The notes under the pieces were generated by a model. It was given only the letters and a program-made list of their open reading frames with translations, searched no databases and had not been told where the DNA came from. Shown here piece after piece: positions 1-64,000 of a DNA stretch of 64,000 nucleotides (positions are counted from its first letter, which is position 1; each line of letters opens with the position of its first letter). The position numbers and the translations under genes are program-made. Location: NCBI RefSeq assembly GCF_004299785.2, contig NZ_CP036246.2, positions 558,001-622,000 on the forward strand, given 5' to 3'. This DNA comes from Arcobacter porcinus (GTDB lineage: Bacteria > Campylobacterota > Campylobacteria > Campylobacterales > Arcobacteraceae).

Positions 1-237
1 ATCAACCTTAAAAGAACCAGAAGCAATACTCGCACCAATATTTTTATCTTTAAAAATAGTAATGTTTTCTCTATTTTTAAACATATCTTTTATCTTTATT
101 CCATTTTCAAGTTTTAAAGCTTTTTTTGAGCTTTTTGAAAAGACTAAAAATAGCTCAATATCTTTTGGAATTTGATTAATAAATTTTAAAGCTAAAGAAG
201 CTCCACTAGCTCCACTAACTGCAACTGTTAATTTCAA
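1..237 (-). CDS. ubiX: Flavin prenyltransferase UbiX-like, partial
   Basis: The reverse strand is open from a TTG at 237 to the window edge, giving 79 N-terminal residues; the C-terminus lies outside. The protein begins LKLTVAVSGASGASLALKF, the glycine/serine-rich SGASG flavin-binding start of UbiX/Pad1 enzymes, and continues with a VFSK segment typical of the Rossmann-like fold. UbiX makes prenylated FMN, the cofactor used by UbiD-type decarboxylases in ubiquinone/menaquinone-type pathways. The call rests on the N-terminal motif only. The TTG is preferred because it puts the SGASG motif at the usual distance from the start. The gene diverges from the recombinase-like gene at 401. Confidence 0.7.
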   Translation of the reverse strand, partial: MKLTVAVSGASGASLALKFINQIPKDIELFLVFSKSSKKALKLENGIKIKDMFKNRENITIFKDKNIGASIASGSFKVD

Positions 238-367
238 AAAAATCCTTAGTTAATCATTATTTATAAAAGCTTCAATAATATCCTAAAAAAACTTTAAAAT
301 ATATTTTTATTGTTTTTTTGTATAAGCATTTGTTAATTTATTATTAAATAACATTTTGTATAAATTT

Positions 368-384
368 AATAGTTTAAAACTATT
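368..384. promoter_or_regulatory. 17-bp palindrome upstream of the recombinase-like gene
   Basis: AATAGTTT and AAACTATT flank a single central A, forming a perfect inverted repeat that ends 17 bases before the ATG at 401. It lies just after a TATAAA (359-364) that could be a -10 element. The position fits an operator covering a transcription start. Which protein binds it is unknown; self-binding by the HTH product is only a guess. Confidence 0.4.
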
Positions 385-400
385 ACAATAAAGGAAAAAT

Positions 401-1039
401 ATGTCAAAAGTTTTTACCTATATACGAGGTAGTGAAGCTCAACAAGATTATGCACAAAATCAAAAAAAATCTATTGAAAATTACATTTTAAAAAAGAGAA
501 TAGAAGTTTATAAAGAGATAGTAATTGAGATAAATAGACCACAAGAAGAGAGAAATCTTTTAAAACTTATAGAAAATTGTGAAAAAAATTCAACACTTAT
601 TGTTGCAAATTTAAATGTATTTGGAAGAACAATAAATGCAATTCTAAAAATTGTAAAATATCTATTATCAAATAATATTAGAATAGTTGTTGTTGAACAA
701 AATTTAGATTTATTAGATGAAAAAGATCCACTTGCAATTATGGTTTTAAATATAATTAGTGTTGCTGTAAATTTAGAAAAAGAGCTTCAAAGTTTAAGAA
801 CAAAAGAGGCTTTAAATGCAAAAAAACTAGATGGAATAGCACTTGGAAAACCAATTGGAACTATTCAAAAGTCAAAATTTGATGAACATAGAGATAAAAT
901 TGAAGAGCTTTTATCAATGGGAATGAGTGTTAGAAAGATTGCAAAACTTTTAGGATATAACAATCATATAGGGCTTAATAATTATGTAAAAAAAAGAGAT
1001 ATAAAAGAGCAAGTCTTAAAGAAGCAAGAGTTAATATAG
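401..1039 (+). CDS. Serine-recombinase-like protein with C-terminal HTH
   Basis: This 212-residue protein has the layout of small resolvases/invertases. The N-terminal catalytic domain starts with Y7-I-R-G-S11 (serine-recombinase signature YxRxS, nucleophile S11 present). A long helix E126-K135 has the ExELxxLRT pattern, and an HTH follows at about residues 165-198 (GMSVRKIAKLLG). The usual LDRLGR motif reads L71-N-V-F-G-R76, so the Asp and the first catalytic Arg of that motif are replaced by Asn and Val. It sits alone before rplI with no recognisable recombination sites or transposase nearby, so it may be a domesticated DNA-binding protein and not an active recombinase. The ATG follows AAGGA at 391-395. 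Confidence 0.7.
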   Translation: MSKVFTYIRGSEAQQDYAQNQKKSIENYILKKRIEVYKEIVIEINRPQEERNLLKLIENCEKNSTLIVANLNVFGRTINAILKIVKYLLSNNIRIVVVEQNLDLLDEKDPLAIMVLNIISVAVNLEKELQSLRTKEALNAKKLDGIALGKPIGTIQKSKFDEHRDKIEELLSMGMSVRKIAKLLGYNNHIGLNNYVKKRDIKEQVLKKQELI

Positions 1040-1104
1040 TATTTTATTAGCCTTTAACAAAATTATAGTAAAATAATGACTTAAAAATAATGGGAGTTTT
1101 ATAA

Positions 1105-1551
1105 ATGAAAGTATTATTAATTAAAGATGTAAAAAGTTTAGGAAAAGCTGGAGAGATAAAAGAAGTAGCTGATGGATATGGAAAAAATTTTTTAATTGCA
1201 AAAGGTTTAGCACTTCACGCAACAAATGAGGTTTTAGCAAGACATAAAGCAGAACAAAAAAGAGCTGCATTAAAAGAAGAAGAAGATATTAAAAATGCAA
1301 AAGAGTTAGCAGAAAAACTAAATGCAACAAAATTAACAATCAAACATAAAGTTGGAGCAAATGACCAATTAATTGGGAGTGTTACAAATAAAGAGATAAG
1401 TGAAGAGTTAGAAAACCAATTTTCTATTATTATAGATAGAAAAAATATCTCTATTGACACAAAAATAAAACATATTGGTATTTTTGAAGTAACTTGTAAG
1501 TTAGGATTTGGAATTAATGCAAGTTTAAAAATTGATATTATTGCAGGTTAA
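1105..1551 (+). CDS. rplI: 50S ribosomal protein bL9
   Basis: The 148-residue product has the bL9 N-terminal domain ([20 protein letters not shown], then [14 protein letters not shown]), a long charged connecting helix at about 42-75, and a C-terminal rRNA-binding domain. Length is the family norm. bL9 binds 23S rRNA near the base of the L1 stalk and helps maintain reading frame. The ATG at 1105 is preceded by GGGAG. hslV starts 2 bases after its stop, so the two are very likely co-transcribed. Confidence 0.97.
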
Positions 1552-1553
1552 TT

Positions 1554-2090
1554 ATGTTTCACGCAACAACGATATTAGCATATAAAGGTAAAAATAGTGC
1601 AGTAATTGGCGGAGATGGACAAGTTTCATTTGGTCACACTGTTTTAAAAGGAAATGCTACAAAAATAAGAACTCTTTATCAAGGTAAGATTTTAGCTGGA
1701 TTTGCTGGAAGTACAGCAGATGCTTTTAACCTTTTTGATATGTTTGAAGCACATTTAGAAGCTTGTAAAGGTGATTTATTAAAATCAGTTATTGCATTTT
1801 CTAAAGAGTGGAGAAAAGATAAATATCTTAGAAGACTTGAAGCTATGATGATAGTTTTAAATAAAGAAAAAATATATATTTTAAGTGGAAATGGTGATGT
1901 AGTTGAACCAGAAGATGGTGCGATTGCTAGTATTGGAAGTGGTGGAAATTATGCAATTAGCGCTGCAAGAGCTTTAGCAAAACACTCAAACTTAAGTGAA
2001 GAAGAGTTGGTACGTGAGTCTTTAATGATAGCTGGAGAACTTTGCATATATACAAACCAAAATATAAAGATATTAAAACTAGAGGATTAA
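1554..2090 (+). CDS. hslV: HslV, protease subunit of HslUV
   Basis: HslV is the proteasome-like threonine peptidase that stacks with the HslU ATPase. The 178-residue protein has the TTILAYKG start of mature HslV, the GGDGQVSFG loop, GNGDV and IGSGG motifs, and the C-terminal ICIYTN-type segment (here LCIYTN). The catalytic Thr is preceded by four residues (MFHA), so a short propeptide must be removed by more than methionine aminopeptidase. It is followed at 2097 by hslU, as usual. Confidence 0.97.
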
Positions 2091-2096
2091 GAAATT

Positions 2097-3425
2097 ATGG
2101 ATATGACACCTAGGCAAATTGTAGCATATTTAGATGATTATATAATTGGACAAAATGATGCAAAAAAAACAATAGCATTGGCTCTTAGAAATAGATATAG
2201 AAGAATGAGAGTTGAGCCAAAACTTCAAGAAGAGATTATGCCAAAGAATATTCTTATGATTGGAAATACTGGAGTTGGTAAAACAGAAATAGCAAGAAGA
2301 ATGGCAAAGATAATGGGTCTTCCTTTTGTAAAAGTTGAAGCTAGTAAATATACAGAAGTTGGATTTGTAGGAAGAGATGTTGAATCAATGATTCGAGATT
2401 TAGTTTATGAAGGTATAAATCTTGTAACAAAAGAGTATGAAGATAAAATAAAAGACAAAATTGATGATGAAGTTATAAAAAAGATTATTGAAAAACTTGT
2501 ACCTCCACTTCCAGATAGTGCAAGTGATAGTGCAAAAGAGTCTTTTATAAAAACATATAATTTAATGGAGAAAAAGCTTTTAAATGGTGATTTAGATGAT
2601 AAATTAATTGAGATTGAAATACCAAAAAAAGCACATGTAGAAATACTTGATTCAAATATCCCTTTTGATATGAGTTCAATGCAAGAAAGTCTTAATAAAA
2701 TGCTTGGAAGCTTAAATAAAGAGAAAATAAAAAAAGAAGTAGCAATAAAAGATGCAAAAATTCTTTTAAGAGGAGAGGCAAGTGAAGGTTTACTTGATAC
2801 AGAAGCTATAAAGATTGAAGCACTTAAAAGATGTGAAAATGGTGGAATAATTTTTATTGATGAGATTGATAAAATTGCAAGTGGCAAAAAAAATCAAGGA
2901 AATGATCCATCAAAAGAGGGTGTTCAAAGAGATTTACTTCCAATAGTTGAAGGAAGTAGTGTTCATACAAAATTTGGACAAATAAAAACAGATCATATTT
3001 TATTTATTGCAGCTGGTGCGTTCCATGTTTCAAAACCAAGTGATTTAATTCCAGAGCTTCAAGGAAGATTTCCGCTAAGAGTAGAATTAGAATCATTAGA
3101 TGAAGATGCACTTTATAAAATATTAACAAATACTAAAAATTCGCTTCTTAGACAATATAAAGCACTTCTTGCTATTGAAGAAGTAGAGTTAGAGTTTGAC
3201 GATGAAGCTATAAAAGCTTTTGCAAAATATAGTGTTCAAGCAAATAATAAAACAGAAGATATAGGTGCAAGAAGATTACATACAGTAATTGAAAAAGTTA
3301 TTGAAGATATCTCTTTTGATGCAGATATTAATAGAGGTTCAAAAGTAGTTGTTGATAGTAAATTAGTATCACAAAAATTAGAAAAAATTGTTGAAAACGA
3401 AGATATTACAAGATATATCTTATAG
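2097..3425 (+). CDS. hslU: HslU, AAA+ unfoldase of HslUV
   Basis: A 442-residue ClpX-family ATPase that unfolds substrates and feeds them into HslV. It begins TPRQIVAYLDDYIIGQ, as HslU does. Visible motifs are Walker A GNTGVGKTE (about 57-65), the pore motif region KYTEVGFVGRDVESM, an inserted I-domain (about 105-235), Walker B FIDEIDK (about 254-260), and sensor/arginine-finger segments ending in GARRLHTVIEK. The C-terminus RYIL fits the tail that docks into HslV. It starts 6 bases after the hslV stop. Confidence 0.97.
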   Translation: MDMTPRQIVAYLDDYIIGQNDAKKTIALALRNRYRRMRVEPKLQEEIMPKNILMIGNTGVGKTEIARRMAKIMGLPFVKVEASKYTEVGFVGRDVESMIRDLVYEGINLVTKEYEDKIKDKIDDEVIKKIIEKLVPPLPDSASDSAKESFIKTYNLMEKKLLNGDLDDKLIEIEIPKKAHVEILDSNIPFDMSSMQESLNKMLGSLNKEKIKKEVAIKDAKILLRGEASEGLLDTEAIKIEALKRCENGGIIFIDEIDKIASGKKNQGNDPSKEGVQRDLLPIVEGSSVHTKFGQIKTDHILFIAAGAFHVSKPSDLIPELQGRFPLRVELESLDEDALYKILTNTKNSLLRQYKALLAIEEVELEFDDEAIKAFAKYSVQANNKTEDIGARRLHTVIEKVIEDISFDADINRGSKVVVDSKLVSQKLEKIVENEDITRYIL

Positions 3426-3476
3426 TTTAAATAAATTTTGGTAGAATATAGTTTATTTTATAAAAGGGGGATTTTA

Positions 3477-3788
3477 ATGAATATTATTACATTTTGTCAG
3501 GTAGATGAGTCGCTTTTTAATCCAGATTTTTCTGTTGAGTATTTTCACTCAAAAGGTGAGGGTAAAGCTAAAGCAGATATTGCTATTTTAGATATAGAGA
3601 GTATTTTTGAATATGAAGAGAACAAGCATGATGCTTGTAAAGAAAAATTTGTCTCAATTGCAGTTTTAGAAGATGATGATGATTATGAAGCTTTTAAAAA
3701 CTTTGGAATAGATGCTTGGATTAGAAGTGAAGAGTTAGCTCAGATAAATAACTTAATAATTCAGTTAAAAGATAGATTTTTATCTTAA
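3477..3788 (+). CDS. Small acidic protein, receiver-domain-like
   Basis: I do not recognise a named family. The 103-residue acidic protein has an alternating pattern that resembles a degenerate response-regulator receiver: ADIAILDIE (strand with Asp), VSIAVLEDDDDYEAF (strand and acidic run), GIDAWI (strand), and a last helix ELAQINNLIIQLKDRF. The ATG at 3477 follows a strong AAGGGGG site; an in-frame TTG at 3438 lacks one and is rejected. tatD follows closely (15 bases to the proposed start), suggesting co-transcription. Whether the Asp in AILDIE is phosphorylated cannot be judged. Confidence 0.6.
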   Translation: MNIITFCQVDESLFNPDFSVEYFHSKGEGKAKADIAILDIESIFEYEENKHDACKEKFVSIAVLEDDDDYEAFKNFGIDAWIRSEELAQINNLIIQLKDRFLS

Positions 3789-3802
3789 ATAAGGAAAGTA
3801 GA

Positions 3803-4591
3803 ATTATAATAGATACACATTGTCATTTAGACAACGAAGCATATTTAAGTGATATTGATGGAGTTATTAAAAATGCAAAGGAAGTTGGAGTTAATCTTTT
3901 TATAATTCCTGGTGCAGATTTTGATACTCTTCCAAGAGCAATTGAGCTTTCTGAAAAATATGATGAGGTATATTTTGCTGTTGGAACACATCCTTATGAT
4001 ATTGATAAATATAGTGAAGAGATAATAGAGAAATATGTTTCTCATCCAAAATGTGTTGCTATTGGAGAGTGTGGATTAGATTATTATAGATTACCAGAAG
4101 ATGAAGAAGAGAAGAAAGAGAATATAAAAAAACAAAAAGAAGTTTTTATATCTCAAATAAGATTAGCTTCAAAGTATAAAAAACCCCTAATAATACATGT
4201 ACGAGAAGCTTCTTCTGATTCAAGAGAAATTATTGAAAAATATGCAAATAGTGAATTTGGTGGAGTTTTACATTGTTATAATGCAAGTCCACATTTACTT
4301 CCTTTAGCTAATATGAATTTCTTTTTTGGAATTGGTGGAGTTCTTACATTTAAAAATGCTAGAAAACTTGTAGAAATTTTGCCACAAATTCCAAAAGATA
4401 AACTTCTAATAGAAACAGATGCTCCATATTTGACTCCTCATCCACACAGAGGAATTAGAAATGAGCCATATTATACTACTTTTGTAGCTTCAAAAATGGC
4501 TGAAGTTTTGGATATTAGCGAGAATGAAGTTAAGAGAATTACAACAGAAAATGCAAAGAAGCTATTTAAAGAGTTTAGTAGCATTATTTAG
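3803..4591 (+). CDS. tatD: TatD-family metal-dependent hydrolase, ATT start
   Basis: The frame is open from 3776 (after a stop at 3773) to 4591 and encodes a full TatD/YcfH-type nuclease of 262 residues. Metal-binding motifs are complete: THCHLD (His6, His8), GECGLDYYR, IIHVREA, LHCYNAS and ETDAPYL. No ATG, GTG or TTG lies upstream of the first motif; the first ATG in frame is at 4313, inside the gene. An ATT at 3803 sits 7 bases after AAGGA (3791-3795) and gives MIIDTHCHLD, exactly the normal family start, so initiation at ATT is the best reading. ATA at 3806 or 3809 are alternatives. TatD proteins are 3'-5' DNases/hydrolases. Confidence 0.85.
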   Translation: MIIDTHCHLDNEAYLSDIDGVIKNAKEVGVNLFIIPGADFDTLPRAIELSEKYDEVYFAVGTHPYDIDKYSEEIIEKYVSHPKCVAIGECGLDYYRLPEDEEEKKENIKKQKEVFISQIRLASKYKKPLIIHVREASSDSREIIEKYANSEFGGVLHCYNASPHLLPLANMNFFFGIGGVLTFKNARKLVEILPQIPKDKLLIETDAPYLTPHPHRGIRNEPYYTTFVASKMAEVLDISENEVKRITTENAKKLFKEFSSII

Positions 4592-4627
4592 ATAAAATCT
4601 CTGGTTTTTTCAAAAAGGAGACAAAAA

Positions 4628-5476
4628 ATGTATTTTTTTAAAACTTATAAAAAAACAATACTTTTAGCTCTATTAATGTCATTATTATTAAGTTCTTGTA
4701 GTAAATCAAGAAATGTTAATTATGGTTCATATAATAAAACAACAAGTAGTAAAAATATTAGCAATAGCGATGCAATGCATAGAGCAACTCTTAGGCCTTA
4801 TGTTGTTATGGGAGTTAGATACCATCCATTTGTTCCAAATTTAAATGATAAATATGTAGGTGTTGCTTCTTGGTATGGACCAGACTTTCATGCAAAAAAG
4901 ACATCAAATGGTGAAATATATAATATGTATGATATGACAGCGGCTCATAAAACTCTTCCTATGAATACAGTTGTAAAGGTTGAAAACCTTGAAAATGGTA
5001 AAAGTGTAATTGTAAGAATAAATGATAGAGGACCATTTGTAAAAGATAGAATTATAGATTTATCGAATAAAGCAGCTCATGGAATTGATATGGTAAAAAA
5101 AGGTACAGCAAAAGTTAGAGTAACTGTTTTAGGATTTAATGGTAAAGTAGGAGACAGAAATGCTCCAAATCCAGATTTTAGTAAAGGATATATTCCACCA
5201 GCCAAAAAAGGTGTTGATTATGTGGAACCAAAGAGTGTTTCTAATTCTCAAATAAAAAGTAGTGGAAATGTTAAATTGCAAGTTGGTGCATTTAGTTTAG
5301 TAGAAGGTGCAATAACTACACAAGAAAATTATCAAAATAGATTCTCAAATAAAAAAGTAGAATATATTGAAAATGGTGGAATTTATAGAGTATATATTAA
5401 AGGCTTTAAAAATAGAAATGAAGCTGAAAACTTTAAAAATTCTAACTCTTTAAATAATGCAGTAATTATTGAATAA
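4628..5476 (+). CDS. rlpA: RlpA-family septal-ring lipoprotein with SPOR domain
   Basis: The 282-residue product has a lipoprotein signal peptide with lipobox LSSC (Cys24), then a double-psi beta-barrel at about 78-170 ([37 protein letters not shown]), and a C-terminal SPOR domain at about 212-282 ([14 protein letters not shown]). RlpA proteins are lytic transglycosylases or wall-binding lipoproteins that act on denuded peptidoglycan at the septum, to which SPOR binds. The ATG follows AAGGAG. It lies in the tatD-to-engB run. Confidence 0.9.
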
Positions 5477-5486
5477 AGGATAAAAA

Positions 5487-6059
5487 ATGGTAGAGATAAA
5501 TAGAGAAACAAAAGAGACTCAGATTAAATGTAATTTAGAATTAAATGGTTGTGGAAAATTTTCTATAAACACAGGTGTTGGATTTTTTGATCATATGTTA
5601 GAAGCTTTATCAAAACATAGTGGAATAGATATAAATCTTGAGTGTAAGGGAGATTTACATATTGATGCTCATCATACTGTTGAAGATTGTGGAATTGTTT
5701 TAGGACAAGCACTTAAAAAAGCGATTTTTCCAATACAAGCAGTTGAAAGATATGGAAATGCAACAGTTGTTATGGATGAAGCTTCAACAACATGTGCTTT
5801 AGATTTATCAAATAGACCATTTTTAGTTTATGAAGTAAATATCAGTGGAAAAGTTGGAGAGTTTGATGTTGAACTTGTAGAAGAGTTTTTTCATGCTTTA
5901 AGTTCTAATGCAGGAATAACTTTACACTTAATTCAAGATAGAGGAAGAAACAAACACCATATAATTGAAGCAACATTTAAAGCTTTCGCTGTTGCATTAA
6001 GAAGAGCTTTAGTTAAAAATGAAAAATTAGGAATTCCTAGTACAAAAGGTGTACTATGA
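5487..6059 (+). CDS. hisB: Imidazoleglycerol-phosphate dehydratase
   Basis: HisB converts imidazole-glycerol phosphate to imidazole-acetol phosphate in histidine synthesis. The 190-residue, single-function form carries the two manganese-binding histidine motifs, DAHHTVED (about 62-69) and NKHHIIEA (about 152-159), with the GVGFFDHML start region. No phosphatase domain is fused, unlike enterobacterial HisB. kdsC begins inside its stop (ATGA overlap), so translation is likely coupled even though the pathways differ. Confidence 0.97.
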   Translation: MVEINRETKETQIKCNLELNGCGKFSINTGVGFFDHMLEALSKHSGIDINLECKGDLHIDAHHTVEDCGIVLGQALKKAIFPIQAVERYGNATVVMDEASTTCALDLSNRPFLVYEVNISGKVGEFDVELVEEFFHALSSNAGITLHLIQDRGRNKHHIIEATFKAFAVALRRALVKNEKLGIPSTKGVL

Positions 6060-6553
6060 TTGAACTTTTAGTTTTTGATGTAGATGGAACTTTAACAAAT
6101 GGTGATATTACTTATTCAAGTAGTGGAGAAGAGTTCAAAACATTCAATGTAAATGATGGTTTTGCAATTGTTTTTTGGACAAAATATTTAGGTAAAAAAG
6201 CCGCAATAATCACAGGACGAGAGTCAAAAATTGTTGAATATAGAGCAAATGAGTTAAAAATAGAGTATGTTTATCAAAATGTAAAAGATAAATTAGAGAT
6301 TCTTGATGAAATCTTAGAAAAAGAGAATTTAACTTATTCTCAAGTTGCTGCTATTGGAGATGATTTAAACGATTTAAAAATGTTAAAAAAAGTTGCTCTT
6401 TCATTTGCTCCACAAAATGCTATGAAACTTGTAAAAGAGAATGTAAATGTAATTTGTGAAAAAAGTGGTGGAAGTGGTGCAGCAAGAGAGATGATAGAAC
6501 ATATTTTAAAAGAGTATAATCTAGAAGAGGAATTTATAAATAAATGGCTTTAA
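6056..6553 (+). CDS. kdsC: 3-deoxy-D-manno-octulosonate 8-phosphate phosphatase
   Basis: A 165-residue HAD-family phosphatase that releases Kdo from Kdo-8-phosphate for LPS inner-core synthesis. HAD motifs: DVDGTLTNG (nucleophile Asp8, Asp10), IITGRES, and GDDLNDLKML. The short, capless form is typical of tetrameric KdsC. Its ATG overlaps the hisB stop by 4 bases and its end overlaps lptC by 10, placing it at the head of the LPS-transport genes kdsC-lptC-lptA, an order also seen in many proteobacteria. Confidence 0.93.
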   Translation: MIELLVFDVDGTLTNGDITYSSSGEEFKTFNVNDGFAIVFWTKYLGKKAAIITGRESKIVEYRANELKIEYVYQNVKDKLEILDEILEKENLTYSQVAAIGDDLNDLKMLKKVALSFAPQNAMKLVKENVNVICEKSGGSGAAREMIEHILKEYNLEEEFINKWL

Positions 6554-7083
6554 AAATCTTTTTTTATATATCTTTATTTTTAAGTTTATTTTTCTATTTT
6601 TTACCAATAGAAAACCTAAAAGATAATACAAAAAAAGAGGATAGAGCAATATTTATTTTTGAAAATCCAATTATGTACACTTTAGATGAAGATGGATTAA
6701 GCAAAAAAATTATTTCAAAACAAGCTGTGAAATATAAAACAAGAGATGAATTATATTTTGCAGATATAAATATTTATAATAAAGAGATAAAAAAAGATTT
6801 TATTAAAGAGAATCTAAAAGCTGAATTTATAGAAAAAAAAGGTGAAAAATACTATTTGGCAAATAGAGTAAAATATAAAAGAGATGAATATATTAAGTTT
6901 AATACAAATGAATTATTTTTTGATAATAGTAAAAAAATAGCTAGGAATACACAAGCTTTTGATGCTATGTATTATGATAATTTTTATAGTGGGACAAACT
7001 TATATTTTGATATGAATACTAATCACATTAAATCAAGAAGAACAAATTTTATAATTGAACCTGAAAAAAAGGATAAAAAATGA
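6544..7083 (+). CDS. lptC: LPS export protein LptC
   Basis: The 179-residue protein has one N-terminal membrane anchor (about 3-20) and a periplasmic beta-rich domain, as in LptC, which links the LptBFG transporter to LptA in the LPS bridge. Primary sequence is divergent, so the call relies on topology, size and position between kdsC and lptA. Its ATG lies in the kdsC end and its stop overlaps the lptA ATG (ATGA). Confidence 0.8.
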   Translation: MALKIFFYISLFLSLFFYFLPIENLKDNTKKEDRAIFIFENPIMYTLDEDGLSKKIISKQAVKYKTRDELYFADINIYNKEIKKDFIKENLKAEFIEKKGEKYYLANRVKYKRDEYIKFNTNELFFDNSKKIARNTQAFDAMYYDNFYSGTNLYFDMNTNHIKSRRTNFIIEPEKKDKK

Positions 7084-7562
7084 GATTTTTTTTAATAATA
7101 TTTTTAACATTAACTTCATTGTTGGCTCAAAAAGATACTTTGACAATAAATTCAATCTATTTTGAAGCAGAAGATCAAAGAGGAATTGCTACTTTTGAAA
7201 TAGATGTAAAAATAGCAATGGGTCAAGATAAATTAAATGCTCAAAAAGTTGAAGTTTTTTTTGTATTAAATAAAGATACAAATAAAAAAGAGGTATCAAA
7301 ATATGAAGCTACAAAAAAAGCTGATTTTGAGATTTTTACAAAAGACAAACAATACAAAGGAAGTGGAGATAAAATTATTTATGAACCAAAAAAAGATGAA
7401 TATAATATAATAGGAAATGCTTTTTTATATGATGTTATAGAAGATAGAAAAGTATATGGGGATCATATTTATATAAATCAATTAAGCGGAGAAGCAAAAG
7501 TAAAAGGAAATGCAAATAAACCAGTGAAGTTTATTTTAAATATAGATAAGGCGAATAAATAA
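7080..7562 (+). CDS. lptA: LPS periplasmic bridge protein LptA
   Basis: A 160-residue exported protein with a signal peptide (about 1-16, ending LLAQ) and an OstA-like beta-jellyroll domain: alternating short strands with segments such as GDKIIYEPKKDEYNIIGNA and a final KVKGNANKPVKF. LptA oligomers shuttle LPS across the periplasm between LptC and LptD. It overlaps lptC by 4 bases and is followed 1 base later by engB. Confidence 0.87.
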   Translation: MRFFLIIFLTLTSLLAQKDTLTINSIYFEAEDQRGIATFEIDVKIAMGQDKLNAQKVEVFFVLNKDTNKKEVSKYEATKKADFEIFTKDKQYKGSGDKIIYEPKKDEYNIIGNAFLYDVIEDRKVYGDHIYINQLSGEAKVKGNANKPVKFILNIDKANK

Positions 7563-7563
7563 T

Positions 7564-8166
7564 ATGAATTTAATAGATGCAAAATTTTTACAATCTGCAC
7601 AAAGTTTGGAAGACTCTCCAGCACCACAAGTTGCTGAAGTAGCTTTTTTAGGAAGATCAAATGTTGGTAAATCATCAATATTGAATTCATTAACAAAACA
7701 TAAGGGTTTAGCAAAGTCTTCATCGACACCTGGAAAAACACAGTTAATAAACTATTTTGATATAAAATTCAAAACAGAAGATTTGGAAAATCCATATGTT
7801 TATGCAAGGTTTGTTGATCTACCAGGTTTTGGATATGCAAAAGTTTCTAAAAGTTTAAAAGCTTCATGGAATAAAAATCTTACAGGATATTTAGAAAAAA
7901 GACCAAATTTACAAATTTTTGTTCATTTAATTGATTCAAGGCATCCTAACTTGGAAATAGATAAAGATGTTGATGATTTTGTAAAACATATAAAAAGAGG
8001 TGATCAAATCATAATAAATGCTTTTACAAAAATTGATAAATTAAATAGTAGTGAGTTAGGAAAATTAAAAAGAGATTATCCAGAAGGAATATTTGTTTCA
8101 AATCTTAAGAAAAAAGGTATAATCGATTTACAAAATAAAATTACGGAGCATCTATTTGGAAATTGA
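7564..8166 (+). CDS. engB: Ribosome-biogenesis GTPase EngB/YihA/YsxC
   Basis: The 200-residue TRAFAC GTPase has G1 GRSNVGKSS (about 30-38), G2 STPGKTQ, G3 DLPGFGYA (about 79-86), G4 TKID (about 151-154), and G5 VSNLKKKG. EngB helps assemble the 50S subunit. The protein ends LFGN; the next gene's TTG start lies 11 bases before this stop, so translation is probably coupled. Confidence 0.96.
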   Translation: MNLIDAKFLQSAQSLEDSPAPQVAEVAFLGRSNVGKSSILNSLTKHKGLAKSSSTPGKTQLINYFDIKFKTEDLENPYVYARFVDLPGFGYAKVSKSLKASWNKNLTGYLEKRPNLQIFVHLIDSRHPNLEIDKDVDDFVKHIKRGDQIIINAFTKIDKLNSSELGKLKRDYPEGIFVSNLKKKGIIDLQNKITEHLFGN

Positions 8167-8620
8167 ATTTTACAAACCAACTGTTCTTGATATTGTAAAA
8201 ATGCAAGAGCTTGTAAAACCTGAAGTTGACAAAGGAATAATTCTTTTAAGAACTGAAGATGAGATGGCGACAACAATTAGATCATATATTGTTGCAAAAG
8301 TAAATGGTGAAATGGCTGGTTTTGTTGCAACACATATACACTCTTCAAGAATGGCAGAAGTTAGAAGTTTAATAGTAAATGAGAAATTCAGAGGTTTAGG
8401 TTTAGGAAAAAAACTTGTAGAAAAATGTGCAGAAGAAGCAAAATTTTACGGACTTAGTCAAATACTATCTTTAACATATGAAAAAGATTTCTTTTTATCA
8501 TGTGGATTTTACGAAATACAAAAAGAGGATATCCCTGAGCAAAAAATCTGGGCCGATTGTATAAGATGTAAGCTTTTCCCTATTTGTAATGAGATTGCAA
8601 TGGTAAAAGATATTAGTTAG
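8156..8620 (+). CDS. GNAT acetyltransferase, ArgA-like
   Basis: A 154-residue single-domain GNAT protein with the acetyl-CoA loop EKFRGLGLGKKLVEKC (about 80-95) and a Cys-rich tail (CIRCKLFPIC). It resembles the short N-acetylglutamate synthases of Campylobacterota that replace classical ArgA in arginine synthesis, but the substrate cannot be read from sequence. The start is TTG, with ACGGAG at 8143-8148 giving 7-base spacing; it overlaps engB by 11 bases. Confidence 0.7.
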   Translation: MEIEFYKPTVLDIVKMQELVKPEVDKGIILLRTEDEMATTIRSYIVAKVNGEMAGFVATHIHSSRMAEVRSLIVNEKFRGLGLGKKLVEKCAEEAKFYGLSQILSLTYEKDFFLSCGFYEIQKEDIPEQKIWADCIRCKLFPICNEIAMVKDIS

Positions 8621-8625
8621 TAAAT

Positions 8626-9852
8626 ATGAAAAATACAATTAAAAATTTTTATAAAAATAATTTGATCTATTTAGCTAAAGAGAAATTATCAAAGATAACA
8701 ATTTTTTTAATTGTTATTTTAGATTTAATTGTATTAAATATTTTAATTGATGGAATTGATTTTCAAAATAATATTGTAAATCATCCAAAAAAGATTTATG
8801 CGAACTCTTGTCTTAACATAATTGATTCTGATTTGAGTCAATTTAAATCATACTATTATAAAAAGAGTTATAATTTAAAAGAAGAGTATTTAAGTAGATT
8901 TTATTTAAAAGAGAAAGATTATAAAAATTTAGATGAAAGATGTCTAAATATTGAAGAGAAATTAAAAGAGATAGATAAAAATATTGATATTGATAAATTA
9001 GTATCAAAAGATAAAGAACTAATAAAAAATATTGATGAGATAGAAAATAAGATTGCATATATAGAAAAAAATTACAATACAGTTTTATTTCAAGAAATGG
9101 CAAATTATTCAGAACAAAAATCAATATTAGATGATCAATTAAATCTTGAAAATATCAAACAGAAATATGAAGAAGATAAACAAACCTTAGAAGAGTTAAA
9201 TAGAAAAAGAGATGAGCTAAAAGATAGTTTTAAGAGTTCTAATGTAGTTGTAGAATTAATAGAGTATATTAATGGAATAAAAGATGACTATAATAATGAT
9301 GAAAATGATGCTTATAAATATTACTATTATAAAATAGATTTTTTGACTATTCTATTTTTACTTCCTCTTGTAATAATATTTTTCTTACTTGTAAAATATT
9401 TTATAAAAAAAGAGAGATATATATTATATGTAGTATTTAAAAACCTTTTATATATTACACTTATACCAACTATTATAAATATATTTGCTCTAGTCTATAA
9501 ACTTTTGCCTAAATTATATTTAGAACAACTTATCTTGTTTTTCTATAATTTAGATATACCATTCCTAGTTTATTACTTAATGATTATAGTTGTTGTTGCT
9601 ATTTTTATTCTATTTATAATAAAAATGCAAAAAAGATTTAATGAACAAAACGAAAAACTCAAGAAAAATAGAATAAGTATGATAAAGTCTTATAATAGTG
9701 ATAAATGTAATAGTTGTGGCAATAAAGTAGATTATATATCTATGAATTATTGTCCTTGTTGTAAAAATAATCTAAGAAGTATTTGTAAAAGTTGTGGTAA
9801 AAATACAATATCATTTCTACATAATTGTCAAAATTGTGGAGAAGATATTTAA
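8626..9852 (+). CDS. Membrane protein with coiled coil and two zinc ribbons
   Basis: Not a family I can name. The 408 residues show TM1 at about 24-44, a long charged coiled coil at about 95-205, three more TM segments at about 239-260, 268-291 and 311-333, then a soluble tail with two CxxC...CxxC ribbons: C361/C364 with C376/C379, and C387/C390 with C401/C404. With four TM segments both ends would be on the cytoplasmic side and the coiled coil periplasmic; this is inferred. The tail resembles the double zinc ribbons of bacterial membrane sensors. It follows the acetyltransferase by 5 bases and precedes the S10 promoter. Possible horizontal origin is not evident from composition. Confidence 0.6.
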   Translation: MKNTIKNFYKNNLIYLAKEKLSKITIFLIVILDLIVLNILIDGIDFQNNIVNHPKKIYANSCLNIIDSDLSQFKSYYYKKSYNLKEEYLSRFYLKEKDYKNLDERCLNIEEKLKEIDKNIDIDKLVSKDKELIKNIDEIENKIAYIEKNYNTVLFQEMANYSEQKSILDDQLNLENIKQKYEEDKQTLEELNRKRDELKDSFKSSNVVVELIEYINGIKDDYNNDENDAYKYYYYKIDFLTILFLLPLVIIFFLLVKYFIKKERYILYVVFKNLLYITLIPTIINIFALVYKLLPKLYLEQLILFFYNLDIPFLVYYLMIIVVVAIFILFIIKMQKRFNEQNEKLKKNRISMIKSYNSDKCNSCGNKVDYISMNYCPCCKNNLRSICKSCGKNTISFLHNCQNCGEDI

Positions 9853-9902
9853 ATTTTTAAATCTTAATATAAACTTACTAGACAACACAAATTGACATTT
9901 TA

Positions 9903-9919
9903 TTCCTTTTGGAAAGGAA
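9903..9919. repeat. Inverted repeat between the zinc-ribbon gene and S10
   Basis: TTCCTTT and AAAGGAA pair across a 3-base loop. No T-run follows, so it is a poor intrinsic terminator. It lies 40 bases before the S10 promoter and may mark the end of the upstream transcript or a protein site. Confidence 0.3.
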
Positions 9920-9958
9920 ACAAATTTCAATCATCTTTCAAGCAAAGCCCCATAAGTA

Positions 9959-9987
9959 TTGACTTTTAAATCTGTTTTTTATATAAT
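9959..9987 (+). promoter_or_regulatory. Sigma70-type promoter of the S10 operon
   Basis: TTGACT (9959-9964) and TATAAT (9982-9987) are separated by exactly 17 bases, close to full consensus. A start near 9994 would give a leader of about 60 bases before the rpsJ ATG at 10055. This is the best match to a canonical promoter in the window, as expected for a ribosomal operon. Confidence 0.85.
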
Positions 9988-9993
9988 CCGCGT

Positions 9994-10031
9994 CCACTTA
10001 ATGTGGTTAGAGCCATTTATTGGTATCTAAC
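9994..10031 (+). promoter_or_regulatory. Structured leader of the S10 operon
   Basis: Two small inverted repeats lie between the promoter and rpsJ: CCAC (9994-9997) with GTGG (10003-10006), and GTTAGA (10006-10011) with TCTAAC (10026-10031), which share one base and so could be alternative. The Shine-Dalgarno AAAGGA is at 10041-10046. In other bacteria, S10 leaders can be bound by L4; whether this one is, is unknown. Confidence 0.45.
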
Positions 10032-10054
10032 GAGTTCTTTAAAGGAAAAAATAT

Positions 10055-10369
10055 ATGGAAAAAATCAGATTAAAGCTTAAAGCTTATGATCATAGAGTTT
10101 TGGATAGAAGTGTTGCTTCAATAGTTGAAGCTGTTAAAAGAACTGGTGCTGATTTAAGAGGTCCAATCCCTCTACCAACAAAAATCAGAAGATATACAGT
10201 TATCAAAGGTCCACACGTAAACAAAGATTCAAGAGAACAATTTGAAATCAGAGTTCATACAAGAATGATTGATATTATTTCAGCAACAGCTGATACAGTT
10301 GATTCATTAATGAAATTAGATTTAGCTCCTGAAGTTGATGTTGAAGTAAGATCAATGGGTCAAGAATAA
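10055..10369 (+). CDS. rpsJ: 30S ribosomal protein uS10
   Basis: The 104-residue protein ([17 protein letters not shown]..., ending EVRSMGQE) is full-length S10, a head protein of the 30S subunit that also binds NusB in antitermination. It opens the operon 68 bases after the promoter -10, with a good AAAGGA site. rplC follows after 19 bases. Confidence 0.98.
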
Positions 10370-10388
10370 GAAGAAAGGGTAATACAAG

Positions 10389-10964
10389 ATGGAATTTATA
10401 GTTCAAAAAATCGGTATGAGTAGAACAGTTACTGTTCCAAGTACTGCTGTTACACTTTTAAAAGTTCTTGATGCAAAAGTATGTCAAGTAACTGATGGTG
10501 TTGCACTAGTATCTTATAGCAATGGTAAAAAATTTAACAAAGCTATTGAGGGACAACAAAAAAAATATAACTTAAGTAAAGAGTTTAATAGATTTGTAAC
10601 TTTAACAGTAGCTAATACTGAAGCTGGAGATTTAGAAGTTTCTGGATTAGGTGAAGCAAAAGTTGTAAAAACTACTTTTAAAACAAAAGGTAGAGGTTTC
10701 TCTGGGGTTGTTAAAAGATGGAATTTTGCTGGTGGAAGAAATGCTCACGGGCATAGAATGGGTAAAAGAACAGGTTCAATTGGTAACTGTGAATTCCCAG
10801 GAAGAGTTCAACCAGGTAAAAAAATGCCAGGACAATACGGAAATACAAATGTATCTGTAAAAAATGAAGTTCTATCATTTGATGCTGAGTCTGGAATTTT
10901 AGTATTAAAAGGTTCAGTTTCTGGTGCAAATGGAACATTAGGAAAAATAAAGGTTGCTAAATGA
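10389..10964 (+). CDS. rplC: 50S ribosomal protein uL3
   Basis: A 191-residue L3, an early assembly protein near the peptidyl-transferase centre. The conserved central extension is present ([17 protein letters not shown], then [13 protein letters not shown] and [14 protein letters not shown]). The last four bases overlap the rplD start, so translation is coupled. Confidence 0.98.
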
Positions 10965-11572
10965 GTAAAGCAATAGTATTAAATGCAAAATTTGAAAATA
11001 GTGGTGAAGTAGTTTTACCAGCTAGTTTTGATGAAATAAATAAACATAACTTATATTTATATGTTAAATCATATTTATCAGCTTTAAGATCAAATACATC
11101 AGCTGTAAAAACTAGAGCAGAAGTAAGCGGTGGTGGTAAAAAACCAAAAGCTCAAAAAGGTTCAGGTGGAGCTAGATGGGGTTCTAAAAGATCACCACTA
11201 TTTGTAGGTGGTGGAGTTATATTCGGACCAACTAAGAGAAACTATGAGCAAAAAGTAAACAAAAAACAAAAAGCTTTAGCACTAAAATATGCTTTAAATG
11301 CACAAGCAAACAATGGTTCACTTTTTGTTGTTGATTCATTAGCTATTGAGTCAGGAAAAACAAAAGATGCGGTTGCAGTTTTAAGTAAATTAAATAAGAG
11401 AGATACATTAATTATCGTTGATTCAATTGATGAAAAAACTTATTTATCATTTAGAAACCTTAAAAACTGTTATATGATTGAAAAGCAAGAAGTAAACGCT
11501 TATTTACTTGCAGTATATCACTCTGTACTAATTGAAAAATCAGTACTTGAAGCATTAACAAAAGAGGCTTAA
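10961..11572 (+). CDS. rplD: 50S ribosomal protein uL4
   Basis: The 203-residue L4 has the internal loop that lines the exit tunnel ([20 protein letters not shown]). In E. coli, L4 represses its own S10 operon; that role here is not shown. ATG overlaps the rplC stop; rplW starts 1 base after its stop. Confidence 0.97.
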
Positions 11573-11573
11573 G

Positions 11574-11855
11574 ATGGCAGATATTACAGATATTAAATCA
11601 ATATTATATACAGAAAAGACAATTGAGCTTCAAGAAAATGGTGTTATTGTTGTACAAACAAGTCCAAGAATGACAAAAACGAGCTTAAAAGAAGTGTTTA
11701 AAGAGTATTTTGGAGTAACTCCAACAAAAATTAACTCTTTAAGACAAGATGGTAAAGTTAAAAGATTTAGAGGAAAACTTGGAAAAAGAGTTGACTTTAA
11801 AAAATTCTATGTAACATTACCTGAGGGCGCAGCTATTGCGAACCTATCAGCATAA
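11574..11855 (+). CDS. rplW: 50S ribosomal protein uL23
   Basis: At 93 residues this is normal L23, which forms the tunnel-exit docking site for trigger factor and SRP. The TEKT segment near the start ([10 protein letters not shown]) and the loop with [12 protein letters not shown] are recognisable. rplB begins 9 bases later with an AAGGAG site. Confidence 0.96.
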
Positions 11856-11864
11856 GGAGTAAAA

Positions 11865-12692
11865 ATGTCAATTAAAAAATTTAGACCAATAACTCCTGCT
11901 AGAAGATTTATGTCAGTTATTGAAAGTTCTGATATTACTTCAAAACCAACAGTTAGATCTTTACTTGTAAGAGTAAAAGCAAGTGCTGGTAGAAATAATA
12001 ACGGTAGAATCACTTCAAGACACAAAGAAGCAGGTGCAAAAAAACTTTATAGAATTATCGATTTCAAAAGAAATAAATTTGGAATTGAAGGTACAATCTC
12101 AACTGTTGAGTACGACCCATACAGAAATTGTAGAATTTGTTTAGTTTCATATGCTGATGGAGAAAAAAGATATATTATTCAACCATCTGGAATGAAAGTT
12201 GGAGACAAAGTTCAATCTGCTTTAAGTGGACTTGATATTTTACCAGGAAATGCTATGCAACTAGTAAGTATTCCAGTTGGTACAATGGTTCACAATATTG
12301 AATTAAAACCTGGAAAAGGTGCACAATTTGCTAGATCTGCTGGTGGATATGCACAAATTATGGGTAGAGAAGACAAATATGTTATTCTAAGATTACCATC
12401 AGGTGAAATGAGAAAAATTCTTGGAGTTTGTATGGCTACAATTGGTGTAGTTGGAAACGAAGAGTATATTAATATGGTTGTTGGTAAAGCTGGAAGAAAC
12501 AGACACCTTGGAATTAGACCTCAAACAAGAGGATCTGCGATGAACCCAATCGATCACCCACACGGTGGAGGAGAAGGTAAAACAAATTCAGGTAGACATC
12601 CAGTTACTCCATGGGGTATGCCAACTAAAGGTTATAAAACTAGAAAGAAAAAAGCTAGTGATAAACTAATCATTTCAAGAAGAAAGAAGTAA
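11865..12692 (+). CDS. rplB: 50S ribosomal protein uL2
   Basis: A 275-residue L2 with hallmark segments [22 protein letters not shown] and the C-terminal [12 protein letters not shown] motif, whose His is central to peptidyl-transferase assembly, plus the basic tail [17 protein letters not shown]. Length and order are standard. Confidence 0.98.
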
Positions 12693-12701
12693 GGGTTTAA
12701 G

Positions 12702-12977
12702 ATGGCAAGATCAATAAAAAAAGGACCTTTTGTAGATTCACACTTATTAAAAAAAGTAGTGGCTGCTAATAGTTCAAAAGATAAAAAACCAATTAAAACA
12801 TGGTCAAGAAGATCAACAATTCTTCCAGATATGATTGGTATAACATTTAATGTACACAACGGTAGAAATTTTGTTCCTGTGGTAGTTACAGAAAACCATG
12901 TTGGATATAAATTAGGTGAGTTTGCACCAACTAGAACATTTAAGGGCCACAAAGGTTCTGTTCAAAGAAAGGCGTAA
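12702..12977 (+). CDS. rpsS: 30S ribosomal protein uS19
   Basis: The 91-residue S19 has the family start [12 protein letters not shown] and the segments [13 protein letters not shown] and GHKLGEF-like [16 protein letters not shown]. It binds the 30S head next to S13. rplV follows after 2 bases. Confidence 0.98.
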
Positions 12978-12979
12978 TA

Positions 12980-13312
12980 ATGGCAAGAGCGATATTAAAA
13001 TTTATTAGAGTTTCTCCAATTAAAGCTAGACTTATTGCAAGAGAAGTTCAAGGAATGAATGCAGAGTATGCAATTGCATCTTTACAATTTACTCCAAATA
13101 AAGCTGCAGCATTAATTTCAAAAGTAATAGCTTCAGCAGTAGCAAACTCAGGATTAGATCCAGCAGATGCAGTAATTACAAGTGCTAGAGTAGATAAAGG
13201 ACCAGTTCTTAAAAGATTTACTCCAAGAGCAAGAGGTTCAGCTTCTCCAAAGCATAAACCAACAGCGCATATTATGATTGAAGTTGCAGCATCTACAAAA
13301 GGAGACAAGTAA
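12980..13312 (+). CDS. rplV: 50S ribosomal protein uL22
   Basis: A 110-residue L22 whose extended loop (about 80-100, [19 protein letters not shown]) reaches into the exit tunnel, the region where macrolide-resistance changes occur in other species. Its TAA stop shares one base with the rpsC ATG at 13312. Confidence 0.97.
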
Positions 13313-14016
13313 TGGGTCAAAAAGTTAATCCAATAGGTTTAAGATTAGGTATTAATAGAAACTGGGAATCAAGATGGTTTCCAAAATTTGAAACAATGCC
13401 TGCTAATGTAGCTGAAGATGACAAAATCAGAAAATTTGTTAAAAAAGAGTTATATTATGCTGGAATTGCTCAAACAGTTATTGAAAGAACTGCAAAAAAA
13501 GTTAGAGTAACAGTAGTTGCTGCAAGACCTGGAATTATCATTGGTAAAAAAGGTGCAGACGTAGAAAAACTAAAAGATTCTCTATCAAAACTTGTAGGAA
13601 AAGAGATAGCAGTAAATATTAAAGAGGAGAGAAAACCTCAAGTATCTGCTCAGTTATCTGCTGAAAATGTTGCTCAACAATTAGAAAGAAGAGTTGCATT
13701 TAGAAGAGCTATGAAAAGAGTTATGCAAAATGCACTAAAAGGCGGAGCAAAAGGTATTAAAGTATCTGTTTCTGGAAGACTTGGTGGAGCTGAAATGGCT
13801 AGAACTGAGTGGTATTTAGAAGGAAGAGTTCCGTTACATACTTTAAGAGCTAGAATTGATTATGGTTTTGCTGAAGCTCATACAGCTTATGGTTGTATTG
13901 GTATTAAAGTTTGGATATTCAAAGGTGAAGTTCTTGCAAAAGGAATTCCAACTGAAAAATCTGAAACTACTGAGTCTAAACCAAAAAGAAGACCAGCAAA
14001 GAAAAGAGGTAAATAA
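13312..14016 (+). CDS. rpsC: 30S ribosomal protein uS3
   Basis: The 234-residue S3 starts [16 protein letters not shown] and has the KH-type motif [17 protein letters not shown], plus the C-terminal domain with [21 protein letters not shown]. It lines the mRNA entry tunnel. A lysine-rich tail ([12 protein letters not shown]) follows. Confidence 0.98.
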
Positions 14017-14018
14017 TT

Positions 14019-14444
14019 ATGTTAATGCCTAAAAGAACAAAATTTAGAAAAATGATGAAAGGAAGAAATCGAGGTGAAGCTCATAGAGGTAACTCATTAG
14101 CTTATGGAGATTTCGGAATTAAAGCAGTTGAACACGGAAGAGTAGATTCAAGACAAATCGAAGCTTCTAGGGTTGCAATGACTAGAAAAGTTAAAAGACA
14201 AGCAAAAGTATGGATTATGGTATTCCCTGACAAACCACTTACAGCTAAACCACTTGAAACAAGAATGGGTAAAGGTAAAGGTTCAGTAGATAAATGGGTT
14301 ATGAACATTAAGCCAGGAAGAGTATGTTTTGAAATGGCTGGTGTTGATGAAGAGTTAGCAAGAGAAGCTTTGGCTTTAGCTATGCACAAATTACCATTTA
14401 AAACTAAATTTATAACAAGAGATAGCGAAAATGAACTATACTGA
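14019..14444 (+). CDS. rplP: 50S ribosomal protein uL16
   Basis: A 141-residue L16 ([21 protein letters not shown]...) that contacts the A-site tRNA region. The MLMP start is normal for the family. Its 3' end overlaps the rpmC start by 14 bases. Confidence 0.97.
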
Positions 14445-14622
14445 GATTAAAGACAAAAGCTTGGTAGAATTACAAGCGTTATTAAAAGAGAAAAAGGTGC
14501 TACTTTTTGAATTAAAAGCTAAGCTAAAAACTATGCAGTTAACTAATACATCTGAATTAAATGTGGCAAAAAAAGATATTGCTAGAATTCAGACTGCTAT
14601 TACAGCTGTTAAAGCTAACTAA
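14431..14622 (+). CDS. rpmC: 50S ribosomal protein uL29
   Basis: The 63-residue, all-helical L29 ([23 protein letters not shown], ending [10 protein letters not shown]) lies between rplP and rpsQ as in the standard operon. It binds near the tunnel exit next to L23. Its start is inside rplP. Confidence 0.94.
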
Positions 14623-14632
14623 GGATCTATAG

Positions 14633-14884
14633 ATGTCACACAAAAGAGAGATTCAAGGTGTAGTTGTTAAAAAATCTGGTGATAAAACAGCTTCTGTTTT
14701 AGTTACAAGATCAGTTTTACACCCAAAATATCATAAAACTGTTAAAAGATTTAAAAAATATTTAGTTCATGATGAAAAAAATGAGTTAAATGAAGGTGAT
14801 ACTGTGATCGCAGTTGAATGTAGACCATTGTCAAAAACTAAATCTTTTAGATTAAAGACAGTAGTTGCTACAGGAGTTAAATAA
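14633..14884 (+). CDS. rpsQ: 30S ribosomal protein uS17
   Basis: An 83-residue OB-fold protein with the S17 signature [17 protein letters not shown]-like segment ([19 protein letters not shown]) and the C-terminal [12 protein letters not shown] motif. It binds helix 11 of 16S rRNA. Its stop shares one base with the rplN ATG. Confidence 0.97.
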
Positions 14885-15252
14885 TGATTCAAAGTTTTAC
14901 AAGATTAAATGTAGCTGATAACACAGGTGCAAAAGAGATTATGTGTATTAAAGTTTTAGGTGGTTCTAAAAGAAGATATGCAACTGTTGGAGATGTAATT
15001 GTAGCTTCTGTTAAGAAAGCTCTTCCAACTGGAAAAATCAAAAAAGGACAAGTTGTTAAAGCAGTTATCGTTAGAACTCATAAAGAAGTTCAAAGAGAAA
15101 ATGGTTCATTAATTAGATTTGATGACAACGCAGCTGTTATTTTAGATGCTAAAAGAGAGCCTATTGGAACAAGAATTTTTGGACCAGTTGCCAGAGAAGT
15201 TAGATATTCAGGATTTATGAAAATCGTTTCACTTGCACCGGAGGTATTATAA
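14884..15252 (+). CDS. rplN: 50S ribosomal protein uL14
   Basis: A 122-residue L14 ([27 protein letters not shown], with [14 protein letters not shown] and FDDNAAVIL) that forms part of the subunit interface and is the binding site of the silencing factor RsfS. The first gene of the spc-type segment; here no separate promoter is visible before it. Confidence 0.98.
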
Positions 15253-15488
15253 TGGCTATTAAATTTAAAATTAAAAAAGGTGATACAGTTAAAATCATTG
15301 CTGGTGATGATAAAGGAAAAACTGGAGAAGTTTTACAAGTATTACCAAAAACAAACCAAGTAATCGTAAAAGATTGTAAAGTTGCTAAAAAAACAGTTAA
15401 ACCAGACCAAGAAAGAAATCCAGATGGTGGATTTATAAATAAAGAGATGCCAATTGATATTTCAAATGTGGCAAAAGTGGAAGGGTAA
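15252..15488 (+). CDS. rplX: 50S ribosomal protein uL24
   Basis: The 78-residue L24 has the KOW motif ([23 protein letters not shown]). It initiates 50S assembly by binding the 5' domain of 23S rRNA. It is shorter than the E. coli form. The start overlaps the rplN stop by one base. Confidence 0.95.
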
Positions 15489-15491
15489 AAA

Positions 15492-16040
15492 ATGGCATCA
15501 AGACTATTAGAAAGATATAAAGCTGAAATTAAACCAGTTCTTGAAACAGAGTTTCCTAAAAACAAAACTTTAACAGCTAAAGTTGATAAAATTGTTATCT
15601 CTGTTGGTGCTGGTGAAGCTATGAAAGATACAAAGCTAATCCAAAACATCCAAGATACAATCTCTTTAATTGCAGGTCAAAAAGCAGTTAAAGTTATTGC
15701 TAAAAAATCTGTTGCTGGATTTAAAGTAAGAGAAGGAATGCCTGTTGGTGTTAAAGTAACATTAAGAGGTCAAAATATGTATTACTTCTTAGATAAACTT
15801 TGCTCAATTGCATTACCAAGAGTAAAAGACTTCAGAGGTGTTAATAAAAATGGATTTGATGGTAGAGGAAACTTTAACTTCGGACTTGATGAACAATTAA
15901 TGTTCCCAGAAGTAGTTTATGATAACATCATTAAAACACATGGAATGAATATTTCAATAGCTACAACTGCAACAAGCGATGCTGAAGCATATAGGCTATT
16001 AGAGTTAATTGGAATTCCATTTTCAAAAGGAAGAGCGTAA
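15492..16040 (+). CDS. rplE: 50S ribosomal protein uL5
   Basis: A 182-residue L5 that binds 5S rRNA. Recognisable segments: [36 protein letters not shown]-type core, and [12 protein letters not shown]. Its TAA stop shares a base with the rpsN ATG at 16040. Confidence 0.98.
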
Positions 16041-16225
16041 TGGCAAAAAAATCTATGATCGCTAAACAACAAAGAACACCTAAGTTTGCTGTAAGAGCAT
16101 ACACAAGATGTTCTGTTTGTGGAAGACCTCACTCAGTATATAAAGATTTTGGTCTATGTAGAGTTTGTTTAAGAAAAATGGCTAACGAAGGTTTATTACC
16201 TGGTGTTAGAAAAGCTAGTTGGTAG
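16040..16225 (+). CDS. rpsN: 30S ribosomal protein uS14, zinc-binding type
   Basis: The 61-residue S14 carries C24xxC27 and C40xxC43, the zinc-ribbon (C+) form found in Gram-positive bacteria and Campylobacterota, rather than the longer zinc-free form of enterobacteria. This makes ribosome assembly zinc-dependent unless a C- paralogue exists elsewhere; none is in this window. Confidence 0.97.
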
Positions 16226-16237
16226 GAGAAAAAAGCT

Positions 16238-16636
16238 ATGATGAATGATTTAATCGCAGATGCTTTAACTAGAATGAGAAATGCTTCTATGAGAAGATTA
16301 GAAGTTACGACACTATTACACTCTAATACAGTGGCTGGTGTGGTTAATGTACTTTTACAAAAAGAGTATATTTCTGGTTTTAAAGTTATCGAGGGTACAA
16401 ATAATAAAAAGACAATTCAAGTTGAATTAAAATATGACGATAAAGAAAAATCAGCAATTAACGAAATTGTAAGAGTTTCAAAACCAGGAAGAAGAGTTTA
16501 TAAACCAGCTTCTGAAATTAAAAACTTTAAAAACGGTTACGGTACTATTATTCTTTCAACTAACAAAGGTATTATTGCAAATGATGAAGCATATGCAGCT
16601 AATGTTGGTGGAGAAGTACTTTGTACTGTTTGGTAG
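16238..16636 (+). CDS. rpsH: 30S ribosomal protein uS8
   Basis: A 132-residue S8 ([20 protein letters not shown], ending [11 protein letters not shown]) that organises the central domain of 16S rRNA. In E. coli, S8 represses the spc genes by binding mRNA near rplE; no obvious copy of that site was identified here. Confidence 0.97.
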
Positions 16637-16645
16637 GAGAGTATA

Positions 16646-17182
16646 ATGTCTAGAATTGGAAAAAGACCTATCGCAATTCCTGCAGGAATTGAAGTAACAA
16701 TAGATGGAACACAAATTAGTGTTAAAAAAGGAAATAATGTTTCAGTAGTTGAAACTCATGGAAGAGTTGAAGCAAAAATTGAAGATAAACAATTAGTTCT
16801 TTCAAAAGTTGGTGATACAAAAGAATCAGCAGCTTTCTGGGGAACATATAGAGCTTTATCAGCAAATGCTATCAATGGACTTCACGAAGGTTTTACTAAA
16901 ACTTTAGAGATCAATGGAGTTGGATATAAAGCAGCTGTAAAAGGTAATGTTTTAGAGTTAATCTTAGGATATTCTCACCCAATTAATTTTGAAATTGCTA
17001 AAGGTTTAGAAATCTCTGTTGAGAAAAATATAATTACTGTTAAAGGTGCAGACAAACAACAAGTTGGTCAGGCTGCTGCAATTATTAGAGGCTTTAGAAA
17101 ACCAGAACCTTATAAAGGTAAAGGTGTTAAGTATACTGATGAAAGAATCATCAGAAAAGCTGGAAAAACGGCTAAGAAGTAA
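16646..17182 (+). CDS. rplF: 50S ribosomal protein uL6
   Basis: The 178-residue L6 shows the duplicated RNA-binding fold, with [17 protein letters not shown] at the start and the late motif [12 protein letters not shown](T)DE. It lies near the sarcin-ricin loop. The ATG has GGAGAG upstream (16635-16640). Confidence 0.98.
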
Positions 17183-17191
17183 GGTGTAACT

Positions 17192-17551
17192 ATGAGTAGA
17201 GTAAAAGATCTAGCAAAAAAAATTGCTTTAAGAATTAAAAGAAAAAAAAGAGTTAGAGCTAATATTTTTGGTACAGCAGAAAAGCCAAGAGTAACTATTT
17301 TTAAATCTAATAAATTCATTAGTGCACAAGCTATTAATGATGCTGAAGGTAGAACTTTAGCTTCAATTAGCTCTCAAGCTATGGGTTTAAATGGAAATAA
17401 AGAGAACGCTTCTAAAGTTGCAGCTGAGTTTGCTTCTAAGTTGAAAGCAGCTGGAATAGATACAGTAGTATACGATAGAAACGGATATCTTTATCATGGT
17501 GTTGTTGCAGCATTTGCTGACGCATTAAGAGAAAATGGTATTAAATTATAA
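17192..17551 (+). CDS. rplR: 50S ribosomal protein uL18
   Basis: A 119-residue L18, a 5S rRNA-binding protein, with a basic N-terminus ([17 protein letters not shown]) and the C-terminal [22 protein letters not shown] motif. Position between rplF and rpsE is standard. Confidence 0.97.
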
Positions 17552-17557
17552 GGATTA

Positions 17558-18001
17558 ATGATGGCAGTAAATAGAGAAGACTTTCAAGAAGCAATCGTTA
17601 AAATCGGAAGAGTAACAAAAGTTGTAAAAGGTGGAAGAAGATTCAGATTTACAGCTTTAGTTGTTGTTGGTGATAAAAACGGAACAGTAGGATTTGGAAC
17701 AGGAAAAGCAAAAGAGGTTCCTGATGCAATTAAAAAAGCTTTAGATGATGCATTTAAAAGTTTAGTAACTATCTCAATTAAAGGTACTACAATTGCACAT
17801 GATATTGAACATAAATATAATTCAAGTAAAATATTATTAAAACCAGCTTCAGAAGGAACTGGATTAATAGCTGGAGGAGCTGCAAGACCTGTTCTTGAGC
17901 TTTCTGGTTTAAAAGATATTATTGCTAAATCTTTAGGTTCAAACAATCCAAATAACCTTGTACAAGCTACTGTTGAAGCACTTGCAAGAATAAAAGGATA
18001 A
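17558..18001 (+). CDS. rpsE: 30S ribosomal protein uS5
   Basis: The 147-residue S5 has the double-stranded RNA-binding core ([25 protein letters not shown]) and the C-terminal [20 protein letters not shown] segment. It functions in decoding accuracy. MM at the start leaves two possible ATGs (17558 or 17561). rplO follows after 3 bases: the usual rpmD (L30) between them is absent. Confidence 0.97.
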
Positions 18002-18004
18002 AAG

Positions 18005-18403
18005 ATGATATTAGACAATTTACAAGCTGCTTGTGGTAGCACAAGAGAAGCTAAGAGAAAAGGTAGAGGTCAAGGTAGTGGTAATGGTAAAACAGCTGGT
18101 AAAGGACATAAAGGTCAAAGAGCTAGAGCTGGTTACAATGTAAAAAGAGGTTTTGAAGGTGGACAACAACCACTTTCAAGAAGATTACCAAAAGTAGGAT
18201 TTGTTTCAAGAGTAGTTAAACCTTATTCACTAAACGTTGATAAAATTACAGCTATTGCTTCTTTAGATGAAATTACTTTAGAAAGTATTAAATCTGTATA
18301 TAAGTTATCAAAAAGTGTTGAAAAAGTTAAACTTATTGGAACTACAGCTAAAAATTTAAACGCTAAGATTAAAGACGAAAACGTTACTACTACTGGAAAA
18401 TAA
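18005..18403 (+). CDS. rplO: 50S ribosomal protein uL15
   Basis: A 132-residue L15 with the glycine/arginine-rich start ([22 protein letters not shown]) and [18 protein letters not shown]. It lies directly before secY, as usual. Confidence 0.96.
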
Positions 18404-18405
18404 TT

Positions 18406-19668
18406 ATGAGTAAAGATCTAGTAAATAAGATTTTTATTACATTAGGTTTTATTTTTCTTTACAGGTTACTGGCTTATGTGCCAGTACCTGGAGTAAATAT
18501 AGATGTAGTAAAAGAATTCTTTGATTCAAATGCAGGTAATGCATTAGGATTAGTAAATATGTTTAGTGGAAATGCAGTTGAAAGACTAAGTATTATCTCA
18601 CTAGGTATTATGCCTTACATCACAGCTTCTATTATTATGGAACTTCTAGCAGCAACTTTCCCAGCTCTTGCAAAATTAAAAAAAGAGCGAGATGGTATGC
18701 AAAAATATATGCAAATCATTAGATATACAACTATAGTTATTACTTTAATCCAATCTATTGGTGTTTCAATTGGTCTAAACTCTTTAACAGGGCAAGGTGG
18801 ACAAGCAGCAATTTCAATAGATATGAATACATTTATAGCAGTTTCGGCTATTTCTATGTTAACAGGAACAATGCTTTTAATGTGGATTGGAGAGCAAATA
18901 ACTCAAAGAGGTATAGGAAATGGTATTTCATTAATTATCTTTGCAGGTATTGTTTCAGCAATTCCAAGTGCTATTGGAGGAACTGTTGATTTAGTTAATA
19001 ATGGACAAATGAGTATCTTTACAGTTATAGGAATTTTACTTGTAATTCTTGCAACTGTTGGAGCAATTATTTATGTTGAATTAGGGGAAAGAAGAGTTCC
19101 TGTTTCATATTCAAGAAAAGTAATTATGCAAAATCAGCATAAAAGAGTTATGAACTATATTCCAATAAAAGTGAATTTAAGTGGAGTTATTCCAGCAATT
19201 TTTGCTAGTGCGATTTTAATGTTTCCTGCAACTGTTTTACAAGGAAGCCAAAATCCATATTTAATAGTAATTGCTGATTATTTAAGTCCAACTTCTTATA
19301 CTTTTAATATATTTATGTTTTTATTTGTAGTTTTCTTTGCATTCTTTTATGCATCAATTACATTTAATGCAAAAGATATTAGTGAAAATTTAAAAAGACA
19401 AGGTGGATTTATTCCTGGTGTTAGACCAGGAGAGAGTACAGCTGGTTATTTAAATGATGTAGCTGGAAGATTAACTTTTTGGGGAGCGATATACTTAGGA
19501 CTTATCTCAACTCTACCTTGGTTAATTGTAAAAGCTATGGGAGTACCATTTTATTTTGGTGGGGTATCTGTTTTAATTGTAGTTCAAGTTGCTATTGATA
19601 CTATGAGAAAAATTGAAGCTCAACAATATTCGAGTAAATATCAAACTCTAAGCGCGGTTGGACTTTAA
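18406..19668 (+). CDS. secY: Protein translocase subunit SecY
   Basis: The 420-residue polytopic protein forms the SecYEG channel. Visible features: ten hydrophobic segments, the early YRLLAYVPVPGVN region, the cytosolic loop ERRVPVSYSRKV (about 224-236), and the C5-loop PGVRPGESTAGYL (about 340-352) that contacts SecA and ribosomes. Starts 2 bases after rplO; map begins 1 base after its stop. Confidence 0.98.
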   Translation: MSKDLVNKIFITLGFIFLYRLLAYVPVPGVNIDVVKEFFDSNAGNALGLVNMFSGNAVERLSIISLGIMPYITASIIMELLAATFPALAKLKKERDGMQKYMQIIRYTTIVITLIQSIGVSIGLNSLTGQGGQAAISIDMNTFIAVSAISMLTGTMLLMWIGEQITQRGIGNGISLIIFAGIVSAIPSAIGGTVDLVNNGQMSIFTVIGILLVILATVGAIIYVELGERRVPVSYSRKVIMQNQHKRVMNYIPIKVNLSGVIPAIFASAILMFPATVLQGSQNPYLIVIADYLSPTSYTFNIFMFLFVVFFAFFYASITFNAKDISENLKRQGGFIPGVRPGESTAGYLNDVAGRLTFWGAIYLGLISTLPWLIVKAMGVPFYFGGVSVLIVVQVAIDTMRKIEAQQYSSKYQTLSAVGL

Positions 19669-19669
19669 G

Positions 19670-20431
19670 ATGTCTATTGCTATTAGAAAACCACAAGAGA
19701 TTGAAAAGCTACTTGTTGCAAATCAAGCTGTTGCAAAAACTCTAAAATATTTAGAGGAGAATGTAAAAGCAGGAATGACTTTGAAAGAAGTTGACGCTAT
19801 GGGAGATAAATTTATAAATAGTTTAGGTGCAAGACCTGCATTTAAAGGTTTATATGGTTTCCCAAATGCAATTTGTACATCTTTAAATGAAGTTATTATT
19901 CACGGAATACCATCTGATGTTGTTTTAAAAGAGGGTGATATTCTTGGACTTGATATTGGAACAGAAGTTGATGGTTGGTATGGTGATAGTGCTATTACTA
20001 TGCCAATTGGAAAGATTTCTAAAGAAGATGAGGACTTGATTGCTTGTGCTAAAGATTCACTATACTATGCAATTGATATTATTCAAGAAGGAATGAGATT
20101 TAAAGAGCTTTCAAAAGCTATTGAAGACTTTATTGTTGCAAGAGGATATCAGCCATTAGTTAGATTCTGTGGACATGGTATAGGAAGAAAACCTCATGAA
20201 GATCCTGAAATTCCAAATTATTTAGAATTTGGAAGTGTAAAATCTGGTCCAAAAATAAAAAATGGAATGGTTTTTTGTATTGAACCGATGATCTGCCAAA
20301 AAGATAGAAATCCTGTTATTTTAGATAATGGATGGGATGTAGTTTCAGCAGATGGATTAAGAGGTAGCCATTACGAGCACACAGTTGCTGTTGTAGATGG
20401 TAGAGCAGTTATATTAAGCAATCGAGAATAA
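19670..20431 (+). CDS. map: Type I methionine aminopeptidase
   Basis: Removes initiator Met from new proteins. The 253-residue form (MSIAIRKPQEIEKL...) has the metal-site motifs LGLDIGTEVDGWYGDSA, CGHGIGRKPHEDP, and the Glu in FCIEPM; a final HEHTVAV-type segment reads HYEHTVAVVDG. The ATG at 19670 is chosen over an upstream TTG at 19658, because it gives the family start; neither has a strong ribosome site, so coupling to secY is likely. Confidence 0.96.
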   Translation: MSIAIRKPQEIEKLLVANQAVAKTLKYLEENVKAGMTLKEVDAMGDKFINSLGARPAFKGLYGFPNAICTSLNEVIIHGIPSDVVLKEGDILGLDIGTEVDGWYGDSAITMPIGKISKEDEDLIACAKDSLYYAIDIIQEGMRFKELSKAIEDFIVARGYQPLVRFCGHGIGRKPHEDPEIPNYLEFGSVKSGPKIKNGMVFCIEPMICQKDRNPVILDNGWDVVSADGLRGSHYEHTVAVVDGRAVILSNRE

Positions 20432-20440
20432 AGGAATATT

Positions 20441-20668
20441 GTGGCAAAAGATGATGTAATCGTAGTTGATGGTAAGGTTATAGAAGCCTTACCAAATGCA
20501 ATGTTTAGAGTACAGCTAGAAAATGGTCATATAGTTTTATGTCATATCTCAGGAAAAATGAGAATGCACTACATAAGAATATTACCAAATGATACTGTAA
20601 CAGTAGAAATTACACCTTATTCATTGGATAAGGGTAGAATAGTTCATAGAAAAAAAATAGTTAAATAG
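20441..20668 (+). CDS. infA: Translation initiation factor IF-1
   Basis: A 75-residue OB-fold factor that blocks the ribosomal A site during initiation. Clear family segments: [18 protein letters not shown] and [30 protein letters not shown]. The start is GTG with AAGGA upstream. It ends the operon; rpmJ, rpsM and the alpha-operon genes do not follow. Confidence 0.98.
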
Positions 20669-20685
20669 AGAATTCTCTATTTAAC
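20660..20685. terminator. 26-bp perfect palindrome at the end of infA
   Basis: GTTAAATAGAGAA and its exact complement TTCTCTATTTAAC form a 26-bp perfect palindrome centred on GAATTC. It includes the infA stop codon (TAG 20666-20668). On the plus strand no T-run follows; on the minus strand it is followed by TATTTTTTT. It probably ends or protects the operon transcript, but as a palindrome without loop it could instead be a protein-binding site. Confidence 0.5.
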
Positions 20686-20696
20686 ACTTCAAACAA

Positions 20697-20717
20697 TACT
20701 AAAGTATATTTTTAGTA
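20697..20717. repeat. Hairpin just upstream of the UDG-like gene
   Basis: TACTAAA (20697-20703) and TTTAGTA (20711-20717) pair across a 7-base loop, 11 bases before the ATG at 20729. It may act as a weak terminator for the preceding operon or as an operator. A TAGAAT overlaps its 3' side and could be a -10 element. Confidence 0.3.
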
Positions 20718-20728
20718 GAATCCTCTTT

Positions 20729-21397
20729 ATGACAAAAATAAAAAAAGCACAAATTTTAAACTATCTTAATATGTTAAAGATCTTTGGATATAACTATTCA
20801 GAAGATTTTGTTTTTGAAGAAAAAAGTTCTTGTGATTTTTCTTTACCTTCAAATCATAATGAGCTTAGAGAAGTGGTAAAATCTTGTCACTTGTGTGAGC
20901 TTTCAAAACATAGAAAAAATGTACTTTTCTCATATGGAAATATAAATAGTAAGATTATGTTTATTTGTGATGAACCATCAAAAACAGAAGATGAATTAGG
21001 AGAATTTTATCATGGAAACAGTGGTGAAATGCTTTTAAATATGATTAAAAATGTTTTAAAGTTAGATAAAGATGATATTTATATAACATCTATGCTTAAA
21101 TGTAGACCAAAAACTGAGGCAAATATTCAAAATTATGATAGTTGTTTTTGTTATTTATCTAAACAAATTGAGTTAGTAAAGCCAAAAATAATAGTTGGTT
21201 TTGGTGAAAAAGTTTTTAACTATTTTATAAAAGATGATGGTGAGTTTTTACAAAAAAGAGGGGATATTCTGAAATATGAAAATTTCACTTTTATCCCAAC
21301 TTTTTCTACACAATTTTTATTGAAAAATCCATCTTATAAGAGAGATGCTTTTGAAGATTTGAAAAAAATTAAAACAGTTTATAAGGAGTTAATTTGA
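20729..21397 (+). CDS. Divergent family-4 uracil-DNA glycosylase-like protein
   Basis: A 222-residue protein with the family-4/5 UDG layout: Fe-S cysteines C53xxC56, C125 (in KCRP) and C139, the segment EDELGEFYHGNSGEML (about 87-102), and KPKIIVGFG (about 151-159). Two active-site motifs have changed: the usual GEAPG is CDEPS (80-84), and the usual HPS in THHPSxLLRNP is ST in TFSTQFLLKNP (191-201). Fe-S binding looks intact, uracil excision is doubtful. Family members repair deaminated cytosine. Its stop overlaps the next gene's TTG start. Confidence 0.75.
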   Translation: MTKIKKAQILNYLNMLKIFGYNYSEDFVFEEKSSCDFSLPSNHNELREVVKSCHLCELSKHRKNVLFSYGNINSKIMFICDEPSKTEDELGEFYHGNSGEMLLNMIKNVLKLDKDDIYITSMLKCRPKTEANIQNYDSCFCYLSKQIELVKPKIIVGFGEKVFNYFIKDDGEFLQKRGDILKYENFTFIPTFSTQFLLKNPSYKRDAFEDLKKIKTVYKELI

Positions 21398-22479
21398 GAT
21401 ATATAATTAGTGCAATAATTTTAGTATTTATATTTACTGGTTGTTTTGATAAGCAGATAGATTTAAGAACTGATGAAACTACTACAAAAGTTAAAGATAT
21501 ACAAACATCTACTAAAGTATATCCATTAGATGATAAAATAATTGAAGAAGAGATTAGTAGTCTTAAAAGTAGTAAATTAAATATCGCATTTATCTATCCA
21601 TCAAATCTTGTTTCAAAATATGCAAAAGGTTCAATTAATACAGTTGCAGGATATTTAAGCTTTTTAGAAAAAGATTACAATCTTCTTGTAATTGATAGTA
21701 TTGATGAGAGTTTAGAAAATATTAGTAATGCAATTGAACAGGTTAAAGAGAGTAATATAGATAAAGTTATTGCACTATATACACCAAACTCAACTCTAAC
21801 TTTACAAGAATTAGATAGTAATGGATTGACAATATATTTTCCTTTGATAGAAAAAAAAGATTTTATTGGTGAGAAAAAGAATTTTATTTTTGGTTCAATC
21901 TCTTATAGTGAACAATTAAAAAAATTGAGTTTTTATAGTGAAGGTGAAAATATACTATTTTATCAAGATACATATTTAGGGAATAAATTAAAAATAAGTT
22001 ATGAAGAGCTAGAACTTCCTACAAGTATTGAGAAAAGTATTAGAAGAAATGAGATAAATTTTAAACATTTAGTAAGTGATGATAGATTAAATGATAGTTT
22101 CATATTTTTGAATCTTGATATAGTAAAAAGTTCTTTGATTTTATCTCAACTTATTGCAAATGAAAAGGAACCAAAAATAATATTTGCAACTCAAGTATTA
22201 TATGATCCAGTTTTATTAACTTTGACTCAATATAAAGATAGAGAAAGGCTTCTTATAGCAAACTCAATAGAAAGAATTGATGATGAATTAGAAGATTTAA
22301 TTATTAGTTTTGGTGGAAATGTAAATTATGAATGGGTAGATTACTCAACTTTGGTTGGTATAAATTATCTTATAAATGGTAATAATGATTTAATATCATC
22401 TAAAATAGAGAATAATGAAGTTAAATATAGTACAAAATTGTTTATAAGTACTGCATTCGGATTTGTTGAAATTAAGTAG
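21394..22479 (+). CDS. Lipoprotein with periplasmic-binding-type fold
   Basis: A 361-residue lipoprotein (lipobox FTGC, Cys17), TTG start after GGAG, overlapping the UDG-like stop by 4 bases. After a linker of about 50 residues it has Rossmann-type strand/turn patterns (LNIAFIYPSNLVSKYAKGSINTVAGYL, KVIALYTPNS, ILFYQDTYLGNKL, IIFATQVLYDP), resembling type-I periplasmic-binding folds such as in LpoA-like penicillin-binding-protein activators. The match is to pattern only; no function is assigned. Confidence 0.55.
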   Translation: MRYIISAIILVFIFTGCFDKQIDLRTDETTTKVKDIQTSTKVYPLDDKIIEEEISSLKSSKLNIAFIYPSNLVSKYAKGSINTVAGYLSFLEKDYNLLVIDSIDESLENISNAIEQVKESNIDKVIALYTPNSTLTLQELDSNGLTIYFPLIEKKDFIGEKKNFIFGSISYSEQLKKLSFYSEGENILFYQDTYLGNKLKISYEELELPTSIEKSIRRNEINFKHLVSDDRLNDSFIFLNLDIVKSSLILSQLIANEKEPKIIFATQVLYDPVLLTLTQYKDRERLLIANSIERIDDELEDLIISFGGNVNYEWVDYSTLVGINYLINGNNDLISSKIENNEVKYSTKLFISTAFGFVEIK

Positions 22480-22524
22480 AGTTTGGGTAAAATCGCCAAT
22501 TATTTAGAAAAATGGAGTTTAATT

Positions 22525-24276
22525 TTGAGAACACATTATAATACAAGTGTAAAAGAGAATTTAATAGGAGAAACAGTTATTGTTGCTGGTTGGGTAAATA
22601 GTAGACGAGATCATGGTGGGATTATTTTTATTGATTTAAGAGATAAAAGTGGTTTAGTTCAACTTGTTGCTGATCCACAAGATTGTAAAGATGCTTTAGC
22701 TGTTGCTGAAACTGTAAGAGATGAGTATGTTTTAATTGCAACTGGAACTGTAAGAGCAAGAGGAGAGGGATTAGAAAATCCAAACTTAGAGACTGGAAAA
22801 ATTGAGATTATTTTAGAGAATCTTATTATTGAAAATAGATCTAAAGCTATGCCTTTTGATATAAATGATGAGAAAGTAAATGATGAGATAAAACTAAGAA
22901 ATAGATTTTTAGAGCTTAGAAGTAAAAAATCTTTTGATATTTTCCAATTAAGAAGTAAAGCTACTATTCAAGCTAGAAATACACTTGATGAGTTAGGATT
23001 TTTAGATGTTGAAACTCCAATTTTAACAAAATCAACTCCAGAGGGTGCAAGAGATTATTTAGTTCCATCAAGAGTTCATGCAGGTGAGTTTTATGCACTT
23101 CCTCAATCTCCTCAACTGTTTAAACAACTTTTAATGGTTGCTGGATTTGATAGATATTTTCAAATTGCAAAATGTTTTAGAGATGAAGATTTAAGAGCAG
23201 ATAGACAACCTGAATTTACTCAAATAGATGTTGAGATGAGTTTTTGTACTCAAGAGGATGTTATAGCTGTTGCTGAGAAATTAATCTACGATATATTTAC
23301 AAAATGTGGTAAAAAAATTCCATCATCTTTTAGAAGAATGAAATATAGTGAAGCAATGGAGATTTATGGTAGTGATAAGCCTGATTTAAGATTTGATATG
23401 CCTTTAATTGATGTTATTGATATTTTTGAAAAATCAACAAATGAAATATTTACAGATATTGCAAAAGATAAGAAAAATAATAGAATCAAAGCTTTAAGAT
23501 GTCCAAATGGAGATAATATATTCTCAAAAAGACAGATGAAAGGTTTTGAAGATTATGTAAGAAAATTTGGAGCAAAAGGGCTTGGATATTTCCAAATGAA
23601 AGAAGATGGACTTAAAGGTCCACTTACAAAATTTTTTAGTGAAGCTGATTTAGAAGAGATTGTAAAAGTTACAAATCTTGAAGTTGGAGATGTAGTATTC
23701 TTTGGAGCAGGAGATAAAAAAACTGTATGGGATTATATGGGAAGATTTAGACTTTTCCTTGCGAATGAGATGAATATTATTTCAAAAGATTCTTATGAGT
23801 TTTTATGGGTTGTAGATTTCCCAATGTTTGAAGTTGAAGATGGAAGAACAAAAGCACTTCACCATCCATTTACAATGCCAAAAGATTTAAACAAAGAGGA
23901 TTTAGAAGAGATTGAATCAATTGCTTATGATATTGTTTTAAATGGAACAGAACTTGGTGGTGGAAGTATAAGAATTCACAAAGAAGAGATTCAAAGTAAA
24001 GTATTTGAACTAATGGGAATTAGTCAAGAGGAAGCAAAAGAGAAGTTTGGATTCTTACTTGATGCTTTACAATATGGAGCACCATCTCATGGAGGATTTG
24101 CATTAGGACTTGATAGAATGATAATGTTACTTGCTGGAACTGATTCTATTAGAGATGTTATAGCATTTCCAAAAACTCAAAAAGCTCAATGTCTATTAAC
24201 TCAAGCTCCATCAAGCGTTGATGAGGCTCAATTAAAAGAGTTACATATTCGTGTGAGAAAAAGTGTAGAAAGCTAA
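22525..24276 (+). CDS. aspS: Aspartyl-tRNA synthetase
   Basis: A 583-residue class-II synthetase. It has the N-terminal OB anticodon domain ([19 protein letters not shown]), motif 2 ([23 protein letters not shown]) and motif 3 ([16 protein letters not shown]). The TTG at 22525 is the better start, with GGAG at 22514-22517 and the family start MRTHYNTS; an upstream in-frame start at 22483 would add 14 residues not seen in the family. In Campylobacterota AspRS is often non-discriminating and works with GatCAB; that is not testable here. Confidence 0.95.
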
Positions 24277-24290
24277 TTTTAGCTGTCTAC
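24265..24290. terminator. Bidirectional terminator between aspS and a lipoprotein gene
   Basis: GTAGA (24265-24269) and AGCTAA (24271-24276) pair with TTAGCT (24279-24284) and TCTAC (24286-24290), with one A-G mismatch and a 2-base centre. The aspS stop lies in the stem. T-rich sequence follows on both strands, and the gene to the right is convergent. Confidence 0.6.
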
Positions 24291-24917
24291 TTATCTTAGT
24301 TTTTCTAAAGTCATAGCAAGCATTGCAAATACACCAATAACAATAGCTATTGGTATCATTGCTACAATTACAACAACTTGTCCCACAACTTTTAATGGTG
24401 ATGATTTTACAGTTTCATCAACTAAATCTTGTTTTTGTATTTTTATATGATATTCCTTATCTATTTTTGGAATATTGTTGTTTACTTCTAAATTTGAAAG
24501 ATAATATTCTCCTTCCATTATAATTTGTAATCTAAAGCTTTCTTTTTCATCTTTATTTTTATATTTTATTGCACCATTTTCGTAAGCCCAAATTAAAAAC
24601 TCTTTTGAAATTTTTTCTTTATCTATTTCTACATAAAATCTTGCAAAAGCTTTTTTATCTAATCTATAATAACCATCTTGAATATTAAGAATAAAAGGCT
24701 CTTTGGGATTTTTTAATAAATATGTAAATTTTTCATTTGGTTCAAATATATAGTGATATTTTTCTCCAATAACTACAAAAGAGTTATCATCTTCTTTTAG
24801 CATAAAAGCAATTATTTTTTCATCAATCTCATTCCATTTTTTAACTTGAATAGTTTTTGTGCTACATCCCGAAAAAAACATTATAAAAGCCATAGTTAAA
24901 GCTAATAACTTTTTCAT
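24291..24917 (-). CDS. Lipoprotein with C-terminal hydrophobic segment
   Basis: No family recognised. The 208-residue protein starts MKKLLALTMAFIMFFSGCST (lipobox FSGC, Cys18), has a mixed beta-rich middle with motifs such as YHYIFEPNEKF and GYYRLDKKAFARFYVEI, and ends with a hydrophobic stretch (about 178-205, VVGQVVVIVAMIPIAIVIG). The start at 24917 is chosen because AAGGA lies 7 bases upstream and the signal peptide begins there; an upstream ATG at 24953 adds 12 unlikely residues. It diverges from ygiQ. Confidence 0.65.
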   Translation of the reverse strand: MKKLLALTMAFIMFFSGCSTKTIQVKKWNEIDEKIIAFMLKEDDNSFVVIGEKYHYIFEPNEKFTYLLKNPKEPFILNIQDGYYRLDKKAFARFYVEIDKEKISKEFLIWAYENGAIKYKNKDEKESFRLQIIMEGEYYLSNLEVNNNIPKIDKEYHIKIQKQDLVDETVKSSPLKVVGQVVVIVAMIPIAIVIGVFAMLAMTLEKLR

Positions 24918-24945
24918 TCCTAAATCCTTGTATAAATTATTAAAT

Positions 24946-24963
24946 AATATCATAAATGATATT
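24946..24963. promoter_or_regulatory. 18-bp palindrome in the divergent lipoprotein/ygiQ region
   Basis: AATATCAT and ATGATATT flank AA, a perfect inverted repeat in the 84-base divergent intergenic region. The site would overlap both promoters and is a candidate operator. The AT-rich context makes chance palindromes more likely, though 8 paired bases per arm is uncommon. Confidence 0.35.
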
Positions 24964-25001
24964 TAGCTATCATATTAATAAATATAGATAAAAGAAGATA
25001 T

Positions 25002-26756
25002 ATGAGTAAACAAAACAAATTTTTACCAACAACAAAAGATGAGATGAAACAGCGAGGCTGGGATGAACTTGATGTTGTTTTAATAACAGGAGATGCATAT
25101 ATTGATTCTCCTTTTATGGGAATTGCTGTTGTTGGAAGAATTTTAGAAGATATTGGTTTAAGAGTTGGAATAATAGGGCAACCAGATATTAACAGTGATG
25201 TTGATATAAAACGACTAGGGGAGCCAAAACTGTTTTGGGGAGTTAGTGGTGGAAGTATTGATTCTATGGTTTCAAACTATACAGCTACAAAAAAGTTTAG
25301 AAATGATGATGACTATACTCCAGGTGGGAAAAACAACAAACGACCAGATAGGGCTACTTTAGTTTATACAAATTTAATAAGAAGATATTTTAAAAATACA
25401 GTACCTATTGTTTTAGGTGGAATAGAAGCAAGTTTAAGACGACTTACTCACTATGATTATTGGTCAAACACTCTTAGAAAACCAATTTTATTTGATTCAA
25501 AAGCTGATTATATGATTTATGGAATGGGTGAACAAGCAATAATAGATTTAGGACTTTATTTAAAAGAGGGTAAAGATGTAAGAACTATTGCAGGACTATG
25601 TTATATCTCAAAAGAGCCTGTAAAAGAGTATTTACAAATTCCTTCGCACAAAGAGTGTTTGGATAACAAAGAGAAGTATATTGATCTATTTAGGGCTTTT
25701 TATGACAACAACGACCCAATGTATTCAAAAGGTCTTTGCCAAGAAGTAGATGGCAGATACCTAATACAAAATTCACCAAGTAGGTATTTAGAAGAGAATG
25801 AGATGGATAAAATAGCCTCTTATCCATATCAAAGAGATTTACATCCATATCATGCAAAAGATGGAAAAGTAAAAGCTTTAGAGACTATAAAATTCTCAAT
25901 TATGACTCATCACGGTTGTTGGGGAGAGTGTAACTATTGTGCGATTGCAGCTCATCAAGGAAGAACAATAAGAACAAGAAGTGAAGAAAATATTTTAAGT
26001 GAAGCAAAACATTTTACAACACTTAAAGATTTTAAAGGAATAATCTCTGATGTTGGAGGACCAACAGCCAATATGTATGGTTATGAGTGCAAAAAGAAGA
26101 TGAATCTTGGAACTTGTATAGATAATAAAAGATGTGTAGATGCTCATAGACTCTGTCGTACTATGAAAGTAGATCATAGTAGAAACATCAAACTTCTAAA
26201 AGATATAAGAGCTATTCCAAAGGTTAAAAAAGCATTTATAGCTTCAGGAATTAGATACGATTTTATAGCTGCTGATAAAAATCATGGAAAAGAGTATTTA
26301 AAAGAGATAATTGACCATCATATATCAGGTCAAATGAAAATAGCTCCTGAACATACAAGCGATGAAGTGCTTCATCATATGGGAAAACCAGGTAAACAAT
26401 CTCTTATAGAGTTTAAAAAGATGTTTGATGATTTAAATAAAACAAGTGGTAAAAAACAGTTTTTAACATATTATCTAATAGCTGCTCATCCTGGATGCAA
26501 AGAGAGCCATATGCATGAGCTTAAACAGTTTACAACTCATGAATTAAAGATAAATCCAGAACAAGCACAAGTTTTCACACCAACACCTGGAACTTACTCA
26601 GCTGTTATGTACTATACAGAGCTTGACCCTTTTACAAAAAAGAAGATATTTGTTGAAAAAGATACATTAAGAAAAGAGAGACAAAAAGAGATAGTAGTTG
26701 CAAAAAAAGAGTTTGCTAAAAATAAAAAAGGTAATAATTTAGGGATGCAAGGTTGA
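25002..26756 (+). CDS. ygiQ: YgiQ-family radical SAM protein
   Basis: A 584-residue radical-SAM enzyme of the YgiQ family, whose substrate is unknown. N-terminal B12-domain-like region begins DVVLITGDAYIDSPFMG; the [4Fe-4S]-SAM motif is C306xxxC310xxC313 (HHGCWGECNYCAIAAHQGR); the C-terminal part contains MKIAPEHTSDEVL and FTPTPGTYSAVMYYT. Size and motifs are normal. It converges with adk across a hairpin at 26769-26790. Confidence 0.92.
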   Translation: MSKQNKFLPTTKDEMKQRGWDELDVVLITGDAYIDSPFMGIAVVGRILEDIGLRVGIIGQPDINSDVDIKRLGEPKLFWGVSGGSIDSMVSNYTATKKFRNDDDYTPGGKNNKRPDRATLVYTNLIRRYFKNTVPIVLGGIEASLRRLTHYDYWSNTLRKPILFDSKADYMIYGMGEQAIIDLGLYLKEGKDVRTIAGLCYISKEPVKEYLQIPSHKECLDNKEKYIDLFRAFYDNNDPMYSKGLCQEVDGRYLIQNSPSRYLEENEMDKIASYPYQRDLHPYHAKDGKVKALETIKFSIMTHHGCWGECNYCAIAAHQGRTIRTRSEENILSEAKHFTTLKDFKGIISDVGGPTANMYGYECKKKMNLGTCIDNKRCVDAHRLCRTMKVDHSRNIKLLKDIRAIPKVKKAFIASGIRYDFIAADKNHGKEYLKEIIDHHISGQMKIAPEHTSDEVLHHMGKPGKQSLIEFKKMFDDLNKTSGKKQFLTYYLIAAHPGCKESHMHELKQFTTHELKINPEQAQVFTPTPGTYSAVMYYTELDPFTKKKIFVEKDTLRKERQKEIVVAKKEFAKNKKGNNLGMQG

Positions 26757-26768
26757 AAATTTAATATA

Positions 26769-26790
26769 AAGCAACCAAAAATGGTTACTT
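26769..26790. terminator. Hairpin between ygiQ and adk
   Basis: AAGCAACC (26769-26776) pairs with GGTTACTT (26783-26790) over a 6-base loop, with one G-U pair. It lies between convergent genes and is T-rich downstream on the minus strand. Likely a bidirectional terminator of modest strength. Confidence 0.5.
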
Positions 26791-26798
26791 TAAAATAT

Positions 26799-27440
26799 TT
26801 AAGCTAAAGCGTTTATCATATCTTTTGTAACTTCTGATACATCTTTTGTACCATCAAGTTCCATAAACAGACCCATTTTTTTGTAAAAATCAATTAGTGG
26901 TGCCGTTTGAGAGTGGTATGCTTCAAGTCTGCTTTTTACAGTCTCTGCGTTATCATCTTTTCTAATAGTTAATTCTCCACCACAATAGTCACAAACACCA
27001 TCTTTTTTTGAAGGATTAAACTCAACATGGAAAGATGCTCCACAACCAGAACAAACTCTTCTTCCTGTAATTCTTCCTACAATTAAGCTATCAGGAACAT
27101 TTAAAGAGATTACTTTATCAAGTTTAATTTTCATATTTTGCATAAGTTCACTTAAAGCCTCAGCTTGAGCCAAAGTTCTTGGAAAACCATCAAGAATAAA
27201 TCCATTTTTACAATCAGCAACTGCTAGTCTATCTTTGATAATTCCAATAATAGTAGAATCTGGAACTAATTGCCCAGCATCCATAAATTTTTTAGCTTCC
27301 ATTCCCATATCTGTTTTGTCTGCAATTGCTGCTCTTAAGATATCTCCTGTTGAGATTTGTGGGATATTGTACTTCTCAATTAAAAATTTAGCTTGAGTTC
27401 CTTTTCCAGCTCCTGGTGCTCCAAATAGCATTAAATTCAT
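26799..27440 (-). CDS. adk: Adenylate kinase, long zinc-lid form
   Basis: A 213-residue long-form adenylate kinase (AMP + ATP to 2 ADP). P-loop GAPGAGKGT (7-15), AMP-binding region STGDILR, GFPRT (85-89), and an expanded LID with C130xxC133 and C150xxC153, the four-cysteine zinc lid typical of Gram-positive and some other bacteria. It is transcribed away from a second, short adenylate kinase at 27653. AGGA precedes the ATG at 27440. Confidence 0.95.
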   Translation of the reverse strand: MNLMLFGAPGAGKGTQAKFLIEKYNIPQISTGDILRAAIADKTDMGMEAKKFMDAGQLVPDSTIIGIIKDRLAVADCKNGFILDGFPRTLAQAEALSELMQNMKIKLDKVISLNVPDSLIVGRITGRRVCSGCGASFHVEFNPSKKDGVCDYCGGELTIRKDDNAETVKSRLEAYHSQTAPLIDFYKKMGLFMELDGTKDVSEVTKDMINALA

Positions 27441-27548
27441 ATTTTATCCTTAAAATTTTTTCGCTTATTGTAGTAAAAAAGGATTTAATAGTAGATAAGT
27501 TATAGATAGTAGATTAGGAATTTAATCGATTTTTGATACAATAATTGC

Positions 27549-27652
27549 TTAAAACTCAAGGCTTCATTCTTGAAGCCCTTTAGAATTTTGCTACTTTTAG
27601 GAATTTTTTATAAATTCCGTTAAAAAGTAGTAATAACAGAAAAAGGAAATTA
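27549..27652 (+). promoter_or_regulatory. Structured leader of the second adenylate kinase
   Basis: Two strong hairpins precede the ATG at 27653. The first is GGCTTCA (27560-27566) with TGAAGCC (27571-27577), loop 4. The second is two-part: CTACTTTT (27591-27598) with AAAAGTAG (27623-27630), enclosing GGAATTT (27600-27606) and AAATTCC (27612-27618). A possible -10 TACAAT is at 27537-27542. The ribosome site AAAGGA starts about 10 bases after the second hairpin. No known riboswitch class was recognised. Confidence 0.5.
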
Positions 27653-28222
27653 ATGAAAAAACTATTTTTAATTATTGGAGCACCTGGAAGTGGAAAAACG
27701 ACAGATGCCGAACTTATAGCAAAAAAACATGAAAATATAACTCACTATAGTACAGGCGATATGCTAAGAGCTGAGATGGCAAAAGATAGTGATATAGGAA
27801 AAGAGATAGCAAAATATGTAAATGCTGGAAATATAGTACCAATTAAAATAGCTATACAAACTATAGTAAATGCTATAAAAAATGCTCCAACACCTACAAT
27901 AATAATAGATGGATATCCTAGAAGTTTAGAGCAGATGAGTGCTTTGGATGAGTATTTGAAAAATGAGAAAGAGTTAGAGCTAATCTCTTGTATAGAGGTA
28001 GTTGTAAGCGAAGAAGTTGCAAAAGATAGAGTGCTTGGAAGAAATAGGGGAGATGATGATAAGGTTGAAGTATTTAACAACAGAATGAGTGTGTATATTG
28101 AGCCTTTAAAAGCTATTCAAGATTTTTATGAATCAAAAAATATTTTGAAAAAAATAGATGGAGAGCGAACTATAGAAGAGATTGTAGATGAGATGGAAAA
28201 ATTCATTTTGTCAAAAATATAG
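27653..28222 (+). CDS. Second adenylate kinase, short Campylobacter-type form
   Basis: A 189-residue nucleoside monophosphate kinase with P-loop GAPGSGKT (9-16), STGDMLRAEMAK, GYPRS in place of GFPRT, and a short LID (LGRNRGDDDKVEVFNNRM) without cysteines. Epsilonproteobacterial Adk (as in Campylobacter) has this short form and GYPRS; so this may be the ancestral enzyme and 26799 the added one, or the two differ in substrate. Good AAAAGGAA site upstream. Confidence 0.9.
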   Translation: MKKLFLIIGAPGSGKTTDAELIAKKHENITHYSTGDMLRAEMAKDSDIGKEIAKYVNAGNIVPIKIAIQTIVNAIKNAPTPTIIIDGYPRSLEQMSALDEYLKNEKELELISCIEVVVSEEVAKDRVLGRNRGDDDKVEVFNNRMSVYIEPLKAIQDFYESKNILKKIDGERTIEEIVDEMEKFILSKI

Positions 28223-28241
28223 TAAAAAAAGATTTTAATCA

Positions 28242-29000
28242 GTGAAAAATAGAGTAAATTTTTATAGCGTAATTATTGGAACTGAACTTTTAAATGGTAG
28301 AAGAAAAGATGCTCACTTTGCATTTTTAAATCAAGAGCTTTTAAAGCGTGGTTGGGAACATAAAGCATCTTTTGTGATTGAAGATGATAAAGAGTTGATG
28401 CTAAAAATATTTAATCTTATAAAATCTGATGAACATAGTGTGATGTTTTGTTTTGGTGGAATTGGAGCAACTCCAGATGATTTTACAAGGCAAATAGCTG
28501 CAGATGCTTTTACAAACTCACAAATGGAGTTTCACGAAGAAGCTAAGAAAAGAATAGAAAATAGATTTAAAGATGAAGCATATCCTCATAGAGTAAATAT
28601 GGCGTATCTTCCAATAAATGCAAAACTTCTAAAAAATGTTGTAAATGATGTAGCTGGATTTTATTTAGAAGATAGATTCTTTTTTACACCAGGATTTCCA
28701 TCTATGAGTCAAAGTATGGTTTTGGAGGCTTTGGATAGACACTACACAAAATCAAATATCAAAAAATATAGAAAAACAGTGACAATTGTAAGTAGTGAGA
28801 ATGACTTAATAGAAGTTATGAAAAAAATTCCAACACACCTTGAGTTTTCATCTTTGCCAAAGATTATTGGAAATGAAAGAAGAGTTGTAATATCTGTTGC
28901 TGGATATAATCAAGATGAGGTAAATTTTGCTTTTAAACTTTTTTTGGATTTTTGCCTTGAAAATAAAAAAGAGTATGTTTTGGAAGATATAAATGGATAA
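28242..29000 (+). CDS. CinA-like molybdopterin-binding-domain protein
   Basis: A 252-residue protein with the MoCF/CinA N-terminal fold: VIIGTELLNGRRKDAHF, FGGIGATPDDFTRQIAADAF (G-G-I/G-P-T-x-D-D-type motif) and FTPGFPSM. It lacks the C-terminal deamidase domain of full CinA. Related proteins bind or process nucleotide or pterin cofactors (pyrophosphatase-like); the role here is unproven. Start is GTG with no clear ribosome site; its end overlaps the next gene by 8 bases. Confidence 0.75.
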   Translation: MKNRVNFYSVIIGTELLNGRRKDAHFAFLNQELLKRGWEHKASFVIEDDKELMLKIFNLIKSDEHSVMFCFGGIGATPDDFTRQIAADAFTNSQMEFHEEAKKRIENRFKDEAYPHRVNMAYLPINAKLLKNVVNDVAGFYLEDRFFFTPGFPSMSQSMVLEALDRHYTKSNIKKYRKTVTIVSSENDLIEVMKKIPTHLEFSSLPKIIGNERRVVISVAGYNQDEVNFAFKLFLDFCLENKKEYVLEDING

Positions 29001-30000
29001 ACAAATACGAAATAGTACAGCTGAATTTTTAATTTTTACTTCTCAAAATAAAGAAGATAGTATTGAAGTAAAAGTTTTTGAAGAGTCTGTTTGGCTAACT
29101 CAAAATATGATAGCACAGCTTTTTGATAAAGGTAGAACTACTATTACAGAACATTTAAAAAATATATTTGAAAGTGAAGAATTGGATGAAAAATCAGTAT
29201 GTCGGGAATTCCGACATACTGCAAATGATGGTAAAACTTACAATACAAAATATTATAACTTAGATGCAATAATTTCAGTTGGATATAGAGTAAACTCAAA
29301 AAAAGCTACACAGTTTAGACAGTGGGCTACAAGTGTATTAAAAGAGTTTGCTATAAAAGGATTTGTTCTTGATAAAAAAAGACTAGAAAATGGCTCATTT
29401 TTAGGTCAAAACTATTTTGATAAACTACTTGAAGAAATAAGAGAGATAAGAGTTAGTGAAAGAGTGTTTTATCAAAAACTAACAGATATTTACTCTACAA
29501 GTGTTGATTATAATAAAGATGATGAAACAACTAAAAACTTTTTTGCAAAAGTACAAAATAAACTTCATTTTGCTATTCATAGACAAACAGCAGCTGAACT
29601 GATTTTCAATAGAGCAAATAGCCAAAAAGAGAAAATGGGATTAACTTCTTGGGATAATGCACCTGATGGTAAAATATTAAAATCAGATGTAACAATTGCA
29701 AAAAATTATCTAAGCCGTGAAGAACTTGAATCATTAGGAAGAGTTGTAAATGCCTTTTTAGATTTAGCAGAAGATAGAGCAAAAAGAAATATTCCAATGA
29801 CTATGGAAGATTGGGCTACAAGACTTGATAAGTTTTTAGATGCTGATGATAGAGAGATTTTAAAAGATAGTGGAAAAATCACTAAAAAAATAGCCAATGA
29901 AAAAGCAATAAGCGAATTTGAAAAATATAGAGTAGTTCAAGATAGACTGTTTATGAATGATTTTGATAAATTGCTTATGAATTTAAAAAATAAAAATTAA
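28993..30000 (+). CDS. RhuM-family protein
   Basis: A 335-residue protein with the RhuM layout: an N-terminal part with VWLTQNMIAQLFDKGRTTITEHLKNIF (phage-antirepressor-like helix-turn-helix region), SVCREFRHTANDGKTYNTKYYNLDAIISVGYRVNS, a middle coiled region, and a conserved C-terminal part. RhuM proteins are scattered in pathogenicity or defence regions, and their biochemical role is not settled. It overlaps the CinA-like gene by 8 bases and is followed 9 bases later by the restriction-modification gene, so it probably belongs to that accessory module. A long palindrome lies inside its coding sequence at 29195-29221. Confidence 0.85.
   Translation: MDKQIRNSTAEFLIFTSQNKEDSIEVKVFEESVWLTQNMIAQLFDKGRTTITEHLKNIFESEELDEKSVCREFRHTANDGKTYNTKYYNLDAIISVGYRVNSKKATQFRQWATSVLKEFAIKGFVLDKKRLENGSFLGQNYFDKLLEEIREIRVSERVFYQKLTDIYSTSVDYNKDDETTKNFFAKVQNKLHFAIHRQTAAELIFNRANSQKEKMGLTSWDNAPDGKILKSDVTIAKNYLSREELESLGRVVNAFLDLAEDRAKRNIPMTMEDWATRLDKFLDADDREILKDSGKITKKIANEKAISEFEKYRVVQDRLFMNDFDKLLMNLKNKN
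29195..29221. repeat. 27-bp inverted repeat inside the RhuM gene
   Basis: CAGTATGTCGG (29195-29205) and CCGACATACTG (29211-29221) are perfect complements flanking GAATT. It encodes the SVCREFRHTA part of the protein. Its CG content is much higher than nearby sequence. A coding segment is unlikely to form an 11-bp perfect arm by chance, so either protein sequence or DNA/RNA function has fixed it. Confidence 0.6.
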
Positions 30001-30009
30001 GAGATAAAA

Positions 30010-33000
30010 ATGATACACAACTACATAGAAAATATAAATAGACTTTTTGTTACTGGAAATGCAAGAGAGCATAGTTATAGAGGGGATTTACAAGATTTAT
30101 TAAATAAAATCATAGATGATAAAGATATAGTTGTAACAAACGAACCAGCAAGAATAGTAAATGTTGGAGCTCCTGATTATAGTATTACAAAAAAAGATAT
30201 TCCAATAGGATATATTGAAGCAAAAGATATAAACAAACCACTAAATAGCAAGGATTATACAGAGCAGTTTGATAGATACAAAAATGCTCTTGATAATCTT
30301 ATAATCACAGATTATATGGATTTTTGGTTTTACAAAAGTGGCGAACTTACAAATAAAATCGCAATAGCAAAAATAGAAGATGATAAAATTGTAGCTGTTG
30401 AAGAAAACTTTTTATTATTTATAAACAATATAAAAAGCTTTACAACACAAATATCACAAACAATCACAAGTCCAAGTAAACTAGCAAAAATGATGGCTGG
30501 AAAAGCAAGACTTCTTCAAAATGTAATTGAAAGAGCGATAATAAGTGAAGATGAAAGCGATGCAAACAACTCACTTAGAGAGCAGTTGGAAGTTTTTAAA
30601 GCTACTTTAATTCACGATATTACACCTGAGAGTTTTGCAGATATTTATGCTCAAACTATTGCTTATGGAATGTTTGCAGCAAGACTTCATGATGATACAA
30701 TGGATACATTTACAAGACAAGAGGCTGTTTTTTTAATACCAAAATCAAATCCATTTTTAAGAGGACTTTTTAACTATGTAAGTGGAGCTGATTGTGATGA
30801 TAGAATTATTTGGATTATAGACTCTTTAGCAGAGATATTTCTAGCAACAGATGTAAAAAAACTTTTAGATGGTTTTAGCCAAAAAAGTGGAATGAACGAC
30901 CCAATAATTCACTTTTATGAAACATTTTTAAGTGAATATAATCCAGCTTTGAGAAAAAGTAGAGGAGTTTGGTACACTCCACAAGCTGTTGTAAACTTTA
31001 TAGTTCGTGCTTGTGATGAGGTGCTTAAAGATGAGTTTGATTTAAGTGATGGTTTAAGCGATGAGACAAAAATCAAAATAAAAGTAGATGATATAAATGC
31101 AGGTTATACAAAATCAGGACAAAAGATAAAAAAAGAACTAGAAGTTCATAAAGTGCAAATTCTAGATCCAGCAACAGGAACTGGAACATTTTTGGCTGAG
31201 ACTATAAAGTTTATCAAAAAAGATTTTTGGGGTGGAAGTTGGAGCTCTTATGTAGAAGAGCATTTAATACCTAGATTAAATGGTTTTGAGCTTCTTATGG
31301 CATCTTATGCTATGGCACATTTAAAGCTAGATTTACTTCTTCTTGAAACTGGATATAAACCCTCAAAAGAGCAAAAAAGATTTAATATCTTTCTTACAAA
31401 CTCACTTGAAGAGCATCATGAACAATCTGGAAATCTTTTTGCCTCATATTTGGCAAATGAGAGTAAAGAGGCTGATAGAGTAAAAAAAGATGTACCTGTG
31501 ATGGTTGTGATGGGAAATCCACCGTATAGTGGACACTCTTCAAATAAAAATGATTTTATTGATAAACTACTTGAAGATTATAAAAAAGAGAGTGATGGAA
31601 GTAAATTAAAAGAGAAAAATCCAAAATGGCTAAATGATGATTATGTAAAATTTATAAGATATAGTGAAAGTTATATTGAGAAAAATCAAGAGGGAGTTTT
31701 AGGATTTATTACAAATAATAGTTATATAAATAATCCAACTTTTAGAGGTATGAGATACCATCTTTTAAAAACATTTGACAAAATCTATGTAATAGATTTA
31801 CATGGAGATTCAAAGAAAAAAGAAACAGCACCAGATGGAAGCAAAGATGAAAATATCTTTGATATTATGCAAGGTGTAGCAATAATAATAGCTATAAAGA
31901 AAAAACAAAAAAACAAAAAACTAGCAGAACTATATCTTTGTGATATTTATGGAAAAAGAGATTTCAAATATGGGTTTTTAACTGAGAATAGTTTAAAAAG
32001 TTTACCTTTTGAAAAAATCGAGTTTAAAGAACCTGATTTTTATTTTAAAAGTCAAAACTTTCAAAAATTAATAGAATATGAAAAGAATTTTAAAATTAAT
32101 GAATTATTTACAATAAATTCTGCTGGAATAGTTACAGCTAGAGATGGTTTAGTTATTGATGAAAATGAACATAAATTAAAAGATAAAATTTTGAATTTTT
32201 ATGAAGATAAAGAAATGATTTTAAAAGAAAATGAAAATTTTAAAATAGATAAGATTAGAAATAATTTCAGTTTTGATGAAAAATATATAAAAATGATTTC
32301 TCATAGAATTTTTGATAATAAATTTATATATTATCACTCTCCATTTATTGAAAGAGATAGATTTAATGTAATGAAACATTTTAATAAAAATAATTTAGGA
32401 ATTGCAATATCTAGGCAATGTCAAGATGATTGGAAACACATTTTTATATCAAAAAATATTACAGATTTGAATTTAACTGGAACGGCAGGAAAATTTGGTA
32501 GTGGATATTTATGTCCTTTATATTTATACCCAGATGAAAACTCTTTAACAAATGAAAGAACACCAAATCTAAATCTTGAAATAGTAAATGAGATTGAAGA
32601 AAAATTAACACTTAAATTTTTAAATGAGAAAATTGAAGATTCTGCAACTTTTGCACCAATAGATATCTTGGATTATATCTATGCTGTTTTACATAGTCCT
32701 AGTTATAGAGAAAAATACAAAGAGTTTTTAAAAATAGACTTCCCAAGAGTTCCATATCCAAAGCCTGAAACTTTTTGGCAATTGGTTAGTTTGGGAGGAA
32801 AATTAAGAAGCTTACATCTACTAGAAGATACATCTCTTGATGAGCGAATCATAGATATAAAAGGTGAGGGCGAACTACTTATCAAAAATAGTCTAAACAA
32901 AAAAGATTTTAGTATAGAAAATGCTCAAGTAGAGCTTAGATTAAATGATGAGGTAAGTGTTGTAAATATTCCTTTAGTTGCGTGGGAGTTTTATATTGGT

Positions 33001-33147
33001 GGTTATCAACCTGCTCAAAAGTGGCTAAAAGATAGAGTTGGAAGAGTTTTAAGTAGAGCCGATATGAAGCACTACAACCGTATCATAAATGCACTTTGTA
33101 AAACAGATTTGATAATGAAAAAAATAGATGAAGTAGCAAAGTTTTAA
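30010..33147 (+). CDS. Single-polypeptide restriction-modification enzyme
   Basis: A 1045-residue enzyme combining a likely PD-(D/E)xK nuclease at the N-terminus (D56 ... E70-A-K72 in APDYSITKKDIPIGYIEAKD) with an N6-adenine methyltransferase: motif I DPATGTGTF starting at residue 386 and motif IV NPPY at 503-506. The C-terminal 400 residues would hold target recognition. The order resembles type IIG or type ISP enzymes, but the SF2 helicase between nuclease and methyltransferase of ISP enzymes is absent. No separate restriction or specificity gene is next to it. A terminator follows. Confidence 0.8.
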   Translation: MIHNYIENINRLFVTGNAREHSYRGDLQDLLNKIIDDKDIVVTNEPARIVNVGAPDYSITKKDIPIGYIEAKDINKPLNSKDYTEQFDRYKNALDNLIITDYMDFWFYKSGELTNKIAIAKIEDDKIVAVEENFLLFINNIKSFTTQISQTITSPSKLAKMMAGKARLLQNVIERAIISEDESDANNSLREQLEVFKATLIHDITPESFADIYAQTIAYGMFAARLHDDTMDTFTRQEAVFLIPKSNPFLRGLFNYVSGADCDDRIIWIIDSLAEIFLATDVKKLLDGFSQKSGMNDPIIHFYETFLSEYNPALRKSRGVWYTPQAVVNFIVRACDEVLKDEFDLSDGLSDETKIKIKVDDINAGYTKSGQKIKKELEVHKVQILDPATGTGTFLAETIKFIKKDFWGGSWSSYVEEHLIPRLNGFELLMASYAMAHLKLDLLLLETGYKPSKEQKRFNIFLTNSLEEHHEQSGNLFASYLANESKEADRVKKDVPVMVVMGNPPYSGHSSNKNDFIDKLLEDYKKESDGSKLKEKNPKWLNDDYVKFIRYSESYIEKNQEGVLGFITNNSYINNPTFRGMRYHLLKTFDKIYVIDLHGDSKKKETAPDGSKDENIFDIMQGVAIIIAIKKKQKNKKLAELYLCDIYGKRDFKYGFLTENSLKSLPFEKIEFKEPDFYFKSQNFQKLIEYEKNFKINELFTINSAGIVTARDGLVIDENEHKLKDKILNFYEDKEMILKENENFKIDKIRNNFSFDEKYIKMISHRIFDNKFIYYHSPFIERDRFNVMKHFNKNNLGIAISRQCQDDWKHIFISKNITDLNLTGTAGKFGSGYLCPLYLYPDENSLTNERTPNLNLEIVNEIEEKLTLKFLNEKIEDSATFAPIDILDYIYAVLHSPSYREKYKEFLKIDFPRVPYPKPETFWQLVSLGGKLRSLHLLEDTSLDERIIDIKGEGELLIKNSLNKKDFSIENAQVELRLNDEVSVVNIPLVAWEFYIGGYQPAQKWLKDRVGRVLSRADMKHYNRIINALCKTDLIMKKIDEVAKF

Positions 33148-33158
33148 TCAAACTTTGC
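33136..33158 (+). terminator. Terminator after the restriction-modification gene
   Basis: GCAAAGTTT (33136-33144) and AAACTTTGC (33150-33158) form a perfect 9-bp stem around a 5-base loop that contains the gene's stop codon, then CTTTATATTT. It separates the gene from the convergent aminotransferase. Confidence 0.7.
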
Positions 33159-33174
33159 CTTTATATTTAAAGCT

Positions 33175-34338
33175 CTATTTTAAGGCTAAAACTGTATTTT
33201 TAACTCCCTCTAAAGCCTCTTTTAAAACCTCAAGAGGTGTTGCAATATTTACTCTTATAAAATTATCACCATTTTCTCCAAAAGTTACTCCTGAGATTAC
33301 TCTTACATTTCCTAGCTCTTCTAGTTTTTTTGTAAACTCTTTTGAGTTTAAGCCAAGAGAGCTTATATCAATCCATAATAAATATGTAGCTTCGGCTTTT
33401 ACTACTTTTAGATTTGGGATATTTTTTGATATAAAATCTTCCAAAAAGTTTTTATTTTTTTCAAGATAAATAAGTAGTTCAAAAAGCCAATCTTCACACT
33501 CATTATAAGCACTAATCGTAGATTCAATACCAAAAATATTTAAACTTTTTATCTCATTTCTAACTAAATTTTCATTTAATTTTAATCTATAATCTTGATT
33601 GGCAACAATAATATTAGAAGCTTTTAATCCAGCAAGATTAAAAGTCTTTGTAGCACTTGTACAAGTAATAGAGTTTTGTAAAAACTCTTCACAAATAGAA
33701 GCAAATGGAATAAAAGTAAACTCTTTAAAAACTAAATCTCTATGAATCTCATCACTTACTACCAAAACATTGTATTTTAAACAAAGTTCACCCATTTTTA
33801 TAAGTTCATCTTTTTTCCAAACTCTTCCAACAGGATTATGTGGATTACAAAGAATAAAAAGTTTTGGTTTTTCGTTTTTTAATTTATTTTCAAAATCTTC
33901 AAAATCTATCTCATAGCTACTATTTTCATATATTAAATTATTTGTTACTGCTTCAAGTTCATTTCTTTTTATTGCAATATTAAAATAGTGATAAACAGGA
34001 GATTGTATTAAAACTTTATCTCCTTTTTTGCAAAAAGTTTGAAGAATTGTACTTAAGCTAGGAATCACACCAGTTGTTGCTTCTATCCACTCTTTTTTTA
34101 TATCAAAATTAAATCTTCTTTTAGACCAGTTTATTTCAGATTCATAATATTTATCAGAAATAACTGTATATCCAAATATTTTATGATTTGCTTTTTTGAT
34201 TATACTCTCTACAATTTTTGGAGCAACTTCAAAATCCATATCAGCAACCCACATAGGAATTACACCATCTTTTGTTGTATCCCATTTTGAACTATCTGTA
34301 TTTTTTCTTTCACATATTTTATCAAAATTATAAATCAT
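33175..34338 (-). CDS. PatB/MalY-type C-S lyase (aminotransferase fold)
   Basis: A 387-residue PLP enzyme. It starts with the PatB-type segment (WDTTKDGVIPMWVADMDF), then NPHNPVGR (165-172), SDEIH (195-199) and the PLP lysine K231 in SATKTFNLAG. PatB/MalY enzymes cleave cystathionine or other S-substituted cysteines to pyruvate, ammonia and thiol. It stands 13 bases downstream of the chemoreceptor at 36601, same strand. Confidence 0.9.
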   Translation of the reverse strand: MIYNFDKICERKNTDSSKWDTTKDGVIPMWVADMDFEVAPKIVESIIKKANHKIFGYTVISDKYYESEINWSKRRFNFDIKKEWIEATTGVIPSLSTILQTFCKKGDKVLIQSPVYHYFNIAIKRNELEAVTNNLIYENSSYEIDFEDFENKLKNEKPKLFILCNPHNPVGRVWKKDELIKMGELCLKYNVLVVSDEIHRDLVFKEFTFIPFASICEEFLQNSITCTSATKTFNLAGLKASNIIVANQDYRLKLNENLVRNEIKSLNIFGIESTISAYNECEDWLFELLIYLEKNKNFLEDFISKNIPNLKVVKAEATYLLWIDISSLGLNSKEFTKKLEELGNVRVISGVTFGENGDNFIRVNIATPLEVLKEALEGVKNTVLALK

Positions 34339-34351
34339 ATAAATTCCTAAA

Positions 34352-36601
34352 TTAAATTTTTCCTAAAAACTCTTTTTCATTTACTTTATCTACAACAAGT
34401 TGAGCAATATTATCTGTTTCAACAGCAATTTGTCTTGTTTGTGAAGCTATATTTGCATTCTCTTGAGTTTGAATTTCAAGCTGATTTATAGCGTTATTTA
34501 TCTGTTCAATTCCTATTAACTGCTCTTTTGAAGAGTTCTCTATATCTAAAATAAGATTTGAAGATATAGATATGTTTTTACTTAGATTCTTAAATCCTTC
34601 AATCATATCTCCTGCTATCTCTTTTCCTTCATTTGCTTTTGAAGTTGCAATTTCTACAATATTTTTAATCTCTTTAGCAGCTTCTGCACTTCTATTTGCA
34701 AGATTTCTTACTTCTTGTGCAACAACTGCAAATCCTTTTCCAGCTTCTCCAGCAGTTGCTGCTTCAACAGCTGCATTTAAACTTAAAATATTAGTTTGGA
34801 ATGCAATTTGGTCAATCACTTCAATAGCTTCATTTATTTGGCTTACCTCTTTGTTTATCTCATCCATAGCACTATTTGTTTTATTTGCTAAAGATTCTCC
34901 AATATGAGAAGATTTAATAAGCTCTTTTGATGATTCAGTTATTTTTGCGATATTCTGGGTATTATTTCTTGTATTTGAAGTAATTTGTTCTAAAGATGCA
35001 GCCGTTTGCTCTAAAGATGCAGCAGCTTCATTTGAAGAGATATTTAATCTATCAACATTTTTTAATAAAATATCTGAGCTTTTATCAAGGTTCATTCCAA
35101 TATCTCTATTATCAATTAACATTTCAGTTATAGAATCAGATAGATTATTTACTCCATTTGCTAATTTTAGAAGATGCTCTTTTAAGCCTTTTTTATCTAT
35201 TTTATTTAAGTAGTTATAGTTTGAATATTGCTCTAAAATCACTAAAACATTATCAATATTGTTTTCTAAATTATCTGCCATATTATTTAAAACATTTTTT
35301 AACTCAGTTAATGCAGGATTTGATACACTTATATTTAATCTTTGACATAAATCACCTTGCTCAAATTCACTTAAAACTGCAATTGTTTCGTCAATTAATT
35401 TTCTATCTTCTTCAATAGATTTTTCAGTTATTTCAATATTTTTATTTATCTGCTTAGCAATTACTCCAAATTCATCAATAGAGTCTATTTTTATTTTTTC
35501 TGTATTACTAATCTCTTTGTTTAAATATTTGAAAAATGAGATAAGACCATCTCTTATACTTTTTAAAGAGTTTAAAGATGTTTTTAAAGTAAAGAAAATT
35601 GAAAAAGATATTAAAAGCATAGTTACAATAGAAGCTAAGATTATTAGATACATTGTTTTATATGCATCTTCAAAAATCTCATCATAATTTACACCACCAA
35701 CAACTGTCCAGTTCCAATCTTCAAAAATTTTAAAAATAACAAATTTTTCATGCCCATCCCAAAAATAGTTTAGCATTCCCTCTTTTGCATTTAAAATCTC
35801 TTTAATTATAAAAAAACCGTTTTTATCACTTATTTCTAAACCACTTCCTTTAAGAGAAGGATGAAGAATAAAATTACCATAATCTTTGCTTGAAGTATTT
35901 GAGTTTAAAATATAGTAATAACCACTATTTCCAATCTTTTTATCAGTAATTGTTTTGAACAACTCTTTTATATCATTTTCAATATCATATCCTATGAATG
36001 CTATTCCTATAATCTCACCATCTTTTTTTAAAGGAATATATTTTGACATATAGTTTTTCCCAAATAAAAAGGCACTTCCTAAATACTCTTCTCCTTTTAT
36101 AACTTTTTGGTAACTTGGATGAGATTTATCAAGCTTTGTACCAATAGCTCTAGTTCCATCCTCTTTTTTTAAGCTAGTTGAAACTCTTATAAAATCCTCA
36201 TTGTTTTTTACAAAAATAGTAGCAACAGAACCTTTTGTATTCTGCTCAAATTCATCAACAATATCAAAATTTAAATTTATGATTTTACTATTTATAGTTA
36301 AAGCAGAAGTAGAAAAGTCACCAACTTTTATTAAAATTGATTTATCAAGCTTAATATCTTTAACCATATTAAAAAATACTTCACCTAAAGCATCAGCACC
36401 TGATTTTGATACTTTATTAAAAGTATTGATATTTTCAACTAATAAAGAAATCTCTTTAGAAATAGTATTTTCACTATTTTGTTTCATTGTTTCAAAAGTT
36501 TTTTTAACTATTAAAAAAGTTAAGATAGACATTGAAATAATAATTGCAATAATTGAAACAGAAACAACCTTTGCAGTTACAGATCTTTTTATGAAATCCA
36601 T
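34352..36601 (-). CDS. Methyl-accepting chemotaxis protein with Cache domain
   Basis: A 749-residue chemoreceptor: TM1 about 8-30, periplasmic Cache-type sensor about 35-305 (with a [19 protein letters not shown] end), TM2 about 315-335, a HAMP-like linker, and the signalling hairpin with [19 protein letters not shown] and [15 protein letters not shown]. The ATG at 36601 is chosen because AAGG lies 8 bases upstream; an earlier GTG at 36610 overlaps that site. It ends [10 protein letters not shown], without a CheR-binding tail. Ligand unknown. Confidence 0.9.
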
Positions 36602-36683
36602 TTTAAGCACCTTGTAAAAAAATTAGTAAAGTATATTTTACCATAAATAATATTTAAAAATGCAAAGTAATATAAAAATAATA

Positions 36684-37709
36684 TTATTCTACTATCTCTC
36701 TTTGTATATTATCTTTTAATGAACAAGTTATTTCATAAGATATTGTATTGTGTATTTCTGCTAATTTTGTAACATCATCAAAAATACAAACTTCATCATC
36801 ATCACTATTTATTGAAAGATTATCCATAGATACTCTTCCTAGAATATTATAATTCTTTGGAGTTAAATATGGAGTTTTTCCATCTAATCTTAAAAAACCA
36901 TCTCCATAACCAATATCATAGGTTGAAACAAGCATTTTAGAATCAGCTGTAAATTTTCCTCCATAACCAATACTTTGCCCTTTTTCTAAAGTTCTTGTTG
37001 CCATTTTATTTGCCCAAAGTGACATAACAGGTTTTAATTTTGGAAAATTAAAAATGTGAGAATTATCTAAATATCCATAAGTCGCAATTCCAACTCTAGC
37101 AAAATCTTCATCGAAAAACTCTTTTCTAAAAAGAGCACTTGAGTTACAAGAGTGAAAAGCTGGTAAAGGTAAAAAAAGTTTTTCACATACCTTTTTAACC
37201 TTAGCCTTTGCTTTATTAAAGTTTTCATTTTGCCAAAAGAAATCAGTGCTTAAATTATCTGCACCTCTATGATGTGTAAAAACTCCTGAAATAGTGGCTT
37301 TTTGCTTCAGAAGCCCGAAAATAGCATCTTCTATCTCATCATAAGATATTCCATTTCTATGCATTCCTGTATCAATTTTTAGATGAACATTGGCTTTTTC
37401 TGGGACTTTTTTTATATCTTCAAGACTATTTATTGCTATGTGAAAAGTATGTGAATAGTTGTGAAAAGATGTATCAGCCAGAACTAAAATATATGGAAAA
37501 AACTCTTCTATCTTTTGTGCATCTTTTATAGTTCTTACAACTGCTTTTTTAATACCAAATTCACTTGCTAGTTTTGCAATTTCAACTAAACCATGACCAT
37601 ATGCATTGTCTTTCAAAACAACTGCTACTTTATCTTTACTTGTTGCTTTATTACTTATTATTTCTAAATTATAAAATAGTTTGTTTTTATCTAGTAAGAT
37701 CTTCGCCAC
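36684..37709 (-). CDS. alr: Alanine racemase
   Basis: A 341-residue PLP enzyme that makes D-alanine for peptidoglycan. PLP lysine K33 in [11 protein letters not shown], and the second catalytic base Tyr268 in IGYGDGF; also SMDNL (294-298). GTG start, overlapping the uvrC end by 23 bases in another frame, so translation is likely coupled. Confidence 0.95.
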
Positions 37710-39543
37710 TTCTTTCCTTTGTAAAATATTCCATCAGGTTTTCTGCATCTTTTTCATTTAAAACAGTTTTTAACTCTTCAAAATTTGCATCTCTTATTTT
37801 CTCAAACTCTCCAAAATAGAGTAAAAGTTTTTTGATTTTTGCTTCACCAATACCTTTTATTTGTAGGAGTGAAATCTCTTTATCCTCTTTTCTTTTCTGT
37901 TTTTTATGAAAACTTATAGCAAATCTATGTGCTTCATCTCTTAATCTTTGAATAAATTGTAATCTTTTATCGCTAGGAAGAAGAGTTAAACTTTTTATTT
38001 CGCCATTTTGCTTAAAATGAACAATATCTTTTGCATTTCCTTTTGCTCTATAAGCTTTTGCATCAACTTTTTGCTTAGAAATTGCAATAATATCTAAATT
38101 TACCCCAATAGAAGAAACTATGTCAAAAGCGAGTTTTAATAGAGTTGTTCCTCCATCAATTATCCATAAATCTGGAGGACTATTTTTAGAAAAACTTTCA
38201 ACTCTTCTATATAAAACCTCTTTCATCTGAGAGTATTCATCAAGACTTTCAAGATTATAATGTCTGTACTCTTTTTTATTAAAACTTTCAAGCTCTTTAT
38301 CCCAAACAATCATTCCACCAACTGTTGCTTGTCCCATAAAATGAGAGTTATCAAACACTTCAATATAGCTTGGAGTAGTTTTTAAAGAAAATAGCTTCTC
38401 TATTTCACTATAAATACTATTTTCATCTTTTATATTTTCAAGTCTTAATAATTCATCACAATTGTTTAAAGCAATTTTCACAATAGAGGCTTTTTTATCA
38501 ATTTTTGGATTTAAAATTTTAATTTTCTTATTAAACTTTTCTTGTAAAAAATCCTCTATATCTTCAAGTTCTAAAATCTCATCTGCTATTAAAATCTCTT
38601 TTGGAACAATAGGAAGTTCATTTGAGTAATAGTTTACAATAGCTCTTTTATAAGCTTCTTCTAAATCAAACTCTAAATCAGATCCCATTTTTATAAAATC
38701 ATAGTTAGAAGATGCAAGTTTTCCATCTCTTATAAACATTCTTACTAATACAGCTTTTTTTAAATGACTTTTTATAGCAAAAAGATCTAAATCTTCATTC
38801 GTAGCCAAATCAATAGCTGTTTTGATTTGAGATTTTTCAATAGTTTTTATTCTATCTCTTAGATTTAAAGCATCTTCAAATCTAAACTCATTTGAATAAA
38901 ACTCCATCTTTTCTTTTAGTTTATTTATAAGTTTTGATTTACTATAAATATATACTAATGCTTCATCTAAAAGCTTTTTATAATCATTTTTATCAATTTT
39001 TCCTTCACAAGGTGCTAGACATTTTCCAATTTGAAAAAAAAGACAAGCTTTATTTGATCTTATACAAGATTTTTTTTGTACTAAAGGAATAATTTCATAA
39101 ATACTATCAAGCATATCTTTTGCACCACTTGAATATGGACCAAAATATTTTATATTTTTACCTTTTTCAATTTTTCTAGTGATTTCAAGTCTTGGAAAGT
39201 CTTCATTTAAATCAACATAAATATAAGGATAAGTTTTATCATCTCTTAATAAAACATTGTACTTTGGTTTTAGTTGTTTGATTAATGAATTTTCTAAAAT
39301 CAAAGCATCATGCTCATTTGGAACAACAATCCACTCTAAAGAGATTGTTTCATTAATCATTTTAAAAATTCTTGGACTTAAATCATTGTTTGCTTCTAAG
39401 TTAGGAGTAAACCTGAAATAGCTTTTAACTCTATTTTTTAGATTTTTTGCTTTTCCAATATATAAAAGATCTCCATTTTGATCAAAGTATTGATAAACTC
39501 CTGCTTGATTAGGAAGTTGTTTTAATTTTTCTTCTAAATTCAT
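37687..39543 (-). CDS. uvrC: Excinuclease ABC subunit C
   Basis: A 618-residue UvrC, which makes both incisions in nucleotide-excision repair. It has an N-terminal GIY-YIG-type nuclease ([29 protein letters not shown]), a UVR-type domain about 200-235, the EndoV/RNase-H-like region with [11 protein letters not shown] and [13 protein letters not shown], and C-terminal helix-hairpin-helix ([16 protein letters not shown]). Confidence 0.97.
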
Positions 39544-39660
39544 TTTGGAATATTATCCCAAATACTCTTTTAATGACTTTATTTATATTTAAAAATTTAT
39601 AGAATAAAAACATTATAAGTTTATAAAAGTTATTAAACGAAATAATTATGTTTAAAAGTA

Positions 39661-39666
39661 TATAAT
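39661..39666 (+). promoter_or_regulatory. Possible -10 element of the 39695 chemoreceptor gene
   Basis: TATAAT at 39661-39666, about 7 bases before a plausible start point, lies 29 bases before the ATG. No good -35 is visible, which is common in Campylobacterota sigma70 promoters. No sigma28-type sequence was recognised. Confidence 0.35.
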
Positions 39667-39694
39667 ATATAAAGTATGCAAAAGGATGGGATCT

Positions 39695-42109
39695 ATGAAA
39701 AAATTAAATTTTGGTACAAAATTATTATTAATTTTGCTTAGTTCAGTAATTATACTATTAGGAACGATGATATATTTTATAAATAGTAGTTCATATGAAA
39801 ATGCAGAAGCACAGGCAAAAAATCTCATTGAAACAACTGTTGAAAAATATGCATATGAAAAAGATTCAATTTTTGAGAAGTCAGCAATAGCTGTTTTATC
39901 TATAAAAAATAGATTAGAAGTATCTATTGATAAAAATGAAAAACTTACAAAAGATGGAATGGTTGAATTTCAAAAAGCTATTGTAAAAGATAATGAATTT
40001 TTATATGGAGCGTGGGTTAGTTTTGCTGATGATAGTTATGTGTTTAGCAGATATGATGGAAGTGATAATAAAATATTTTATACAGAAGATGGGGTTTTTC
40101 AACCATATATTAGAAATGATAATGGAAAGATGGTAGAAGGGGCATTACCAAAATTTGATGCAAATGATAGTGATATAAAAAAAGCAATAGAAACAAGAAG
40201 AGTTTCTATATCAGAACCTTATGAATATGAACTATTTGGTACAAAGGTACTTATGCTAACAGTTTCAGCACCTGTAATGGTAAAAGATAAAATTATAGCT
40301 GTTGTTGGAGTTGATTTTACTCTTGATTATATTCATAAAGTAATATCAGAAGTAACACTTTTTAAAACAGGTTATCTATCTTTATATGATATGGAAGGAA
40401 CAATTGTTTCTCATCCAACAACTTCTAATATAGGAAAAAAACTATCTGATATAACAAAAGAAGAGGGTGTATTAAAAATCATTTCAGAAGGAAGAGAAGG
40501 GAAAAGTTATAGTTATGTAAATAAAAGTTTAAGAGATGGAACAATATCTTATATATATTCATTCCCTTTTGAGTTTTTAGATACTAATGATTTCTGGATG
40601 ATGACAGGAACTGTTCCTGTTCCTGAATATATGGAAGAGGCAAATTATGTAAGAAATTTCTCTTTAATTTTTGCTTTTGTAGTAACTTTAATAATAGTTG
40701 TAATAGTTTTAACAAGTATGAGAATTTTAAATAGGAATTTATCACTTATAAGTGCTGGACTGTTTTCATTCTTCTCATTTTTAAATAAAGATACAAAAGA
40801 TACAAAATTGATAGAGATAAATTCAGAAGATGAATTTGGAGCTATGGCAAGAGTTATAAATGAAAATATAACAAAAACAAAGGGATTAATAGAGCAAGAT
40901 AACAATTTAATAGAAGATGTAAAAAGAGTTGTTGAAGAGGTAAAACTAGGACATTTGGATAATAGAATAAACAAAACAACGCAAAATGAGTCATTAGAAG
41001 AGTTAAAAAGAAACTTTAATGATATGTTAGAAGTTACAAAAGCAAATGTTTGTATAGATATAAATAGAGTAGTAGATGTGTTAGATAGTTTTTCAAAATT
41101 AGATTTTAGAAAGAAAATAGAGAATGATAATGGAAAAATATCTCAAGGAATAAATGAACTATCAAATATAATAAATGATATGTTAAAAGATAATAAATCA
41201 AATGGATTAACATTAGAAAATAGTTCAACAACACTTTTAGCAAATGTAGATAAGTTAAATCTATCTTCAAATGAAGCGGCAGCATCATTAGAGGAGACAG
41301 CGGCAGCACTTGAAGAGATAACATCAAATATAAGAAATAATACAAATAGTATTGCACAAATGGCAAAGTACTCAAATGCAATAACAGTTTCGTCTAAAAA
41401 AGGAGAAGAGTTAGCAAATAAAACAACTCTTGCAATGGATGAGATAAATGTAAAAGTAAATATGGTAAATGAAGCAATAAGTGTAATAGATAATATAGCA
41501 TTCCAAACAAATATTTTAAGTTTAAATGCAGCTGTTGAAGCGGCAACTGCTGGAGAAGCTGGAAAAGGTTTTGCTGTTGTAGCTCAAGAAGTAAGAAATC
41601 TTGCAAGTAGAAGTGCTGAAGCTGCAAGTGAAATCAAAAGAATAGTAGAAGAAGCAACAGTAAAAGCAAATGAAGGAAAAGATATAGCTTCAAATATGAT
41701 AGAGGGATATAAAGGCTTAAATGAATCAATAGAGCAAACAATAAACTTAATATCAGATGTAGAAATGTCAAGTAAAGAGCAATTAAGTGGAATAGAGCAA
41801 ATAAATGATGCAGTAAACCAATTAGATCAACAGACACAACAAAATGCATCAATAGCATCACAAACAAATAATATAGCATTAAGCGTAGATGAGATGGCTA
41901 AAGTTATAGTAAAAGATGCAAATGATAAAGAGTTTATAGGGAAAAATGAAGTAAAAGCAAAAACGATAGAGATAAAATCTGATAAAAAAGAGGCTAATAT
42001 AAACAAAGCTGATAAAATAGAAAAGAGTATTAAAAAAGTAGAAGATAAAGTAAAAAAATCAGAAAAGTTTATAAGTAGTAAAAATGATGATGAATGGGAG
42101 AGCTTCTAA
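39695..42109 (+). CDS. Methyl-accepting chemotaxis protein with double Cache domain and CheR-tether-like tail
   Basis: An 804-residue chemoreceptor: TM1 about 8-29, double-Cache sensor about 35-310 ([34 protein letters not shown]), TM2 about 315-340, HAMP-like region, and a signalling domain with [18 protein letters not shown] and [15 protein letters not shown]. After the shared end [11 protein letters not shown] comes a lysine-rich linker and the C-terminal EWESF (800-804), like the tail that tethers CheR. The ATG at 39695 has AGGA 8 bases upstream and is preferred to one at 39686. Confidence 0.9.
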
Positions 42110-42124
42110 AGAAGCTCTTTTTTT
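42100..42124 (+). terminator. Intrinsic terminator after the chemoreceptor gene
   Basis: GAGCTTC (42100-42106) and GAAGCTC (42111-42117) enclose TAAA, followed by seven T bases (42118-42124). The stop codon is in the loop. This is the clearest Rho-independent terminator in the window. Confidence 0.9.
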
Positions 42125-42167
42125 AGAAAATTAATAATATTTAAAAAAGAATTAAGCAAAAAACTAA

Positions 42168-42202
42168 TAGAATAAATTTACCAAAGGATAATTTTTATTA
42201 TC
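42168..42202 (+). promoter_or_regulatory. katA promoter region with Fur/PerR-like palindrome
   Basis: A possible -10, TAGAAT, is at 42168-42173. Just downstream, GATAAT (42187-42192) and ATTATC (42197-42202) flank TTTT as a perfect inverted repeat. GATAAT hexamers are the unit of Fur-family boxes, and PerR controls katA in Campylobacter; that this is such a site is inference. A GGAGG ribosome site lies 8 bases before the ATG. Confidence 0.5.
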
Positions 42203-42223
42203 TAAAATAAATGGAGGTAAATT

Positions 42224-43651
42224 ATGAAAAAAATAATGACAACAACTGGTGGAAATCCAATTTCTGATAATCAAAATTCAATAACAGCTGGTGAAAGAGG
42301 ACCTGTCTTATTACAAGATTATCAACTTATACAAAAACTAGCACATCAAAATAGAGAAAGAATTCCAGAAAGAGTGGTTCACGCAAAAGGAAGTGGAGCT
42401 TTTGGAGTTTTAGAAATAAATGAAGATATATCAAAATATACAAAAGCAAAAGTACTACAAAAAGGTGAAAAAACAAAACTTCTATTAAGAATTTCAACTG
42501 TTGCAGGAGAAAAAGGTGCAGCTGATGCTGAAAGAGATGTAAGAGGTTTTGCTCTTAAATTTTATACAAAAGAGGGAAACTGGGATTTAGTAGGAAATAA
42601 TACACCTGTATTTTTCGTAAGAGATGCAATAAAATTCCCTGATTTTATACATACACAAAAAAGAGATCCACAATCAAACTTAAGAAGTAACACAGCAATG
42701 TGGGATTTTTGGTCTTTAAGTCCTGAAAGTTTACACCAAGTAACAATTCTTATGTCAGATAGAGGATTACCAAAATCATTAAGACATATAAATGGATATG
42801 GTTCGCATACATATAGTTTAATAAATGCAAAAGGTGAAAGATTTTGGGTTAAATTCCACTTTAAAACTCTTCAAGGAATTGAAACTATTACAAATCAAGA
42901 AGCAGAAGCTATTGTTGGAAAAGATAGAGAGTCAAATCAAAGAGATTTATTTGAGAATATTGAAAAAGGAAATTTTCCAAAATGGAGTTTTGAGATTCAA
43001 ATAATGACAGAAGAAGAGGCGAAAATATGTAGCTTTAATCCATTTGATTTAACTAAAGTTTGGCCACATAAAGAGTATCCAATGATTAAAGTTGGAACTA
43101 TGACTTTAAATGAGAATCCAAAAAATTATTTCCAACAAGTTGAACAAGCTGCATTTAGCCCATCAAATATTGTTCCAGGAATTAGTTTTTCACCTGATAA
43201 AATGTTACAAGCAAGAATATTTTCATATCCAGATGCTCAAAGATATAGAGTTGGAACACACTATGAGATGTTACCTGTAAATAGACCAACTGTTGAGGTA
43301 AATACATATAACCTAGATGGAAGTATGAATTTTGAAATAAAAGAGCCTACAAAAGCTTATTATGAGCCAAATAGTTTTGATGGAGCAGTTGAAGATAGTA
43401 GTTTTGCTGAACCAGATTTAGAAGTTGGAAATATTGCACAAAGATATGACCATAGAGTTGGAAATGATGATTTCTCTCAACCAAGAGCTCTATTTTTACT
43501 TATGAATGATAATCAAAAGAATCAACTATTTAATAATATAAAAGATGCTATGAATGGTGTTCCACAAGATATTATAAATAGACAAGTTGAACTTTTTGAA
43601 AAAGTTCATCCTGATTATGCAAATGGAGTTAGAAAAGCTTTAGGATTATAA
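42224..43651 (+). CDS. katA: Monofunctional haem catalase
   Basis: A 475-residue small-subunit catalase. Distal haem His53 lies in [13 protein letters not shown], the distal Asn in [10 protein letters not shown], and the proximal Tyr in [14 protein letters not shown]. It removes hydrogen peroxide. The ATG has a strong GGAGG site. The next gene begins 1 base after its stop and encodes an ankyrin protein, as in Campylobacter. Confidence 0.97.
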
Positions 43652-43652
43652 T

Positions 43653-44129
43653 TTGCAAGTAAGTGAAGAAGAATTAAAAAGATATGAAGAGCTTCAAGTA
43701 ATAGCTTTAAATTTCGCAAGAGAAGGAAAAACTGAAGATTTAAAAGCTATGATTGAAGCTGGAATTAGTGTAGATTTGAGTGATCATAAAGGAAATAGTT
43801 TATTAATGTTGGCTACTTATAATGGAAATTTAGAAACTACAAATATGCTAATTTCAAAAAATGCAAAAATTGATAAAAAAAATGATAGAGGACAAACACC
43901 ACTTGCAGGTGTTTGTTTTAAAGGAAATCTAAAAATTGTTCAAGCTTTAGTAGAAGCAGGGGCAAATATAGATGAAGATAATGGTTTAGGAACTACTGCA
44001 ATATTTTTTGCAAGTATGTTTGGACATACAGATATTGTAAAGTATCTTCAAACAAAAAAGAAGTCTAATTTAAAAGATAAAATATATATTATTTTTTCAA
44101 AATTTGTAAGATTCTTTAGAAGAAAATAA
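43653..44129 (+). CDS. Ankyrin-repeat protein partner of catalase
   Basis: A 158-residue protein with ankyrin repeats (about 40-135): GNSLLMLATYNGNLETTNMLISKNAKID, GQTPLAGVCFKGNLKIVQALVEAGANID, and GTTAIFFASMFGHTDIVKYL. TTG start with AGGA 7 bases upstream. In C. jejuni an ankyrin protein next to katA (Cj1386) is needed for full haem loading of catalase; the same is probable here. The tail ends in basic residues (KFVRFFRRK). Confidence 0.85.
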   Translation: MQVSEEELKRYEELQVIALNFAREGKTEDLKAMIEAGISVDLSDHKGNSLLMLATYNGNLETTNMLISKNAKIDKKNDRGQTPLAGVCFKGNLKIVQALVEAGANIDEDNGLGTTAIFFASMFGHTDIVKYLQTKKKSNLKDKIYIIFSKFVRFFRRK

Positions 44130-44134
44130 GTAAG

Positions 44135-44164
44135 AGGATTTATACTTTTTACAGTATAAATCCT
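44135..44164. terminator. Long hairpin between the ankyrin and RND genes
   Basis: AGGATTTATACT (44135-44146) and AGTATAAATCCT (44153-44164) form a perfect 12-bp stem around a 6-base loop. It lies between convergent genes; no T-run is strong on either strand. Probably a bidirectional terminator. Confidence 0.6.
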
Positions 44165-44170
44165 AAATAA

Positions 44171-45823
44171 TTACTCTTTATTTAAACTATTTTTTATAAC
44201 AACTGGTACAAAAAACATTGAAACTACATAAGAGATTAAAGTTCCACCAATTAAAGCAACTCCCAATCCACCAAATACAGCATCATTTGCTATTAAAGAA
44301 CTTGCAAATACAAGAACTAAAACTGTAAGAATAATAGGCTTTGATCTTGTAGCAGCTGCTTTTGCTATTGCTTCATTTGTATTTAGATTTTGTTCTTCTT
44401 TTAACTGTTTTGCAAAATCTATGATTAATGTAGAGTTTCTTGAGTTTATTCCAATTAAAGCAATAAACCCAATAAGGCTAGTTGCAGTTAAATAGAAAAT
44501 ATCTTCTGTAAAAATATCCATAATAATATGAGCAATAATTACTCCAATAATTGATACAAAACTAGATAAAACAATAGCTCCACTTAGAGCAAAACTTTTA
44601 TAATAAATTACCATTAGTAAAAATATTAAAACTAATGCAATAATAAATGCTCCACCAAGATCAATAAATGTATCAATAGTAACTTTTAATTCACCATCAA
44701 AAATCAAATCAAATCTTTCGCCATTTACTTTATCAACAAAAGCTAGATTTAGCATATTAGTTTTTATAACATCATAATCTTTGCTAAACTCTTTTAAAAG
44801 TTCATTTCTTGAATCCAAAAGAGGGTAAATTTGACTATCATTTGAAGTTTCTGCAATTACATTTATTAGAGGATTCATATTTTTTGAACTAACTTCTGGC
44901 TCTTTTATAGTTTCATTTATAGAAACAAGTTCAGAAATACTTATCATTTGACCTTTGTTATTCATTATTTTTAAAGAACTAAGTTTAGAATTTAGTGCAG
45001 ATTTTGAGTTGTTTGATAGATTTTTACTATCATTTAATCTTAAAAATATAGGAATTTGACTCTCTTTATATCTATTATTTACAACAGCTACACTCATTCC
45101 TTCAAAAGCTATATATAAAGTTGCTTTTAGATGTTCTAAATCAACTCCACTCATTATTGCTTTATTGTTATTAATATTTAAACTAAAAACTCTATAATCT
45201 TCATCTGCAAGAATATCAATATCTACTAAAGTATTCTGATTTTTAAATACATTTGCAATTTTTTGTGCAAAATCTCTTCTACTTTGGAAACTTACTCCTC
45301 CATAAACTTCAGCAACCAAAGATGCTAAAACAGGTGGACCAGCTGGAATTTGAATAAACTTTATAACAGCATCTTCATTTTTACAAGAGTTTAAAACTTC
45401 TGTTCTTAGCTTATTTACAAGATTGTAACTCGTAATATCTCTATCTTTAAATCTTTTTATATTTACCATAAGTTCAGCTTGGCTCTCTTTGTATTTTAAA
45501 GAGCTTTGTTTCACAAGACCTGCAAAGTCTATTGGCTGACCTTGAGATAAAAAAGCCGAAATATTTGTTATGTTTTCCTCTTTTTGTAAAGATTTTGTAA
45601 TACAATTTACAAGCTCTTTTGTCTGATATAAACTTGAGCCATCTTTTAAATCTAAATATATAGAAAAAGAATCAGAGTCTTTATCAGGGAGCATTTTTGC
45701 TTTTAAAATCTCACTTGGAAGGCTTAAAATAGATAATATAAAAAGAACAAAAGTTGAAAATAGTACAAGAAAAGTTTTTCTTTTACTATTTAAAATATCT
45801 AAAACTATTTTCTCTATTTTCAT
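44171..45823 (-). CDS. RND efflux pump, C-terminal half
   Basis: The 550-residue product equals the second half of an RND permease: TM7-like segment (about 17-37), large periplasmic loop (about 40-385) with the IPAGPPVLASLVAEVYG motif, and TM8-12. The cytoplasmic TM10 position that is Lys940 in AcrB reads Arg462 (GINSRNSTLIIDF). Its ATG lies in the stop of the N-terminal half (ATGA) and an AAAGG site is 7 bases before it. Together the two halves total 1069 residues, the usual size of one RND protein. Confidence 0.85.
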   Translation of the reverse strand: MKIEKIVLDILNSKRKTFLVLFSTFVLFILSILSLPSEILKAKMLPDKDSDSFSIYLDLKDGSSLYQTKELVNCITKSLQKEENITNISAFLSQGQPIDFAGLVKQSSLKYKESQAELMVNIKRFKDRDITSYNLVNKLRTEVLNSCKNEDAVIKFIQIPAGPPVLASLVAEVYGGVSFQSRRDFAQKIANVFKNQNTLVDIDILADEDYRVFSLNINNNKAIMSGVDLEHLKATLYIAFEGMSVAVVNNRYKESQIPIFLRLNDSKNLSNNSKSALNSKLSSLKIMNNKGQMISISELVSINETIKEPEVSSKNMNPLINVIAETSNDSQIYPLLDSRNELLKEFSKDYDVIKTNMLNLAFVDKVNGERFDLIFDGELKVTIDTFIDLGGAFIIALVLIFLLMVIYYKSFALSGAIVLSSFVSIIGVIIAHIIMDIFTEDIFYLTATSLIGFIALIGINSRNSTLIIDFAKQLKEEQNLNTNEAIAKAAATRSKPIILTVLVLVFASSLIANDAVFGGLGVALIGGTLISYVVSMFFVPVVIKNSLNKE

Positions 45824-47379
45824 TTTTTAACCTTTAAAATTTTTCTTACTAAATAAGGAGTAAATGCATAAGCAACAAATAGTGAAACAATCAGTGAAAT
45901 AGGTACAAAAACAGGAAGTGGATGCATAAATTCTCCCATCATTCCACCAACAAAGAACATAGGAACAAAAACTAAAACAATAGCAATTGTTGCAATATTT
46001 GTAGGATTACCTATCTCATTTGTAGCGTTTATAGCTATTTGTTCAATATCTAAATGAGGATTTTGTACTTTATGTCTATGAATATTTTCAATTACAATAA
46101 TAGCTGCATCAACAAGCATTCCTAAGGATACAATAAGTGCAAAAAGTGTGATTCTATTTACTGTTTCTCCAAGTAAAAAACCTATAAACAGAGTCAAAGA
46201 CAGAATCATAGGAACAGTTAAAGATACTATTAAAGCCTCTTTAAATCCAAGAGTAAATATTAGTAAAATAAAGATTATGATGATTGAAGTTATTAAATCT
46301 TTTATTAAAGAGTTTACAGCAATATTTGCACTATATCCATCATCTCTTGTGATTACATATTTAATATTTTTACTTAATAAAGGCTCTTTTATGCTATCCA
46401 TATATTCGAATATTTTTTCATTTATAGTTACACTATTTGCACCTTTTAGTTTTGATGCCATTAAAGTGATTTGTGAATACTCTTCAAAAGTTCCATCATC
46501 TTTTTTTGTATATAAATATGCATCTTTTTTATTTTGAATTTCATATGATTTTGTGATTTTTGCAATATCTTTTAAATATATTGGAGTTGAAAAGTTATAA
46601 GATATTATAAGATTTTCCAAATCCTTTACACTTGTTATTGCTTGTTCGATTTGCATAACAACCAAAGAGTTATCACTTGTATTTGTACTCATATTTGGAG
46701 TATTAAAGTTTAGTGCTTCAACCTGTTTTTTTACATATGCCAAAGCAATGTTATAAGAGTTTAATCTATTTATATCAACTTCTATATTGTATTGCTCTTT
46801 TTTTTCTCCTTTTAAATCAACCATTGCAACATCTTCAATTTTGTTTATTTTTTTTGCAATACGGCTAACTTCTTCATATAACTCTTCTTTATTTAAAATA
46901 TCAATACCATCTTTTTTTTCACTATAAAAAGCTATTGTAGCAATAGGAATTCCTGTATCAATATCCATTGTTTTTATAATTGGTTGCATAGCATTTTTTG
47001 GCATTAAATCCATATTTCTCATAACTTGATCATATAGTTTTAAATTTGATTGTTCTTTATCTTCTCCAATAAAAAACTGAACTTGAACAATTCCAACGCT
47101 ATCTCTTGCAAAAGAGAAAATATGCTCAACACCTTTTATCTCTTTTATCTTTTTTTCAAGTGGCTCAATAATAACTTTTTGAATTTCACTAGCTTTTGCA
47201 TCTGGAAGTGCAACTATTACAACTCCACCACTTACTTTTATTTGAGGATTCTCCTCTTTTGGCATAAGTAAAAGTGAAAAATATCCCAAAATCAAAATAA
47301 ACAGAGCCAAAATGAAAGTTAAAGGATGGTTTATAAATGTTTGAGCAATTCTTCCTGCGATATTTAAATTTCTATTCAT
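45820..47379 (-). CDS. RND efflux pump, N-terminal half
   Basis: The 519-residue product equals the first half of an RND permease: TM1 (about 21-39), periplasmic porter loop (about 40-350), and TM2-6. The TM4 proton-relay motif reads LVDAAIIVIEN: Asp424 is present but the second Asp is Ala425, as in CusA-type pumps. It stops after TM6, in the cytoplasmic linker before TM7 (VRKILKVKK). The stop TGA overlaps the C-terminal half ATG. Part of the tolC-adaptor-RND operon, exporting small molecules or metals; substrate unknown. Confidence 0.85.
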   Translation of the reverse strand: MNRNLNIAGRIAQTFINHPLTFILALFILILGYFSLLLMPKEENPQIKVSGGVVIVALPDAKASEIQKVIIEPLEKKIKEIKGVEHIFSFARDSVGIVQVQFFIGEDKEQSNLKLYDQVMRNMDLMPKNAMQPIIKTMDIDTGIPIATIAFYSEKKDGIDILNKEELYEEVSRIAKKINKIEDVAMVDLKGEKKEQYNIEVDINRLNSYNIALAYVKKQVEALNFNTPNMSTNTSDNSLVVMQIEQAITSVKDLENLIISYNFSTPIYLKDIAKITKSYEIQNKKDAYLYTKKDDGTFEEYSQITLMASKLKGANSVTINEKIFEYMDSIKEPLLSKNIKYVITRDDGYSANIAVNSLIKDLITSIIIIFILLIFTLGFKEALIVSLTVPMILSLTLFIGFLLGETVNRITLFALIVSLGMLVDAAIIVIENIHRHKVQNPHLDIEQIAINATNEIGNPTNIATIAIVLVFVPMFFVGGMMGEFMHPLPVFVPISLIVSLFVAYAFTPYLVRKILKVKK

Positions 47380-48106
47380 CTATTTTTTCCAAATTTTCAT
47401 CTAAAGATAGAGTTATTTTTGCATACATAGCTGGATAAATATTAAACTCTTTTTTATCAAAAGATATTTTAACTGCAAAAGAGTGAGTTGAGTTCATATA
47501 ATTTGGATAAATAGCAGTAATAATACCATCTGATTTGAAATTTTGAGAAGCTATCTCTATTTTAACTTTTTTCCCTACATTTATATTTTTTAAATTTGAT
47601 TCAGAGATATTTGTTTTTATAATTAAAGAGTCTAAATCAGTTAAAATAAGATGAGGCATTCCTGGAATTGCCATTTCAGCTTCTTTGATTGATTTTTTTA
47701 TAAGCATTGCATTATTTGGTGCTTTTACCTTAAGATAGTTATAGTTTGCTAAAAGTTCAGCTAGTTTAGCTTTAGCTGTAATAAGATTTAGTTCAAGTTG
47801 TTCATAATCAAACTTTGAAACTAAATCTTGTTCTAAAAGCTCTTTATATCTTTTTAAATTTATCTCTAAGTTTGAAATTTGGCTTCTAATTATTTTTTCA
47901 TTATATGAAATATCTGTTGGATCAATCTCATAAAGTAATTGACCTTTTTTTACAATATCTCCTTCATTTACATATACTTTTGTAATATATCCCATCATTC
48001 TACTTGAAATTATTTTTTCATTTTCTGATTCAACAACTCCATCTAGCTCCAAGTATGAAGCAAAAGAGCTAATGAAAAATAAAAAAACTGCTAATAAATA
48101 TCTCAT
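47372..48106 (-). CDS. RND periplasmic adaptor, short form
   Basis: A 244-residue membrane-fusion protein with signal peptide (about 1-18), lipoyl half-domains (MMGYITKVYVNEGDIVKKGQLLYEI and LKVKAPNNAMLIKKSIKEAEMAIPGMP), a coiled hairpin between them, and a beta-barrel domain. It ends at about residue 244 without the usual membrane-proximal domain, so it is shorter than AcrA-type adaptors (about 370-400). Overlaps tolC by 4 bases and the RND N-half by 8. Confidence 0.88.
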   Translation of the reverse strand: MRYLLAVFLFFISSFASYLELDGVVESENEKIISSRMMGYITKVYVNEGDIVKKGQLLYEIDPTDISYNEKIIRSQISNLEINLKRYKELLEQDLVSKFDYEQLELNLITAKAKLAELLANYNYLKVKAPNNAMLIKKSIKEAEMAIPGMPHLILTDLDSLIIKTNISESNLKNINVGKKVKIEIASQNFKSDGIITAIYPNYMNSTHSFAVKISFDKKEFNIYPAMYAKITLSLDENLEKIDE

Positions 48107-49455
48107 TTGTTATCCTTAATTAAATTTATTCCTAAAACCTTTTTTAATTTTGCTAATGCTAGTGATGTTTCATATCTAGCATTTAAAAGCATTGTTTGAC
48201 TTTTTCTATAATTTGTCTCTTGAGAAAGTAGAGTAGTCATAGATACAAGTCTATTTTTATATTGTAATTTTGCTTGTTCTAAAACATCATAAGCTAAATT
48301 CAAAGCTTCAAAATAAGCTTTTTGTTCATCTTGTTTTGAATTAAAATTTAGTAATGCTTCTTCTAGCTCTAATTTAATACCATCATCAAGTTTTTGCATA
48401 TCAAGTTTTGATTTTAATAATTCAAGTCTTGATTTCTCAATTTTACTTGATCTACTATGGTCAAATAAAGTAAGATTAATCCCTAAAAAAGCAAGATAAT
48501 AATCTTTGTCGCTTGAAGTTGTGAAATTATTATCATTATAACCATACTCTAATCTTGTAAAAACATTTGGATAATAAGAGCCTTGATTTGCTTTTATATT
48601 TTTATTATTCGCTTCAATACTTATATTTACTAAAGCTTTTTCATCTCTTTGTAAAAGAGCCATTTCATAAAGTTCATCAAAGTTTAGTAGATCAAAATAG
48701 ATATTTTTAAGAGATTCAACATCACTTATATTATTGTTTCCACTTAAAAACTTAAGATAAGAAATAGCTAGTTTAAAATTATTTTTTGCTTTTAGAAGTT
48801 CTGCTTGAAGTGATAGTTTATATACTTTTGCTTCATTTACATCAAGTTTTGTAACCAAACCATTTTCATGAAACTTTTTTGCACCTTCATATATAAACTC
48901 TACTGTACTATTCGCTCTTTCTAGAGTTTGTACAAAATCTTTTGCCAAAACTGAACTATTGTAAGCTTTTAAAACTTCATATTCAAGATTTTTCTCATCT
49001 AAATTATATAAATATTCATTTGCTTTTTCTTGAAGCTTTGTAATGTCTTTATAGTTACTTAAGGCAAAACCTGTAAAAAGTGGAAGATCATAAACTATTT
49101 TTGTATTAATATTTGTTCTTGAATTTGGATAGTTTAAATCTTTTGGTGCTGTATCAATACCATCTGGCATCTGTGTAAACCCAAAATCTCTAAAAGTAGC
49201 TTCTCTACTTGATAGCTTTGAGTTAAACACATGACCTGCGTGATTTGTACGACTTATTTCACTTGAAATATATAGTTTCCCTGTTTCAATACCAATAATC
49301 TCATCTTGGCTCTTCTTTGAAATATCGATATCAATCTCTCTTTTTTGAAGCTCTTTACTGTTATTAATTGATTGTTTTAATAACTCTTCAAAAGAGATAG
49401 TTTCTGAATAAGATATTCCTAAAAAAAGAACTAAAGAAGTAAATATTTTCTTCAT
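48103..49455 (-). CDS. TolC-family outer-membrane efflux protein
   Basis: A 450-residue TolC-like protein with signal peptide (about 1-18) and the duplicated long-helix pattern (coiled segments around 160-245 and 345-440, ending with TTLLSQETNYRKSQTMLLNARYETSLALAKLKKVLG). It would form the outer-membrane channel for the RND pump. First gene of the operon, after a good promoter. Confidence 0.9.
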   Translation of the reverse strand: MKKIFTSLVLFLGISYSETISFEELLKQSINNSKELQKREIDIDISKKSQDEIIGIETGKLYISSEISRTNHAGHVFNSKLSSREATFRDFGFTQMPDGIDTAPKDLNYPNSRTNINTKIVYDLPLFTGFALSNYKDITKLQEKANEYLYNLDEKNLEYEVLKAYNSSVLAKDFVQTLERANSTVEFIYEGAKKFHENGLVTKLDVNEAKVYKLSLQAELLKAKNNFKLAISYLKFLSGNNNISDVESLKNIYFDLLNFDELYEMALLQRDEKALVNISIEANNKNIKANQGSYYPNVFTRLEYGYNDNNFTTSSDKDYYLAFLGINLTLFDHSRSSKIEKSRLELLKSKLDMQKLDDGIKLELEEALLNFNSKQDEQKAYFEALNLAYDVLEQAKLQYKNRLVSMTTLLSQETNYRKSQTMLLNARYETSLALAKLKKVLGINLIKDNK

Positions 49456-49483
49456 ATAAAATCCTTAATTTTTAAAAAGGAGA

Positions 49484-49512
49484 ATTATAACTAAAAAAAA
49501 TGATTTTAGCAA
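49484..49512 (-). promoter_or_regulatory. Promoter of the tolC-adaptor-RND operon
   Basis: On the minus strand, TTGCTA (49507-49512) and TATAAT (49484-49489) are separated by 17 bases, a good sigma70-type promoter. A start near 49477 gives a leader of about 20 bases with AAGGA before the ATG at 49455. No repressor gene is adjacent. Confidence 0.7.
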
Positions 49513-49534
49513 CAAGAATTATAATAAAATATTA

Positions 49535-51484
49535 TTATTCTACATCCTTGTGCTTCTCTTTTACTTCTAATATTTTATTAATATTTTTAAAGAATATATC
49601 TACTAATTCAGGATCAAAATGTTTTCCACTTTGCTCTTTTATATAGTTCAATGCTTCATCTAAAGGCCAAGCTTTTTTATAGCATCTATCACTACTAATT
49701 GCATCAAAAACATCAGCTAAAGCAGTGATTCTTCCAAAAATTGGAATCTCTTCACCTTTTAATCCATTTGGATAACCTGTTCCATCAAATTTTTCGTGGT
49801 GTGTTAAAGCAATATTTGCAGCTGTTTGCAATAGAGGTCTTGAAGATACATTTAACATGTCATAACCTTTTTGTGCATGAGTTTTCATCTCTTCAAACTC
49901 TTCAAAAGTAAGTTTTGCTGGTTTATTTAAAATACTATCAGGAATAGCTGTTTTTCCAATATCATGCATAGGACTAGCAAGTGCTAGTTCTTTAGCACTT
50001 GCTTTTGGTAAACCATAACCTAGTGCTAATATTTTTGAGTATTTAGATACTCTTTTTACATGCTCTCCAGTCTCTTTAGATCTAGATTCAGCAATACTTC
50101 CCATAGTGAATATAATCTCTCTTTGTATATCTTCTATATCTTTATTAGCTGTAATATCCTCTCTAACGGCATAGTAGCCAACTAGTTCATGGTTATCATC
50201 ATATTCAGGTTCAAAATCTGCAATAACCCAATAATATGAACCATCTTTTCTCATATTTTTTATCTCTATAGTAACTTTCTTTTCCTCTTTTAAATCACTC
50301 CATAATTGCTTAAATAGCTCTTTAGGAGTATCTGGATGTCTTACAATATTATGAGCTTGTCCTATAAGTTCATCTTTTGAATAACCACTAATCCTACAAA
50401 AAGCACTACTTGCATGAGTTATTACCCCTTTTAAATCAGTTCTTGAAAATATTACATTTTTATCATAAATATCAACTAGTTTTTCTAATTTCTCACTTTG
50501 AGATTTTATTCTTTCTGTTTTTAATTTAATTTCAGCATCTAGTTTTTTTGCATAAATTGATTTTAAAAGATATAAAAAAACTATTGAATATAGTAAAGAG
50601 AATATTATTATAATTGTTATATATTGGTTTATAAAGTCTGTTAATTGAGATTTATTTAGTTTACTTTTTTCATAAAACATGATAAAAAGTCCCATTTCAG
50701 AACCATTAGTATCTCTAATCATAATATTTGTTACTAAATATCTATCAACTAATTTATATTTTAAAATATTTGTAAAAAAGCTAACACCATTTTCATGAAC
50801 TAATCTTAATAGATCTTTTTTTACATCAGTATTTACAACATATCTTCCATCAATAAAATTTTTAGAAAAAGGTTCAACTAGCTTATCACTTTTTTCAAGA
50901 CTTAATAGAAATATAGGATCTATATTCTCTCTTTCAAGATTCTTTGCAATAGAACTAAATTTTGAAATAAACTCAATAAAACCTAGAAATTCTCCATTTT
51001 TATTAAAGATAGGCTGGATAGTTTTTAATGTTAAATCATACAAACCTGAACTTATATTTTGAGATGGTTTTGGACTTTTGAAGAGTTCTTTTAAATCTTC
51101 TCTTATATCTAAAAGATATTCACCTGATTTTTCTGTCCAAGATCTATAAAAGCTATTACCTTTTTTATCTATTATATGCAGCCATAAGTTTTTATATTCA
51201 CTATTTTTATTTAAAAAATTTAGAATATCTTTATAATCTAGTAGATTTTTATCATTTTTTTCTAAAGCGTTTATTAGCTCTTTATTTTGGCTCATAAGAT
51301 AAACCATATTCCCAATGCTTGATTGTTTACTTCTTATTTGATTTGCAAAAAGATCTCTAATTTGTGTACTTTTTTCTAAATATATATCTTCATTTATTTT
51401 TTTTACATTTGGTTTATAGTAAAAAAAATGGAATAGTAATAAAAAAATTAAGAAACCTATTGAATAATATAAAATTTTTTTCAT
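49535..51484 (-). CDS. HD-GYP cyclic-di-GMP phosphodiesterase with PAS sensor
   Basis: A 649-residue membrane protein: TM1 about 4-22, periplasmic sensor about 23-285 (Cache-like), TM2 about 286-308, PAS domain about 340-450 (SAFCRISGYSKDELIGQAHNIVRHPDTP, typical aerotaxis-type PAS), and HD-GYP about 455-640 (MHDIGK, HHEKFDGTGYPNGLKGEEIP). HD-GYP enzymes degrade c-di-GMP. It is downstream of fliP on the same strand (21 bases), consistent with a link to motility. Confidence 0.9.
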   Translation of the reverse strand: MKKILYYSIGFLIFLLLFHFFYYKPNVKKINEDIYLEKSTQIRDLFANQIRSKQSSIGNMVYLMSQNKELINALEKNDKNLLDYKDILNFLNKNSEYKNLWLHIIDKKGNSFYRSWTEKSGEYLLDIREDLKELFKSPKPSQNISSGLYDLTLKTIQPIFNKNGEFLGFIEFISKFSSIAKNLERENIDPIFLLSLEKSDKLVEPFSKNFIDGRYVVNTDVKKDLLRLVHENGVSFFTNILKYKLVDRYLVTNIMIRDTNGSEMGLFIMFYEKSKLNKSQLTDFINQYITIIIIFSLLYSIVFLYLLKSIYAKKLDAEIKLKTERIKSQSEKLEKLVDIYDKNVIFSRTDLKGVITHASSAFCRISGYSKDELIGQAHNIVRHPDTPKELFKQLWSDLKEEKKVTIEIKNMRKDGSYYWVIADFEPEYDDNHELVGYYAVREDITANKDIEDIQREIIFTMGSIAESRSKETGEHVKRVSKYSKILALGYGLPKASAKELALASPMHDIGKTAIPDSILNKPAKLTFEEFEEMKTHAQKGYDMLNVSSRPLLQTAANIALTHHEKFDGTGYPNGLKGEEIPIFGRITALADVFDAISSDRCYKKAWPLDEALNYIKEQSGKHFDPELVDIFFKNINKILEVKEKHKDVE

Positions 51485-51505
51485 AAATTAAAACCTAAAA
51501 AATTA

Positions 51506-52234
51506 TTATTTAAATGATTGGGCCAAATTTCCAATAATAAGTGGCCAACCATCTACTACTATAAAAAATATTATTTTAATAGGAAGTGATATCATAACTG
51601 GAGGAAGCATCATCATTCCTAAACTCATTAAAATAGAGGCTACAATAATATCAATAATTAAAAATGGTAAAAATATTAGGAATCCTATTTCAAAAGCAGT
51701 TCTAAGTTCACTTACAATAAATGCTGGCATTAGAAGAGTTAAAGATACATCATCAATATTTTTTGGATTTGGTTCTTTTTTTATTCTATAAAATAGAGCT
51801 AAATCTGATTCTCTTGTATTTTTTATCATAAAATCTTTAAAAGGTGCAACTCCTTTTGAAAAAGCATCTTGATAAGATATCTTTTCATCCATATAAGGAA
51901 CAATACTCTCATCCCAAGCTTTTTTCCCATAAGGTTCCATTATAAAAATTGTCATAATAAGAGCTAGGGAAATTATAATTTGAGTTGGTGGAGTTTGTTG
52001 AAGTCCCATAGATTGTCTTAAAAGTGCAAGAACTATAATAATTCTTGTAAAAGATGTAACCATTAGTAATAAAGATGGTGCAAGAACTAATAGAGCTAAA
52101 ATTATTACAATATTTATTGTTTTTACAAATTGTACAGGTTCTTCAAGTGCAGATACAGAAAGATTTATCATAGGAACAGGATCAGCAGCTAAAGAGTAAA
52201 TAGATAATAATACTATTCCAAATAAAAATCTCAA
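51506..52234 (-). CDS. fliP: Flagellar export protein FliP
   Basis: A 242-residue core component of the flagellar type-III export gate: signal-like TM start (MRFLFGIVLLSIYSLAADP), MVTSFTRIIIVLALLRQSMGLQ, and the C-terminal MLPPVMISLPIKIIFFIVVDGW. It is not followed by fliQ/fliR here; those lie elsewhere. Confidence 0.96.
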   Translation of the reverse strand: MRFLFGIVLLSIYSLAADPVPMINLSVSALEEPVQFVKTINIVIILALLVLAPSLLLMVTSFTRIIIVLALLRQSMGLQQTPPTQIIISLALIMTIFIMEPYGKKAWDESIVPYMDEKISYQDAFSKGVAPFKDFMIKNTRESDLALFYRIKKEPNPKNIDDVSLTLLMPAFIVSELRTAFEIGFLIFLPFLIIDIIVASILMSLGMMMLPPVMISLPIKIIFFIVVDGWPLIIGNLAQSFK

Positions 52235-52248
52235 TAAAAATTCCTAAT

Positions 52249-52269
52249 AAAAAAAATGAAAATCATTTT
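52249..52269 (-). terminator. Terminator after the PBP2 gene
   Basis: On the minus strand AAAATGA, TTT, TCATTTT forms a hairpin (52253-52269) and is followed by a run of T (the A-run 52249-52256 on the plus strand). It lies 20 bases after the PBP2 stop and before fliP, so it ends the division/elongation operon. Confidence 0.65.
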
Positions 52270-52289
52270 ATCTAAAAATAAATTAAAAG

Positions 52290-54068
52290 CTACTCTAATT
52301 CAGTAATATAGCCAAGTTCATAAAGCTTATCATATATATTACTTACAATTCCACCAGTTGCTCTTCCTCCACTTTCTCCATGCTCAACAATAACTGTAAC
52401 AACATATTTGGGATTTTTATATGGACCAAAAGCAGTAATCCAAGCGTGAGATCTTTGATAATATTCAAGTTCACTCTCTTTCATTCTTACTTTTTCATCT
52501 TGAGGAATAGTATAAACTTGAGCAGTACCAGTTTTTGCAGCTATTCTTACTTTTGATTTAATATATCTTCTAGCAGTTCCAGAAGCTGAGTTTACAACAT
52601 CATACATTGACTCTCTCATAAGATCTAAATGCTCTTTTTTAAAGTCAAGTTCAATAGGTTCTTCATAAGCCTCTTTATTTAAATGAGGTTTTGGTAATTT
52701 ACCATTTGCAAAATATGCTGTAAATCTTGCTATTTGTAAAGGAGTTGTAAGCATATTTCCTTGACCTATTGAAGTAATTACAGTCTCTCCAATATACCAA
52801 GGTTCATTAAATCTTCTCTCTTTCCACTCTTTATTTGGATTTATTCCTATAAACTCATTATCTAAATCTATTCCTGTTTTTTGACCAAAACCAAATTTAT
52901 CTAAAGTTTGAGAAATCTTATCAATACCTATTTTTAAGCTTCCTTTATAATAAAAGTCATCGCAACTTTTCTCAATAGAGCTTTTAAAATCTATATGACC
53001 ATGACCTGATAATTTCCAACATCTAAAATTTCTATTTCCAATTTCAAGTTTTCCTGTGCATGTTACACTAAAGTTTTCAGGAATACCATTCTCTAAAAAT
53101 GACATAGCAACACCCATTTTAATTACAGAACCAGGAGGATAAAGACCATTTGTAATCTTATTTGTAAAAGGGTGATTAAAATCATTTCTTAATACATCCC
53201 ACTCACTTTGAGAAATACCTTTTACAAAAATATTACTATTATATTCAGGAAAAGAAGATGCTGCTAAAATCTCTCCATTTGTTGAATCCATAATAATAAC
53301 AGAACCACTTTTGTCTTTAAATTGCTCTTGAAGAAATTTTTGAAGCTGTATATCTATTGTAATTTTAACTTTATTATCTGTTGAAGCATCTTTTTCATCA
53401 ATTATTTCAAGCTCTTTATTGTAGGCATTTACTTTTACCTCTTTGTAGCCAAGTGTTCCTTGTAGTTTATCATTATAATATTTTTCAATACCACTTTTAC
53501 CAGTTATTTTATTGAATTTTGCAACTTCATTATTTTCAATCTCTTTTTTTGTAGCCTTTCCTACATATCCAATTATATGTGTTGCTAACTCATTAAAAGG
53601 GTAATGTCGTTTTGAAGATAGTTCAACTTGGATATCTTCATTGCTTTGCAAATATGTAAATTTTGTTAACATCTCTTCATAAGATACAAAATCAATAAGT
53701 TTTATAAATTCATGATTATAAGGAGAATCATTTTTTAAATACTCTTCTCTTAAAATATCTTTATTGTATTCAGGTAGATATTTTATAATATCATCCAAAA
53801 TAGAGTCTAATTTTGCTCTATTATAAGAAGAGCTTAAATGAGGTTTTATATTAATTGAGAAACCAATAAGATTTAAAGCAATAGGAGTATTGTTTCTATC
53901 TTCTATAATCCCTCTTATAGGAGCTTTAAAAGACTTCTTAATATAGTTATTTTTCGATAACTCTTCATAATAAGTATTTGATTTAATAGATAAAAAATAT
54001 ATTCTTGTAATTAATATAAGAGCAAAAATAAGAATAATAGTAAATATGATATTTAATCTAATTTTCAT
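52290..54068 (-). CDS. mrdA: Penicillin-binding protein 2
   Basis: A 592-residue elongasome transpeptidase: TM about 5-26, dimerisation region with RGIIEDRNNTPIALN, and transpeptidase domain with S314VIK317 (GLYPPGSVIKMG), SCDDFYY as the SxD form of the second motif, and AAKTGTAQV as the KTG motif. It works with RodA (60624, diverging) in sidewall growth. Its ATG overlaps the preceding gene by 4 bases. Confidence 0.95.
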   Translation of the reverse strand: MKIRLNIIFTIILIFALILITRIYFLSIKSNTYYEELSKNNYIKKSFKAPIRGIIEDRNNTPIALNLIGFSINIKPHLSSSYNRAKLDSILDDIIKYLPEYNKDILREEYLKNDSPYNHEFIKLIDFVSYEEMLTKFTYLQSNEDIQVELSSKRHYPFNELATHIIGYVGKATKKEIENNEVAKFNKITGKSGIEKYYNDKLQGTLGYKEVKVNAYNKELEIIDEKDASTDNKVKITIDIQLQKFLQEQFKDKSGSVIIMDSTNGEILAASSFPEYNSNIFVKGISQSEWDVLRNDFNHPFTNKITNGLYPPGSVIKMGVAMSFLENGIPENFSVTCTGKLEIGNRNFRCWKLSGHGHIDFKSSIEKSCDDFYYKGSLKIGIDKISQTLDKFGFGQKTGIDLDNEFIGINPNKEWKERRFNEPWYIGETVITSIGQGNMLTTPLQIARFTAYFANGKLPKPHLNKEAYEEPIELDFKKEHLDLMRESMYDVVNSASGTARRYIKSKVRIAAKTGTAQVYTIPQDEKVRMKESELEYYQRSHAWITAFGPYKNPKYVVTVIVEHGESGGRATGGIVSNIYDKLYELGYITELE

Positions 54069-54493
54069 AAAAATATTCCAAATATGATTAAATCAAGAAT
54101 CAAAGCAAAAAGTAAAAATAGAAAAATATAGCTTGACATACTATAAAATATTGTAAATAGTATTAACATTCCAATATAAAAAAAGATAATATATAGGTAA
54201 TTGTTGATTTTATCTTGTTCATATTGAGGAATTATAAACAAGTATATAAAATATGCTATTAGTGCAAGTGAAAATGGTTTTAATCCCATATTTAGCTCAA
54301 CTATTAAAAAAGCAAATAGAACAAAAGCGAATGAGTAGTAATACTCTTGCTTTAAAGTTCTATAAAAAGCTATTGATAATATACCTGCAAAAGGTAAAAT
54401 AATAAAAAAAGATGATGCAAAAATAGATATAAATACTAAAGTAGATAAAAATATTACTATAAAAATTGGACTATCTAAACTATTTCTTGACAT
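54065..54493 (-). CDS. Small membrane protein, MreD-like by position
   Basis: A 142-residue very hydrophobic protein with about five TM segments and few charged residues. It precedes PBP2 with a 4-base overlap, where MreD is found in many genomes; sequence similarity is too weak to be sure. No mreC is adjacent here. Treat as a membrane protein of unknown function. Confidence 0.5.
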   Translation of the reverse strand: MSRNSLDSPIFIVIFLSTLVFISIFASSFFIILPFAGILSIAFYRTLKQEYYYSFAFVLFAFLIVELNMGLKPFSLALIAYFIYLFIIPQYEQDKINNYLYIIFFYIGMLILFTIFYSMSSYIFLFLLFALILDLIIFGIFL

Positions 54494-54501
54494 ATTACCT
54501 T

Positions 54502-55758
54502 CTAAATTTTAAATAACTCTTTTGGATCTATATAAGCACTATCTTTTGTAACTTGAAAAGTAAGATTTGAATTAACTCTTCCTACAACACTACCTTTTTG
54601 AATCCATTTCCCAACTACAATATTTGGAGCAATATCATCTAAATGAGAATAAACAGTATGAAGACCATTTGAGTGCTGAACAATAACAACATTATCAAGA
54701 ATTCCAGCATTTTTCTTTGCATAAACAACTTTTCCATTTAATACTGAAAAAACTTTAGAGTCTTTTTCTGTTGCACTTAAAACAATAGATTCATTAAAAA
54801 GTTTTATTTTGTAAACAGGATCATAATATGTACCAAATAGTTTTTCTACTTTAAAAGATTTTAAAGGAGCTATTGTTTTTTGACCTTTATATTTTACAAT
54901 TTTTACTCCATCAGTTGAAGAACCTATTTTTCGTACATCAAGGTCTAAGCTTTTTGCAAACTCTTGATTTCTTGCATCTTTTGTTTGAGCTAAAGATTCA
55001 GCTTTTTGAGCCTCTTTTAATCTTTGTTGTTCAGCTTTTTTTAGCTCTTCTTGCTTTAAAATTTTTAAATCAGCAAGAATTGAGTTTAATCCATCTTGTT
55101 GATCTAAAACTTTTTTTAACTCATTTTGATAAGAGTTGTGTTCTTTTTGAAGATTTGCTAAAGATTTTGTATGAGTTGATTTTAAAGATAAAAACTCATT
55201 CTTTTTTTTCTCTCTTGAAAGAATATAGTTATTTAATCTATCTATTTCTTGTTGGTTTTGTTGAGTGTTTTTTGATAATCTATTGTAGTTTTCATTAATT
55301 TTAATAATCTTCTCTTTTGAGTAATCAGATAAAAGTGAAAAAATCTCATTATCTATTATCTCTTGTAAAGACTCTTTTGATGCCAAATTAAGTGCCATTG
55401 ATACAGAAAATTCTTCTATAATTATATTTACAATCTCATCTTCACTTTGCTTTTTTTGGATAATTAAATTCTTTGTATCATTTTGAAGTTGATTTAGTTT
55501 CTTTTCAGAGCTTTCAAGTAACTCTTGATGAGTATTTATATCTTTATTAATATTTGCAATATCTCTTTCTAATGTTGCAATATCTCTATTTTGCTCTTCA
55601 ATATTTTTTGCAAGAATTTTCATCTTTTCATTTGCACTAGCTTCTTTTTTTTGATTAGAATCTAATTGTGCTTGATTTTGCTCTATTTTTTTATCAATAT
55701 TTGAAGCATTTAAAAAAGATAAAAAAATAGTAAATATTAAAAAAACTATTTTAGTCAT
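54502..55758 (-). CDS. EnvC-like murein hydrolase activator
   Basis: A 418-residue protein with signal peptide (about 1-18), a very long coiled coil (about 22-265), and a C-terminal LytM/M23 domain (about 300-415: HSNGLHTVYSHLDDIAPNIVVGKWIQKGSVVGRV). Residues expected to bind zinc (first His and Asp) are not seen in the region before, KLFGTYYDPVYKIKLFNES, so it is likely catalytically inactive, like EnvC, and controlled by FtsEX, whose genes precede it. Confidence 0.85.
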   Translation of the reverse strand: MTKIVFLIFTIFLSFLNASNIDKKIEQNQAQLDSNQKKEASANEKMKILAKNIEEQNRDIATLERDIANINKDINTHQELLESSEKKLNQLQNDTKNLIIQKKQSEDEIVNIIIEEFSVSMALNLASKESLQEIIDNEIFSLLSDYSKEKIIKINENYNRLSKNTQQNQQEIDRLNNYILSREKKKNEFLSLKSTHTKSLANLQKEHNSYQNELKKVLDQQDGLNSILADLKILKQEELKKAEQQRLKEAQKAESLAQTKDARNQEFAKSLDLDVRKIGSSTDGVKIVKYKGQKTIAPLKSFKVEKLFGTYYDPVYKIKLFNESIVLSATEKDSKVFSVLNGKVVYAKKNAGILDNVVIVQHSNGLHTVYSHLDDIAPNIVVGKWIQKGSVVGRVNSNLTFQVTKDSAYIDPKELFKI

Positions 55759-56569
55759 TATCTATCTTATATTTTAAGAGTGTTCCAAAAATAGTGCATA
55801 AAGATATTATAAAAGCAAGTGCAAAAATCTTTAATATCTCTATTTCCAGATTTATCTCTATATTTACTATATCTTGTAACTCAAAAGGGAAGATAGCTTC
55901 AATATTATTTGATATATATATTAAAACTCCAGATGATACTAAAAAAGCTAGAAATGAGCTAAGAAAAGCTTGTTTTATAATTGATGATGCACTATAAATT
56001 ATAGATGCTCCATGAAGTCTTAAAATTGCTATTTTAACTCTATGTTCATGAAACCAAAGTTTTATCTGTTTTGCTAATATAATAACAGCAAAAATTGTAA
56101 TAATAATAAATAAAGAGAATGATATTGTGCTTAAAATTAATAATAAAATATAAACTTGACTATGATTTTTATAAAAAATTTCAACAGTTTTTACACCATT
56201 TTTACTAAGAAGTGTTTTCTTGATTTTTTCTAATTCTGTACTAGTAGGAAAATTTTCTAAATATAATTGATAAAAGTATGGAAGTTTTGTTCTTAAAAGA
56301 GTAATTGAGCTAGAAGATAGATTAGACTTAATGTTTTCTATTATTTTCTCATTTGAAAGTAGCTTTAAATCACTTACATTAATACCTGCAAGTTTTCCAA
56401 AATCATCTTTTTTGAACTCTATTTTTGAAACTACAACTATTGAATAATCTTTAGATATTTTACTTTTATAATTATCAACGATATTTGTAATTAACAGATA
56501 TATACAAAATGCTATAAGCATAGATAAAAGAGGAATAAAAAATGCAAAAGTAGCTTTAAGAGACTTCAC
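55751..56569 (-). CDS. ftsX: Cell-division protein FtsX
   Basis: A 272-residue permease-like protein with four TM segments (about 10-30, 140-165, 195-220, 240-262), a periplasmic loop (about 35-135) and the KLWFHEHRVKIAILRLHGAS cytoplasmic segment of FtsX. It forms the FtsEX complex that controls wall hydrolysis at the septum. Overlaps ftsE by 14 bases and the activator gene by 8. Confidence 0.9.
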   Translation of the reverse strand: MKSLKATFAFFIPLLSMLIAFCIYLLITNIVDNYKSKISKDYSIVVVSKIEFKKDDFGKLAGINVSDLKLLSNEKIIENIKSNLSSSSITLLRTKLPYFYQLYLENFPTSTELEKIKKTLLSKNGVKTVEIFYKNHSQVYILLLILSTISFSLFIIITIFAVIILAKQIKLWFHEHRVKIAILRLHGASIIYSASSIIKQAFLSSFLAFLVSSGVLIYISNNIEAIFPFELQDIVNIEINLEIEILKIFALAFIISLCTIFGTLLKYKIDND

Positions 56570-57218
56570 AAATAGCCCCTTCTACTATCGAAAGTTGTCT
56601 ATATTTTATACCTAAATGTCTAGGAACTCTATGTGTTACAACTACAATAGTAATTCCTAATCTCTCATTCGCACTTTTTAACAAATTCCAAACAACATCA
56701 GCTGATGTATCATCTAAATTTCCTGTTGGCTCATCAGCTATTATTATTTTTGGATTATGAGCTAAAGCTCTGGCAACTGCTATTCTTTGTTGCTCACCAC
56801 CACTTAATTGATTTGGGTAAGAACCTTTTTTATGATAAAGTTTTACAAGTTTTAAAAGATCATCAGCTTGTTTTCTTGAAGTCTCTTCTATATAGTTATT
56901 TATTTTTAAAGGAACCATAATATTATCTTCAATTGTAAATTCATTGATTAGTTTATAATCTTGAAAAATAATTCCTATATCTTTTCTAAGAGTTCTTAAT
57001 CTGTTTCCTCTTATTCCAACTACACTTTGTCTAGCGATATTTAGCTCTCCATGACGAATAGGAAGCTCTCCATAAAAAGACTTTAGAAGTGTAGATTTTC
57101 CACTACCACTATTTCCTCCAATGAAGATAAATTCTCCTTCTTTAATAGAGAATTCTCCTTTTTTTATAATATACTTATGGTTATCATAAGTAAGATATAA
57201 ATTTTTAGCAATAATCAT
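56556..57218 (-). CDS. ftsE: Cell-division ATP-binding protein FtsE
   Basis: A 220-residue ABC ATPase: Walker A GGNSGSGKST (about 34-43), Q-loop FQDYKLI, signature LSGGEQQR, Walker B IIIADEPTGNLD, and H-loop VVTHR. Forms FtsEX with the next gene. Its start overlaps the trmB stop by 4 bases. Confidence 0.95.
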   Translation of the reverse strand: MIIAKNLYLTYDNHKYIIKKGEFSIKEGEFIFIGGNSGSGKSTLLKSFYGELPIRHGELNIARQSVVGIRGNRLRTLRKDIGIIFQDYKLINEFTIEDNIMVPLKINNYIEETSRKQADDLLKLVKLYHKKGSYPNQLSGGEQQRIAVARALAHNPKIIIADEPTGNLDDTSADVVWNLLKSANERLGITIVVVTHRVPRHLGIKYRQLSIVEGAICEVS

Positions 57219-58405
57219 TTTTGTAAAATCTCTTTTAGCTTTTTATGTGCAGCAATGTTTGAACTAGTAGGAAGAGGCTCACCTTGATAATAAGATAGTT
57301 TTCCATCTAAAATAATTATATATTTTGTAACAGGTCTATCAAAATTACCCATAGTTACTTTTATTAAAGCAGAATTTTTATGATTTAAAATATAATAAAG
57401 CTCTTCAATATGCACAAAATATTTTTTTATAATAATTGCTTTTAAGAAAGCGTGTTCAAAGAAATTATCTACATTTATCTCAAAATCAAATGAGAAGTCA
57501 AAATCCAAATTTATCTCTTTATCTACAACTTGAGAAGTAAGAGTTAAATCGTAGATGTTTTTTCCCTGTTTTTTCCATCTATCTTCATATTTACTTGAAA
57601 CTTCTAGCTCTTTATTTACATCTATAGATATTTTTGCTTTAGGAAGATTTGTAAGTAAATCTACACAAAAATCAAAATATTTTCTACTATCTGATCTTAA
57701 CTCCAAAGTTCCATCAAGTTTTAAAACTCTTAAAGCTTCACTTACAAACTCATTTGAATAGATTCTTCTATGAGGTTTTTTATCCCAAGGAACAGGAAAA
57801 TGAACATATATTTTTCCAACTTGATTTGATTCTATAAACTCCATAAAAAGTCTTGCATCATAATTTACAACTAAAACATTTGTAATATTTTGAAGTTCTA
57901 ATTGAGTTAAAAGCTGTTCAACTGATGGAAAATGTATCTCAAGTCCAATAAAAATTTTATCAGGATTATTTTTTGCTTGATAAAGTAAGTGTCTTCCACT
58001 TCCAAAACCTATCTCTATTACAATCTCTTTTGTTGTTTTAAAGTCATTTACAAAATAATCAATCTCTTTTAAATATTTATGCTCATGCTCTTTTTTCTCT
58101 TTTAAGTTTTTTGTATTTTCAAATAAAATATCACTATTTGTTAATTCTACATAAGAGTTAAGAGCAGATTTTATAAGTGATACAGGAGATATTCTAGTTG
58201 TTTTATCTGACTTAATTAAGAAATTCTCATCTTTGTCTTTTATTGTAAGTAAAAACTCTTTATCTAAACTATTTACTGCAACTTTATATTCAGTTTTTCT
58301 TGATTCATCTTTTGAAAAACTTTTTGCAATAAATAAGAATTGATTTTCTTCCTTTTTTATAGGAGTATCTATTAAAATATTTTTATTAAAAACTATATGT
58401 GGCAT
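57215..58405 (-). CDS. trmB: tRNA (guanine-N7-)-methyltransferase, extended form
   Basis: TrmB methylates G46 of tRNA. The 396-residue protein has SAM-binding EIGFGSGRHLLYQA, IGLEIHFPSVEQLL, and VHFPVPWDKKPHRRIYSNEF. The family in most bacteria is about 220-240 residues; here about 120 extra residues precede the methyltransferase domain and about 120 follow it. Long TrmB is known in Campylobacterota. It starts the ftsE-side overlap. Confidence 0.9.
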   Translation of the reverse strand: MPHIVFNKNILIDTPIKKEENQFLFIAKSFSKDESRKTEYKVAVNSLDKEFLLTIKDKDENFLIKSDKTTRISPVSLIKSALNSYVELTNSDILFENTKNLKEKKEHEHKYLKEIDYFVNDFKTTKEIVIEIGFGSGRHLLYQAKNNPDKIFIGLEIHFPSVEQLLTQLELQNITNVLVVNYDARLFMEFIESNQVGKIYVHFPVPWDKKPHRRIYSNEFVSEALRVLKLDGTLELRSDSRKYFDFCVDLLTNLPKAKISIDVNKELEVSSKYEDRWKKQGKNIYDLTLTSQVVDKEINLDFDFSFDFEINVDNFFEHAFLKAIIIKKYFVHIEELYYILNHKNSALIKVTMGNFDRPVTKYIIILDGKLSYYQGEPLPTSSNIAAHKKLKEILQK

Positions 58406-58407
58406 AC

Positions 58408-59673
58408 TTACTCGGCTATTGGTAAAATTATTTTTGCTTCATTACTTGGTTCAGAAACTAAACCAAACTCATCTATTGCTTGAACACTATAGTTGTATTC
58501 AACCCCGCTTACAACATCTTTATCTTCAAATCTAAGACCTTTTATACCTTTTATTACTAAAGTATCAGTTACAAATAGATTTTTCTTTGTTTTTTTGATT
58601 ACATTGTAAGCTTCTGCTCTATCATCTGCTTCTTTCCAGTTTAAAATAGCTTTTTTATCTTGAATTTGAGCAAGAGTTAATACAGGTTTTGCAGGTTCTA
58701 TTAAAGACTTTCCTCTTACAGAACTTACATCTTGAGTGCTTTCAAGTTTATCTTTATCAACAGATACTATTTTGTAATAAAAAGATTGATTGTCTTTTTT
58801 TAATTCATCTGTATATTCAGCAACATCAGCTTTTACTCTAGCAATTTTACTAAAACCAATTTTTTCATAAGAGCTTCTATAAATATCATAATAGATTACA
58901 TCTGAAGTGCTACTTGTTTGCCAAGATAGATATATTTTTTTAGGAATATTATCAGATGCTTTTAGATTAGAAATTGGAAGAGGAAGGCTTTTTGTTGTTG
59001 CTTCTAAAATTTCACTTGGATTTGAACTAATACTTTCAAAAGTATATGCTATAACTTTATATTTGTAAGTTGTTCCATCTTTTAGTTTTGAATCAATAAA
59101 TTCAGCCGACAATCTATTTTTTATTTTTGAACTAACAACATTCCAATCTTTTGAACTTGGATTAAATCTTTCTATTTCATAATAATCAACTCTTTTATCT
59201 GGATGTGGTTGCCAAATTATTTTTACTTGTCTAGGAAGATTTGATATTGCTTGTGCAAATTTTACCTCTTCAAGTCTTGGAAGGGTTTGTACTAGATAAG
59301 CTTTTGTCGATAAAGACTCTTTGTTGTCTTTTAATTTAACAGATATTTGATAAATATATTTTGTATTTGGTTCAAGGTTTTTATCAACATAGTGAGATTC
59401 TAGCTTATTTTTACCTGAGTAGATTAATTTTAATTTAGTCTCATTTTTATCAGCATTTGCTCTATAAAAATTGTATCCTTCAACTCTTGAATCATCTACT
59501 CTTTTCCATTCAAAACCAACTGAAGTCATAGATGGAATTGATATAATAGAATCATAATCAACTGTTTGGAAAGTTTTATCTACTTCACTATTTTGGTTAA
59601 ATAGTGTACTCGAACAAGAACTAAAAACTAGAGTTAAAAGTATCAAGAAGCTTGTTGGGATCAATTTTTTCAT
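58408..59673 (-). CDS. Fibronectin type III lipoprotein
   Basis: A 421-residue lipoprotein (lipobox FSSC, Cys20) with about four Fn3 repeats (about 45-135, 137-230, 233-325, 327-418), each with VxWKxxxDxRVxxYxxYR-type strands (e.g. IIWQPHPDKRVDYYEIERF and LSWQTSSTSDVIYYDIYRSS). Fn3 proteins usually bind surfaces or other proteins; no enzyme domain is seen. Its first 53 bases overlap the rluD-like gene, with AAGGAG 7 bases before the ATG. Confidence 0.85.
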   Translation of the reverse strand: MKKLIPTSFLILLTLVFSSCSSTLFNQNSEVDKTFQTVDYDSIISIPSMTSVGFEWKRVDDSRVEGYNFYRANADKNETKLKLIYSGKNKLESHYVDKNLEPNTKYIYQISVKLKDNKESLSTKAYLVQTLPRLEEVKFAQAISNLPRQVKIIWQPHPDKRVDYYEIERFNPSSKDWNVVSSKIKNRLSAEFIDSKLKDGTTYKYKVIAYTFESISSNPSEILEATTKSLPLPISNLKASDNIPKKIYLSWQTSSTSDVIYYDIYRSSYEKIGFSKIARVKADVAEYTDELKKDNQSFYYKIVSVDKDKLESTQDVSSVRGKSLIEPAKPVLTLAQIQDKKAILNWKEADDRAEAYNVIKKTKKNLFVTDTLVIKGIKGLRFEDKDVVSGVEYNYSVQAIDEFGLVSEPSNEAKIILPIAE

Positions 59674-60604
59674 CTATTTTCTCCTTGGAAAAATTATTAT
59701 TTATAAAATCTTCTAAATCTTGAGGGATATCTGCTTTAAAGCATACTTTTGTTTTTTTTATAGGATGTATTATTTCTAAAAAATAAGCATGTAAAAAAAA
59801 ACGATTTATTTTACTTGAGTTAGGCTTATAACCATATAAAGAATCTCCAAGTATATGACGGTTTAATGAGTTTAAATGCACTCTTATTTGATGAGTTCTC
59901 CCTGTAAAAAGCTTACAAGCAATAAATTCTAATTTTTCATCTAAAGATGATTCAATTTTCAAAAAAGATGTTTTTGCATATCTTGCACCATCTATTACAG
60001 CCATTTTTAATCTATTATTTGGATTTCTTCCAATATCTTTTTCTACTGTGATATTATTTTTTAAAGGCATATCAACAATTGCAATATAGTATCTTCCTAC
60101 AGTTCTCTCTTCAAACTGTTTTGCTAAAGCTTGATGAGCTTCATTTGTTTTTGCAATAGTTAAAATTCCACTTGTTCCTTTATCTAATCTATGAACAATT
60201 CCATGTCTTAAATCTCCACTAATAGTTGATAAAGAGATTTTTTTTAGTTTTAACCAATCAACCAAAGTCGGCTCTTTTGTACTACTAGCTTCATGAACAG
60301 TTAAGTTCGCAGGTTTATTTAAAACTAAAATATCATCATCTTCATATATTATTTTAATATCAAAATCTTTGAAAAATTCAATAATCTGACTATCTTCTTT
60401 AAAATTATTTTCAATTTGAGGTAAAAATACTTCAATATTTTGTGAAGCTTTTAATTTAAATCCATTTTTATTTACGATTTTTCCATCAACTTTTACAAAC
60501 TCTTTTTTTATAAGTTGTAAAATTTGATTTCTTGAACTATCTAATTCTTGAGTTAAAAACTTATCTAATCTATCTTCTTTTTCTACAATAAAATTTTTAT
60601 ACAT
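59621..60604 (-). CDS. RluA-family 23S rRNA pseudouridine synthase
   Basis: A 327-residue RluD/RluC-type enzyme: S4-like domain (RLDKFLTQELDSSRNQILQLIKKEFVKVDG), catalytic motif GIVHRLDKGTSGIL with Asp in RLD, and the HQIRVHLNSLN and GDSLYGY motifs. It modifies uridine in 23S rRNA; which site cannot be told. Its start codon is 19 bases from the divergent rodA start. Confidence 0.92.
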   Translation of the reverse strand: MYKNFIVEKEDRLDKFLTQELDSSRNQILQLIKKEFVKVDGKIVNKNGFKLKASQNIEVFLPQIENNFKEDSQIIEFFKDFDIKIIYEDDDILVLNKPANLTVHEASSTKEPTLVDWLKLKKISLSTISGDLRHGIVHRLDKGTSGILTIAKTNEAHQALAKQFEERTVGRYYIAIVDMPLKNNITVEKDIGRNPNNRLKMAVIDGARYAKTSFLKIESSLDEKLEFIACKLFTGRTHQIRVHLNSLNRHILGDSLYGYKPNSSKINRFFLHAYFLEIIHPIKKTKVCFKADIPQDLEDFINNNFSKEKIDEKIDPNKLLDTFNSSF

Positions 60605-60623
60605 ATTATGCTACTCTTTCACT

Positions 60624-61739
60624 ATGCGACTATTTGATAAAAGAACTATCTCACACTTTGATTCTGTTTCTATAATATTAGTTTTGCCACTAATAGTACT
60701 ATCTTATTTCCTCATTCAAGGAGCAAATGATAGTTTGGCAAATAAACAGTTGTTTTATTATACCGTTTCATTGTTTATATTCTTTTTAGTTTTTATTTTA
60801 CCAATAAGAAAGAGTTTGTTTATAATTCCTATTTTATATTGGTTATCAATTATATTACTTATTTTAGTTGAGTTTATTGGAGTTACTAAACTTGGGGCTA
60901 GAAGATGGATTAGTATTCCATTTACAGATTCAACAATTCAACCATCAGAAATAATAAAACCAATATATATTTTAATGCTTGGTTATTTAATTCAAGATAG
61001 ACCACCATCAAAAGGTGGTTATGGGTTAAAAGATTTTGGATATTTTTCTATATTTATTTTAATACCATTTTTTCTAATTGCAATAGAACCAGATTTAGGA
61101 ACAGCTCTTGTTATGCTTTTAGTTGGTTATGGAATACTTTTTGTTGTTGGAGTAAATTGGAAAATTTGGCTTGCAATATTTATTTTTGTATTGACTTTTA
61201 TACCATTTTCATATAGTTATATTTTAAAAGATTATCAAAAGAAGCGAGTTCATGATTTTATTGTTGCAGAAAAACCTAGTTACCATGTTCAGCAAAGTAT
61301 TATTGCTATTGGTTCAGGTGGTCTTACAGGAAAAGATAATGAAGAAGCAACTCAAACCCAATTAAAATTTTTACCTATTGCTACAAGTGATTTTATTTTT
61401 GCTTATTTAGTTGAAAGATTTGGATTTATGGGTGGATTTGGAGTTATTCTTTTGTATGTTTTACTCGTTTTTCATCTACTTAGTTACAACTTGAGCCTAG
61501 CTTTTAAAAAAGATTATATAACCAAGGTTTTTGCTACTGGATTAGCATTATTAATTTTTTTTAATATGAGTGTAAATATTTTGATGGTTATTGGTTTTGC
61601 ACCTGTTGTTGGTATTCCTTTACCATTTTTCTCTTATGGTGGAAGTTCATTTGTAAATTTTATAGTTACATTCTCTATTTTACAAAACTTAGTTTCATAT
61701 AGATATAAAGATAGTTATAACTATGAAAGAAATCTATAG
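60624..61739 (+). CDS. mrdB: Rod-shape glycosyltransferase RodA
   Basis: A 371-residue SEDS-family protein with about ten TM segments. Typical segments: GARRWISIPFTDSTIQPSEIIKP, IEPDLGTALVMLL, and GFAPVVGIPLPFFSYGGSSF. It polymerises glycan strands with PBP2. There is no Shine-Dalgarno in the 19 bases before its ATG, so it may use a near-leaderless transcript. It converges with tonB. Confidence 0.95.
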   Translation: MRLFDKRTISHFDSVSIILVLPLIVLSYFLIQGANDSLANKQLFYYTVSLFIFFLVFILPIRKSLFIIPILYWLSIILLILVEFIGVTKLGARRWISIPFTDSTIQPSEIIKPIYILMLGYLIQDRPPSKGGYGLKDFGYFSIFILIPFFLIAIEPDLGTALVMLLVGYGILFVVGVNWKIWLAIFIFVLTFIPFSYSYILKDYQKKRVHDFIVAEKPSYHVQQSIIAIGSGGLTGKDNEEATQTQLKFLPIATSDFIFAYLVERFGFMGGFGVILLYVLLVFHLLSYNLSLAFKKDYITKVFATGLALLIFFNMSVNILMVIGFAPVVGIPLPFFSYGGSSFVNFIVTFSILQNLVSYRYKDSYNYERNL

Positions 61740-61756
61740 ATTTAGAAAAATCTATA
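61735..61756. terminator. Palindromic end shared by rodA and tonB
   Basis: TATAGATTT (61735-61743) and AAATCTATA (61748-61756) form a 9-bp stem, loop AGAA. The rodA stop (61737-61739) and the tonB stop (61742-61744) both lie within it. No long T-run follows on the plus strand, but the minus strand is T-rich. Serves as a compact end for both genes. Confidence 0.5.
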
Positions 61757-62491
61757 AAATACTTTAAACCTTAGAATAGTATTTTCTTCTGGTTTTGGAT
61801 AATCTTTGTAAGCAATTCTTATTAACTCTAAAGTGTGTTCATCAAAGATTGTATAACCACTTGAAGAGATTATTCTAAGATTACTTATATCTCCATTTGG
61901 ATGAAAAGTAAACTCAACAATATTTATACCAGATAGTTTTAGCCTAGCAGCTTCCATTGGATAACCTAATCTATTTAAAGCTCTTTGTGTGATTACTTGA
62001 AAGTTATTTATATTTCTTTCTAAATAAGCTTTTTGGATTTTTGTGAAGTTATCATACTCTTTCCCATAAAGTTCTCTTAATTCATTAAAAACTTCACTAT
62101 TTCCAATATTGTCTTTTTGACTTAAAAATTGTTCTAGAGTTGAAGTTTGTAAATCAGAGCTCTCTCCTAAAATGTTTTTTTGATTCTCTTTTGCTTCTTG
62201 TAAATCTTTTTTAAACTCTTTCTCTTTTTGTTCTTTTGGCTTTGGTTTTATAATAGTTTCTTCTTTCTTATCTTTAATAGGATTAGGAATTGGTTCTATT
62301 TTAGGAGTTTGTTTACTCTCTTCAAAACTCTCTTTAGGTGCAAGCTTAACAAATTTTATTTCACTTGTTGAATGAGGTTTTTGATTATCTTTTACCTCTT
62401 TTTTCTCAAATAACTTTGAATAGTTTAATATTATAAAAAAAGATAAATGTATTAAAATTGATATTAGAAATGCTATATAAATTCTTTTCAT
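61742..62491 (-). CDS. TonB-family energy-transducing protein
   Basis: A 249-residue protein with N-terminal TM (about 4-23), a Pro/Lys/Glu-rich periplasmic linker (about 35-110), and a C-terminal TonB domain (about 165-249: GYPMEAARLKLSGINIVEFTFHPNGDI, SSGYTIFDEHTLELI). It links ExbBD energy to outer-membrane receptors. ExbB/D are not adjacent. TonB paralogues are usual in this group. Confidence 0.9.
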   Translation of the reverse strand: MKRIYIAFLISILIHLSFFIILNYSKLFEKKEVKDNQKPHSTSEIKFVKLAPKESFEESKQTPKIEPIPNPIKDKKEETIIKPKPKEQKEKEFKKDLQEAKENQKNILGESSDLQTSTLEQFLSQKDNIGNSEVFNELRELYGKEYDNFTKIQKAYLERNINNFQVITQRALNRLGYPMEAARLKLSGINIVEFTFHPNGDISNLRIISSSGYTIFDEHTLELIRIAYKDYPKPEENTILRFKVFYRFF

Positions 62492-62537
62492 AAGACAAAT
62501 TATAGTAGAAATAATTGAAACTTCTGATTATCTTTAT

Positions 62538-62572
62538 TATAATTATATTAATATCCATCATATATAATTATA
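62538..62572. promoter_or_regulatory. Two copies of TATAATTATA in the tonB/cytochrome divergent region
   Basis: The self-complementary sequence TATAATTATA occurs at 62538-62547 and 62563-62572, starts 25 bases apart. The second could include the -10 of the cytochrome gene. AT-richness makes this weak; it could be promoter sequence or an operator pair. Confidence 0.3.
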
Positions 62573-62594
62573 AAAAATAATAAAGGAGTTTATT

Positions 62595-63191
62595 TTGAGT
62601 GGGTTTTTAGGTAAAAAAAGTAAAAATTTAGTAGTTTGGCATTGGTTGAATTTTATTGCTATAACAGGATTAATTTTTACAGATATATTTAGAAGTACAT
62701 GGTTTAATAAAAATAGTTTAGCGAATATTATAGAAACAAAACTTTTAGAATTTCAAATAACTATTTCAAACGAAAATGCTATAAGTTTAGCAAAACTAAT
62801 AAGAGCAGATATGTGGCAATGGCACTATATATTTGGGTTTATGTTAGTTTTTTTAATTCTTTTTAGGATGTTTGCTTTTTTAATTTTGAAAGATAAAAAT
62901 CCAATCCAAAAAATTAAAACAGCAGATAATCTTCATTTAAGATTAGTTAAAATTGCACATATTATGTTTTATATAGTTACAATTTATGTTTGTATAAGTG
63001 GATTAATGATGTTTTTTAGGAATGAATTGGGATTAACAAAAGCTAGCTTATCAATATTTAAAGAGCTACATGTTTACTCTTTTTGGTTTTATATCTTTTT
63101 TATATTTTCACATGTAATTGGTGTTGTAAAAGCAGAAAATAGTACTGATAAGGGATTAATAAGTGAAATGTTTGGTTCTAATAAAAAATAG
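62595..63191 (+). CDS. Cytochrome b561-type membrane protein
   Basis: A 198-residue protein with four TM segments and histidines placed as haem ligands: VVWHWLNFIAITGL (TM1), WQWHYIFGFMLVFL (TM2), KIAHIMFYIVTIY (TM3), and HVYSFWFYIFFIFSHVIG (TM4). This resembles cytochrome b/b6 subunits of formate dehydrogenase or hydrogenase, or bacterial b561. No partner dehydrogenase is adjacent. TTG start with AAGGAG upstream. Confidence 0.8.
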   Translation: MSGFLGKKSKNLVVWHWLNFIAITGLIFTDIFRSTWFNKNSLANIIETKLLEFQITISNENAISLAKLIRADMWQWHYIFGFMLVFLILFRMFAFLILKDKNPIQKIKTADNLHLRLVKIAHIMFYIVTIYVCISGLMMFFRNELGLTKASLSIFKELHVYSFWFYIFFIFSHVIGVVKAENSTDKGLISEMFGSNKK

Positions 63192-63210
63192 TAATAAATA
63201 AAGAGATTAT

Positions 63211-63879
63211 TTGAAATTTATAGATATTTTAAAAATCACAATTCCTGTTGCATTAGCATATATTCCTCTTGGAATGGCATTTGGAATATTTGCTGTTTCA
63301 TATGAAATTCCTTGGTACTTTGCTACTTTGATGAGTTTAATTGTTTATGCAGGGAGTGCAGAGTTTTTAATTGTTGCTTTTATTATCTCTTTTGCTTCAA
63401 TTTTGGAAGTATTTATAGCAATATTTTTAGTAAATTTAAGACACTTTTTTTATGGAATATCTATTTTAAATGATTTTAAAAATTTAAAAGGTTTTTCTAA
63501 AATATATTCAATCTTTGGGCTTACAGATGAAACTTTTGCTCTATTGAAACTTGTAGATATAAAGAGTGAAGAAAAACAAAAAGTCTATCCAATAATTATA
63601 GCTTTAGGGCATCTTTATTGGGTTTTTGGTGTTTTTTTAGGTTCATTTTTTAGACAATTCTTGAAATTTGATTCAAAAGGGCTTAGCTTTATTCTTACAG
63701 CTCTTTTTATAGTTTTATCAATAGAGCTGTACAACAAGGTAGAACAAAAAAATATAGTAATAATATCAATTTTTATTTCTATTTTTGGACTATTTTTACC
63801 AGATCAATATATGCTTATAATAACACTTTTGATATCTGCATCTATATTTATATTATTTAAAGAGAGAATAAAAATATGA
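63211..63879 (+). CDS. azlC: AzlC-family branched-chain amino-acid export protein
   Basis: A 222-residue multi-TM protein with AzlC segments (ALAYIPLGMAFGIFAVSYE, MSLIVYAGSAEFLIVAF, VNLRHFFYGIS). With AzlD it exports branched-chain amino acids or analogues. TTG start; its stop overlaps the azlD ATG by 4 bases. Confidence 0.9.
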   Translation: MKFIDILKITIPVALAYIPLGMAFGIFAVSYEIPWYFATLMSLIVYAGSAEFLIVAFIISFASILEVFIAIFLVNLRHFFYGISILNDFKNLKGFSKIYSIFGLTDETFALLKLVDIKSEEKQKVYPIIIALGHLYWVFGVFLGSFFRQFLKFDSKGLSFILTALFIVLSIELYNKVEQKNIVIISIFISIFGLFLPDQYMLIITLLISASIFILFKERIKI

Positions 63880-64000
63880 GTTCTTTTGATATATTTATAA
63901 TTATTCTAACAGCAAGTTTGGCAACAATATTAACTAGATTTTTACCTTTTGTGATTTTTAAAAAGAGTAAAGAGAGTTCAGAACAGTTTTTGCTTTTTGA
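63876..64000 (+). CDS. azlD: AzlD-family protein, partial
   Basis: The window ends after 41 codons: MSSFDIFIIILTASLATILTRF then LPFVIFKKSKESSEQFLLF. The TRFLPF motif in the first TM region is typical of AzlD. The ATG overlaps the azlC stop (ATGA). Confidence 0.8.
   Translation, partial: MSSFDIFIIILTASLATILTRFLPFVIFKKSKESSEQFLLF

Follow-up and report, generated by a model that had tools for sequence, protein, structure and literature searches.

The stretch of Arcobacter porcinus DNA analysed here (the window; 64,000 nucleotides, positions 558,001 to 622,000 of contig NZ_CP036246.2) encodes an RND efflux permease, one long protein in nearly all bacteria, in two consecutive open reading frames, which raises the question of whether the gene is truly divided, misread, switchable or decaying. 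The N-terminal half (519 aa; 45820–47379, minus strand) comprises TM1–TM6 with the PN1/PN2/DN periplasmic region, and the C-terminal half (550 aa; 44171–45823, minus strand) comprises TM7–TM12 with the PC1/PC2/DC region. The two genes share an ATGA stop/start overlap (45820–45823) within the TM6–TM7 cytoplasmic linker. On the same minus strand, a ribosome-binding-site-like AAAGG (45831–45835) stands 7 bases upstream of the second ATG, and an A6 tract (45823–45828) lies at the junction. The two frames, the overlap, the AAAGG and the A6 tract were confirmed exactly as an earlier sequence-only reading had placed them; that reading proposed a true split with a separate second start, and cautioned that an indel or a slippery, phase-variable tract might be responsible.

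The split pair closes a string of minus-strand genes in the order TolC / adaptor / RND-N / RND-C. The gene of a TolC-family outer membrane protein (450 aa; 48103–49455; PF02321, E = 8.6e-36) overlaps by 4 bases that of a short periplasmic adaptor (244 aa; 47372–48106; TIGR01730); the adaptor gene in turn shares 8 bases with that of the N half. Since neighbouring genes overlap (4–8 bases), the four were taken to form one operon. Two ordinary full-length RND permeases are also present in the same genome. On the plus strand, a catalase gene (42224–43651) is followed immediately by a gene for an ankyrin-repeat protein (43653–44129), convergent with the pump operon.

Profile searches identified the two products as parts of one permease. 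The N half matched positions 1–492 of the 1021-position ACR_tran profile PF00873 (E = 8.7e-76, 255.9 bits) and the C half positions 518–1016 (E = 2.2e-43, 148.6 bits), both above the gathering cut-off of 28 bits. Because the covered ranges complement each other, the two ORFs are complementary halves, as had been claimed. A simple hydropathy scan gave six peaks, and thus six predicted membrane helices, for each half, so that the single 12-TM polypeptide typical of PF00873 is replaced by two chains with six peaks apiece. The tripartite operon typical of the AcrB/AcrD/AcrF family is present, with adaptor and TolC genes at 47372–49455. RND_permease_2 (NF033617), the NCBIfam subfamily nearest to the N half, gave scores of 243.7 and 107.7 bits, under the cut-off of 1250; against the CusA/CzcA heavy-metal profile (TIGR00914) the N half scored 128.2 bits, under the curated cut-off of 701, and a single TM4 Asp is the sole resemblance of the split permease to CusA/CzcA. 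SecD_SecF_C was not the best match (E = 2e-4 versus 8.7e-76 for ACR_tran). Structure models of the N and C halves reached a pLDDT of 40 and 43.5, too poor for use, because the three-row alignments behind them held too few sequences.

Related genomes carry the same split, not just within the genus but across the family and a large part of the order. The C half was found in 31/31 genus genomes, none with internal stops, and in 87 of 104 Arcobacteraceae genomes; no fused copy was detected in these 87 (the matches at E ≤ 1e-40 included no open frame of around 1000 aa). Across the phylum, 163 of 397 genomes were positive at E ≤ 1e-30, about ten of them belonging to a fused branch. Among named genomes, a scan yielded just two close relatives. 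Junctions were read one by one in DNA from about 70 loci; 64 of these were split pairs, from 10 family-level groups. The N gene immediately preceded the C gene in all 64, and the C-half start lay between −29 and +12 bases from the N-half stop, most commonly at −1 (21 pairs) or −4 (17 pairs). All three relative frames were used by the two halves (45, 12 and 7 pairs). A strong Shine-Dalgarno sequence (GGAG/AGGA/GAGG) preceded the C-half start in 52/64 pairs, compared with 77 of 2114 internal in-frame ATGs (3.6%), the first figure being somewhat favoured by the use of this signal in picking the start where several candidates were available.

These junctions bear directly on the idea that the A6 tract holds an indel, made in sequencing or assembly, which has broken what is really one continuous frame. 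The position of the junction in an A-run invites that suspicion, but the run is unconserved: the nearest relative, L039 (about 96% identical), keeps the ATGA junction and has CTAAGAGATGA in place of A6, and in other relatives the first half ends in TAG or TAA, with an ATG of its own opening the second half in a different frame. The split is shared by complete single-contig genomes with differing junction sequences, and relatives, which the sequence-only reading had itself named as a test, are divided rather than continuous in frame. An artefact of this kind has a negligible chance of being the explanation.

The same junctions speak to a phase-variable or programmed-frameshift gene, in which slippage on the A-tract would toggle between split and fused protein. 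An A-run does occur at the stop codon here and in some genus members (L040, L041, L006 and L007), but it is missing from L039, L042 and most others, and the second start is served by a separate Shine-Dalgarno sequence. Since the frame relation of the halves varies by species, a conserved frameshift site cannot serve. We consider such switching very improbable; the strain analysed here may still make slippage product at a low level. The varied junctions, together with the absence of A6 in L039, mean that the indel, phase-variation and conserved-frameshift readings all fail to explain the split. The caution attached to the sequence-only reading can therefore be set aside, and its main proposal holds: relatives are broken at the same linker position, with a signal for a separate second start in most of them.

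In the 21 relatives aligned for display, the junction fell at an identical protein position between TM6 and TM7. The TM6–TM7 linker measured 37–39 residues in fused homologs versus a median of 31 in split pairs, with both ends counted. A His-rich stretch is kept in some split pairs at the site where the fused forms have one. In L084, L087, L092 and L093 the N half ends in a His-rich tail (e.g., LHHHHHHFQKGD), and fused homologs have a shorter His-containing linker; these tails may bind metal or may just be remains of the linker.

Since Campylobacterales relatives are split at the same point, the arrangement is an old inherited two-part design, neither a sequencing error nor a broken gene. When a gene that is usually whole turns up in two pieces, it is often decaying, and the two ORFs might on that ground be the remnants of a dead pump. 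Selection argues otherwise: both halves are under purifying selection, with dN/dS (NG86, four comparisons) of 0.04–0.13 for the N half and 0.06–0.27 for the C half, the value of 0.27 coming from one comparison; a fifth comparison was saturated. Sequence motifs are conserved in 63/63 split homologs, and the split persists over many genera and families. A pseudogene is thus next to impossible, and we conclude that the window holds a genuine two-gene RND permease, the product of a permanent natural fission in a family of pumps whose usual description is that of a single chain.

The age of the fission was approached through fused relatives. Seven fused loci from the same order were inspected (L099–L105: six f5-family genomes and one other, G442; frames of 1077–1181 codons), three further f5 genomes with similar E-values being left out. 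More distant fused members came from annotated plasmids of Polaromonas, Flammeovirga and Pseudanabaena, three records from other phyla. In an 80-row concatenated tree, all split proteins fell on one side of a single branch (SH-aLRT 100); in the N-only and C-only trees the split branch received UFBoot 100 and SH-aLRT 100 in each, and the two main subclades of split proteins agreed between them. Fused copies nested in the split clade were sought among the genomes searched. As all other RND proteins used are fused, a single fission is most parsimonious, and the trees indicate one old event in an ancestor within Campylobacterales. This goes beyond the sequence-only reading, which had neither this phylogenetic spread nor the fused outgroups. 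The survey beyond Campylobacterota comprised plasmid records only, so independent fissions elsewhere are possible. Overall, the split is almost certainly both ancient and functional.

Fused subfamily members (f5, G442 and the Polaromonas, Flammeovirga and Pseudanabaena plasmids) share with the split proteins an N-terminal AGKLA..F motif and the TM10 Arg, and are identical to the split pair over the whole length at about 40% (f5) and 33% (Polaromonas) of positions. Unlike the split pair, they are single chains of 1060–1181 aa with the linker intact and an adaptor that has a membrane-proximal domain.

Residues of the proton path were compared at positions which we take to be 407, 408, 940, 971 and 978 in AcrB numbering. 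The D407 position (TM4; D424 of the N half) was Asp in 63/63 split homologs, and the position of the second TM4 acid of multidrug RNDs, D408, was Ala in 56/63. In the C half, the K940 position (TM10; R462) was Arg in 63/63, the R971 position (TM11; K495) Lys in 61/63, and the T978 position (TM11; T500) Thr in 63/63. The AcrB set is thus partly matched, with charge retained at most positions; because D408 is mostly Ala and R971 is Lys, the proton path differs from that of AcrB. As the N chain supplies the acid and the C chain its partners, neither half would carry protons alone if the mechanism is AcrB-like.

The case for a composite protomer rests mainly on this division of residues between the chains, which also counts against the view that the halves are independent half-size transporters, acting as homo-oligomers or with one of them no longer a transporter. 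Each half does have six TMs and a full periplasmic region, like the half-size SecD and SecF. However, a solitary half occurred in 0/64 loci, the main subclades agree in the N-only and C-only trees, and the conserved charged residues that lie opposite one another in AcrB fall partly in N and partly in C. Independent function is accordingly improbable, and the most probable reading, to which we assign a probability of about 0.86, is an obligate two-chain permease working as a composite N3C3 pump.

The two genes go back to a single ancestral gene for a 12-TM permease, which an ancestor within Campylobacterales divided one time only, at the TM6–TM7 cytoplasmic linker. The halves have since been kept adjacent as tightly coupled genes, with stops and starts overlapping or nearly so and usually with a Shine-Dalgarno sequence of the second gene's own. 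The ribosome may re-initiate or start anew at the second ATG, so that similar amounts of N and C would be made side by side in the membrane. One N and one C half would then form one AcrB-like protomer and three such pairs the pump; the stoichiometry is probably (N+C)3. At the subunit interface, the TM4 Asp of N is predicted to lie opposite three residues of C, the Arg of TM10 and the Lys and Thr of TM11, and protons would drive export to TolC as in other RND pumps. By analogy with the nearest solved relatives, MdtB and MexK, the pump probably exports something hydrophobic or amphiphilic and not a metal ion.

It is less likely, and in our view improbable, that the halves can be separately made, assembled or even exchanged. 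If they can, a genome that carries two split pairs could combine the N half of one with the C half of the other into pumps of altered substrate range, and the assembly of halves could be a control point absent from one-chain pumps.

The usual description of an RND drug-efflux permease is that of one 12-TM chain derived from internal duplication. Permeases of the AcrB/MexB/MexK/MdtB type (PF00873, HAE-type) are homologous to the split pair over its whole length, have in common with it the TM4 VD motif, a TM10/TM11 basic residue and the Thr, and are likewise encoded together with an adaptor and a TolC protein. Their known members are single 12-TM chains, whereas the split pair consists of two 6-TM chains, in which the second TM4 Asp is mostly Ala, K940 is replaced by Arg and R971 by Lys. 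SecD and SecF are a 6+6 TM pair of the RND superfamily, fused in some bacteria, and so offer another 12-TM RND-type unit that exists as two 6-TM genes or as one, like the split and fused permeases. They belong to another family with another job, protein export, and their Pfam match to the window proteins is marginal. MdtBC and MuxBC are pumps formed from two adjacent permease genes, but each of those genes encodes a full 12-TM permease, unlike the half-size genes of the window. The name NolGHI spells out several genes, as in a split pair, and in fact denotes a single gene (PMC8277102).

No description of a split or half-size RND permease was found in the part of the literature covered by our search. 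In the A. butzleri RND paper (AreABC/DEF/GHI) we found no mention of a two-gene permease, and the Nitratiruptor metal-stress paper gave no usable evidence on split-pump genes. In this clade the two repeats have become permanently separate subunits; both are under selection, and they are widespread in an order to which vent bacteria as well as emerging gut pathogens (Aliarcobacter) belong. Nature thereby offers a system in which to study what contacts keep the halves joined, what purpose the TM6–TM7 linker serves, and whether the halves can be separately assembled or mixed. There is also a hazard for annotation: in plasmid records both halves are labelled 'efflux RND transporter permease subunit', and they may pass for fragments or be counted as two pumps.

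The adaptor of the window scored 100.9 bits against TIGR01730, above the curated cut-off of 94.9, with a match spanning positions 15–249 of 322; the C-terminal membrane-proximal domain is absent. An adaptor match was obtained in 54 loci, and complete adaptors of split operons measured 237–273 aa (n = 53). Those of the fused homologs extend to position 320–321 of the profile and are 344–347 aa long, apart from one cut at a contig end. A tie between the fission and loss of this domain looked exact, but was rejected as unspecific: adaptors of 232–245 aa also accompany L126, L127 and L128, fused RNDs from this order that belong to a different subfamily, so domain loss is not specific to split pumps. 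The membrane-proximal domain is present in all RND-associated adaptors according to one review (PMC8277102), and another review (PMC4446572) states the same, 'without exception', for adaptors whose transporters have large periplasmic domains. The adaptors of split operons and of some fused pumps of the same order are exceptions to this published rule.

At the split pairs L050, L054, L081, L097 and L098, no recognisable adaptor gene was present in the fetched stretch. A TolC gene stands immediately before the N half in L050 and L054, and a TetR-type regulator in L081 and L098.

Two split pairs, each annotated as two permease subunits, were found on plasmids: pSULKU01 of Sulfuricurvum kujiense (SULKU_RS15365/15360; L118) and a plasmid of Sulfurovum mangrovi (LN246_RS15260/15265; L119). 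The two-gene unit may therefore travel between strains as one piece. In another genome, two C halves of equal score and identity lie about 7.2 kb apart on one contig (G330:C73, 12260–13903 and 19485–21128), probably through tandem duplication of the split operon.
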